NCBI GenBank assembly: GCA_964017185.1
Contig: OZ024875.1
Span: 45,277,986 to 45,341,985, forward strand
From: Rugalucina vietnamica
Taxonomy: Eukaryota; Mollusca; Bivalvia; Lucinida; Lucinidae
Reading direction: 5' to 3'
DNA length: 64,000 bases
The notes below the pieces were generated by a model. That model saw only the letters and a list, made by a program, of their open reading frames with translations. It was not told the origin of the DNA and did not search any database. The stretch's first letter is position 1; the number at the start of each line of letters is the position of its first letter. Shown here piece by piece: positions 1-64,000 of this stretch. Position numbers and translations under genes: made by a program.

Positions 1-3000
1 AATTTTGCAATTGAAAATAAAAACATTTTCGACATCTCTGGAAAAATGGCGTTATCACGTCCTTAAGATGTAACGTATGTAACTTTATTTTTGTTCTAAA
101 AAGCAAATTCAAGTTTCACTAGTTATTATATTCAAATATTAGCAGCTGTGCAATGAAAATCTATTAAACAACCATGAAAAAGGCAGCAAACTTATGATTA
201 GGGATCCGATGGTTGTCCAAGAAGTAACAGACGAATACGTCACTTTCACCCACAATAAAAGTACTTTTGCAATCATCTTGATCGAAAAAAACAACTTCCC
301 AAAGACAGTACAAAAATTACTGTACAAAGGAAATTTGTGCTGAACAGGTGGCCACCTAAAGTGCTTTTTGATGGCTTTTTACCATCTGGCACCCTAGCTA
401 CAATGAAAATTCTTGCCGGCCGAACAGATTTTACCATATTTTTGCAATAATTGCAATAAACGTATCATTATCTTTTCCTCTTAAGACCTTTCAAACATTT
501 AAATGGTCATATTATATTAGGCTAATAATCCTTAAAGCATAAATTATTGGCCACCAAAATGTTAGTTTACGTTTTCAACTTTTTCAGCCGCGGAATGTAA
601 GCACGCTTATTATATTGTACCTGAACGAGCATTTATTAGAATGAATGTGGCATTTTCAAAATCATAGTCATTAGTTTGGTTTTCACATGATTATTATAAC
701 AAGGATAATTGATTCATAGCAAGTCAAAACTCAACTACAACTTAGTACTTATACATCCAAAATTATTTCCGAGACATATTTTTATTTTTTGGACAATTTC
801 AGGCATTTTTCGCAATATTTGTCCCTAAATAGGTATTTGAATGTATCCCTATGTTTTTATCTCATTGTAGAATGTAAATTAAAGACAATTAAACGTCAAA
901 AGTGCAAAATAAAGCTATTTCTATGGATTTTGTACAGTGCATTGAGCCCAGTAAGATGATTACAGTATTTTCAAAGGATTTTGGCGGCCATCTTGGAAAA
1001 TGGCGGCCATCTTGGATGATATCAGGTGGGTCCCTATCCAAAAATAATTGTTATCATTAATACATTGCTCATACAAAGTGTCTTGCTTTTATCATTTAGT
1101 GAGCAATTCTGTCAAACTTTGTCACCATATTGCTGCACTACGAGAGAGCAAAGCGAGCGAGGAAAAAATATGTAGCGCCATATAAATTGTCAGATAGATT
1201 TGCATTAACGTTCTTAGTGCTGCCTTGTTTCTGATTGCAAAAGTTATGTTCTGTCATATAAAATAGCAAGATGATGTCCATCCACAGAAAAGATTATCAT
1301 TATAGGATTGGAACATAAGGACTATGTGGGGTAATAGAATAAAAAGAAAGTACATATACATGTACATAAGCAAACAAAACAGTGAAATAGTATCTGGCTC
1401 GGTAGAAATCCAGAATGATTTATTTTTCTCTGACTTCAAATGACACATTTCGTTTTCAATTGGTCCATGAGGTGAGCCCCTACATGCTTGGCTTCCAGAC
1501 ATGTATTTCCAAACATTCAAGGATTTCTGAAATATGAATACATGTGAACTTAATCGGGTCTGGGGGCATCCAGATCACAGAAAAAAAAAATGAAATTCTG
1601 GAATACCAGGGAGGCCATCTAAGACAATTCCATAGCCAAATTTTAGCATATTCATTATTCTTTAAAATGTTATTATTCACTATTCATTATATTATTCTGC
1701 TATTCATTAAAAATTTACATTTATTCATTATTTTTTAGGACCTCATTATTCACTAATCATTAAATTTTTTGCTCTTTATTCACTCTCATTAAAAATTTTA
1801 GGCCATTATTCATTAATCATTATACCCCATCCAGACCCTCATTTACACAAGTATAGTCTAAGAGCAGACTAAGATGATACAGTTAATTGGTTAAATGCAT
1901 TTAAAGCTTCGAAGTTCCTGCCTAGATGTCATTTTATCTTTGAATTTAAGCTGCAGTTTTAAAAAAAGGCCAGAACAGGCCGATTTCAACATTTCGTTTT
2001 GCTCCATGTATAAAACAATTAAATTAATTTGAAGAAGTGTGAGTTTTGTAGGATATAATCACTCATATTTGAAGAATATAAATTATAGCACTTATGACTT
2101 TTTTCGAAATCATTTATCTGTTTATTTTTTCATTGTTTTCTTCAAACCATGCCAGTGCCAGGGAGTCACCGCTTTAAAAGTGATTTATTACATTTCATTC
2201 ATGAAGAGTCACAAACAATTTTTATCACAGGTAATAGCCTCCAGATGTAGCTATTTTAAAATAGTTTGCAATCATGACAGATACCGAGAAACAGAACTTT
2301 GTGACCGATCCTCGTATGTCTGAAAGATAACTGCAAATTATTAAAAGGATATATACTGAAACCTCTATGAGTTTTCACAAAGTATGTACTGTTTGACCTT
2401 CGGCCCCTATTTACCTACCAAACATGCATTGACTGATGTTTATGGTGTGGTTACAGTTTGAACAAAATTGGACTAAATGTACTCAAGTTAAAGACAAAAA
2501 CCTTCAAATGCTGACGGAATCACAGAATAACGGACAAAATCTTCGTTTTGCGGGGGTATAAAGCTCTTTCAAAATCGGGGTGGGTGTAAGGGACCTTAGA
2601 TATTGGGTATACTAAAAGATGTCTTAGTAAGAGTTCTTTGTTTTCATTTCACTGCTGTTTTTGAATATACGTATAAAGCAAACCCCAGGAGTACTTCCCC
2701 AGCACTGTCGTGGCAAAAATATTGGTCAAAACCCGGATCATTTGCACGGCTTTCCATCGCCTTCCCCCAACAAATGATTGGTGCATAAGAAGAGCATGTT
2801 ACGTCATATGATAAGAGTACGCATGAGTGTTCACTGCAACAGATACACGACTCAGCAATGGATCCATCATAAGCAAAAAAAAAAACTATCCTTATGTCCT
2901 TTCTTTGCTTTTTATACTGCAATATCTCCTAACGGGGATAACATGCGTGTGGGTTGCATCTTAAAGGCGCATTAAACTTCTAAATAGTGTACAGAAAGGA

Positions 3001-3004
3001 ATAA
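1..3004. other. Intergenic, AT-rich, no gene recognised
   Basis: No open frame here looks like a protein I recognise. Two local structures are visible: a short direct duplication of a GGCGGCCATCTTGGAAAAT-type motif at about 982-1018, and an AT-rich stretch at about 1645-1830 made of degenerate ATTATTCATTA-like repeats. The remainder shows no structure I can name. Confidence 0.5.
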
Positions 3005-3725
3005 AACAAGTTGGCTTCTTTAAAAAGAAACCAATGAAAAGGTCAGCAGCCGTTTGTTATAAGAGATATTCCCTTTTGCTCTAAATTTGAGTGTTGTTGA
3101 TTCTCTGGTTCGTCATTAATTTCGATTCTCATACATTTCAGTTTCGTTTCCTATACATGAATGTCGTTTCTTGTAATGAAGCTTGACCAGTGTGTGTATA
3201 TGTTGCTCAAGGCAATGACAAATTTTTTTGATGTTATGGAATCAAAGCCGATACTAAAGGGAGCACGATTACAATCAATATGTCGATTTGTAGAAAACCA
3301 TTTTGCAGTGCAGTCAATTTGTGACAGAGTTCTGAATTTTGACCTGCAGCCACACTACCAGAAACAGACCCATGGTGCGATGTGATGGACTAAAAGTCAG
3401 CCATATATAGTTTCTGTAGTTTCTGTACCCCTCGTCAGGGTATATACGATGTAATCCTAGATGCGCTATGATAAGCAGTCACCACGATCGAGGTTGCTTG
3501 CTAGATATTTACCGCTATTTGACGGGGAGTGCCAACAATTGATAAATTAAATTGATTGTGGTGAACTGTCTAGTCCCTATAGACGGGTTCACTAGTTTTT
3601 AGTAAGCGCTTTATGTGACAAAACGCGTAATTGAGGGAGAGTAGTCGATCATCGGTACAATTTTCTTCATATTCAAAGTAAACACTGTGGAAAAGGTCCT
3701 GAGGGACCTTTTCCAATGAGAGTTG
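3005..3725 (+). repeat. Dispersed repeat R4, copy A (uninterrupted)
   Basis: This stretch is closely matched by 44767-45318 joined to 46936-47075, so it is a dispersed repeat of about 720 bp and this copy preserves the uninterrupted form. It ends in a palindrome (GGAAAAGGTCC / GGACCTTTTCC, about 3688-3716). Both copies can encode a similar short peptide (SKPILKG..., QPHYQKQTHG), but there is no other sign of coding function. Its class is unknown. Confidence 0.75.
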
Positions 3726-4671
3726 ATTGTGTTATTAGAAGTTGGTGAACTGTCTTTTTTATCTCCATCGTTTACAGGATATGTATTGCTGCGTATTGGA
3801 TTCTGTACAGTGTATTTGGACTGGTTTCTTGTACCGATCTTTTTTCGACGCCAGCAATGGCCGCAATAATGTAAAATATATAAATAGAACCAGCTCAAAA
3901 TTTACTGCATTTAACGAAAGGTCTGAGCATTTCCAATAAAAGTCTGATCCTTTGGTAGCAGTGAAAATATTCAAAGAGAGGTAGTATGGGCCATATTGCG
4001 CAATGTCGGGTACTGAACCCTCATCAGTGACCCTTAATGAACCGGCGACGATAGCCAGATAAGTCATAAATTTACACAAGGGAAGTCTAAAAGACACATA
4101 TCTTTATAGATTACAGAAAATACTTTAAACACGTATCACTGTGATGAATTCAAATGAACCCTAAACGTGCAAACGACATGTAAATATTACAGGTATGTAA
4201 TGGGACTATGCTTTCATACCTGTGTGTACTAAGTCATGCAATTATTTTCAATGGCAATATATAATATCTGATTACAGTATACTGCGCCTAAAATATAATA
4301 AATGTAAACTTTATGCTCTTTACAACCAGGCAGAGTTACGGGTAATTAATGCAATATGAGCTGTCATATTTAGATGTTAGATTGCTCAGTCGAAACATAA
4401 ATGGAAACAATCTGATAATGAAGTTAACCACACATCTTTCCCCCAAAAGGTTAGAGATCAGCTGCATATATACATATACTACAGGGGCGTAGGGTACAAG
4501 TAACCGCTGCCAAGAAAGAGAAGTCCATGCAGTCGATGAACATAGTACATGTGCATTATATGGTCTGCTTTGTGAATTAGTCTACCAAGATTACTTTTGA
4601 TTGGCCCGCAGTCATATTAGTTTATTGGCTCCTACAGTTGAACCAAACATTTCCACACCTTAATTATCACT
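3726..4671. other. Intergenic, nothing recognised
   Basis: No coding pattern, RNA gene or clear repeat is seen in this stretch. Confidence 0.4.
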
Positions 4672-4729
4672 ACGAAAATACGCCCATGCAATAAACAGAG
4701 ATTTTTGCTGCGAATTTTTTTTTTCATTG
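4672..4729. repeat. M2 MITE fragment (left part)
   Basis: It begins with the M2 terminal sequence (ACGCCCATGCAATAAACAGAG) and stops abruptly where an R3 repeat begins. The rest of the same M2 copy appears to resume at 5103, so R3 probably inserted into it. Confidence 0.6.
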
Positions 4730-4960
4730 AAACGTACAAGTAGGCAATGATCAGGAAAGAAATTCCCACTCCATAAACCGAGGGTCGGGAAGAAATTTGA
4801 CTCCAAAACACAAAACATTAAGAAATACAGCAGAAGTATTGCCTTGGAACGATCAGTAATATAAAATTACTGGGGGGCTTAAACCGGTTTTACAGAGCCC
4901 TAACCTCACCCTCATCTTCCGTAGTGGTTCACAACATATAGTTAGTTGTTCGGATCTTGT
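4730..4960 (-). repeat. Dispersed repeat R3, inverted copy
   Basis: It shares blocks such as GGAATTTCTTTC.., AACCGGTTTTA and GGTGAGGTTAG (read on the minus strand) with 16140-16475, 17150-17480 and 35050-35465. The poly-C tract seen in the other copies is short here (GGGGGG at about 4871). Confidence 0.6.
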
Positions 4961-5102
4961 GGCGAATCTCTAACTAGTCAATAAATCATCAAGGACAAAC
5001 GGATAAATCATGATAATCACCTTGATGAATCAAAAACGAGGCCTCAACAGATTCAATAAGCTGCCCGACGATGGAGATCTCTGGGCGCCGAATAACTTAC
5101 TG

Positions 5103-5285
5103 AAGCCCGGAGCAAATATTTGTTTGATATTTTTTCCTATTTTTGCTCAAAGCATAGATTGTGGCGGTTCTAACCGAGTACCCACAATCTATGTTTTGGA
5201 GGAAAAAAAGAAAAATAGGACACCAGTTTTGATATATAAAAGTGGTATATAAGGGGGTATACATTACACGGAAATGTTATCCTGA
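5103..5285. repeat. M2 MITE fragment (right part)
   Basis: It contains the M2 central block (GCTCAAAGCATAGATTGTG, GGCGGTTCTAAC, GAGTACCCACAATCTATG) and the terminal hairpin with GGGGGTATACATT and the ATCCTGAT end. It is likely the continuation of 4672-4729. Confidence 0.65.
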
Positions 5286-5905
5286 TATTAAAAACCCGTG
5301 ACCTGACACATATGTAGAGCATGCTTTACAAAGTGCAGAAAAGTTTCATTAATGGAGAATAGTGAGAATACACATTTATTTTACTTTTAAGCAAACCCAC
5401 GCGTGATTTTCTTTCGGCGAGAACAGCATAATGTAATTGAGAAAAGAAGACTGATTTTTCAGGTATTGATTGTTTTTAAATTAAGCCCTAAATGTACAAA
5501 ATTAATAGCTTGTATGCGATGTTATATACAACCTTGCGGGTTACAAGTGTTTTTGCTTGTTTTTCATATGCGAAAAGTTTGGTTAATCCGTATAAAGTAC
5601 AAAATTGATACCTAATTTTACGTTACATGCCATTTTACATTACGTTCGGAGATATATGCCACATCATGCAAAACCCTACTTTTCACAGTATGCGAAAACG
5701 AAGACGCAATGCGGTAACTGCGCCATCTTATCAGCATCTTTTGCTAGTAGAATCCTTCTTTTTAAATTGCAAATCTGTTAGCAACTTCCGGTCATCTATG
5801 ACTGTACAGACCGACTTTGTATCGGATCTGATCGAAAACCTTTTCGTACAGCTCTTATAACAATGATAACATTTAATGTATTTTGTATTTGTTTTCCTCA
5901 GAAAC
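5286..5905. other. Intergenic / 5' region of GMC gene
   Basis: This holds the sequence upstream of the GMC gene. A pyrimidine-rich tract ending in CAG at about 5899-5901 just before the likely start ATG (5906) looks like a splice acceptor, so a non-coding upstream exon probably exists but could not be located. No other feature is seen. Confidence 0.4.
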
Positions 5906-7711
5906 ATGGTTACAAGCATACAAGGACTTGCGGGCATTTTGTTGGCGGTTGTCATCGGGTATTTGTACTGGGGAACACATTGGACTCCAGCAATCAAAGA
6001 AACAATTAAAAGTGAATATGATTACATTGTCATCGGTGCAGGAACAGCTGGTAGCGTTGTGGCCGCGAGGCTGTCTGAGAACAGAGATTCAACTGTTCTT
6101 CTAATAGAGGCTGGCGATCACTATAATACCAATCAAGCATTTATGATTCCGTTACTTGCGTTTCACAGTGTAGGAAGCAAGTACGACTGGGGTTATCGGA
6201 TCCAGCCGCAAAAGCTCTCCCACCAAGGATCGGTTGGCAACAGCGAACCGTTTCCAGGTGGTAAAGTTCTTGGTGGAACAAATATGATGAACTGTTTGCA
6301 ATATGCTCGTGGATCTAAATATGATTACAACAAATGGGAAGTCAATGGCTGCACAGGTTGGAGTTATAAGGATGTTCTTCCGTACTTCTTGAAATCAGAG
6401 GATATCCAGATTGACCAGCTAAAATCTTCCAAGTATCATCATTCTGGGGGACCTATTGCGGTCAGTAATGGTATAGAGACAAAATTAGGAAAACTATTCT
6501 TAGAAGCCGGGCAAGAAGCCGGTTATGATGTCATTGACTATAATGGTGCAGTAGACGAAGGAATTGGCTATGCCCAGCTAAACACAAGAAAGGGGGTAAG
6601 AAGCGGTTCCAGTAATGAGTTTCTCAACACGGACACGGAACGAGATAATCTAGACATTGCACTAAATACACTTGCTACAAAAGTTGAGATAGACAATATG
6701 AAAGCCACGGGAGTTCATGTTGTGAAAAATCTTAGAAAATATTTCATTAAAGCAAGAAAAGAAATTGTTCTCTCCGCTGGCACTATAGCTTCACCACAGC
6801 TTCTTATGCTAAGTGGAATTGGGTCTAAGAAAGATCTGGAAGACATGGGTATTCCATTTATAGCGGAATTACCAGTTGGATTGAACCTCCAAAATCATTT
6901 GTTGATTCCATTATTTGTGAAGATAAATGAGTCATGTGGTATAACTTTAGATCATGCAACAAGTTTTATTTCAACGATGAAGTATAAACTGTTCGGGACT
7001 GGTCCTTGGTCTTCTACCACAATCGAAGCCACCGGATTCTTCTACACGAAGGAAGAAGATAGAGGTCGCACCTTTCCGGATATTCAACATATATTTTGGA
7101 CACTTCTGCCACATAGCAATACCTTCTTTAATTTTAAGGAAGATATTGCCCGAGAAGTGCTTCCACAAGGCCCAAACGAAAGTGGGTTTTGGACAACGGT
7201 CGCAGTTACGCACCCTAAGAGCACTGGAACTGTTAAACTTAAAACGAAAGATCCGTTTGACCATCCACTTATTGATCCAACATATCTGAGTAACATGGAT
7301 GACGTAGACCGCATGATTGCGGGAATACGAATCTGGGAGAAACTAATGGAGACACCTACTATGAAACGACTTGGAGTTAAGATAGAACAGACTAAAGTGT
7401 CGATATGTTCTCAGCACGAGTTTCGAAGCGATGCGTACTGGGAGTGTTACATGAGGCATGTAACAGTCCACGCTTATCATCCGACTGGCACGTGTAAGAT
7501 GGGAGCTGTCAGAGATCCGTCGGCTGTTGTGGATCCATATTTGCGGGTAAAAGGTATTCAAGGCTTATGAGTTGTTGATGGTTCTGTTATTCCAAATATT
7601 ACAACGGGGAATACAAATGCTCCTATTATGATGATAGCTGAGAAAATATCCGACAATATTCGAGGTATTGATAGTGTGAAGGACATACGAAATAAACTTG
7701 GAACTGGTTAA
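5906..7711 (+). CDS. GMC oxidoreductase (glucose dehydrogenase-like), premature TGA at 7568
   Basis: FAD-dependent glucose-methanol-choline family oxidoreductase; the substrate cannot be told. The start at 5906 directly follows a splice-acceptor-like tract and gives a hydrophobic N-terminal segment ([13 protein letters not shown]), a signal peptide or membrane anchor. Then come the dinucleotide-binding motif ([11 protein letters not shown]), IEAG, the first GMC signature ([12 protein letters not shown]), the second ([17 protein letters not shown]), and the C-terminal active-site block ([12 protein letters not shown]), which contains the usual catalytic His. An in-frame TGA at 7568-7570 replaces the Arg codon (CGA in the neighbouring copies), a typical CpG-to-TpG change. 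The frame stays open beyond it to TAA at 7709-7711, covering [11 protein letters not shown] and the family's second active-site Asn in GNTNAP. Full length would be 601 aa, normal for the family; the truncated form lacks about 47 residues. It may be a young pseudogene, a polymorphic null, a sequencing error, or a readthrough case. AATAAA lies at 7953. Confidence 0.88.
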
Positions 7712-7952
7712 TCCAAGGCCTGTTGTTATCACTTCAAGACACATGATGCAGACTCTGACGTTTAAACTTTAAAGCTATGTGTGTGCTATATGTTTTCATC
7801 TTAAGATCCCTTATGCCTTCCTGTGCGAAAGACTTTCACATGTCCACTTTTGGTCCAATTTAATTTTATTGCCCAAAACCATGATGTCAAATAACTATTT
7901 AATGCCATTAGACGAGGGGAACTGGAATACCTGTCAGGATACTTTTAAGAGA

Positions 7953-7958
7953 AATAAA
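7953..7958 (+). terminator. Candidate polyadenylation signal AATAAA for GMC gene
   Basis: A perfect AATAAA lies about 240 nt after the TAA of the GMC frame. It is a position-based candidate only. Confidence 0.35.
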
Positions 7959-8167
7959 AACACAAAAACAGTGCCTGAACGTTCCATTGTTGACATTCGC
8001 TCGCTTGTGTTTTATAAGTGTTTGCCAGTTTGGATATGTTTTTGTATAATTTAAAAGAGAATTGGTCCCTTTTTTCATGGGCAGAAAATGCTTTGACCCT
8101 GTTTGCATCTTTTATTGAAGTTAGAAATGGATTTCTCTGTTCAGCATAGATCTTCGATAAATATCAA

Positions 8168-8340
8168 TTAAAGGATTAAGAGTTGTTGATGGCTCTGATA
8201 TTCCTAATATGACAACGGAGAATACAAATGCTCCCATCATGATGCTAGCTAAGAACATATCTAACAATAGTGCGAAGGAGATTATATGTCAACTTAGAAC
8301 TCGCAAACTGAGGACCTTATATCACTGTCATATCATAACG
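8168..8340 (+). pseudogene. GMC oxidoreductase C-terminal fragment
   Basis: This short stretch repeats the last exon portion of the GMC gene: GLRVVDGSDIPN, then [10 protein letters not shown] and a diverged end matching 7553-7745. Unlike the upstream gene, it keeps an Arg codon (AGA) where 5906-7711 has TGA. There is no upstream coding sequence, so it is the relic of a third tandem copy. Confidence 0.8.
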
Positions 8341-8571
8341 CGGACAATCATTTAAGGTACGTGCATAACAGCAATATACTTTTGTATGAAAAAAAGGCAG
8401 TTCACTTTAAGTCTGATATCATCTATTATCGCAATGACCAAAATCGTAATAGCATGCTCACGTGGCTATGTAATGACAGTAGAGATGAGGACCATCGATA
8501 GATCTGTTATTTTAAAAGACAAACTCCAGTGACTCTTTTATTACTGAATGTTGAACTGCCGTACCTCATTT

Positions 8572-8790
8572 GTGTTCCTTCGTGGCGCAGTGGTTAAGCC
8601 ACTGTCTAGTAATCCGGGGGTCGCAGATTCGATCCCGGGCTTCTCCAGTCCTTAGAGCGAGATTATTAACCGAGGTCGTATGGCATTTTTTTCCAGGACA
8701 AACAGTTAGCAAAGACATACTGTGACGAGGCTTGAGACTATGCTGCGCATAATGTGCTAAGTCCAAAGAGACCAAGTCTTCAGACCGTAC
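8572..8790 (+). repeat. tRNA-derived SINE
   Basis: The head looks tRNA-like, with an A-box-like TGGCGCAGTGGTTAAGCC and a B-box-like CAGATTCGATCCC at spacing typical of tRNA promoters, followed by a non-tRNA body. The tRNA cloverleaf is degraded, so I read it as a SINE, not a tRNA gene. Confidence 0.6.
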
Positions 8791-9568
8791 GTACGGACAA
8801 AAGCAAGAGCATATTAGACATATGTCTCATAAGCTACTTGACAAAAACTATTCATGCACATTAGGTTTGGACAGCTTGGACATGGACTTGAATCATCGTA
8901 AAGAGTATGGACCGTTATACATCAAATACTTATTCTCTGCTTACCGATTGCATATTTAATTATAAATATGGCATTTCGTTGTCTTAAGTTTTTATTCAAA
9001 GTTAAAAGAAAACAGTTGTCGATACATAGACAGAGGACTAAATTAGTTACATGTGTACGAGTACAGCTGTATATTACGTCACTGTTACAGGCATGTACTA
9101 CATCCACATCACGCAAACGTTTAGATTTTCTCTTCAAACTTTTTACGTGTCATACTGCTTATTTTGTCTCGAGGGAAACATGCCATATAATATTTTGATC
9201 ATATAATATTGTGAAACCAACACCAAGGTTGCTAAATGTGTGTAAATATTTCAATGCTCTGTGCAACGAGATTACTACCTTGATTATTGGAGCAGGAATC
9301 AAGGTGAGTATAAATGTCTTTGAGAATCTTACACGGATATATGCAATAGAAAAGTATTACATTCACTGCTGCGAGTTTCAATTGCATCGATGTATTAATA
9401 ATTGCATTTATGTTGTATCTCGCAATCCTAAAGTGCGTCATTATGATAAAATACAGAAGCAATAATGTTCTTTTACTTCATTTTTAAAGAATGCAGGAAA
9501 CGCGTTGCAGTCGTGCAGCAGACCATTTGTAACGTCTTATGGTTTTGTTTCTATTGTTTCAGTTCAGT
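8791..9568. other. Intergenic between GMC copies
   Basis: No gene is recognised. The pyrimidine tract ending in CAG at about 9562, followed by the ATG at 9569, mirrors the acceptor-plus-start arrangement of the upstream GMC gene. Confidence 0.4.
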
Positions 9569-11392
9569 ATGGTGACGGGAGTCCAAAATTTGATTGGTGT
9601 TCCGCTTGCCTTTGCCATCGGTTATCTTTACTGGGGAGCAGACCAGAAGTCACACACAATCAATGAAACAATAAAAAGTGAATATGATTACATTGTCATC
9701 GGTGCAGAAACTGCGGATTGTGTTGTAGCCTCGAGGCTGTCCGAGGATAGAGATACAACTGTATCTAATAGAGGCTGGTTAGCATTATAATACGAACCCA
9801 GCGTTTATGACACCGCTATTTGCATTCCATGGGGTTGGAAGCAAGTATGACTAAGGTTATAAAATTAAACACCAAAGTTTATCCTTTCTGGGAGCGAAGG
9901 ATAACAGTGTACCTCTGCCAGGAGGCATAGTTCTTGGTGGATCAAATATGATGAACTGTTTGCAATGATGCTCGTGGATCTAAATATGATTATAATGAAT
10001 GGGAAGGTAACGGCTCTCCCTTACTTCTTGAAGTCAGAAGATATCCAGATTGACGAACTGACGTTTTCCAAGTATCACCATTCTGGTTGGCCTATAGCAG
10101 TTAGTAGCGGTAAAGTAACAAAGCTCGGTGAGAGTTTCTTAACAGCGGGGCAAGAAGCTGGCTATAGTATTATTGACTATAATGGTGAGGGTGAAGAGGG
10201 TGTGAGCTATGTTCAGCTTAATACAAGAAAGGGGGTAAGAAGTAGCTCAAGTATATGGTGATGTGGATGAGGGTGTAAGTTATATTCAGCTTAACACAAG
10301 AAAGTGGGTAATAAGTAGCTCAAGTATGGGGTTTTTAAGCGGGCCGCTCTGAGGGACAATCTAGACATTGCAATAAACACTCATGTCACAAAGATTGAAA
10401 TAGAAAACAAGAGGAGGACAGGTGTATTTGTTTTGCGAAGGTTAAGAAAATTATTCATTAAAGCAAGGAAAGAAATCATACTCTCTGTCGGTACTATAGC
10501 ATCACCGCAACTCTTAATGTTGAGCGGGGTGGGTCCAAAAGCGCATCTTGAGGCAATGGGAATTTCACCTAAATCTGACCTTCCAGTGGGCATGAATCTC
10601 CAGAACCATATCCAAATACCACATTTTATGAAGATAAATTCGTCTTACTTTATAGAGATATCGCAGAAAGCCTAATGTCCATGGCGAAATACTACCTATT
10701 TGGAACAGGTCCATGGGCTTCTACGACGGTCGAAGGTAGTGGATGTTTCTACACAAATGATGCCGTGAAAGGACGCACATACCCCGACATAAAATGATGT
10801 TTTGTAATTCTCTACCACATACCAGTGCATATTTTAACTTCAATGATGAAGTAGCTCAGGAGATGTTGTCAGGACTTTGGACAGTAATCTCTCTTACACA
10901 TCTGAAAAGCACAGGGATGATTAAACTGAAAAGCAAGGACCCATTTGACACCATCCAGTAATTGATCCTATGTACCATGATTTGGAGAAGCTTATTGCAG
11001 GAATACGCATCTGGGAGAAAATTATGGAGACTCCATCTATGAAAAGGCTCGGAATAAACATAGAACAATCGAAAGTTTCATTCTGTTCTCAAAATGAATT
11101 TCGCAGTGATTCGTTCTGGCTAGAATGTTATGTAAAGCATCTTACAGTTCATGGATACCATATAACTGGAACGTGTAAAATGGGGTCTGAAAATGACCCT
11201 TCATCTGTTGTTGATCCTAATTTACGAGTGAAAGGGATTGAAGGTCTCCGAGTTGTCGATGGATCAGTAATTCCTAATATTTCAACTGGTAATACGAATG
11301 GGCCTATCATGATGATAGCCGAAAAAATATCTGACAATATTCGAGGGATTGATAGTATAAAGGAAATTCGTGACAACATTGGAACCATATAA
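9569..11392 (+). pseudogene. GMC oxidoreductase pseudogene (tandem copy)
   Basis: This is a full-length but broken duplicate of the gene at 5906-7711. It starts with MVTGVQNLIGV and the same hydrophobic segment, keeps [12 protein letters not shown] (a glycine of the FAD motif replaced by Glu), the second GMC signature ([15 protein letters not shown]) and the intact C-terminal block HGYHITGTCKMG with [12 protein letters not shown] to TAA at 11390. Damage includes a frameshift at about 9765-9775, a TAA at 9852-9854 in place of Trp, an extra base near 9966, a loss of about 30 bases near 10005, a local duplication of about 75 bp at 10195-10330, and a stop at about 10673 with more frameshifts to 10960. 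The retained acceptor-like site upstream shows duplication at DNA level, not retrocopying. Confidence 0.88.
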
Positions 11393-12135
11393 ACATATGA
11401 CATCGAGATCGTTCCTTCTACTAGGCGTCTGCACGGACAAGATTCGAAGCGCAATAGCAGAAGTGCACATGGAACATAAATTTTGTGCATATTAAACTTA
11501 AGCTGATAATGCACACTTGTGACATAACAAATGCCTGCTGTAGAGTTCTTAGGAACTGTAGGAACTGTCATTTGTTCACACATTGTTGTTTTTTTTTTTA
11601 CTAACCTGGGTGATCAGTTCAGTAAAACATCTTTCCAATGATTGTTTTCATACAATATATCTAAATACAAAGAATTTAATGGAACAACACGAGTAATGAC
11701 TAAAGACAATTCCAATAATGTGCCACAGCAGTGTTGAAAGTAAGACTATAAGGTCGGGTAATTAATCAAATATAAAATCTCAACTCTGACACATAAAATC
11801 TCAACACAATGCGGGAAAGGATCGTATTAGCAAGATGGCCAGCTCTGCCCCAGCAAGATGATTGTCCGACTAGTACCAGTTGAACCAAAGGTGGCGGGAA
11901 AACATGGGGACAGAATAAACAGATGGTATAATGCTACGGCATTACAGCGGAGAATAAAGAAACTACTGGCTGGTTTAAATCTATTTCCCATCCTCGCCCT
12001 CAGTCGGACGTGATTCAACAGCAAGAACCAGAAAATAAAGCGCAACCAGGCGTGAGGTTCCAAGTACATTCTAACTGATGTTGTAATTACAACATCGTCT
12101 ACAACTTAAGTGTTTAGAAAATAAGCCAATAAATA
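11393..12135. other. Intergenic, nothing recognised
   Basis: The stretch at about 11800-12070 has a somewhat coding-like composition (less AT-rich, possible basic peptide on the plus strand) but no family could be recognised and stops interrupt it. It may be an old retroelement relic. Confidence 0.35.
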
Positions 12136-12137
12136 CT

Positions 12138-12312
12138 AAGGGGGCGCGGTGGTCTGGTGGTAGAGCATCGGACTCCGAATCGAGAGACCCCCGTTCAATC
12201 CCCACACATTAACTCCCAAGAGTACTGATTAATACCCAGGAAGAGGTGGTTCCATCCCGACATGACTGACAAATTGTTGTCTGGGACGTTAAACCCAAAT
12301 AGAAACAAACAA
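12138..12312 (+). repeat. tRNA-derived SINE
   Basis: The tRNA-like head has GGTCTGGTGGTAGAGCATCGG (A box) and CCCGTTCAATCCC (B box), and is followed by a conserved-looking tail ending GGGACGTTAAACCCAAATAG and a short A-rich end. It is not a functional tRNA. Confidence 0.7.
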
Positions 12313-13670
12313 CAAATACTGTAACATTCTATGTGATTGCTATTGATCTGGACTTGTTTACAGCTCGGATCCAAGTTTACAGATCCTTCAATATTTGTGC
12401 TATCAGCATATTATAATATCAAAATACATACAAAACTGCCTTGACATATATACACGTGACCTATGTATTATACTAATAAATTGATTGTCCGTACAGGTAC
12501 GGTACATAATTTTTTCAGTTGGAATCAGCCCATGCCCTCGCAACTGAGATCAGTCAATCCATACATTCTATATACAACGAAATGTTTTCTGTTTTCTTAA
12601 ACACAGGTTTTCGCGATATGACATTAGAACGGCAGTGTGTGGGACACAGTTTATAGATTAATGGTTACGTTCTAATTAAAATGTGTGTACCCTTACTTAA
12701 GTTTCGTCTTTCGATAGTAGACTGTAGTAGAAGAAGTTAAAAAAAACCTATGAAAACATAGAATTTTGTAATAAGTAATCGTAGACTAGTTGTGCAGAGC
12801 ACGGAATGGGCAGTTTAAACGATCGATTCTTCCGGAAGTTTCAGCGCTCCTCTTTATAACCCTAATGTCGGATAAACATCTCACTGAAATGAAAACTTAG
12901 CCACAATCCATATATTTTTGATGAAATGAGCCAATAAACAATCCATTTGCAATGTATGTTACGAGACCCGTTCTTGCAAAAAAAAAAATTAAATAAATAA
13001 ATAAATAAAATAAAAAATATCTCAAACTTTAGGACATTACCTGTAAACAATGTATATTGGTATCCCGATCAAGGACAAGTAGCTGTCTATTCCCTGATTA
13101 GGTAAGTAATGCTTTTATTTGCAGAAAGGAACAGAAACGGAAATAATTAATAATGCATTTGGGTGCCTTTAATTCATTCGATATGACCGTTTGGTATGCA
13201 AATTCATCAAAAGCATTATCAAATTAGAACTGCGCAATGCTGTTTGCATGACTGTGACGTCAGAAACTAGGTCAGTCCAAAATGTGTTCAGTAAATGATG
13301 GAAATGATATAGAATTATTGGAGTGGTTGGGGTGGGTCGTAATGACTAGACATTTAAATCAACCGAAAACACGCAATTGGTCAAAATTACTTTTGACTGG
13401 GATGTTAGTGTTTCTGTATTGAAGTTATGTGTCGTAGTATGTTTTGTTGTGTATAGGTATATCTATTCTGGCATTTTGCCGAAACAAAACCACAGCACGT
13501 TGTGATGCTTGGATATGATTGACCAATTAAAACAAATTAAATTAATGATGCAAAAAGCATATTCAAAAACTGCTTTATCTGTGCATATGCTGCAAGCTAT
13601 TATTATACATATTATAGTCTATATATTATAGTCTTATTATATGCTCATTATTGCTACATTTTTCAGATGC
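12313..13670. other. Intergenic / 5' region of CARD/RHIM-like gene 1
   Basis: No gene is seen. An (AAAT)n tract lies at about 12980-13018. A pyrimidine-rich tract ending TTTTTCAG at 13666 is a likely splice acceptor for the single coding exon that follows. Confidence 0.4.
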
Positions 13671-13685
13671 ATGCAGAACGAAAAA

Positions 13686-15149
13686 ATGCCTGAATCAAAA
13701 AGTATATTCATGCGAGAATGTCTTTCAAAGGCCATTCAGTGGAAAAGCCCCGACTTACTCGTTAAAAATGGTAATACTGAGTCTATAGTAACGAGCTTAG
13801 AGGAGCTTTTAGATTTGGACTTGGAAAAACTTCACTGTGGGTATACAGGGCTTGAGTATTTCAATAAACTCGAAGTGATACTTGTTGAAATAAGCAACAA
13901 GGACTTTGATATCATGGAAGCGTGCTTAAATGTGCTTAAAACGTACGTTCCTGGTGAAATTCATGACCTTTGGAAACTATATAAACAATATCTTGGTACT
14001 GACTTTGATAAGATTGTGTGTTTGTGCTGTAAAATACGCAGCCGTGTTGACATTAAGCATTGTAGCATATATCTTTATAGATCCGGAATAGTGTCGGGGC
14101 ACTTGCATACAAAGATTATCTGTAGAAACGCAAGCACAGGGCGTCAGGAGGACTTGTGGAATGAACTGGAAGATGCATGCGATAAGTACCACACACCAAA
14201 GCAAGTTGTTGAGGCTATTTATTGTGGCCTTCAGGCTTATGCTGACCAGTATGGGGCATTGCTAGATGATTACACTTGTCTGCTTAACCAGGAAAATCCA
14301 ACATTCAAGTGTCAATGTCAAGAAACTTTTTCACGTTTGTTTATTCCCAACACTTACAAAGTAGAAACTCGAAACAATGTAATTAATGTGGGTTTTCTGG
14401 AAAAGGAAAATACGATTCCTAAGTTGGAGCAAATAGATAGTGTGAATAGCCGAAAGCACAGCGTCCAACGCAGAACCAGAGGTTCTGGTATCAATGAAAG
14501 GAGACAGGCAAAAGTTAACACATCTGCAAAAGAACCACAAAATCAAGAAACAGTGGTTGCTCAAGATGCTATTGAGTACTTTGGAACAGAATACTCCGAA
14601 AACGAGATTGACAATGACGAAACAGCACTCCAACAACCTATCAGTCAGAAACGGAATCGTTCAAAAGACCGTTCAACAAAATGCAAAATATTTAATTTCT
14701 ACAACAGGGGCAATGTAAATTTTGGTACAAGTGTTGTTCAAATGCGACCAAACACAAAGAATGATGCTCAGGCGGATGATACAGCAACTGATTCTGATAG
14801 TTCGCCAGATGAAAGATTTGCCCTAGCTTCACCAGAATCGTCAGAAGAAAAATTCACAAAAAGGCTGAAATACACCAGAGAGCCATTGGCGGCCATCACA
14901 TATCCGACACATACTGAAGCATCTGATGAAGCTCAACACGTATCATCAACTTCCAATATTGATGAACGAAACGGACGCAAAAACATAAAACAATATGATT
15001 CTGAGCGTAAACGAATCAGATTCAAATCAGAGAGAGTGCAGCACACTGTTCCAGTGCTCATTGAATCTGGTCACTATCAAAATAACAATGAGTTGTACAA
15101 TCGTCCAGGTCGACTACTGCGACAATGCAGTGCTCCTAATGGATTATAA
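13686..15149 (+). CDS. CARD-like / RHIM-like candidate adaptor protein 1
   Basis: I do not recognise a named family. The protein is 487 aa from the ATG at 13686 (an in-frame ATG at 13671 would add five residues), just after the acceptor at 13666, and its coding region is one exon. Residues 10-220 are predicted helical and cysteine-rich, with CLCCK (112-116), KHCS (124-127), CDKYHTPK (165-172) and FKCQCQE (208-214). Residues 105-180 follow the hydrophobic pattern of a CARD/death-fold domain (YLYRSGIVSGHLH, then QEDLWNELED), and residues 10-105 could be a second one. Residues 230-330 are polar and low complexity. Residues 334-353 (FNFYNRGNVNFGTSVVQM) resemble a RHIM, with VNFG in place of the VQIG-type core. 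A second conserved block holds RFALASP and LAAITYP; a basic patch and the tail LLRQCSAPNGL follow. The paralogue at 18927 shares all of these. The function (immune or cell-death adaptor) is inference. Confidence 0.8.
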   Translation: MPESKSIFMRECLSKAIQWKSPDLLVKNGNTESIVTSLEELLDLDLEKLHCGYTGLEYFNKLEVILVEISNKDFDIMEACLNVLKTYVPGEIHDLWKLYKQYLGTDFDKIVCLCCKIRSRVDIKHCSIYLYRSGIVSGHLHTKIICRNASTGRQEDLWNELEDACDKYHTPKQVVEAIYCGLQAYADQYGALLDDYTCLLNQENPTFKCQCQETFSRLFIPNTYKVETRNNVINVGFLEKENTIPKLEQIDSVNSRKHSVQRRTRGSGINERRQAKVNTSAKEPQNQETVVAQDAIEYFGTEYSENEIDNDETALQQPISQKRNRSKDRSTKCKIFNFYNRGNVNFGTSVVQMRPNTKNDAQADDTATDSDSSPDERFALASPESSEEKFTKRLKYTREPLAAITYPTHTEASDEAQHVSSTSNIDERNGRKNIKQYDSERKRIRFKSERVQHTVPVLIESGHYQNNNELYNRPGRLLRQCSAPNGL

Positions 15150-15483
15150 CTCTTATACAGTAGTAACACGAATTCTGTAGACTTACACAAGTGAAATGTT
15201 AACTAGCGCTAAATTTGAACGCGGCATGAGGTAGTATAAATGTGAATTCCTAAAGGAATGCAAAGAAAACTGCTATGCTGCTTAGAAATGGGGACACTGT
15301 CAAATCAAGAATATACAATAATCAAGCAAAATGTTAAACTTGTCGAATTCCATGACAAGTGATGACTGTATAAATGTGTGTTTTGAATGAAATAGCATTT
15401 ATCATGGTTTCATTATAAATATTAAGAAAACTTACAATGTTTTTTTCTTGACGTACAGAGCTCTTACAATCAGTCAGCATGTC

Positions 15484-15716
15484 AGCCAGCACGTGGGAAA
15501 ACCAACAATGTGGTTTCCGAACAGGTCCGACACAAACCGACCTGTACGGTCACAGAAGATGATTAGAAGCAAGAATTTCGTATTTAGGAAGTAGACGGAT
15601 TGCACTATCCGTGTAGCGAAAACAAAGGCGCTGATCAGCTTCGCGTTTACCGAGAAGCTGATCTGCGCCTTTGTTTTCGCCTATGCAGATTATTGGTTTT
15701 CCCATGAGGCGGCTCA
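15484..15716 (-). mobile_element. M1 MITE copy
   Basis: The central palindrome (GAAGCTGATCTGCGCC / GGCGCTGATCAGCTTC) and the end CCATGAGGCGGCTCA identify M1. There are no coding sequences. Confidence 0.75.
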
Positions 15717-16139
15717 TGTGTTCGTATTGTTCAAAGTATGCTCTTGCGTACCACATTAAACTTTAATTTAAAGGCTTAGCTTCTGAAGGAGCTTATTTGG
15801 TACCACTGTTTATTAGATTTATGACCCCTGCTGATGCAATATGGTCCTGAGATCAAAGGTGATTATCTCTGCAGAGGTGAATAAAGAGGCCTATAAAATA
15901 CAATCCCTGTAGTACCAATGTTTATTGGTTTTATGGTCCCTGCATATAACATGTGCAATAAAACTTCATACCTCTGCAATCAGTATTGATTTTTTCCTAT
16001 TTGGCCCGTTCATTGTCAGTCAGTAGGTTTTCTAGTAGTCCTCTCCCTTATCAGCTAATGGCCCCAAATAGATAGAATACAGGTGTTTAAGTACTTTAAA
16101 CGTTTAAAGTACGCATAATGCTGACTTTACGATTGCAAT
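15717..16139. other. Intergenic, nothing recognised
   Basis: Two partly similar sentences of sequence (TTTATTAG../TTTATTGG.. near 15805 and 15925) hint at a small decayed duplication. Nothing else is seen. Confidence 0.35.
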
Positions 16140-16475
16140 TAGAACAAAAGACCCACCCTAAAAACCGAGGTGGGAAACCAGCCAAAATGACACTTAGGCA
16201 CTTCACATAACTTAAAATACAAATAACATCGTAAGCTGGGTGAGCAGCTATTTCTCTATAGGTGGCCACTCAGTTACCCAAACTTAACAAAATATACGAA
16301 AACGCAAATCAATGATGCAAACATAAAAAAAATCGACACCAAAATTTAAAACAAATAGAACCACAACACAAGTACTGCCCAGTTGGAACTGTCAGTAATA
16401 TGAAATTACTTGGGAGCTTAAACCGGTTTTACCGCATCGCAACCTCACCCTTAGTTTCTGCAGTGGATCAAAACA
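16140..16475 (-). repeat. Dispersed repeat R3, inverted copy
   Basis: It matches 17150-17480 and 35050-35465 in reverse complement: GGTGGGAAA, ACTGAGTGGCCACC (read on the minus strand), AAACCGGTTTTACCG and AACCTCACCCTTAG. It is immediately followed by an M2 copy. Confidence 0.65.
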
Positions 16476-16477
16476 CA

Positions 16478-16690
16478 TTACGAAAACTTGTCCGTACAAT
16501 ATACAGATAATTGTTTAAGCATTAATAATTAAAAATTTCGTTGGAAAACGTTTGATAAATTTAATATGTTTGCTCAAAACTACGATAAAAATAAGACAAA
16601 TAAGTCTACCCCTGTAAACCCCAGTTTTGCTATATACATGTAAATGTGGGGTATGAGGGGGTATACTTTTCATGGATGATATAGTTGCTC
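16478..16690. repeat. M2 MITE copy, centre deleted
   Basis: Both M2 ends are present (CGAAAACTTGTCCGTACAAT; terminal hairpin with CCCCTGTAAACCCC and GGGGGTATAC), but the GTGGGTAC/GAACCGCC central palindrome is missing. Confidence 0.6.
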
Positions 16691-17149
16691 AGTCCTCGAG
16701 GTGCTTCTCTAACTAGTTAATGAAACAGCACAATAAACAGATGATATGACGACCGCTGAACTGATACAGAATTGTGGAACAAAACGAAATGTTTCACTAA
16801 TTACATGTACCACTGCACTACAGGTAGATGATCTTGATCGTTGCTTACAAACACAATGTCATGGTTTATCGAAAAGAATAAAGTCCAAGGCGTGACAGGT
16901 TTAAGTGTTATGTATAGATAAAATAGTTTTGTGTTGTCTCTAACACTTTCAGAAGGATTTTTTTTTTCAAACGATTAAGAGGTGTTCGATACTCGAACAT
17001 ATCAATGTCGCAGATCAACGACTTATACATGTTATACACTGAATGGTAGGCCTGTGACAGGGAAACAGGTGAAGGAAGACCATACCATCCGGTGGGCAAG
17101 AGCACGATAGAGTGGTTAAGCTGCGCGCTGTTGAACAAAGATTCACCAC

Positions 17150-17480
17150 GAGGGCCGAACAACTTACTAAAAGTTGTGAGTCCCTGCAGAAGATGAGGGT
17201 GAGGTTAGGCGCCTGTAAAATCGATTTAAGCCCCCCCCCCCCTAATTTTACATTAACGATCATTTCATATTTTTATTTAAGTTCGGGTAACTGAGTGGCC
17301 GCCTATTTTGAAATAGCTGCTCACTCGGCTTACGATATGTTTTCTAAGTATAAGTACCTAATGGTCAATTTTGTTTTTCCAACCTCGGTTTTTGGAGTGG
17401 GAATTTCTTTCTGATTGCACCTCTTCTTGATCATTGCATATTTGTACCTTTTCACAAATACGTCAGACTTAAAGACCTTT
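17150..17480 (+). repeat. Dispersed repeat R3
   Basis: This carries GATGAGGGTGAGGTTAGGC, a poly-C tract at 17230-17242, GTTCGGGTAACTGAGTGG and GGAGTGGGAATTTCTTTCTG, in the same order as 35050-35465. It lies opposite to 16140-16475, so the two form a spaced inverted pair. Confidence 0.7.
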
Positions 17481-17639
17481 TCTTCTTGCAAATTTTTGAG
17501 AATTTAACTAGTGACGTTATGGCATTATAAGTTAATATATATTTGTTTTAACTAATAATTATTAAGATCAAGACAATGTCATTGAAATGCTGTTCCATAG
17601 TTCGGACATTTTCATTCGATAGAGAAGCAAAGTTTCACT

Positions 17640-17730
17640 GCTACAGCATATCAATTTAGACCTACACTGCATTCAATCAGTGCTTTTATTTAGGCCTATA
17701 CACTGCATTCAATCAGTACTTTTTGTGACA
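17640..17730. repeat. Short tandem duplication (~38 bp x 2)
   Basis: CACTGCATTCAATCAGT occurs twice within matching flanks (TTAGACCTA / TTAGGCCTATA), giving a two-copy tandem duplication. Confidence 0.7.
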
Positions 17731-18729
17731 TTGCCAACGGCTCGTCCTCTTAAACAGTTCAGATGTCAAAAATTATATTGGTGTATATAGTATCCGGTAT
17801 CATGTCGTACTACTCATGCATTGTAGATCATTGTATGACCGCGTTAAAAAGGAAGTAAGTAAGTATAACTAGCCTTGACAAAGATCCAGTTTTGATCGAC
17901 CTAAAAGGTTTATATTTATAATACAGTAAAAAGCATAAATGAATTTCGCTTTCTTCATTTTTACCGAAATTGAGAATTTGAAAACTCTGTATTGAACGAT
18001 CAGATATGATCAGTAATACGCACTTTAGATCACTTTATCAAGTACACTGATAAGAACCCTATGGGCTTTTATAAATTGCTTTAAAAATTTACGGAAATTT
18101 ACTTTTTAAAACTAAATAAAAATTGGTTCTAAAGTTGTCTATTTTTTGTTTTAACGAAAACGAGCTGGCGAGCACTTTCTCCAGAGCAGTGCACATTGAT
18201 GAGATCACCACAAGAATTGCAAAAGTAAGCGTGACATTTCGAAGAATCGGTGCAGATGTCTGGTGCGGAAATGGAATAAAGCTTGAACGACGAAACGAAA
18301 AGTGTAAAACTAAACATTTTGATACCGAATGAAGTCTATTGTCAGGAAGTTTCCTGTATGCATTTTGATCTTCATTTGCTTAAGACCAGCAAAAAAGTTT
18401 GAAAATAATTTTATTATGAAATTGTTCTTGTCATTAAACCGCATAAAATCTTTGGATGTCAACTGTACATATTTTTGCAGCCATTGACCAAGTAAGTAGT
18501 AAACAAATGTTTCCAGTTTTTACGCTTTCTTTAATTTAAAAACACTATAAGAATACGAAAGCAGGGTCTGAGTTTTATAAATCTCAGTCATTTTGTCTTT
18601 ACCTTATTATTAAGCAGTATCATTAAGCCCGACGACAATTTTAGGCAAATAAGCAGTTTATGAAATTAGGTCAGTATCCGAAATTCAGTAACTAGGTTAC
18701 TAAAGATTTCATGCATACCCGAGTTTTGC
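17731..18729. other. Intergenic, nothing recognised
   Basis: Short open frames occur on both strands, but none matches anything I recognise. It may contain the 5' UTR exon or promoter of the gene at 18927; no clear site was found. Confidence 0.35.
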
Positions 18730-18785
18730 AATTTAAAAGCGGGGTTTAAGGGGGTATTCATTGCATGGACATGTTTCTGATGTCA
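18730..18785. repeat. M2 MITE terminal fragment
   Basis: It contains AGCGGGGTTTAAGGGGGTAT, CATTGCATGGACATGTTT and CTGATG, the M2 terminal hairpin end. It sits in the putative 5' intron of the following gene. Confidence 0.6.
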
Positions 18786-18926
18786 GCTGACTCTCAGACA
18801 AACCATTTATCTAGCAAATATCTTCACTTGGCGTTGAGTCATATTTTTTTTTCATTGTCACGATTATCTCCCTTGAGGTTATTTGTAGTATTTAAGCTAA
18901 TAATTTGTTCATTTACAGATGCAAGT

Positions 18927-20369
18927 ATGACGGAAGAAACAAACCTTGCATTCACGACAGAATGTCTGTCAAAGGCCATACAGTGGATGAGTCCACACCT
19001 GATCAAACAAATTGATGTAAAACAAACTATCGAAATAGTAGAACAATTACTGGACTTGGAAACCAAAGTGACACCGTTAGGGGCACTTCCAGATGAAGCC
19101 AAGCTTGAAGTAATGCTCATTGAGATAAAATCCAAAGACTTTGAAACCATGGAAAAATGTTTAAATATACTAAACAATTGTGTTCCTAATACAGTAAAGG
19201 ACCTATGGGAGTTATACAATCAATTCATGAATACTGACTTTGACAAGGCCATGTGTTTTTGTTGTAAATTACGGAGCCATGTTGATATAAAACATTGTAG
19301 CAGATATCTTCACATGTACGGCATAATATCTGGACATTTGCACAAGAAAGTCCTATATAGAAATGCAGATATTGGATCTCAAGAAGATTTATGGAATGAT
19401 TTAGAACATGAATGTGACAAATATCACACTCCTAAGCATATAGCTGAGGCTATTAACTATGGTCTTCATGCGCATGCTGATGAGTATGGATTCTTGCTCG
19501 CTGACGCAGACAGTTGGTTCAACAAAGATGGTTCAACTTTCAAGTGCAACTGTCAGGAAACGTGTTCAGAAATGTTCATGCCACAACGATACACATTGAG
19601 GGTTCCAAGCAGATCGCTGTCCATTGACAAATCTCTGAAAGAGAATCTTGAACCGAAGTCATGCCAAAAGTATAGCCTAAGTTACCGTGAAAATGGTAGT
19701 AAACACCAAAGCAGATTCAACACAGAATGTGACAAAGTACAAAAGCAAGCAGAAGCAGAATCGCCTAAAGAGATACGCAAATGCAAGACAGCAGATGCTC
19801 GATATAGGTTAGATGTACTTTATAAACAAGATTCAGTTAAAGAGGAGGGCGAAAAGAAAACAGACACCAAACAGCATACAAATAAAACCAAAGGAAACTA
19901 TTCCGACAAAAATGAACCTTCTACTAACATATACAACTTCTATAACAAAGGACCTGTCAGTTTTGGAACTAATGTTGTTGAGATGAAAAACACTCGAACT
20001 GGAGAGATTTTATCAGATCCTACTAAATTACCTCGTGAAAGAATTGCATTATCTGTTCCACAACCTATAGAATTATGTGCTCAACAGCTGAAATTTAACA
20101 AACCACAATTACCAGCAATTACCTACCCAAAAGATTCAGACATATCTGACGACAATGAATATGAAACCTTATCATCCAATAATGATAGGCAAACGAAAAG
20201 CAAACAACATGATACACCAAAGAAACGTGACCGATATGAATCAGAAATGGTACAAAACACAGATCAGAATTCTGGACACAGTCTTACAGAAAGTAAATAT
20301 GTGTGTGCTGAAAGAAAAACAGGGCGAGGGCATTTGCGGCGACATCTTAGTGCACCGAGTGGTTACTAA
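18927..20369 (+). CDS. CARD-like / RHIM-like candidate adaptor protein 2
   Basis: Paralogue of the gene at 13686, in the same orientation 3.8 kb downstream; 480 aa. The ATG at 18927 is preceded by ATTTACAG (ends 18918), the same acceptor-to-start arrangement as gene 1; an in-frame ATG at 18765 lies upstream of that acceptor and in an M2 relic, so I rejected it. The N-terminal half aligns without large gaps: CLSKAIQW, KDFETMEKCLN, TDFDKAMCFCCKLRS, VDIKHCSRYL, ISGHLHKK, SQEDLWNDLE, CDKYHTPK and FKCNCQETC. Residues 220-330 are Lys/Glu-rich and diverged. Residues 334-353 hold the RHIM-like motif (IYNFYNKGPVSFGTNVVEM), at the same residue numbers as in gene 1. Then follow RIALSVP, LPAITYP, a basic patch (KKRDRYESE) and the tail LRRHLSAPSGY. 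Sharp conservation of islands within a fast-diverging linker indicates selection on both proteins. An adaptor or signalling role is inference. Confidence 0.8.
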   Translation: MTEETNLAFTTECLSKAIQWMSPHLIKQIDVKQTIEIVEQLLDLETKVTPLGALPDEAKLEVMLIEIKSKDFETMEKCLNILNNCVPNTVKDLWELYNQFMNTDFDKAMCFCCKLRSHVDIKHCSRYLHMYGIISGHLHKKVLYRNADIGSQEDLWNDLEHECDKYHTPKHIAEAINYGLHAHADEYGFLLADADSWFNKDGSTFKCNCQETCSEMFMPQRYTLRVPSRSLSIDKSLKENLEPKSCQKYSLSYRENGSKHQSRFNTECDKVQKQAEAESPKEIRKCKTADARYRLDVLYKQDSVKEEGEKKTDTKQHTNKTKGNYSDKNEPSTNIYNFYNKGPVSFGTNVVEMKNTRTGEILSDPTKLPRERIALSVPQPIELCAQQLKFNKPQLPAITYPKDSDISDDNEYETLSSNNDRQTKSKQHDTPKKRDRYESEMVQNTDQNSGHSLTESKYVCAERKTGRGHLRRHLSAPSGY

Positions 20370-20950
20370 AATATTAATGTTGTTAATCCAATTGCAAAAG
20401 TTTCGTTTGGTAATCATTTCTGTGATAAGCAACCAACAGCAGGGACAAACATTATTATTAAAGAACAACTTTTTGTAAATATTTCACCATTTATATACAA
20501 CTCCTGGTCAAAGGTAGACAATCTGTTTTTATTGGAGTTTAATCTCATTCCTTTCATTGTCTGTATACATGTGTAATTGTAGATTGGTAAACATTAGAGA
20601 GCAAACAATACATGTACAAAACTAAGTTAAAAGCAAATGTCATTTTTTGAAAGACAAAAATGCTTTAAAGATGAAGACCTCTACCTGTCTACTTGGTTCA
20701 TGTTGCAATTTCCTACCCTATTTATCAAGTATCAAAAGCCTTTGGAATGGATTTACCCAGTTTTAACCCATGGTCATCCCTAGGTTACGATTTATATCTA
20801 TGTTGAGCATGGAGGTATAATTTGCCAAATAGGTTACTATATAGGTGGCAACTTTAATATTCGGCTAGTCCACCTGTACCAAGTGGGGAGATTATATTAT
20901 AGAAGAGGCAAACTCGGTCAGCATAGAAACATATTATCCGTTAGAAATCA
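20370..20950. other. 3' region of CARD/RHIM-like gene 2 and intergenic
   Basis: No gene is seen. The candidate poly(A) signal lies at 20457. Confidence 0.35.
20457..20462 (+). terminator. Candidate polyadenylation signal ATTAAA
   Basis: ATTAAA lies about 90 nt after the stop of the 480-aa gene. It is a common variant signal; the evidence is position only. Confidence 0.3.
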
Positions 20951-21012
20951 GCTACCTGTACATGCGCTTCACAAAATTTTATGGGTACCGTAGTGATTTT
21001 TCTCATAATTTT

Positions 21013-24000
21013 TGGCTCACCTGAGCCGAAGGCTCACAAGGTGAGCTTATAGTATAGTAGTCGAGCCGGCGTCCGTTCGTGCGTCCGTCCGTTCACATTT
21101 TCAAACATCTTCTCTGAAACCGCTTGGCCGATGAAAGCCAAATTTTGTGTGGAGCATCCATGGGTAGGGGGAACGAAAGTTTGTTCGCGGGATCTTGATC
21201 ACATGACCACCACACCCATATATGGTAACCAGAGGACCGTTGGTCCTGAGAACGCTCACCTGAAGCCTGATCTTGGAGTATTAAGTCATTTTGAAATGAC
21301 CTTGACCTTGAATACTCACACACCTTTATTGACTTCATAAGTTGTCTGCATCTGCAAAGTTTCAGGTCTCAGGCTGCAATAGTTTCCAAACCCAGTGATT
21401 TCTGAGAAAACCATAATTTTAATTTTGATATTTAAATGACCTTGGGCCAAGGTCAAGACATGACCTTGGCCTTCATTAATTACTTACCTTCATTGACTCC
21501 ATTAGTTGTCTGCATCTAGCAACTTTCAGGTCTCAGGCTGCAACAGTTTGTTTTCGCCTTTTCCCATGTGAAAGCCTATGTTTCCAAAATTTGACCTTGC
21601 CGTAAAATAGGTCAAGGTCATCATAGGGTCAACATTTCAACAAACTATGATGGGCTGGAGTCCCAAATGCTACATACCAAGTTTCAGGAAAATTGGTCTG
21701 CCGGTTCTGGAGAAGATTTTTGAAAGGTTTTTACCATATATGGGCGTGGCAGCCATCTTGGTCATGTGGCCTGGATTTCGCGATCAAACTTTCGTCTCCC
21801 CTACCCATGGATGCTCCACATAAAATTTCACTTTGATTTGCCAAGCAGTTTCAGAGAAGAAGATCTTTGAAAAGTGTGTATGGACAACAGACTGGCCAAG
21901 GTCAAGAGATGACCTTGACCTATATTAATCACATACCTTCATCTACTCCATTAGTTGTTTGCATCTACCACTTTTCAGGCCTCAGGCTGCAATAGTTTTA
22001 AAAAAATCCATAGTTTTCACTTCTTCCTATGTAAAGCATATGTTTCCAAATTTGACCTTGCCGTAAAATAATTCAAGGTCATCCAAGGGTCATTTCATCA
22101 AACTATGATTGGCTGAGGTCCCCGATGGTACATACAAAAATTCGCGAAAATCGGCCCACCAGTTCTGGAGAAGAAGATTTTTGAGTGGTTTTAACCATAT
22201 ATGGGCGTGGCGGCCACCTTGGTCATGTGACCTGGATTTAGAGATCAAACTTTCGTCTCCCCTACCCATGGATGCTCCACATAAAATTTCACTTTGATTG
22301 GTCGCGCAGTTTCAGAGAAGAAGATCTTTGAAAACTGAGTATGGACAACAGACTGGCCAAGGTCAAGAGATGACCTTGACCTATATTAATCACATACCTT
22401 CATCTACTCCATTAGTTGTTTGCATCTACCACTTTTCAGGCCTCAGGCTGCAATAGTTTTCAAAAAATCCATAGTTTTCACTTTTTCCTATGTAAAAGCC
22501 TATGTTTCCAAAATTGACCTTGCCGTAAAATAGGTCAAGGTCATCCAAGGATCATCATTTTATCAAACTATGATGGGCTGAGGTCCTCAATGCTACATAC
22601 CAAGTTTCGTGGAAATCGGCCAGCCAGTTCTGGAGAAGATTTTTGAGTGGTTTTTACCATATATGGGCGTGGCGGCCATTTTGGTCATGTGACCTGGATT
22701 TCGCGATCAAACTTTCGTCTCCCCTACCCATGGATGCTCCACATAAAATTTCACTTTGATTGGCCGCGCAGTTTCAGAGAAGAAGATCTTTGAAAAGTGT
22801 GTATGGACAACAGACCGGCCAAGGTCAAGAGATGACCTTGACCTATATTAATCACACACCTTCATCTACTCCATTAGTTGTTTGTATCTACCACTTTTCA
22901 GGCCTCAGGCTGCAACAGTTTTCAAAAAATTCAATAGTTTTCACTTTTTCCTATGTAAAAGCCTATGTTTCCAAATTTGACCTTGCCGTAAAATAGGTCA
23001 AGGACATCCAAGGGTCATCATTTTATCAAACTATGATGGGCTGAGGTCCTTGATGCTACATACCAAGTTTCGTGGAAATTGGCCCACCGGTTCTGGAAAA
23101 GAAGATTTTTGAGTGGTTTTTACCATATATGGGCGTGGCGGCCATCTTGGTCATGTGACCTGGATTTCGCGATCAAACTTTCGTCTCCCCTACCCATGGA
23201 TGCTCCACATAAAATTTCACTTTGATTGGCAAAGCAATTTCAGAGAAGAAGATCTTTGAAAAGTGTGTATGGACAACAGACCGGCCAAGGTCAAGAGATA
23301 ACCTTGACCTATATTAATCACATACCTTCATCTACTCCATTAGTTGTTTGCATCTACCACTTTTCAGGCCTCAGGCTGCAATAGTTTTCAAAAAATTCAT
23401 AGTTTTCTCTTTTTCCTATGTAAAAGCCTATGTTTCCAAATTTGACCTTGCCGTAAAATAGGTCAAGGTCATCCAAGGGTCATCATTTTATCAAACTATG
23501 ATGGGCTGAGATCCTTGATGCTACATACCAAGTTTCGTGGAAATCGGCCCACCGGTTCTGGAGAAGAAGATTTTTGAGTGTTTTTTACCATATATGGGCG
23601 TGGCGGCCATCTTGGTCATGTGACCTGGATTTCGCGATCAAACTTTCGTCTCCCCTACCCATGTATACTCCACATAAAATTTCACTTTGATTGGCCAAGC
23701 AGTTTCAGAGAAGAAGATCTTTGAAAACTGTGTATGGACAACAGACTGGCCAAGGTCAAGAGATGACCTTGACCTATATTAATCACATACCTTCATCTAC
23801 TCCATTAGTTGTTTGCATCTACCACTTTTCAGGCCTCAGGCTGCAACAGTTTTCAAAAAATCCATAGTTTTCCCTTTTTCCCATGTAAAAGCCTATGTTT
23901 CCAAATTTGACCTTGCCGTAAAATAGGTCAAGGTCATCCAAGTGTCATCATTTTATCAAACTATGATGGGCTGAAGTCCCAAATGCTACATACCAAGTTT

Positions 24001-24264
24001 CGTGGAAATCCGCCCACCGGTTCTGGAGAAGATTTTTGAAGGGTTTTTACCATATATGGGCGTGGCGGCCATCTTGGTCATGTGACCTGAATTTCGCGAT
24101 CAAACTTGAAATGCCACTACCCAAGGAGGCTCCACATAAAATTCTAACTAGATCGGCCAAGCGGTTTCAGAGAAGAAGATCTTTGAAATTGTGGACGACG
24201 GACGGACGGACGGACGGACGCCGGATCATGGCCATCCTATAAGCTCACCTTGTGAGCCTTCGGC
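21013..24264 (+). mobile_element. Pearl-like element with ~463-bp tandem array
   Basis: The element opens with a palindromic head (GCTCACCTGAGCC gaa GGCTCACAAGGTGAGC) and closes with its inverse at 24240-24263 after a (GGAC)n run. Between them lie about 6-7 copies of a ~463-bp unit; the marker TGGACAACAG recurs at 21881, 22342, 22804, 23270 and 23735. Each unit has several AGGTCA/TGACCT motifs. There is no coding sequence. Terminal hairpins around internal tandem repeats match the plan of bivalve pearl/Helentron non-autonomous elements; membership of that group is inference. Confidence 0.8.
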
Positions 24265-25510
24265 TCAGGTGAGCTAAAAACCACTCAAAAATCTTCTCCA
24301 GAACCGGCGGGCCGATTTCCATGAAACTTGCTATGTAGCATTTGGGACTCCAGCCCATCATAGTTTGCGCAAATGATGACCCTGAAATGACCTTGACATA
24401 TTTTCCGGCAAGGTCAATTTTGCAAACATAGGCTTTTACATGGAAAACAAAAGCGAAAACTATGGATTTTTTTTAAAAAACTATTGCAGCCTGAGACCTG
24501 GAAAGTGACAGATGCAAATAACTAATGGAGTGGATGAAGGTATGTGATAAATATAGGTCATGGTCATCTCTTTACCTTGGCCAGTCTGTCGTCCATACAC
24601 ACTTTTCAAAGATCTTCTTCTCTGAAACCGCTTGGCCAATCAAAGTGAAATATTATGTGCAGCATCCATGGGTAGGGGTAACGAAAGTTTGATCGCGAAA
24701 TCCAGGTCACAAGACCAAGATGGCCGCAACCCCCATATATGGTAAAAACCACTCAAAAATCTTCTCCTGAACCGGCAGGCCGATTTTCACGAAACTTGGT
24801 ATGTAGCATTTGGGACTACAGCCCATCATAGTTTGATAAAATGATGACCGTAGGATGACCTTGACCTGTTTTACGGCAAGGTCAATTTTGGAAACATAGG
24901 TTTTTACATGGGAAAACGTGAAAATTATGGATTTTTTGAAAACTATTGCAGCCTGAGACCTGAAAAGTTGAAGATGCAAAACAACTAATGAAAGTATGTG
25001 ATTAATTTAGGTCAAGGTCATCTCTTGACCTTGACCGGTCTGTCGTACATACACACTTTTCAAAGATCTTCTCTGAAACCGCATGGCCAATCAAACTGAA
25101 AATTTATGTGTAGCATCCATGGATAGGGGTTACGAAAGTTTGATCGCGAAATCTAGGTCACATGACCAAGATGGCCACCACGCCCATATATGGTAAAAAC
25201 CACTAAAAAATCTTCTTCTCCAGAACCGGCGGGCCGATTTTCACGAAACTTGGTATGTAGCATTTGGGACTCCAGCCCATCATAGTTTGATAAAATGATG
25301 ACCCTAGGATGACCTTGACCTTTTTACAGCAAGGTCAATTTTGGAAACATAGGCTTTTACATGGGAAAAGTGAAAACTATCGATTTTTTGAAAACTATTG
25401 CAGCCTGAGACCTGAAAAGTGAACTGATGGAGTCAATGAAGGTATGTGATAAGTTTAGGTCATCTCTTGACCTTGGCCTGTCCATCATTCATACACACTT
25501 TTCATTTGAG
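24265..25510 (-). repeat. Pearl-like 463-bp array, inverted
   Basis: This is the reverse complement of the 463-bp unit, about 2.7 units, starting directly at the palindromic tail of the plus-strand array. It is more diverged and stops at about 25510 without a terminal hairpin. Confidence 0.8.
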
Positions 25511-25532
25511 CGATCGTTGCCCTTGGGCTACT

Positions 25533-26176
25533 TGTTTACATACCCCACTGTAATAAACAGGGCAGCCATCCGCTTAATTTTTAAGATATCAAAAGTTTAA
25601 TTGCATGGTATTGTTAAACGATTACAATGCTTAAACGGAGGAAAATTTCAGATTGGCCAGTTGCCCCAAAATATTTTATGAATCATGATAAAACTTGGAC
25701 AATATAACTGTATAATACAAACAGCAAGTTCTGAAGTCAAAGTCTTGTCACGTCACATGGTGTTTAATATTCCTTTTTAAAGTCACGGGTTTATGTTGTC
25801 CTGGATTTGTCATTTGCATTTCTACCCACTTCATGTTCAACCCGCAAGAGATATTCCAGAAACTTAAGGAGGTCCAAACACTGCAGGAAACCAAGAGTAG
25901 GATCCCAGGACAACATAAGCATGTGAATTTAAAAAGAAATATTGGACACCATATCACGTGACAAGACTTTGACTTCAGAACTTGCTGTTTGTATTATACA
26001 ATTATAATAATTATTGTCCAATTTTTATCATGGTTCATAAAATATTTTGGTGCAACTGGCCCATCTGAATTTTCCCTCCGTTCGTTTAACAATACCATGC
26101 AATTAAACGTTTGATATCTTAAAATTAAAGCGGATGGCTACCATGTTTATCACACTGGGGTATGTAAATAATTACG
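25533..26176. mobile_element. Foldback element with ~270-bp inverted arms
   Basis: The left arm (25533-25806: TTTACATACCCCACTGTAAT ... GTTGTCCTGG) is the reverse complement of the right arm (25901-26176: CCAGGACAACATAAGC ... CACTGGGGTATGTAAA), with a ~95-bp loop. The arms are nearly collinear with scattered mismatches and small indels. There is no open frame of note. The arms would fold into one very long hairpin. Confidence 0.85.
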
Positions 26177-26299
26177 AGAAAAATAGCTACCCATAAAAAA
26201 TTTGTGAAGCACCTGTACGTTGTCCAATCCAGTGCAATCTTATTTTCTAACCAAAAACATGCAAATTGAATGATATAACTATACACTTAGTTCTTACCG

Positions 26300-26760
26300 A
26301 CATCAAAAGTAGTATCGGTATTCTGCATTATCGGTTTAGATTCATTTTCTAACCAACGTTTTATATATTTGGCCTGTTTGGATAATGTTAGTCTTTGTCT
26401 CGACTGACCTGTTGAAAGTTGCATTACAGTATTTCTCTTTGGCTCCATTTTGCCAAATTTAAAGGGTCACTATAGAGGCTTAAGTACATGTAGCAGAAAC
26501 CTAGGTGTGGCCAGTCCCTTTTCTCGTTGATACACTCACTGCTCTTAAAGGATCTCAGTTTTATTTGCTATTACTGCAGCTGGTGTTGTGCCGTTTGGCG
26601 GCCCTAAAAATCTCCCCGTACACCATCCATAGTGCAGATTATATTTTCCTTTTGGTCCTTTGAGATCAGCGGTGGTGTTCTGAGAAATCAGAAATCCATT
26701 ACCGGTTTAGATTCATTTTCTAACCAACGTTAATAGATAATTGGCTCTGTTTGGATAATG
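26300..26760. repeat. Dispersed repeat R5, copy 1
   Basis: It shares CACTCACTGCTCTTAAAGGA, TCTCAGTTTTATTT, CATCCATAGTGCAGATTAT and TTCATTTTCTAACCAACG with 27116-27480, and the first parts with 60795-60945. Confidence 0.7.
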
Positions 26761-26839
26761 TTAGAAATTATATCTACTAGACTGTTGAAAGTTGCAAAAT
26801 TACAGTTTTTCTCTTTGGCTCCATTTTGCCAAATATGAT

Positions 26840-27115
26840 TACAAAAACACGCCCATGCAATATATAGAGAAATTTTCTGGTGTAAAAATTGAAAATTTCG
26901 TTGAAAAAAAAAATGGATATTTATAATATTTAATCTCAAAACATACATTGTGGGTACACGTAGAACCGCCTCGGTGAGGCGGTTCTAACAAGTATCCACA
27001 ACGTATGTTTTGGATCAAAATAAGAAAATTAGGTATACCCCCTCAAACCCCAGTTTTTCTATATAAAAATAGGGTTTGAGGGGGTATATATTGCACGGAC
27101 ATGTTTTCCTGATGT
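26840..27115 (+). mobile_element. M2 MITE copy
   Basis: A complete-looking copy: CACGCCCATGCAATATATAG end, central palindrome CGCCTCGGTGAGGCGGTTC flanked by GTGGGTACAC and GTATCCACAA, then the terminal hairpin CCCCTCAAACCCC / GGGTTTGAGGGGG and GGACATGTTTTCCTGAT. It splits the neighbouring R5 copies. Confidence 0.75.
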
Positions 27116-27480
27116 AAAGGGTCACTGAAGAGGCTTAAGTAGCCGAAACCGCGGTGTGGCCCGTCACTTTTCTCGTTGTTACACTCACTGCTCTTAAAGA
27201 ATCTCAGTTTTATTTTTATTTGCTATTACTACAGCTGGTGTTTTGCCGTGTGGCTGCCCTAAGTCTCCATGTACATCATCCATAGTGCAGATTATATTTT
27301 CCTTTTGGTCCTTTGAGATCAGCGGGGTGTTCTGAGAAATCCATTATCGGTTTAGATTCATTTTCTAACCAACGTTTTATAATTATATTTGGCCTGTTTG
27401 GATAATAATAGTCTTTGTCTCGACTGTCCTGTTGAAATGCAAAATTACAGTATTTCTCTTTGGCTGCAGTGATTCTAGAC
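27116..27480. repeat. Dispersed repeat R5, copy 2
   Basis: It is nearly the same as 26455-26810, starting GGTCACTGAAGAGGCTTAAG and running through the TTCATTTTCTAACCAACG block. Confidence 0.75.
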
Positions 27481-27599
27481 AGGATGTTCCTGTTGATGTT
27501 CTGTAGTACATGTACCTCTCCACGCTAGTGGATCAAAGTCACAGTGCTATCTGGTTAGCTAGCTTATCTTTAAGAGCATAGTTTCTGGAAAACAATATT

Positions 27600-28110
27600 G
27601 AGCATATTGGAAATGTGGCCACCTTGGTCATGTGACTGAGACTAACAATATTCATTCCATGTTTTCCTGGGTTTTTCCCTTAGGCCACTTCATGAAATTT
27701 GTCTTTGATTGCTTATGGTATGTCAGAATTTCATATCATGGCCATGTAGCAAATGGCAATGGCAGACAACTCCTTGGGGTCATCCCTGTTCATTAATACA
27801 ATGTATAAAGTTTCTTTACTATTGGACATTTACTTAAGAATTTAAGATATTCGTATTAAATTATATTTTAACAGTTTTCCAATTTCAAATGTTGACCTGG
27901 CTTTTATATAGGTCAAGATCATCACAAGTTTATGATTTGTACAAACTTTGTAGAGTTTGAGCCCCTGATACTACTTCATGCCAAGTTTAAACATCATGAC
28001 TTTTGTTCTGGATAAGATTTTTTAAGGTCTTTACAATATATGGGTGTGGCAGCCATCTTACATTTCAAGTCAAAGTTGACTTGATGACATGGATGGTCCA
28101 TTTCAATTTA
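27600..28110 (+). repeat. Diverged pearl-like repeat remnant
   Basis: Blocks typical of the 463-bp unit survive in order (CACCTTGGTCATGTGACTGA; TATAGGTCAAGATCATC; CAATATATGGGTGTGGC), with heavy divergence between them. Confidence 0.6.
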
Positions 28111-28229
28111 GAATGGCAGGCAAACTTTTTCTTTATACTCATTGGATTCATTCTCAAGATAATGAGCAGAAATGAAATTTTGACATTTTACAAAAAAGTT
28201 ACTTCAATTATACAGAAAGCTCTATGAAC

Positions 28230-28425
28230 TTATATACACCTTCTTGAAGGTGCGGATGTTGGCGTTAAGTGTTCAAACGTGGTGGAGGAAACTGGAGAAC
28301 CCGGGGAAAACCACCGAACCTGGACCACTACCCTGCCACATGCCTTGCCCGGATTAGAATCCGGATCGCAGACGTGACAAGCGAGTGCGTTATCCACTAC
28401 GATATCCAGGCCCCCATCCTGACAT
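28230..28425 (-). repeat. tRNA-derived SINE (minus strand)
   Basis: Read on the minus strand, GGATATCGTAGTGGATAACGC (A box) and CGGATTCTAATCCG (B box) are followed by a body with GGTTTTCCCCGGGTTCTCCAG. It is a SINE, not a tRNA gene. Confidence 0.65.
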
Positions 28426-28934
28426 TTTACACCCATGATATAGTGGAATGGAGCCATTACATCACAAAAGGACAGCATGAATCCAGTTTAATCCCATATT
28501 TTAAATGCAGGTTAATAATCATATGGGTTTTGGTCAAATCATACTATGGTATTGTTTGTGTACAAATTTCATTCAAAGTGCACCCTAAGACAAGGTCAAA
28601 GTGGTTAGCACATACAAGACTACTGGCTCTCAGTCTATAGAAGTATTTCAGCATACTTACAATTTCAGATATACTGATAGATTTTTTTTCACCACAAGAA
28701 CTCTCCAACAACACAGTTTATTGTTTATTTTAAAAATATTACAAATCATTCACTTTACTATCAATGGATGGTCAATCAAGTCATTACACAAGCCATCACA
28801 CAAGTAAAGTAATGAAATACACGTATGCCAGACTCAAAATATATACATTGTATTCTTTTGTGTCTCACACAAAAAACTGAAAAATAAAATTTGCAAATAA
28901 ATCTGAAAATTGGTGTGTCCCATTTTGTTCTGTA
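28426..28934. other. Intergenic, nothing recognised
   Basis: No gene or named repeat is seen here. Confidence 0.35.
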
Positions 28935-29208
28935 TCCACATCACGAAAAACTTGCCCATGCAATATAAAAAGATTTTTTCAGCTGTAAAAATTGAAAATT
29001 TCACAAGAAAATGTTTGGTATTTTTCTTATTTTTGACCCAAAACATAGATTGTGGGTACACATTATGGCGGTTCTAATGAGTACCCACAACCTATGTTTT
29101 GGGTCAAAAATAAGAAAAATAGGTATAACCATGCTAACCCCAACTTTTCTATATAAAAGTGGGATTTAAGGGATATACATTTCTTCACATTTTCCTGATT
29201 ATTTTTGA
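28935..29208 (+). mobile_element. M2 MITE copy
   Basis: It has ACTTGCCCATGCAATATAAA, GACCCAAAACATAGATTGTG, the GTACACATTATGGCGGTTCTAA centre, and the terminal hairpin ending TTCCTGAT. A second partial M2 begins directly after it. Confidence 0.7.
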
Positions 29209-29264
29209 CTGCCAAGGCAGTTCTAACGAGTACCCACAATCTATGTTTTGGGTCAAAAATCAGA
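29209..29264 (+). repeat. M2 MITE fragment, left of array insertion
   Basis: It has GGCAGTTCTAACGAGTACCC and ATGTTTTGGGTCAAAAATC, then switches abruptly to the 463-bp array. The same M2 copy resumes at 31386. Confidence 0.7.
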
Positions 29265-31385
29265 ACCAGAGGACCATTGGTCCTGAGAACGCTCACCTGA
29301 AGCCTGATCTTGGAGTATTAAGTCATAATGAAATGACCTTGACCTTGAATACTCACACACCTTTATTGACTTCATAAGTTGTCTGCATCTGCAAAGTTTC
29401 AGGTCTCAGGCTGCAATAGTTTCCAAACCCAGTGATTTCTGAGAAAACCATAATTTTAATTTTGATATTTAAATGACCTTGGGCCAAGGTCAAGACATGA
29501 CCTTGGCCTTCAGTAATTACTTACCTTCAATGACTCCATTAGTTGTCTGCATCTAGCAACTTTCAGGTCTCAGGCTGCAACAGTTTGTTTTCGCCTTTTC
29601 CCATGTAAAAGCCTATGTTTCCAAAATTGACCTTGCCGTAAAATAGGTCAAGGTCATCATAGGGTCATCATTTCAACAAACTATGATAGGCTGGAGTCCC
29701 AAATGCTACATACCAAGTTTCATGAAAATTGGCCTGCCGGTTCTGGAGAAGAAGATTTTTGAGTGGTTTTTACCATATATGGGCGTGGCGGCCATCTTGG
29801 TCATGTGACCTGGATTTCGCTAAAAAACTTTCGTCTCCCCTACCCATGGATGTTCCACATAAAATTTCGCTTTGATTGGCCAAGCAGTTTCAGAGAAGAA
29901 GATCTTTGAAAAGTGTGTATGGACAACAGACTGGCCAAGGTCAAGAGATGACCTTGACCTATATTAATCACATACCTTCATCTACTCCATTAGTTGTTTG
30001 CATCTACCACTTTTCAGGCCTCGGTCTGTGTTTTCAAAAAATCCATAGTTTTCACTTCTTCCTATGTAAAAGCCTATGTTTCCAAATTTGACCTTGCCAT
30101 AAAATAGGTCAAGGTCAACCAAGGGTCATCATTTTATCAAACTATGATAGGCTGAGGTCTCCGATGCTACATACCAAGTTTCGTGGAAATCGGCCCACCG
30201 GTTCTGGAGAAGAAGATTTTTGAGTGGTTTTTACCATATATGGGCGTGGCGGCCATCTTGGTCATGTGACTTGGATTTCGCGATCAAACTTTTGTCTCCC
30301 CTACCCATGGATGCTCCACATAAAATTTCACTTTGATTGGCCACGCAGTTTCAGAGAAGAAGATCTTTGAAAAGTGTGTATGGACAACAGACTGGCCAAG
30401 GTCAAGAGATGACCTTGACCTATATTAATCATATACCTTCATCTACTCCATTAGTTGTTTGCATCTACCACTTTTCAGGCCTCAGGCTGCAATAGTTTTC
30501 CAAAAATCCATAGTTTTCACTTTTTCCTATGTAAAAGCCTATGTTTCCAATTTTGACCTTGCCGTAAAATAGGTCAAGGTCATCCAAGGGTCATCATTTT
30601 ATCAAACTATGATGGGCTGAGGTCCTCGATGCTACATACCAAGTTTCGTGGAAATCGGCCCACCGGTTCTGGAGAAGAAGATTTTTGAGTGGTTTTTACC
30701 ATATATGGGCTTGGCGGCCATCTTGGTCATGTGACCTGGATTTTGCGATCAAACTTTCGTCTCAACTACCCATGGATGCTCCACATAAAAGTCACTTTCA
30801 TTGGCCAAGCAGTTTCAGAGAAGAAGATCTTTGAAAAGTGTGTATGGACAACAGACTGGCCAAGGTCAAGAGATGACCTTGACCTATATTAATCACATAC
30901 CTTCATCTACTCCATTAGTTGTTTGCATCTACCACTTTTCAGGCCTCAGGCTGCAATAGCTTTCAAAAAATCCATAGTTTTCACTTTTTCCCATGTAAAA
31001 GCCTATGTTTCCAAATTTGACCTTGCTGTAAAATAGGTCAAGGTCATCCAAGGGTCATCATTTTATCAAACTACGATAGGCTGAAGTCCCCAGTGCTACA
31101 TACCAAGTTTCGTGGAAATCGGCCCACCGGTTCTGGAGAAGAAGATTTTTGAAGGGTTTTTACCATATATGGGCGTGGCGGCCATCTTGGTCATGTGACC
31201 TGGATTTCGCGATCAAACTTGAAATGCCAATACCCAAGGAGGCTCCACATAAAATTTCAACTAGATCGGCCAAGCGGTTTCAGAGAAGAAGATCTTTGAA
31301 ATTGTGGACGACGGACGGACGCCGGACGCCGGATCATGGCCATCCTATAAGCTCACCTTGTGAGCCTTCGGCTCAGGTGAGCTAA
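29265..31385 (+). mobile_element. Pearl-like ~463-bp tandem array, second copy, inserted in M2
   Basis: It starts inside the array sequence (AACCAGAGGACCATTGGTCC, as at 21226) without the head hairpin, carries about four 463-bp units, and ends with the GGAC-type run and the tail palindrome (GAGCCTTCGGCTCAGGTGAGCT). M2 sequence lies on both sides. Confidence 0.8.
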
Positions 31386-31477
31386 AAATAGGTATAACCC
31401 TGCAAAACCCCATTTTTCTATACAAAAGTGAGGTTTAAAGGGGTATACATTTCACGGATATGTTTTCCTGATAATAT
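31386..31477 (+). repeat. M2 MITE fragment, right of array insertion
   Basis: It resumes with AAAAATAGGTATAACCC and the terminal hairpin, ending ATGTTTTCCTGAT. Confidence 0.7.
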
Positions 31478-31694
31478 TTTAGACCTTTAGATTATGACTC
31501 TACTTCATGTCCTCCTACAGTGTGTACATCAAGATTGTTTTTCTCCAAATTTAACTTCAAACTTGGGAATCACTAGTTATTTGATTTAAAATGTCATTTC
31601 TGGAGTCCAAACAAAACAACATCAAGCGTGAAGGTCTTAAAGTGGCAGAAATGCATTGCTTCCTCCATTCTTTGTAATGGCATAAAGTATCTAT

Positions 31695-31930
31695 TGAGCC
31701 TGTGCATGAGAAAATCAACCATTTGGATGTCTGACAGGTCTGACACAAACCAACCTGTACAGTCACAGAAGATGGTTAGAGGCTTGAAATTTTGTATTTA
31801 AGTAGAAGAAGGATTGTACGTGTACTATCCGTGTAGCGAAAAACAAAGGCGTGATCGGCTTCCCGGTTTCCGATGATCTGCGGCTTTGTTTTCATATATG
31901 GAAAGTGTTGGTTTTCTCATGCCATGGCTC
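31695..31930 (+). mobile_element. M1 MITE copy
   Basis: It has TGAGCCTGTGCATGAGAAAA, GTAGCGAAAAACAAAGGCG and the inverse end. Orientation is set by the CTGACAGGTCTGACAC block. It lies just past the 3' end of KIN17. Confidence 0.65.
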
Positions 31931-32042
31931 TATTATGTAGAACTAGTCAGCCTTTGCATCTTCATCACAAATTGGCCTAGATCAAGAGCTTGTCTAGCCC
32001 TTTCTTAAGATATCACAGCTACTTCTCGACAAAACAGTTCTA

Positions 32043-40770
<8,728 letters not shown>

Positions 40771-41771
40771 TTTCTTAGATGTCAGCTAACTGAAAGAAAA
40801 TCCATAATGATGCTGAAAGAAAATAACCATAGTAATGAGAAATGGTATTGGGTCTATTGTTATATGCATATGTCCAATGAAAACGTACTACTAAGTCTTA
40901 CAAAAGTGTAAAAATTCTGTTTTAGTCTTTTTATTTGGTATTTCCGTACTTTGATAAACTGTTCAAATTCAACATGTTCGCAAATCTGTCTGATAAAGTG
41001 ATGCTCCGAGGATAAGGCAACCAAGATGTTAAGAAAAAAAAAAGAATGTCACATAACAGGTATTTGAATGTGTTGATATGCAGAAATTTTCAATCACGCT
41101 TCGACTGGTGCCAAGAAGATGTATGATGTTGAAACCTAAAGAATTTGAAAGTCAATTATCTTCGCCATACGAAATATTTTGACCTTTACCCTTTATTGTG
41201 CGGAAATATTCATCTTGACAGATGAACACAATTTTCAGAAATTCTGACTTGATAGCGGCTCTGGACGCGCCTGGAGAGGAGCTTAAAATTGATGTCAACA
41301 TGAATGACAGAAGTTTCTATTTTTGTCAAGTTCCAGGGCCTTAGATAGAATTTTCATAATATAGTTCATACATACATAACGAATCCATTTGTAAAAAAAT
41401 GCGTAACAAGAAATTTTAATGAGTATCATAAACGCACAAAGGATCGCTGGCAATTCTACTTTCAATTTGAATAAATGTACTTGATTTTATTGATACGAGA
41501 TGGTTTGATGCCATTTTGACAAATATGTGATTTTTTTTTTTTTTTTTTGGGGGGGGGGGTGGGGGGTGAATGGACTCATTTGCATAACAGAGTGAAAAAT
41601 TAAGACCACTTGCAACACAGGACGAGTAGGTTCCCGGAGAAATTTCTAAGCCTGACTCCAACAGGTGTGATTCATTTTCTTTCCAAATGGCGACATAGGC
41701 TTTGAAAATATCGACTATTTCGGCTTATCAGACAGACAAAAATGTCATAGTACATAGTCAAACTTTCATGA
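40771..41771. other. KIN17 upstream region / intergenic
   Basis: This holds the 5' UTR and promoter of KIN17 (minus strand), though no TATA or initiator can be assigned. A poly-T/poly-G tract lies at 41531-41568. Confidence 0.4.
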
Positions 41772-43892
41772 CCAATCTCAATAAAGTATCTCTGCAAGGA
41801 TGCTCTTTCCTCTTCAATAAAAAGAAACATACCTCAGAAGAAGATCACCTCTAGATGGAATCTTCCCTGGATGACACCAGAAATCAAGAGGCTATGCCGC
41901 AAGAAGAAAAGAGCTTGGGATGCTGGAAGACATAACAGAAACAGCCACTACTGGAAACGCTATCTTAAGCTTAGCAAACTAGTAATAGATACAATCCAGG
42001 AGTCACACAGGACTTATGTCGACAACATCCTAAATGTCAGCATAAACGACAATCCTAAGAAATTCTACTCCTATATGAAGAAGAAGAAATCTGGGCAAAG
42101 CAACATCCCAGTCCTGAAATCTGATGGTAATCTCCTGAGTGAGCCAGCAGAAGTTGCAGAAGCCCTAAATTCTCAATACACCTCGCAGTTCACAAGAGAA
42201 CCAGATGGTCCCCTACCATCCATTAACGGTCAACCAGTACCTTCAATGCCGGACATAGAATTCACTGCCCCAGGCATAGAAAAGCTGCTCCAAAACCTGA
42301 ACCCAGCTAAAGCATCTGGCCCCGATATGGTCCCAGCAAGAATACTGAAACTGGCATCAAAGGAACTTGCACCAGTACTGAGCCTCATATACCAGCAGTC
42401 CTATGACACTGGCCAAGTACCATCCGACTGGCAGAAGGCGAACATCACAGCTGTCTTCAAAAAAGGCGACAAGACCAACCCGGCTAACTACAGACCAGTC
42501 GCATTGACCTGCACAGTCTGTAAATCTATGGAGCATATTATTTACAGCCAAATAATGAATCACCTTGACAGACACAACATTCTCATCGAATTCCAGCATG
42601 GATTCCGAGCCAATCACTCCTGCGAAACACAGTTACTCAACACAGTCGAAGACCTCTCCTGAAGACTTGACAGAAGGAAGACCACGGACTTGCTGATACT
42701 CGATTTCAGCAAAGCCTTTGATACTGTGGCTCACCGAAGACTTCTTCACAAGATCCAACATTATGGAGTCACTGGAAGGACCAACAGATGGATCAGTTCA
42801 TGGCTTTGCGACCGCCAGCAACGAGTTGTCCTTGATGGATCATCTTCATCAGACTCGCCAGTTCTCTCTGGTGTTCCGCAGGGCACTGTGCTGGGTCCAC
42901 TGATGTTTCTCCTGTATGTGAATGACATTGCAGCCAAGGTGTCACCCGAGACCACTGTCAAACTCTTTGCGGACGACTGTCTCGTGTACAGAACCATAGA
43001 ATCTGCCGCCGACTCAATTCAGCTGCAACAAGACCTCGACAGTATGGTGGATTGGTCAAATACCTGGCTTATGAGATTCAATGCCTCCAAATGCCACCTC
43101 CTCAAGATCAAGACCACAAAACAGAAATGCCTACCAACTGTTTACAACATCAAGGGAGTACAGCTACAGGAAGTCGATCATCACCCATACCTCGGTGTTG
43201 AACTCACTGCAGACTTGACCTGGAAAACCCACATCAGCAATATCACCAGCAAAGCAAACAGAATCCTCAACCTGCTACGTCGCCATCTTTACAGCTGCAA
43301 CCAGGAGGTGAAATCCAAAGCCTTCACATCCCTTGCCCGCCCACATCTAGAGTATTCCTCTTCCGTCTGGGACCCTTATCTCAAGCAAGATATTTTGACC
43401 ATCGAAAAAGTCCAGCGTAAGGGTGCCCGCTTCGTTACCGGAAACTACTCATACAGAGATAGTGTCACATCCATGCTGAATGACCTCCAGTGGCCACCTA
43501 TGCAGGATAGACGGAGATCACGAAGACTGACACATCTCTACAAGGCTGTCAACAACCTTTCACCTGTCAAAATCCCGGAATATGTCACACCTTCTTCTGG
43601 CCGCACGAGGACCTATGACCTTGCCTATTATATATACAGCTGAGAACAAACTACGAGCAGTACAAGTACAGCTTCCTGCCCAGAACCATCAGGGATTGGA
43701 ACGCACTACCCCCGGACCTTGTGCACGCCCTATCTGTAGACGAGTTCCAGAGCCGTCTGCAGAAATACACAGCCTAGACAACGCAGCTGCATAATGTTTT
43801 TAATTGTATATACGATGTTTTAACCATGTTGCTGACGCCACTTGCCCGTGATGCTTCGGCCCTGGGCAGTATTAAAGTAGAAGTAGAAGTAT
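41772..43892 (+). mobile_element. 5'-truncated non-LTR retrotransposon (LINE) with reverse transcriptase
   Basis: Coding similarity starts at about 41780 (SIKRNIPQKKITSRWNLPWM, then TPEIKRLCRKKKRAWDAGR), just upstream of the RT domain; the endonuclease domain is missing, so this is a typical 5' truncation. RT blocks are clear: ANITAVFKKGDKTNPANYRP, FQHGFRANHSCETQ, LLILDFSKAFDTVAHRRLL, GVPQGTVLGPLMFLLYVND and the catalytic LFADDCLVY. Two lesions break the frame: TGA at 42661-42663 (usually Arg) and a frameshift at about 43628-43640 inside a TATATA run, after which QLRTNYEQYKYSFLP to YTA is read in another frame, ending TAG at 43775-43777. A short 3' UTR ends in AGTAGAAGTAGAAGTA, a typical tandem tail. 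It resembles jockey/CR1-group LINEs; the element cannot be active. Confidence 0.9.
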
Positions 43893-44243
43893 AGGGCATG
43901 TTGGGATGACGTCATACAGGTAAGTTTGTTCATTCGGCGGAGGTACATTACTCGGTGTTTATCGCTATGCCATACCAAATTTGGAGCGCAAAATATGGAA
44001 TCAAAATGAAATTTTTCCATCAAAGCATTGCATATACTATTAGATTTCCGGATATAATTTATTCCAATGTAAGGAATGCGTAATATTTTGGTCAAATTAT
44101 GGTTTTATTAGCGTCTGAAAGTAGTAAACGCATAGCGATAATGACCGAGGTTACCACCTCCACCGAATGAAGAAAATAGCGGGAAAGGTGACCGATATTG
44201 ATTTTTTTTCACGGAAGAGTACCTTGCCGACATGCCCTATCCC
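43893..44243. mobile_element. MITE with inverted ends, abutting the LINE tail
   Basis: The left end (TAGGGCATGTTGGGATG, then TTCATTCGGCGGAGGT and TTTATCGCTATG) is mirrored at the right (CATAGCGATAATGACCG, ACCTCCACCGAATGAAG, CCGACATGCCCTA). It begins directly at the end of the LINE tail. No target duplication could be fixed. Confidence 0.72.
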
Positions 44244-44766
44244 ATCTTTCTTTATTGAGTATTGCGTCCGTTCTTTTTTCAGCCTTACTAAACTCATTTT
44301 GACTTTTTTCTATCAACCTTTTCTTTGAAGCGCACACCTGCACTGGCTGCACATAATCCTCGCGAGAGGGTGATGCAGCAGACATAGAAATAATGAATCC
44401 TTGCTGAGTCACGAAATCTAATGACAATTGATAAAACGTGTACCTTTGCTCAATTATATCATTTACTTAATTATTATGTTGAACTGAACTTACCTTTTGA
44501 AGTAAATTGAATCAAATAGTGAAGCAGTACGTCATGAAAAGAGAAAAATTACTTCTGAGAAATTTATTCAAGGGACTAATTTCTCCCCCATCCGAACCCC
44601 CTGGTGAAATAATGTCATTTGGCGTGTCACCAGTAAACTATTCAGATTCAGATTCAGATTCAAAATAATTTTCCATGGCAGGTTTGTTTCTTTTGTCTAA
44701 AGTATAAGCCGTTCCTGCCAGAAGTGCAACGGGATGCCGAAGTATGAAATTGTAACACAGATATAA
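44244..44766. other. Intergenic; unassigned minus-strand open frame
   Basis: A 72-codon frame on the minus strand (44427-44209) has a balanced amino-acid composition but starts in unique sequence and runs into the MITE; I see no family resemblance. CAGATT repeats occur at 44641-44663. Confidence 0.3.
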
Positions 44767-45318
44767 TACAAGTTGGCTTCTTTAAAAAGAAACCAATGAA
44801 AAGGTCAGCAGCCGTTTGTTATAAGAAATTACTTTTGCTCTAGATTTCAGTGTTGTTGATTCTCTGGTTCGTCATTAATTTCGATTCTCATACGTTTCAG
44901 TTTCGTTTCCTATACATGAATACCGTTTCTTGTTATGAACGCTCGACCAGTGTGTGTATCTGTCACTCAAGGCATTGACCAAAATTTCTGATGGTATGAA
45001 ATCAAAGCCAATACTAAAGGGAACACGATTACAATCAATATCATGTCGATTTGTAGAAAACTATTTTGCAGTGCAGTCAATTTGTGACAGAGTTCTGAAT
45101 TTTGACATGCAGCCTCATTACCAGAAACAGACCCACGGGTCCGATGTGATGGACTACAATTCAGTCATATAGAGTTCCTATAGTTTCTGTACCCCTCGTC
45201 AGGTACCTAAACCTAGATGCGCTATGATAAGCAGTCTCCACGATCGATATTTACCGCTATTTGACGGGGAGTGTCAACACTGGATAAATTAAATTGATTG
45301 CAGTGAACTGTCTAGTCA
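44767..45318 (+). repeat. Dispersed repeat R4, copy B (left part)
   Basis: Matches 3005-3565, from ACAAGTTGGCTTCTTTAAAA to GTGAACTGTCTAGTC. The copy is interrupted here and resumes at 46936. Confidence 0.8.
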
Positions 45319-45738
45319 ATATACACAGATACAAACAATACGTCACAACCCACGTGGTCTATATTATCCAGGTAAGTCAGGTGACTTTCACGTGACTTCT
45401 TTCCACTTCCGGGTGGCAAAAAAGCGACCCCAGTTCAATGAATGTGTAATAAATTGTAATGTTTTGATGCATTACAAATGTAAAATAATGTCAAAATATT
45501 ACTTGTTCATAACAAATTACATTTCCAAATATTTTAGCGCATTAATTGATGTGTGTTTCTAGTTTAGTATTATAAGTATTTAGCGTTTACTTCCCGTGCG
45601 GGATTAAAAAGGTTTGCATCCCAGTCAATCAAAAGTTTGTTTTTTTATACGGTAGAAATCAGATATCAACATTGAATAATTTCCGTGTTTGAGAAATGTT
45701 TGAAGCAAGTTTAAGTTTTATGAAAAACGAGTTTTATG

Positions 45739-45781
<43 letters not shown>
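45739..45781 (+). repeat. Poly(A) tract, ~43 bp
   Basis: Uninterrupted A run inside the R4 insertion. Confidence 0.95.
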
Positions 45782-45783
<2 letters not shown>

Positions 45784-45803
45784 TAAGCCGTTAGAAATTG
45801 GGT

Positions 45804-45857
<54 letters not shown>

Positions 45858-45869
45858 TCTCTCTCTCTC
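45804..45869. repeat. (CT)n microsatellite
   Basis: CT dinucleotide run with one CC interruption. Confidence 0.95.
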
Positions 45870-46935
45870 AAGAGCACACGATTTAATTATGTCTTGCATG
45901 CGGTGAAATAATAATAAAAAACACTAACACTTTTTTCAGTCCGTGGAATAAATATAATTTATCCACAAGTTATAATAACTTTTTGAAGTGTATCCATTTT
46001 TATTTACGACACTGGAATCATAATTATCTTTTTCTAGATCTAATCCATGTGATATCATCACCTGTTATGACATTTCGACCGACTGAACACCCACGCCGGC
46101 TGCCCCGGGGACTCATTAATCCATTTCATTCATATAGTACCCCAAGAATGTGTCATTTCTTTGAAGAGGGTGTAATAAATAATAATTAAAGAAGCCGACT
46201 ATCATGATTATGGGCATCGTAATTTGAGGTGTCATAAAACTGTTAACCGCGTTTCTTTCAAATTGATTATGATCATCAATATGTGTATAGCCTTTGAATA
46301 GTTATTATTTAAACTGGACTTAGTTATATTTCAATTTTATTATTCAATATAATTAATTATTTAATATATTCTTAAGAATGAAAAAGATGGAGAAAAAGGA
46401 GCAAAAATTCTTCATAAAAAGCGCTAAGATAAACGCACTTTTATTGATGTAAGGCTCGGTACAAACAAGGTAGGAAAAAGGAACAAGAACTAATTATTTA
46501 TTTAATTGTTTATTACCTATTTTTATTTATTTATTTATTTATTTTTCCATTATGAATGAATTTTTTAGTCTGATTGCGGACGTGGCCGCATAATGGCGCA
46601 AATTGTTATTTAATTATAAGTCATATCTAAGTAATACATATTTTCGTTCGCGCGCGGATCCAACGTCGTTTGCCCAAGGTGTGAGAAATTAAATTCTTTA
46701 TAAAAGAGCCAAAGGCAAAAAACTATTTGTAATTTTGTATTTAAATGTCATCGTTGTTCCCTGATTGGGATGGCGGCACACATTTTACTTTAATTTAAAC
46801 TCAGTAATGTATGTAAACAACATTGAACCGGAAATGTTTTTGCCACCCGGAAGTGAAAGTTTTAACCACAATGCAACGCGCACTACGTCATCGAGGTCAA
46901 GGTCAAATAATGTAAACAATAATATTGTACCTGTC

Positions 46936-47075
46936 TATAGACGGGTTTACTAGTTTTTATTAAGCGCTTTATGTGACAAAACGTAATTGTGGGAGAGCAG
47001 TCGATCATGGGTACAATTTTCTTCATATTCAAAGTAAACACTGTGGAAAAGGTCCTGAGGGACCTTTTCCAATAA
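46936..47075 (+). repeat. Dispersed repeat R4, copy B (right part)
   Basis: Matches 3575-3718: TATAGACGGGTTTACTAG to the GGAAAAGGTCC / GGACCTTTTCC palindrome. Confidence 0.8.
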
Positions 47076-47238
47076 GTAGGTATTACTTCCCGAGTAATGA
47101 ATATGCCTTACGTCATGATTTTCGTTCTAGCTTAATAGGATTAATAGGACGCTGATGTATACCGTCACCATGTTAATATATTTAAACCCCTCTAACAATT
47201 TTATTAGTGTTTTCTCTCATTTTCACTCATCTTTAATT

Positions 47239-47239
<1 letters not shown>

Positions 47240-47282
<43 letters not shown>
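47240..47282. repeat. (AC)n microsatellite
   Basis: About 21 AC units. Confidence 0.95.
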
Positions 47283-47284
<2 letters not shown>

Positions 47285-47456
47285 CATACGGGCGGCAACG
47301 ACCGAAGACGTGACAATGAGTGTATTATCTACTACGCCCCTTAAAGTTATATGAAGCGTAGAGTACTACCCAATAAACATTTCTGCAAATACAAAATTCA
47401 AACATCTCAAAGGAAACCGCAAAAATAGAATTTTTCAATTTTCCCAATATATTTAG

Positions 47457-49097
47457 TAGGGATGTCAACCGGAGTCCGAACGTTCGAACTTCGGATCCCG
47501 TACAGAAGTTCGGATCCAAATTTTAGCATCCGGACGTTCGCTAAAAATCGATATGTCCAATATTTAGGTAAATTGCCATTAATATATAACAAAAATACAC
47601 AGAATAGGAAACAAGGTATTTAATACGTCTAAACATGAAGTGTCAAAGGTCAATCAGGTGTAGCAGGTTAACGGGACAATACAGGTCACGGGGAAGCGAC
47701 AATAAACAAAGAAAGGATTAAAGATGATAATTGGCCTCTTTTGTTGCATTTTGAAAACGATATGATTCACACTTATCGAGTTTTAAAAATTAATAATTAT
47801 ACAGACCGTCGCACATCAAAACAACATGTCAGATGATTTAACAGATTATGTTTTGGGATTAGACAAAGCAAGTATGCTTACTTTGATCTTAATTTGACAA
47901 ATCAAATAGGTGGATTCTTAAGCTGGCCCGTTTATGCAAAGAAGAAACAAATTCAGAATACCATAATACTGTGACTTAAGTCCAATTCGCATGCGCCAAA
48001 AATACACACGTGTAAAATACTCCGGTGTGCAAATTTTACTCGGGATAAGTAAATGGCGCATGCGAACGCAAATACACACCGGAGTATATTTACATATGGG
48101 TAAAATTTACTCCTGGGTCTGATCATGACCAGATGCAAATTTTATTTTTACAAATACACACGTGTAAATATACTATTATGTCCCATGCGAACGCATTTGT
48201 AAAATTTACCCATGAGTATTTTTTATTTCAAGTCAATATTCTGCTTTTAGATAACAAATTTTCACATTTTTTGTTCCTAACTGATTATATGACAGTTGCT
48301 GAAACTGTGGACATTGTTGCTAAATAAGAGTTTATTGCCATTCATAACATTTTAGATCATAAGGAGTGCAAACAGCCACACTATTTCTTCATCATTCTTG
48401 GTTAGGATTCTTGGGGCATTTTAACAGTTATTCCTTGTAAAAGGATGAAAAAAGAGAACTGTATAACTGCTAAGGTTATGCCTGACCATTACATGATGCC
48501 CCTCTGCTGCCAAAGTTTACATGAACACCTTGAAGCAGCCTCTTCTTGTTTTGCAAATACAGAAAACTTAAATGAACAGGTTTTAATCCAGAAATGATAA
48601 ATTTACCTACAAAAATACTCCTGGCGATAAAACACATGCGAACGCAATTTAAATTTACTCTCAGGTTGATTTGCACACCGGAGTATAAATACACACCGGA
48701 GTATATTTACACGCGTGTATTTTTTGCGCATGCGAATTGGACTTAAATTAAATTTGTTTTCGGACTTGCCAGTTCGACAAAATGGGAACTCGGTGAATGT
48801 TCGTGAATTTTTTATAATGGCATAATCATTATGAGTATTGCTGTTTTAGCGTGATTTTTGTTACTTTTGTGAATGTAAATGAATTTGCCTAAATTGCATG
48901 GTGTTTCGTTTCTGCGTAGCATCAAAGGAAACAACGCCAAGCTCAGTGTCTCTTGAGTATGAATGTTCTTTCGAGGACATACATGTAAATGTACATATAA
49001 TATTGACCTTATCCGAAATAAATGCGAACGTTCGAACCATCCGGATGTTTGTATCCGAACGTCCGAACCTTAAATCTGACACCGAATGACATCCCTA
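47457..49097. mobile_element. Non-autonomous hAT-like transposon with 8-bp target duplication
   Basis: Ends TAGGGATGTCAACCGG and (inverse) CCGAATGACATCCCTA, flanked by a perfect 8-bp direct repeat ATATTTAG at 47449-47456 and 49098-49105. An 8-bp duplication and YAGGG-type ends are hallmarks of the hAT superfamily. Subterminal CGAACGTTCG and TCCGAACGTCCGAAC motifs lie near both ends. No transposase is present. A second MITE (47980-48742) is inserted inside. Confidence 0.85.
47980..48742. mobile_element. TTAA-flanked MITE nested in the hAT element
   Basis: Ends GTCCAATTCGCATGCGC / GCGCATGCGAATTGGAC are flanked by TTAA at 47976-47979 and 48743-48746. Inside are many TACACACGTGTAAA and CACACCGGAGTATA motifs. 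TTAA duplications are used by piggyBac and a few other superfamilies; the assignment is open. A related right-hand part lies at 63597-63792. Confidence 0.85.
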
Positions 49098-49163
49098 ATA
49101 TTTAGTCTATTGGAAGCATGAGTTGCCATAACAACTAGAGGTATTAAAATAGAATAATCTTTC

Positions 49164-49630
49164 CCCCGCCTGTAGGCTCGGGGAGGGGGGGGGGGGGTAA
49201 CTCGGAGGTAATATTAATTGGTACGGACGTGCCGCCCGATACTTTAAAACATACCCCATTCATATATCTGGTAATCGAAAAAAGGGACCCATTCATATAT
49301 CATGCCTTCGAAAAAAGTGACCCATTCATATATTTGATTGTACAAAATTTTGACCTATACATAATTATATACAAATATTTCGACTTTCTGAGCGGTGTAT
49401 GTCAGCAAAAAGTGCTCTTAAACATGGATGTCCGAAAAATTTGGTCATTCATAGACTAAATATGGAAAAATGGGGCCATTCATATATTTTGACTTGAAAA
49501 AGGTAACCCATTCATATATCTGGCGAGGCTGAAAAAGGGGGCTATTCGGGCGGCACATCCCTACTACGTCATATATAGGTAGTTACCCCCCCCCCTACCC
49601 CCCCCCCCCCCCCCCCCCCGAGCCTGTAGG
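49164..49630. mobile_element. Small element with G/C-tract inverted ends and ATTCATATAT repeats
   Basis: The outer inverted sequences GCCTGTAGGCTCGGGG + G-run and C-run + CCGAGCCTGTAGG frame inner inverted repeats ACGTGCCGCCCGATA / TATTCGGGCGGCACAT (written as TTCGGGCGGCACATCCCTA at 49543). The interior has about five CCATTCATATAT repeats. Confidence 0.6.
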
Positions 49631-49734
49631 TGATACACTTGTAATATGGAAGCAGTCGGTCTAATGTCTTCGGAAGAAACGTCATTTGAAAATATTGTTG
49701 GGCGAACGGCGGGTACCTGCCAAATTATTTAAGG

Positions 49735-49925
49735 TCACCCAACTAATGAGACTTCGGTTCACGTACTGAAGAAGTATGGCACGGTTATTTTTGCTGGTCA
49801 CGTTGATTTGGGGTTTAACGTTTCACCATCTGTTTGTAGTCTCATCCGACATACTGGAGAAGCCAGAGATCGAACCTGCGGCCCCTAGTTTACAAGTGAC
49901 CGAGCCATGGAGGCTTCTATGTTAC
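49735..49925 (-). repeat. tRNA-derived SINE (minus strand)
   Basis: On the minus strand CATGGCTCGGTCACTTG precedes GCAGGTTCGATCTCTGGC (B box) and TTCTCCAGTATGTCGG. The TTCTCCAGT junction also follows the B box at 8640, so both probably belong to one family. Confidence 0.6.
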
Positions 49926-50271
49926 TATTTGTGCACTTTGACATGACACACACAAAGGCAGTACGTGCTACATGTAATGGCAATCTAAACATTGTAGTCG
50001 TGTTATTTAGATCAATCACATCCTTGTCTGTCTACATTTATATGTGCATGCGTTAACGTTAAAATGCATTGGACGTCCCAATATTCCTATTAAACAACAA
50101 ACCCATTTCCATTCATATTTATAGTAATACATATTTGTCGCTGGTCTAAGATGAAAGAGTTTTTGATATGAAAATGTCCTTTTCCGTACAATAGCGGTAA
50201 ATTAAACAGAACATGATAAAGCATGTAGCTTGCGACGTAACATGGTCTTGTTTAATGTGATTTATGCTACA
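49926..50271. other. Intergenic, nothing recognised
   Basis: No gene or named repeat is seen here. Confidence 0.35.
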
Positions 50272-50565
50272 GGATCTAACATTGTCTGCCCAATCAGGAT
50301 AACATGTCCATGAAATGTATACCCCCTTGAACCCCACTTTTATATAGTAAAACTGGGGTTTACAGGGGTATACCTATTTTTCTTATTTTTGCTCCAAAGC
50401 ATAGATTGTGGGTACTCGTTAGAACCGCCTCGCCGAGGTTCTAACGTGTACCCACAAACTATGTTTGAGCAAAAATAAGAAAAAACAAACATAAAAAAAC
50501 AACATTTTTTTCCAACTTTAAAAATCTCTGTATATTGCATGGGCGTGTTTCAGTTTCATGATGCT
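50272..50565 (-). mobile_element. M2 MITE copy
   Basis: AACATGTCCATGAAATGTAT end, ACCCCACTTTTATATAGTAA hairpin apex, CGTTAGAACCGCCTCGCCGA centre, GCATGGGCGTGTTTC end. Near-complete; the apex loop is short here. Confidence 0.8.
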
Positions 50566-51194
50566 ACTCACGGCTGATCCGCAAGTCGCTGATGTATAGG
50601 CTGCGGTTAATTGTTATTTAAGGAAGTGTTTGTTTAAATTGTCTTTTAATAGATATATTTGCAGGTAAAATGTTCATTTTTTTTTTTTCGTTTACATAAT
50701 ATATCCTACATCATTTGTCAATTAGAAACGGTGAGATAGACAACCGAGTATTCGTCAAAATAAGCTTAAGGATCATACGTGTCCGCAGTATTCTAGCTTC
50801 GGAAATTTTATATAACATGCAAAAAGAATTTATAATAGGACCAAGTCAAACGGATAAGGTAGAGTATGTTTTTTTTGTACAATTACAATATTAATCGAAA
50901 AGTAACAAACCTTGTTGCATAGTGTTTGTACTGGTTGGGTTGTTGTTTTCTGTTTACCGACAGGTAAGAGAGAGGACCAATTTTCAGCAGAAACACTAGA
51001 TAACATATGAAATTGGAACAACAGGTGTATCCGAGAGTAAATCTTTTCAGAATGTGTTTTAAACTTCTCCTCATGAAATCGTTTACTTTGGGGTATTTAT
51101 CAAGAAAAAACAACAAAAAACCTTCATTTTCTATGACTCATTGCCATGCATATCAAAGAAACACACACTAACTATATAATGTACCGTAGTCGTT

Positions 51195-51565
51195 CTAATT
51201 AGCGCGCAGTGCGCTTAACTTTTCAAAATAACATAACATTAGGGTAACAAAATATCGTCCTAATTAGCGCACACTACGAACGAAAACATCACATAAACTG
51301 CTGGAATAACCAAATCGCAAATATCAAACATGACGTCATTTTAGTATTTCAATCCTTACAAAATAGTGTCTGATCATATAAGGTTAAGGTTTATCTTAAT
51401 GATGCGGTTAATACGGTGTTCACGTGTAAAAATGACATACACTACAAAAATGCAAGTCGAACAGTGTGCGCTTATGCACATATTTTTTTTTTTTTTTTTT
51501 TTTTGAAAACGACCAGGGTGTGCGCTTATTGGAGCATATGCGCTAATTAGAACGAAACGAATAGT
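51195..51565. mobile_element. Inverted-repeat MITE
   Basis: CGTTCTAATTAGCGCGCAGT and GTGCGCTTA at the left are mirrored by ATGCGCTAATTAGAACG at the right. An internal copy GTCCTAATTAGCGCACAC and a poly-T tract (51482-51504) are present. Confidence 0.6.
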
Positions 51566-51632
51566 ATTATGCAGTATTGACACCCTTATAATAATTTGAC
51601 TGATCGGATAGAGTTGGTTTCTGCTGGTTCTA

Positions 51633-51867
51633 AATGGGCCTGTGCGTGAAAAAACCAACAATTTGGGTTCCGACCTGGTCTGACACAAATCAGCCTGTAC
51701 TGTCACAGAAGCAGGCTAGAAGCTTGGTATTGCGGATTTAAGAAGAAGGATTGTACTATCCGTGCAGCGAAAATAAAGCCGCTGATCAGCTGTGCAGTTA
51801 CCGCACAGCTGATCTGCGGCTTTGTTTTCGCCAATGCAAATTGTTGGTTTTCACATGCGGTGGCTCA
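51633..51867 (-). mobile_element. M1 MITE copy just upstream of peroxidase exon 1
   Basis: GCCGCTGATCAGCTGTGCAG / CGCACAGCTGATCTGCGGC centre; right end ACATGCGGTGGCTCA. It ends 21 bp before the peroxidase start codon. Confidence 0.8.
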
Positions 51868-51888
51868 GATAATAAAATCTTACTGCAG

Positions 51889-52030
51889 ATGGTTCGTTTT
51901 GTCCGGCCATGGGTTATTGTCTTGGTCGTGACGACATGTCTCGCTCACCAAATATTGGCTCAAGACTTTGCTACCCTCGCCATGACGGCTCGTGCCCAAG
52001 CTGATGCCGATGCGACCAGATTTGCTGGAG
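51889..52030 (+). CDS. Peroxidase exon 1 (start, signal peptide)
   Basis: ATG directly follows CTTACTGCAG, so this may be an internal exon behind a 5' UTR exon. Encodes the signal peptide and DADATRFAG. Donor GTAACG. Confidence 0.88.
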
Positions 52031-53219
52031 GTAACGAACGACCTTTCGCTATGGAGTCACACATGCTCCAGAGAATCCATTTTTTTTTTCAACTCATATT
52101 TTGGGTTAGGGTCACGCCCAGGCGAAATAGAGGCCATGGTCGACCATGGTCGTCATGTTTTTTGATGGTTGATTGTTAAAATGTTCAACCATGGTCATGA
52201 GTACCATGGTAGACTATGTTCAACCATAGTCATGACCATGGTAGACCATGTTCAAACATGGCCATTTTAAAGACCATCAAAAAGCGTGGTGCCATTTAAC
52301 AAAACATGGTAGTCCATGGTATTTCATGGTAGTTCATGGTCATGTGGCCATCATTTTTGCCTGAATGAGACATGCCTTTTATAGTCATTGTGTATAAGAA
52401 TATAAAGTGCCTTACTTCTCGTTCGTACCCATAAACAGTCAACAATCAGAATAAACACGTAGATTTCCCACCTAACGCAGCGCAAGTTTATCTATTTTTG
52501 CTTTATGTTTGCTTTGTTGCAATTTTAGACGCTGGAGGAGGACTAACAGTCAGTCAAATGCAGTCTTTGCAACATGGCAACCGATTGGTCTCAGCTAGTA
52601 GGCCACAAAGCGCGGCGTCTGGTCAGGGTCTGTACATTTCTTGTTCACGTGATATTATCATAAACGCACAACAAAAATAGAAAATAATAAAGAAAATGCA
52701 ACCAATCGCCTATTTGCTTGAAAACAGTTGCTTGTGAAGGCCACGAATATTGATGATCATCATCGTGTTAAATTGAATGCGTTTCATAATTGTTATAATC
52801 ATTGCTTCAACGTTGATGTTATTGTTTTCAAGCTGCCGGAGCAAGGCCCGAGGTTACGGGTTTTGGTGCATTTGCCCCCTCCGAAGGAGGTGGTTTGACC
52901 GCCAGTCAACAACAGCTGAAAAACCATGGCAACCAAAGAGTATCTGGCGAGAGAGCAATACGTGGTCGGACATTCGAACGAACTGGGCGAGCATTCAGAG
53001 CACTGTAAGTAGTTTTATAATTGGAGACAGAGAATAATGTGTAAATGGCCGCAAAAGTTTCCATACCGGGCTGTAATCAGAAATGTTGCTAGACTTTGTA
53101 TCCCAACATATTGTGGACACAAAAGGCAATAAAGTATCTTTAAACTGATATTGTTATAACTATTATCATCATCAGTAATATTGTTTTTGTTGTGTTATTA
53201 CATGTATTATTATTATCAT

Positions 53220-53262
<43 letters not shown>

Positions 53263-56200
53263 TTTTCTAGTTTTTTGGGCTCACTGTTCAGCATCATGCA
53301 AACGTGTCCATGTAATGCATACCTCATTTTACCCCACTTTTTAGCTCACCTGAGCCGAAGGCTCACAGGTGAGCTTATAGGATAGGCAGGCATCCGTCGT
53401 CCGTCGTCGTCCGTCCGTCGTCCGTCCGTCCGTCCGTCGTCCGTCCACAATTTTAAAGAAGAATATTTCTGAAGCTAGTAGGCCGATCTTGATCAAATTT
53501 AATGTGAACCATAATTGGGATGGGGGATTGATGGCATTAAGTTTTGGAGCAGATTGTATCAAAATTGTGGTTTCCATGGCAACAGATAGGTCCCATAGAC
53601 TTACAATGGGAAAAACTAAAAAAATCTTCTTCTCTGAAACCACTAGGCCCACAGCTTTGATATTTGGTAACCACAGGGCCCACAGCTTTGATATTTGGTA
53701 TGTGGCAATGGCTAATGGTCCTCTACATAAATTGTGCCAGCCATGCCCCTGGGGTCAAATTTGGCCACGCCCCGGATAGTTTCCATAGACTTACAATTGG
53801 AAAAACTAAAAAAATCTTCTTCTCTGAAACCACAAGGCCCAGAGCTACAATATTTTGTATGTAGCAATGTTTGGTAGTCCCCATTATAAATTGTGCCAAT
53901 CATGGCCCTGGGGTCTAATTTGGCCATACCCCGGGGGTTGATAGTCTCCATAGACTTACTATGGGAAAAAAATAAAAAATCTTCTTCTCTGAAACCACAG
54001 GGCCCACAGCTTTGATATTTTGTATGTGGCAATGGCTAATGGTCCTCTAAATAAATTGTGCCAATCATGCCCCTGGGGTCAAATTTGGCCACGCCCCGGG
54101 GGTTGATAGTCTCCATAGACCTACAATAGTAAAAAAAAAACTAAAAAAATCTTCTTCTCTGAAACCACTAGGCCAACAGCTTTGATATTTGGTATGTAGC
54201 AATGGCTAATGGTCCTCTACATAAATTGTGCCATTCATGCCCCTGGGGTCAAATTTGTCCACGCCTCAGGGGTTGATAGTCTCCATAGACTTACTATGGG
54301 AAAAAATTCAAAAATCTTCTTCTCTGAAACCACAGGGCCCACAGCTTTGATATTTTGTATGTGGCAATGGCCAATGGTCCTCTACATAAATTGTGCCAAT
54401 CATGTCCCCGGGGTCAAATTTGGCCACGCCCGGGGGTCGATAGTCTCCATAGACCTACAATAGGAAAAACTAAAAAAATCTTCTTCTCTGAAACCACTAG
54501 GCCAACAGCTTTGATATTTGGCATGTAGCAATGGCTAATGGTCTTCTACATAAGTTGTGCCATTCATGCCCCTGGGGTCAAATTTGGCCAGGCCCCGGAG
54601 GTTGATAGTCTCAATAGACTTGCTATGGGAAAAAAATCAAAAATCTTCTTCTCTGAAACCACAGGGCACACAGCTTTGATATTTTGTATGTGGCAATGGC
54701 TAATGGTCCTCTACATAAATTGTGCCAGCCATGCCCCTGGGGTCAAATTTGGCCACGCCCCAGGGGTAGATAGTCTCCATAGACTTACAATGGGAAAAAC
54801 TAAAAAAATCTTCTTCTCTGAAACCAAAAGGCCCAGAGCTTCTATATTTTGTATGTAGCAATGTTTAGTAGTCCCCATTATAAATTGTGCCAGTCATGCC
54901 CCTGGGTCAAATTTGGCCATGCCCAGGGGGTCAATAGTGTCCATGCATAGACTTTCATTGGTCGATTCTCAATTAATTTAAATCTCATGAGCTTACAATG
55001 TGATAATCTCTCAGGTGAGCTACAGGACCAATGGTCCTCTAGTATTATAGTAAAACTTGGATCTACAGGGGTATACCTATTTTTGTTATAATCATGACCC
55101 AAAACATAGATTGTGGGTACCCACAATCAGTGTAGTGAAAATAAGAAAAAAATTATCTTTTTGCCCCCAATGAAATTTTCAATTTATAGCAGAAAACACT
55201 TTCTGTGTATTGCTTAGGCAACTATTCGTAATCGTGATGAAACTGGCTACCCCCATCGATTATGTTCATTGAATCGTAACCCCCTTTATATTCGCAAAAA
55301 AGAAACAGAATGTCTAGGAATCGGGTTCATCAGGATAACATTTTCATGTTATATATACTCCCTTATACCCCATTTTTATATAGAAAAAACTTGGGTATGC
55401 AGGACATCACAAGACATCGTAAAATTTTAACAATGTATATGAAAGCTATTGTAGCTCTTTCCCAACAAGGTAGCAATGCTGTTAGCACCTACCCAACACA
55501 AAGCTGACGCAGAAAGAATTATGGCGGTATAGCATTGGTGCAATACCAACATTTGTTTAACACTTTCGTACAATGAACTCAACAATGGAGAATCATCGAC
55601 AATGGCGAATCACTCGTAACGATATTGCAGAATTTCTTGAGACATAGACAAAATATTATTTATTATATAACTCAGTCATTTACTTTCATCTATTCCTTGA
55701 GGTTTGGTAAAAGAATGGGGTTAAAATTCCACCGGACAATAAATTTAATCAGGGTTGCCGAAACGCCTGACTCCTCAACTAAGATCCCCAGTTTATTGTT
55801 CCGCAAAAGTGACGTTCAGATAAAATGTGTTTCTTACCTCGTTTCTAAGCATTGGATTATAACCATTTTTGCATTACTTAAATGCCTAATATCCCTAGTT
55901 ATGCAGTATGCCTGTTTTTTGATAAACGTTTTGGCATTGAAGGTAGATATAAGTGTGGAAAGATGTACATGTACATGTAAATTCGACAATAGCGAAGCAT
56001 ACTTTTTGTGGTGAAAAGAAAAAGAAAGTAAGTAAGTAATGGTTTATTAAAGTGTCCATATCAACATCACAAATATACAGAATAATTATGAAGATTAAAC
56101 GTTGATACCCAGTCAAAATTTGGCTTACGAGACACTATGAATACAGTTTAAAAACATATATACATAGAACATACAACAATGAGATATAATATTTACACAT

Positions 56201-59200
56201 TCATATAAACATTATAATTATTCTGAAGATGGTATTTCTATATTTTACCATGATATAATGATATTTCTGCATTTTGATGAAAATTTAAGAAGCACATAAA
56301 ACTGGCATCGTCAAGCATAAAATATCTTTTTAGACATTAATGACAAAAATAAACATTGTATCTAGTCAGGTAGATACACTCACTATAAAGATACTAATAA
56401 AAGCGATTTTGTGCCTCTATCACACACTGTAAACGCGCACCTTAACCCCACAAGATCTAGTATGGATATGTTGTATCAACAGAACACCAGGTGTGCGCCG
56501 AGAAACTGTCTTATAGGGAGTGGTCCTACAAAGACCGTCCCCGACACACACCAAGGTCTGGATTTAATCAATAGCTTATTAATATTCATTTCAATTGAAA
56601 CGCATATAATTTGTCGGAGTTAAAGCGATGGCATATGTGCACAAAGTACTGATAATCTACCTATGGAAGGCTCATCCAGGAACAATTTGGTTTGGTCAAT
56701 GGCGTAACTGATATTGATGCAAGTCGTGGTTTAACCCTCTTGCCTTTAGGCTTAAATTGGTTCGTTAAAGCAATAAGACGCGTAGACATCGGTATAATTT
56801 ACCATGGCATTTGCTGTTGACAGTGAACATAAAGCAACAAAGCAAATTAACACAATATTATCGAACACCATTTAGTTTCGCATTATGATGGCACCATTTG
56901 TGTGCAAAAATTCCTTCCTGAAAACATAGTCTAATTAATTGAAGTGTCTGACTTGCGTCTGTAGTTCTTTGCATTTCAACAGGTCGGAAATTTAGAACCC
57001 CAGACAATATGTTTTCCCATGACGACGATCACATTTTGCTTTGCTACATGTATAATTTTTGTTTTATTGTATCTTGTTTGTACTTGTTTAGAGGGCCTCG
57101 GGGAAGATTGGCTATGCCAATCGAGCTACCCTCTATAAATAAAGAAATTACTTACTTACTTATATTGACCTGATAGAGACATGATGACGTGCTTTTTTTA
57201 CTCGTTTACTAGTATTATAATGAGACTTTCTGTCCGACACTATACAACAGCAGTTTCTTTACAAGGCTAACGTGTCCATAACAAGACTCCCTCGAACCCG
57301 GCACATCAGGATAACATGTCCGTGAAATGTATACCCCTTAAATCCCACTTTTTGATAAAAAAAAAAAAAAAAAAAACAACTGGGGTTTGCAAGGGTATAC
57401 CTAATTTTCTTATCTTTGATCCAAAACATAAAGCGTGTACTCGTTAGAACCGACTCAGCGTAGCGGTTCTAACGTGTACCCACAATATATGTTTTGAGCG
57501 AAAATATAAAAAAAATCAAACTTTTCTCAATTATTTTTTTTCTTCTGCAAAAATCTTTGTATATTGCATGGGCAAGTTTTCGTAATGATATTTTCATTTG
57601 AAAATTATTCTTTTTAAAACCACAGCAGTCTTATTATCGTAATGATAATTACTTGTAAAGCTCAAGTAACATGACGACCTTATATATATATCTGCTCTAA
57701 TATGTATACACTAGTTTACTTTTAGCTCGCCGCAAAAATGTTAACCAGACATGATTTAACGCATGTTGTAATAAGGAAATAGGTCATTGAAAACAAATTT
57801 CATCCGTACCATCTGCCCCGATGACGGTCAAATGAACGTTATTTGGCCTTAGAATTATAGAGTCATTTAAGAAATGAATTTCATTTTTCTGGTGTTCATG
57901 GAGCTATGAACCGCAGTGGGTCGCGTGCAAAGTGAATGAACCCCAATGAACCCCGAAGGGGTTCATGTAAGCTTTGCTAGCGACCCACTGCGGTTCATAG
58001 CTCCGTGAACAACAGAAAAATTAAACTCATTGCTTATATTTACATTCATTTCTCTCTATCGCTTGTTGAAAAATCACCAAGGCGGTCACATTTACCAGCA
58101 AACAGAGAATCTACACACAGTGTGTGTTCAAACAGCGGAACGGCGTCGACGTTTACAACGTCCAATCAGATTGGCGAGATTCATGTTTTTTGACGTCAAG
58201 TTTGGATTACGTCACGTCGCGTGACACAATGTTGTTCATGGAAGTATGAACACAGATGAACATCTAATGGTTCATCTAAGGAGGTTTTAGAAAAATGTAA
58301 ATATTTAAGAAATGAATTTAATTTTTCTGGTGTTCATGGAGCTATGAACCGCAGTGGGTCGCGTGCAAAGTGAATGAACCCCGAAGGGGTTCATGTAAAC
58401 TTTGCTAGCGACCCACTGCGGTTCATAGCTCCATGAACATCAGAAAAATTAAACTCATTGCTTATATTTATATTCATTTCACTCTATCTCTTGTTGAAAA
58501 ATCATCAAGGCGATCTCATTAACAAGCAAATAGATAATTTACACACAGTGTGTATTCAAACAGCGGAACGGCGTCGACGTTTACAACGTCCAATCAGATT
58601 GGCAAAAGCATTGTATTTTGACGTCAAGTTTGACGTCATGTGACGTCGCGTGACACGATGTTGTTCATGGAAGTATGAACACAGATGAACATCTAATGGT
58701 TCATCTAAGGAGGTTTTAGAAAAATGTAAATATTAAATTATGAGCAAACAAAAAGTCTCATTTTAACATTTTGAGTGCCAACGTCATTCTCTACGTGCCA
58801 AAAATACGACATTACAAAATTAAAAACTAGAATACTTTTTCTGCACATATCATTAAAAATCTGGTATTTGTCTTGTCAGAATATATGCAAATTCGGCATC
58901 TTGAAATAGGCCCAAAAGTGGCCCGCTGGCATTCAAAGGAGTACTACCGTGGGCCCAAAAGTTGCCCTTTGGCAAAAAGAGGGTTAAACTATACCGAGTT
59001 CCACAGCCAACGCAACTCGTCATTATTAATTTGAATATAACTGTTTGTGGTTTCAGTCGATTCATCTGAAATTCCGCATATATGTAGCCCAACCGTTTTC
59101 AAAGATGAACCGTCAAATATTTTTCGTTCGCCTACAATTGCGTAAAAACTGAAGAAGGGACCAGTTTAAAAAATGAAGGAAATCAGCAATTATGACGAAG

Positions 59201-62200
59201 GAGCTCATTTGAAATAGCATTCAATTTGAGTATATTTTGAAAGCCTGATGTCTTGTGCACTCAATAATATAAACTTTATTCGAATATTTTACATATACTT
59301 GCCATGGCTTTAGGTTTAAGAGGATGGGGGTAGTTTTTGTGGCAAAAAATTGATGCAGAAAGTCAAGATTTCTGCCCGTATCCATCTAAAGCATAACCTG
59401 TATTACTAACCCTATTCACTGAGGTATATCATAAATACATACCTTATACATGCAGTACCAAGTTTTTAGTAGTGTGTCTGATAAATGTACCTTGTACATG
59501 GGTGCTACATCAAAAATTATTTGTGCTTTGTGGCAAGTCAACACTGACCCGCAGAACATTTTTAATTTTTTATGTTAAGCAAAGAATACAATCTACTGTT
59601 AAAGCAGATCTTGACTTAGAATGGCCGTATTACATGTCTAATACTGTAGGTTATTTGATTGAAAATCTGAAGAGAGATTTTTTGCCTGACACGACTTAAC
59701 CAAGTTAAGCCATGTAGAAAGTGTATGTAAATAAGCTACAGGCTTGCACAAAATTATTGAAATCTCGTTTTTGATGAGCTAGTTTCATTTGAGCATTTTG
59801 ACCCCCCCACCCCCCCCCCCCCCCACCCCAAGAATGCCATTTGTATATGATATGTGAATTGGTAAAAACAATTGCATGCAAAAGGATTTTCTTGATCTCA
59901 GGGGGGAACACATCTTAAAATGATGAGACTGTTTTCATTTCCGCAATATTTTTATTTTTTTATAGGCAACTTTCCATTCAAAGAGACGTTCTCCTTTCTT
60001 GCTAAACTGTGCTTTAATACGCGAATAAGCGTCGAGATTTATTAACTCAAACGTTTCGCCATCTTGGCTTCTTCAGGGATATAGATAAACACGTATATGA
60101 TGTCGCGCACCGTAAAATGCAATGTGTGGCAGCGCGCCACATTAGATATGTTATGAGAAACTAGCGGAAAAATATACTTATTCGCAAAAGAAACGAGAAA
60201 AAAATAATTCTATTGTTTGTTTTTTCTTTCTATAACATCAAATTTTATTTAGGAATATAAATTTCGATAATCCCGTTAATTCTCTATCACACAATATGAA
60301 AATCAAACGTCAAGACTTGCACTTGTCGCGTTATCACGAAAAATTTTAGTTACCCCCATTTCCATAGCCAAAAGGTTATGCTACCTTTAATTATCTTGCA
60401 AAAAGTTTACAAACTGACACCGATCGGTCTTACACGAGCTCGACTACAAAAAGTCATTTCAACGTCATAATGAAACATGTTACAAAACTCAAATTTTGGT
60501 CGATTGTTACTTACTGTAATTGATCATTAGCCATAGCACAATAAAACTCCATCAAAATGATCCTTTTCAAGAAAATGAGTTTCAATTTTTTTCGCGTTTC
60601 TTTTGCGGATAAGTATACAATGTGACAGTGGCATAGAAAAGCCCTGTAAATTAAGCGAATATTAGAAGTATTATAGTGACAAAACTATTGGATCGAAAAG
60701 GATACAATTATCCTATAAACACAAAAAAGTAATAATAGGAACAAAAATAGCTGCTTTTAGATAATACTAGTCATTGTATCGACTACCATGTTGAAAATTG
60801 AAAAAATTCAGTAATTCTCTTTGGCTCCATGTTGCCAATTAAAGGGTCACTGATGAGACTTTAATAGTTGAAACCCCGGTATGGCCCATCCACTTTCTCA
60901 TTAATGTGTTCACTGCTCTTAAAGGATCTCAGTTTTAATTTTTATTAACTGCTACTCAACATTGTACAACAATTCGGATTTCATGCCTTTTGGGTACATT
61001 GTTTCCAGTTTATGTATCCAATAAGTTTCCTTACACAGGCGAGTCATTTTATCATTTACAACATCAAAAGGAAGGAAACTCAAGTCTGCAATGGAATGTG
61101 AATCTGAATCGAAATGTAAAGCAACGTTATAACCCTCACATTCATAATTATTTATGTCAAATCTATGGCTATTCATGTGTTTGAAACTTGTTGATTAGTT
61201 TGACCAACGTATTGCTTATTGCAAAGTTTACATTCAATCAGATAAGTATTTTTATGTATCATAAAATAATTTATGTCGGCGGACTGTTTGAAATTCATTT
61301 ATACTTTGTGTATTTATAATTGTTGAGGTAATCTTAACCAATCACATTTTTGGATTTCTCATAACAGTACGTAATATCCTAAATATAGAACTTTCCATTC
61401 TAATCAGGCATTGGCGCTTTTGTTCGCCCAGATTTGTCAAATGAATGTGCAATTCCGAATATTTTAAAGGCATTACGTTTTCGTTTGCATTTCCATTGTA
61501 TATTTCTTTTCCCATGTATTTCTAAAGACGTACAATCTGTAGAAAACCGTAGATTGAACGAGTTTTGAGTACGGGTGCCAGTAAAACAATAGTTTTAATG
61601 ATGTTCTTACAATGAGAACATCTTCGTCTGTCACAGACTGGTTTTATCATTAAACGCAGAATGAACTACTGTACAAACCACCCTATTCTTAAGAAGCGAA
61701 ACACAGTGGAAAACTAATTTCCCATACCTGCAATACACTTTATTCGATAAGGCTAGGTTGCCAACACAAAATAAAGCACATATGGTTGGCATCGGCAGTG
61801 CCGTCGACCACGTGACAAAGTGACGTTGAACGCTTAAAACTAGCAATTTTTGGGTACTCAAAATCAGTGGCGATTTCTGGCGTTGAGCCATAGGTTTTAA
61901 CATTAAAATTGCCATACACTGATCGGACGACCTTTAAAGATTTGAACTGCGTGCATTGTTTATGAAAAGTTTCGAGCCCGCGCTCGCAATGCTCAGAAAT
62001 GCATTTCTGTACCCTGAGGCATGTTCACGCGCATGCGCACGAAAACTTTGGATTTGATAACACACAAAGATTTTCGAGTCATTTTGATGCTGATTGGGCA
62101 CAAAGATTTTCAGGTCACTGGCCAATTTAAAAGATGAGACGAAAAAATAAAGTTGCCTGTAGAACTCAGTATATAATAAAATTAATCACAGGATATGTAA

Positions 62201-62872
62201 CCTTAATAAGTCACACTTACAGTTCCGGAATGAGCTCGGCCCAGATTCTGGGATCAGCAGCGGCATCTCAGGCTCTTTCTGGAGTCCTTAGTGACGTGTG
62301 TCGGCCGGTACTTACCTGTGACGTTACGGCGAGGTTTCGAACTGCCGATGGGACTTGCAACAACCTATTCAACCCACTCTGGGGATCACACGACACACCA
62401 CAGCCGAGGTTTCTACCACCCGCATATCAGAACGGTAGGTGGAAATAATATATGCAAAAGGATTTTTAGGTATTTTGTTAAAACATCTGATAATGATCGT
62501 TACTGGGCTTTTGACAGAAGAGTAGTGCTGGTTGAAAAAGCAAAATATGGCTACTCGGGATGCTAGATAAGGATGTTTTTGGCCTCAGAATGTATTTTTG
62601 TACCAAGTTGTATCAGTATGTATTTTTGTACGTTCCAAATCCCTACGTAAGCACAGCATCAGAGTAGTCTTTAATGCTAAATAGCCTGGCGGCGTTAAAA
62701 GCTTTAAAGTACATCGTAGTACACGATTGTGCATTCGTGAATGTTTATGATTAACAATGAATGCACACGCTCCCTCCGTCTACCATGTGTTCATATTTGC
62801 CCTGTTTCTTCAGCTCGACATGTAAACCTCAACACAAACAAACAAAACAATATTTGCCCTGTTTGGTTTCAT

Positions 62873-62926
<54 letters not shown>

Positions 62927-63152
62927 TTTCTAGTTTCTAGCCACTGCCCGTTATTTTCACACTAATTTGCAGGCGAAGACAGTCCACGTACCCTAGCCTC
63001 TGACGGTTCTATGCTCCCCAGTCCTCGGGCTATAAGCAACTTGGTCCACAGGGCGTCGCAACAGGCAAAGTTTGACTACGGGCTCACGCTAATGGTGATG
63101 CAGTACGGGCAATTCACTGACCATGATATCGTCATCACACCTGTAGTCGCAG
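51889..63152 (+). CDS. Secreted animal haem peroxidase, 5' part (continues beyond window)
   Basis: Animal haem peroxidase (peroxidasin/peroxinectin superfamily), predicted secreted; uses hydrogen peroxide to oxidise halides or phenols in the family. Five exons with matching phases: 51889-52030, 52529-52627, 52833-53004, 62223-62434, 62973-63152 (805 nt, 268 aa so far). Residues 1-25 are a signal peptide (VIVLVVTTCLAHQILAQ). A low-complexity propeptide holds two similar units, GGGLTVSQMQSLQHGN and GGGLTASQQQLKNHGN, on separate exons. The catalytic domain begins with CDVTARFRTADGTCNN, LFNPLWGS and RFLPPAYQNGEDSPR, then LPSPRAISNLVH and LTLMVMQYGQFTDHDIVITP, which carries the haem-linked Asp and distal His of the family. 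The remainder (proximal His, C-terminus) must lie past 64000; no further exon is visible after 63152. Intron 3 is 9.2 kb and full of repeats. Confidence 0.93.
52130..52345. repeat. Cluster of ACCATGGT-like palindromes
   Basis: CCATGG or one-mismatch forms occur about a dozen times (GACCATGGTC, GTACCATGGTAG, CAACCATGGTCATG). It lies in peroxidase intron 1, without a regular period. Confidence 0.8.
52529..52627 (+). CDS. Peroxidase exon 2
   Basis: Encodes DAGGGLTVSQMQSLQHGNRL to SGQ. Acceptor TTTTAG; donor GTCTGT (weak), chosen because it restores phase into exon 3. Confidence 0.82.
52833..53004 (+). CDS. Peroxidase exon 3
   Basis: Encodes AAGARPEVTGFGAFAPSEGG to TGRAFRAL. Acceptor TTCAAG, donor GTAAGT. 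Confidence 0.88.
53217..53268. repeat. (ATTT)n microsatellite
   Basis: About 13 TTTA units. Confidence 0.95.
53285..53342 (-). repeat. M2 MITE fragment, left of pearl-like insertion
   Basis: GCAAACGTGTCCATGTAATG then CATTTTACCCCACTTTTT; M2 stops exactly at its hairpin apex and resumes at 55033. Confidence 0.72.
53343..55030 (+). mobile_element. Pearl-like element with ~165-bp tandem array, inserted in M2
   Basis: Head palindrome AGCTCACCTGAGCC gaa GGCTCACAGGTGAGCT, then a GTCC/CCGTCGTCC run (53395-53450), then eight copies of a ~165-bp unit (marker TCTCTGAAAC at 53631, 53821, 53986, 54156, 54321, 54485, 54650, 54815). It closes with CTCTCAGGTGAGCT near 55008. The 165-bp unit is unrelated in most of its length to the 463-bp unit but shares head, tail and GGAC-type run. 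Confidence 0.83.
55033..55245 (-). repeat. M2 MITE fragment, right of pearl-like insertion
   Basis: Resumes with TATAGTAAAACTTGGATCTA, GGGGTATACCTATTTTT and the CATAGATTGTGGGTACCCAC centre, ending near the TTCGTAATCGTGATG end. Confidence 0.72.
55318..55395 (-). repeat. M2 MITE terminal fragment
   Basis: ATCAGGATAACATTTTCATG, ACCCCATTTTTATATAGAAA apex, then sequence diverges. Confidence 0.6.
55400..57079. other. Peroxidase intron 3, no named feature
   Basis: No exon-like frame fits the peroxidase. AAGTAAGTAAGTAATGG at 56026-56042 may be the tail of another LINE fragment on the minus strand. Confidence 0.35.
57080..57160 (+). repeat. LINE 3'-end fragment with (CTTA)n tail
   Basis: GTTTAGAGGGCCTCGGGGAA, CCAATCGAGCTACCCTCTAT, AAATAAAGAAATTACTTACT then ACTT repeats. 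Same block order as 32208-32297 (inverse). Confidence 0.6.
57303..57600 (-). mobile_element. M2 MITE copy with poly(A) at hairpin apex
   Basis: ATCAGGATAACATGTCCGTG, AAATCCCACTTTTTGAT then a run of about 20 A at the apex, TAGAACCGACTCAGCGTAGC centre, GCATGGGCAAGTTTTCG end. Confidence 0.78.
57867..58735. repeat. 438-bp tandem duplication with nested palindromes
   Basis: Two head-to-tail units (57867-58304, 58305-58735). Each has a ~30-bp stem (TTCATGGAGCTATGAACCGC... and its inverse GCGGTTCATAGCTCC...) enclosing a smaller palindrome GAACCCCGAAGGGGTTC, plus GTTCATGGAAGTATGAAC near the end. Unit 1 has a ~10-bp repeat of AATGAACCCC that unit 2 lacks. Confidence 0.9.
58736..60029. other. Peroxidase intron 3, no named feature
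   Basis: A 75-codon plus-strand frame at 59472-59699 has no recognisable family. A poly-C tract with CCACCCC lies at 59803-59829. Confidence 0.35.
60173..60617. mobile_element. MITE with ~33-bp inverted ends
   Basis: TATACTTATTCGCAAAAGAA ACG...AAAAAAAT at the left is mirrored by ATTTTTTTCGCGTTTC and TTTTGCGGATAAGTATA at the right. TA borders suggest a TA duplication, as in Tc1/mariner-type MITEs (inference). Confidence 0.75.
60795..60945. repeat. Dispersed repeat R5, fragment
   Basis: CTCTTTGGCTCCATGTTGCC, AAAGGGTCACTGATGAG and CACTGCTCTTAAAGGATCTC match 26435-26570. Confidence 0.7.
61650..62222. other. Peroxidase intron 3, no named feature
   Basis: No feature is recognised. It includes the polypyrimidine/acceptor region of exon 4. 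Confidence 0.35.
62223..62434 (+). CDS. Peroxidase exon 4
   Basis: Encodes SGMSSAQILGSAAASQ..., CRPVLTCDVTARFRTADG, NPLWGS and LPPAYQNG. Acceptor ACTTACAG, donor GTAGGT; the first base completes the Leu codon from exon 3. Confidence 0.94.
62875..62924. repeat. (GT)n microsatellite
   Basis: About 25 GT units, 48 bp upstream of peroxidase exon 5. Confidence 0.96.
62973..63152 (+). CDS. Peroxidase exon 5 (distal His)
   Basis: Encodes EDSPRTLASDGSMLPSPRAI through MQYGQFTDHDIVITPVVAG. Acceptor TTTGCAG, donor GTAAAT. Confidence 0.95.
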
Positions 63153-63596
63153 GTAAATGCAGTTTGATCATTTTGGGATGCTGCTGTAACGTAAATAACT
63201 CTAGTCCACGTGTTCTAATGGTCTTTTTTCTCTCTTTGCATAATCTGTATACATATATCAGGATAAATTTCTAATGGGAAATAATCTAATGCATAAATAA
63301 CTACTTTCTACCAGGGCGATGCACAAAGTTCTGAAATTTTGAAAGGAAGGATGATTTCCTTTGGAAACTCACATCATTTCAAAACAGAACTTCCTGCAAA
63401 TCCACGTCGGATTTTTCTTATAAACTGTATTTTAAAGGCATCTACAATGAGCATTTAGTGCCAGTCCCACTGAATCGTAAGCAATCGTACGATTGTGAAA
63501 TCATTAGTTTTGTGATAAGACGCGCATGCAAATTATGTAAAATGTTTTCCAACAAGGAAATGACCCCCAAATTCAACAAATTTTTGATCATATGGA
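63153..63596. other. Peroxidase intron 5, no named feature
   Basis: I searched for the next peroxidase exon by eye and found none. Confidence 0.4.
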
Positions 63597-63792
63597 GTTG
63601 TTTTGCAAATACAGAAAACTAAATGAACAGGTATTAATCCAGAAATTATTCATTTACATACAAACATACTCCTGATGATAAAACACATGCGAACGCAATT
63701 TGAATTTACTTACAGGTTGATTTGCACACCGGAATATATTAACACACTGGAGTATATTTACACGCGTGTATTTTTGTGCATGCGAATTGGAC
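63597..63792. mobile_element. Right-hand part of TTAA MITE (second copy)
   Basis: Collinear with 48549-48742 (TTTTGCAAATACAGAAAACT ... CACGCGTGTATTTTTG ... GCATGCGAATTGGAC) and followed by TTAA at 63793. The left part is missing. Confidence 0.8.
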
Positions 63793-63796
63793 TTAA

Positions 63797-64000
63797 ATAT
63801 GGCTTTCTGGCCTGACCCGCCAATGTAATTCGAGCTAAACTCTGTGAATACAACAATGATTCAATTAATCCAAACTGTTGCAGTGAAATGTTAAATTTCT
63901 TGCAAACTGACCGCCTTTTCGGAAAGCGGGTAGTTTTTCATAACATGTTTGAAAATTATTTAAATCAGTGTTAACCATGATATATAATGAGATATCAGTC
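63797..64000. other. End of window, nothing recognised
   Basis: No exon or repeat is recognised. Confidence 0.35.

Follow-up and report, generated by a model that had tools for sequence, protein, structure and literature searches.

A pair of candidate adaptor genes with tandem CARDs and a RHIM-like island in the bivalve Rugalucina vietnamica

Two adjacent genes under constraint

The window analysed here is a stretch of 64,000 nucleotides from the lucinid bivalve Rugalucina vietnamica (GenBank assembly GCA_964017185.1, contig OZ024875.1). Two genes, A and B, lie on its forward strand about 3.8 kb apart (Table 1). An initial annotation had described them as adjacent genes of the same orientation encoding proteins of 487 and 480 amino acids, and our analysis agrees: both frames are intact, and BLASTP aligns their products over nearly the full length, the two sharing the residue at 198 of 491 aligned positions (40%, E 7e-114). 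Codon changes between A and B give an overall pS of 0.72, near saturation, against a pN of 0.35, and this pattern of high pS and low pN argues that both are coding sequences under constraint. Purifying selection is strongest in domain 2: pN is 0.21 over approximately residues 104-225, compared with 0.34 over residues 1-103, 0.50 in the linker and 0.34 in the island region.

The overall layout first proposed for the proteins, with a shared N-terminus, a diverging linker and conserved islands, was also recovered. Identity is 54-55% over residues 1-225 and 20% in the polar, fast-changing linker (approximately alignment columns 227-326). Three islands come after it, of which the first is RHIM-like, the second lies around AITYP and the third is SAPxG at the C-terminus.

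Table 1. Features of genes A and B (positions in the window) and location of the other family loci in the genome
Feature	Position	Strand	Remarks
Gene A, likely splice acceptor AG	13665..13666	+	direct reading, ...tttttcag
Gene A, coding frame	13686..15149	+	487 aa and a stop codon; a further ATG in frame lies at 13671
A domain 1 (residues ~5-102)	13698..13991	+	CARD by homology
A domain 2 (residues ~105-200)	13998..14285	+	CARD fold; AF2 model
A CxxC (C112, C115)	14019..14030	+	start of domain 2
A CxC (C209, C211)	14310..14318	+	after domain 2
A RHIM-like island	14688..14744	+	IFNFYNRGNVNFGTSVVQM, core VNFG
Gene B, likely splice acceptor AG	18917..18918	+	direct reading
Gene B, coding frame	18927..20369	+	480 aa plus stop; start may sit in upstream exon
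B domain 1	18936..19226	+	CARD by homology; aligns with paralogues over Pfam CARD cut-off
B domain 2	19233..19520	+	CARD fold by identity to modelled A domain
B CxCC (CxxC position)	19254..19265	+	start of domain 2
B CxC	19545..19553	+	after domain 2
B RHIM-like island	19929..19985	+	IYNFYNKGPVSFGTNVVEM, core VSFG
L007	C7:45264342		27 kb upstream of A
L005	C7:30.0 Mb		
L006	C7:30.8 Mb		
L004	C7:64.67 Mb		
L020	C7:64.62 Mb		partial
L003	C15		
L016	C5		
L019	C3		

A family of at least ten loci

With the A, L006 and L003 domains as queries, the host genome (1.09 Gb, 47 contigs) yielded at least ten family loci, A and B included, which bears out a family of many loci within this one genome. A midpoint-rooted tree of the nine two-domain rows (L020, being partial, was omitted) groups A with B (support 98/98) and these two with L003 (96/95); the branches of L007, L003 and L019 are long, and their placement is unsure. 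When the window proteins were compared with viral and prokaryotic sequence collections, no relative was confirmed.

Inspection by eye shows the same acceptor phase (two bases, then the frame) at nine of the ten loci, A being the exception. L003, L004, L005, L006 and L007 show by eye no in-frame ATG between this acceptor and the first CARD, so that, given the shared phase, these five seem to require a coding exon further upstream. Both genes of the window had been thought to have a single coding exon. This is likely for A; B, however, may also have an upstream coding exon and start there, its acceptor phase matching that of eight other loci.

Two CARD-type domains

Sequence-only searches of Pfam and the PDB with A and B themselves gave nothing of value, and it is the paralogues that identify domain 1. 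The Pfam CARD model (PF00619, cut-off 23.9 bits) is passed by domain 1 of five of the ten loci (L004, L006, L016, L019 and L020, at 25.2-28.6 bits); L005 scores 20.3 bits, under the cut-off, and A, B, L003 and L007 have no match to this model. A and B are homologous to the CARD-matching paralogues over much of both domains, and their domain 1 is assigned as a CARD by homology. Domain 1 of B also matched a BBS7 hairpin, an RIH-associated domain and TPR_18 (E 0.0006-0.011, under the Pfam cut-offs); we dropped these readings because paralogues of the same domain pass the CARD cut-off.

Structure comparison points the same way. In the whole model of A, which is of low confidence (pLDDT 45), structural matches to the MDA5 CARD and the Apaf-1/caspase-9 CARD complex cover residues 1-98 and 2-102. 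A profile of domain 1 built from nine rows retrieved the CARDs of ICEBERG (E 0.04), NOL3 (E 0.068) and caspase-9 (E 0.55) from the PDB, none of them significant; unrelated entries appeared at similar E values, and a designed protein at 0.0035. Domain 2 gave a better model: residues 102-202 of A, taken alone, are predicted by AF2 with moderate confidence to form a six-helix bundle (best pLDDT 73), and CARDs lead its PDB matches in Foldseek and VIA. In both Foldseek searches the first entry was the CARD of CARD9 (PDB 6e25, zinc-bound), at 13-15% identity. The corresponding stretch of B is 62% identical to the modelled one. Domain 2 as an internal duplicate of domain 1 is unsupported by sequence, a trimmed profile-profile comparison giving a probability of 0.7%.

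The initial annotation had found the hydrophobic pattern of the N-terminus to fit one or two death folds and had proposed structure prediction with a fold search. On the Pfam matches of five paralogues and on structure comparison, A and B very probably carry two CARD-type death folds. The prediction itself is of moderate confidence for domain 2, with its six helices and leading CARDs; CARD entries lead for domain 1 as well, but within a whole model of low confidence. Could the helical N-terminus be some other small helical bundle, with spurious Pfam matches in the paralogues? The missing CARD match of A and B on their own and the low pLDDT of the whole model would fit such a bundle; however, five loci exceed a curated cut-off and each domain separately picks out CARDs, and we find this possibility scarcely credible.

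A cysteine frame around the second CARD

Domain 2 is framed by two cysteine motifs, a CxxC where it starts and a CxC after it. The first cysteine of CxxC is kept in all nine aligned rows and the second in eight, L003 having a histidine there, while both cysteines of CxC are invariant (9/9). A metal site would be the simplest account of this conservation, and there is about an even chance that the CxxC/H...CxC set binds zinc, as a putative clasp joining the ends of CARD 2.

A conserved island that resembles the RHIM

Is the RHIM-like island a true RHIM? Its conservation can be assessed against L003, which lies on a different contig. When B and L003 are compared without gaps over their C-terminal regions, the best 16-mer falls inside the island, with a score reached by 2 of 500 shuffles, and so does that of A and L003 (17 of 500); B and L003 have KGPV..GT in common. 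In gapped alignments, which cover longer stretches, the B/L003 and A/L003 scores are reached by 1 and 4 of 300 shuffles, respectively. These shuffle tests argue that the island is probably under selection. The best 16-mers of A/L007 and B/L007 fall outside the island (scores reached by 223 and 400 of 500 shuffles), and a gapped alignment of L003 with L007 is significant (2/300) but leaves the islands unpaired. To the eye, the L007 island KINIINPAQVNFESSR resembles the pattern.

The core tetrads are VNFG in A, VSFG in B, VNVG in L003 and VNFE in L007, so that V is present in four of four, G in three and Q in none. The I/V-Q-V/I-G tetrad of the RHIM is thus absent from all four, with N in the Q position (S in B). 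Pfam RHIM (PF12721) matches neither A nor B nor pieces of the island, and the islands of A and B are not among the eight places listed by a whole-genome RHIM search with E up to 10. We built a PSSM from five sequences, three of them human RHIMs and the other two the RHIM exons of this genome. In A as in B its best window is the island, at scores not above those of shuffled sequences (reached by 573 and 504 of 2000, respectively). With the two RHIMs of this genome alone, 1178 (A) and 1784 (B) of 2000 shuffles reach the score, and with the three human ones alone 640 and 367; under either reduced PSSM the best window of A falls outside the island. The PSSM test was negative with all three profile choices in all seven C-terminal regions tried. 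The conserved island is therefore what stands of the RHIM-like claim, the Pfam and PSSM tests having failed to support it.

Insect cryptic RHIMs, whose cores lack Q, offer a precedent. In the mosquito, the cores of IMD and PGRP-LE read VHIG, V and G are what is conserved, and thioflavin T stains cells in which these proteins are expressed (PMC9531809); VQFG is given as a natural core in RIPK3 (PMC12119088). The two RHIM exons of the same genome are L025 (NVQVG), over the Pfam cut-off, and L026 (GIQIG), below it; on their account RHIM-type partners probably exist in this animal. Despite passing Pfam, L025 retrieved no RHIM structure from the PDB, so that an absent PDB match says little about RHIMs. 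On this comparison of motifs, the resemblance of the island to the RHIM is suggestive, and a RHIM-type contact made by the island is conceivable at slightly less than an even chance.

A candidate signalling adaptor

These elements are best read as a family of tandem-CARD adaptors in which one branch has a degenerate RHIM-like tail. A and B would act in the cytosol as adaptors, or scaffolds, for signalling in innate immunity or cell death. An upstream CARD partner, either a sensor or a caspase, would nucleate both CARDs into a helical assembly, in which a zinc site formed by CxxC/H...CxC would staple the ends of CARD 2. The assembly would concentrate the C-terminal islands, which could then pair in a β/amyloid contact of the cryptic-RHIM type, with each other or with a canonical RHIM protein, and this contact would switch on NF-κB or death. 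The data behind this scheme are a list of parts and their conservation, from which we infer amyloid formation and adaptor function. We think a signalling adaptor role for A and B quite likely, and give the full explanation, island contact included, equal weight for and against.

Alternatively, A and B could be tandem-CARD regulators, acting as decoys or co-scaffolds, in which case the island would be a plain short linear motif for docking to some unrelated partner. In L005, L006 and L016 the last exon appears, from inferred splicing, to be a short second one that lacks the island, and the C-terminal parts of L004, L016 and L019 are not significantly similar to their counterparts in A or B; the CARD pair thus seems to work without the island. 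The failed Pfam and PSSM tests for a RHIM are compatible with this, as is the weak match of the domain-1 profile to ICEBERG, which is a CARD-only inhibitor. However, V and G, as in cryptic RHIMs, are retained in the island, whose flanks are N-rich and hydrophobic, and RHIM exons are present in the genome on both sides of the Pfam cut-off. We regard such a regulator as possible, on the doubtful side. The short second exons of L005, L006 and L016 also suggest that the family is split into scaffold-only and island-bearing members, and they are the strongest point in favour of the regulator reading, in which the CARD pair is what matters.

Comparison with known systems

The conserved mammalian RHIM proteins are RIPK1, RIPK3, TRIF and ZBP1, according to a review (PMC9950082). 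A protein with both a CARD and a RHIM, if confirmed, would join filament-type and amyloid-type signalling in a single adaptor. None of these four mammalian proteins is known to carry a CARD.

A virus may offer a closer parallel. BiIV1_006R, a protein of the cockle virus bivalve iridovirus 1 with an orthologue in BiIV2, is annotated with a CARD and a RHIM, is similar to bivalve sequences and is listed as a candidate for horizontal transfer (PMC12452177). By its published description, it would share with A and B the combination of a CARD and a RHIM or RHIM-like motif. Its similarity to bivalve sequences, as stated in PMC12452177, makes CARD-RHIM proteins likely to be a bivalve type already known to databases. 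The two proteins had initially been called undescribed. This holds in part: the protein type is mentioned for bivalves in PMC12452177, whereas in the open-licence PMC literature searched we found no description of the host CARD+RHIM proteins themselves. The gene pair is real, constrained and was rightly read as death-fold, its RHIM is suggestive and its adaptor role probable, and the architecture is not wholly undescribed. Bivalve immunology would gain from the pair a specific candidate for a pathway, and possibly a host counterpart related to the viral CARD+RHIM gene. A bolder proposal, in which lineage-specific, zinc-clasped tandem-CARD adaptors include one branch that joins CARD nucleation to a Q-less RHIM amyloid and that was captured by bivalve iridoviruses as a decoy, would fit the sequences but is unlikely.

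RIPK1 and RIPK3 are like A and B in having a RHIM-type motif near the C-terminus. A and B differ from them in their core (VNFG/VSFG instead of I/V-Q-V/I-G) and in the kinase domain, for which Pfam found no match in either frame at E up to 10. RIPK1 also carries a death domain, and a RIPK1 homologue with a RHIM is reported from the zebra mussel (PMC12119088). Insect IMD, PGRP-LC and PGRP-LE are comparable to A and B in the motif, theirs being a cryptic RHIM whose non-Q core keeps V and G (PMC9531809). A and B have a CARD pair and not a death domain, in which they differ from IMD. In that protein, a cryptic RHIM is paired with a death-fold domain that is a death domain.

RIG-I and MDA5, like A and B, have two serial N-terminal CARDs, and NOD2 is a tandem-CARD protein as well. 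The CARDs of A and B might derive from RIG-I-like receptors, as an antiviral signalling piece split off such a receptor with the tail as a by-product, an origin that we consider quite improbable. Pfam found no helicase or NACHT domain in either frame, both of which end in stop codons. A and B differ from RIG-I, MDA5 and NOD2 in their additional CxxC/H...CxC frame and RHIM-like tail.

RHIM exons of the genome and putative downstream exons of three family members

A whole-genome search with the Pfam RHIM profile yielded an exon with the core NVQVG on contig C14 (C14:20121231), which scores over the cut-off of 20 bits, and another on C7, with the core GIQIG, which falls under this value (17.3-18.5 bits). 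About 1.7 kb downstream of the latter, near 31.90 Mb, lies an uninterrupted frame of 1610 amino acids, whose sole Pfam match is a sub-threshold one to Schlafen AlbA_2 and whose product, we presume, looks like SAMD9.

Three paralogues of genes A and B (L005, L006 and L016) share a putative second exon in their tails; it is short and shows a VEFH-P-like pattern.

Coordinates of the features
Feature	Position	Remarks
RHIM exon, C14	L025:1432-1689
RHIM exon, C7	L026:1366-1614
1610-aa frame	L036:1827-6656
Putative second exon, downstream of L005	L008:1455-1739
Putative second exon, downstream of L006	L009:1422-1601
Putative second exon, downstream of L016	L038:7777-8136
First GMC oxidoreductase gene	window 5870-7567
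Second GMC oxidoreductase gene	window 9533-11389
Nested inverted repeats	window 16134-17419	between genes A and B
Reverse transcriptase	window 41772-43640	two adjacent open frames; Pfam RVT_1 in 42663-43640
Animal haem peroxidase exon	window 62966-63271	Pfam An_peroxidase, E 3.6e-11

Neighbourhood of genes A and B

Between gene A and the upstream paralogue L007 sits a tandem pair of GMC oxidoreductase genes. The frame of the first stops short of the profile's end, and the coding sequence of the second is split across several frames, a layout that reflects either introns or damage.

The inverted-repeat arms separating genes A and B (44, 84 and 63 nucleotides) resemble what a palindromic mobile element would leave. 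Further downstream, the reverse transcriptase looks LINE-like; the stretch holding it has a GC content of 0.475.
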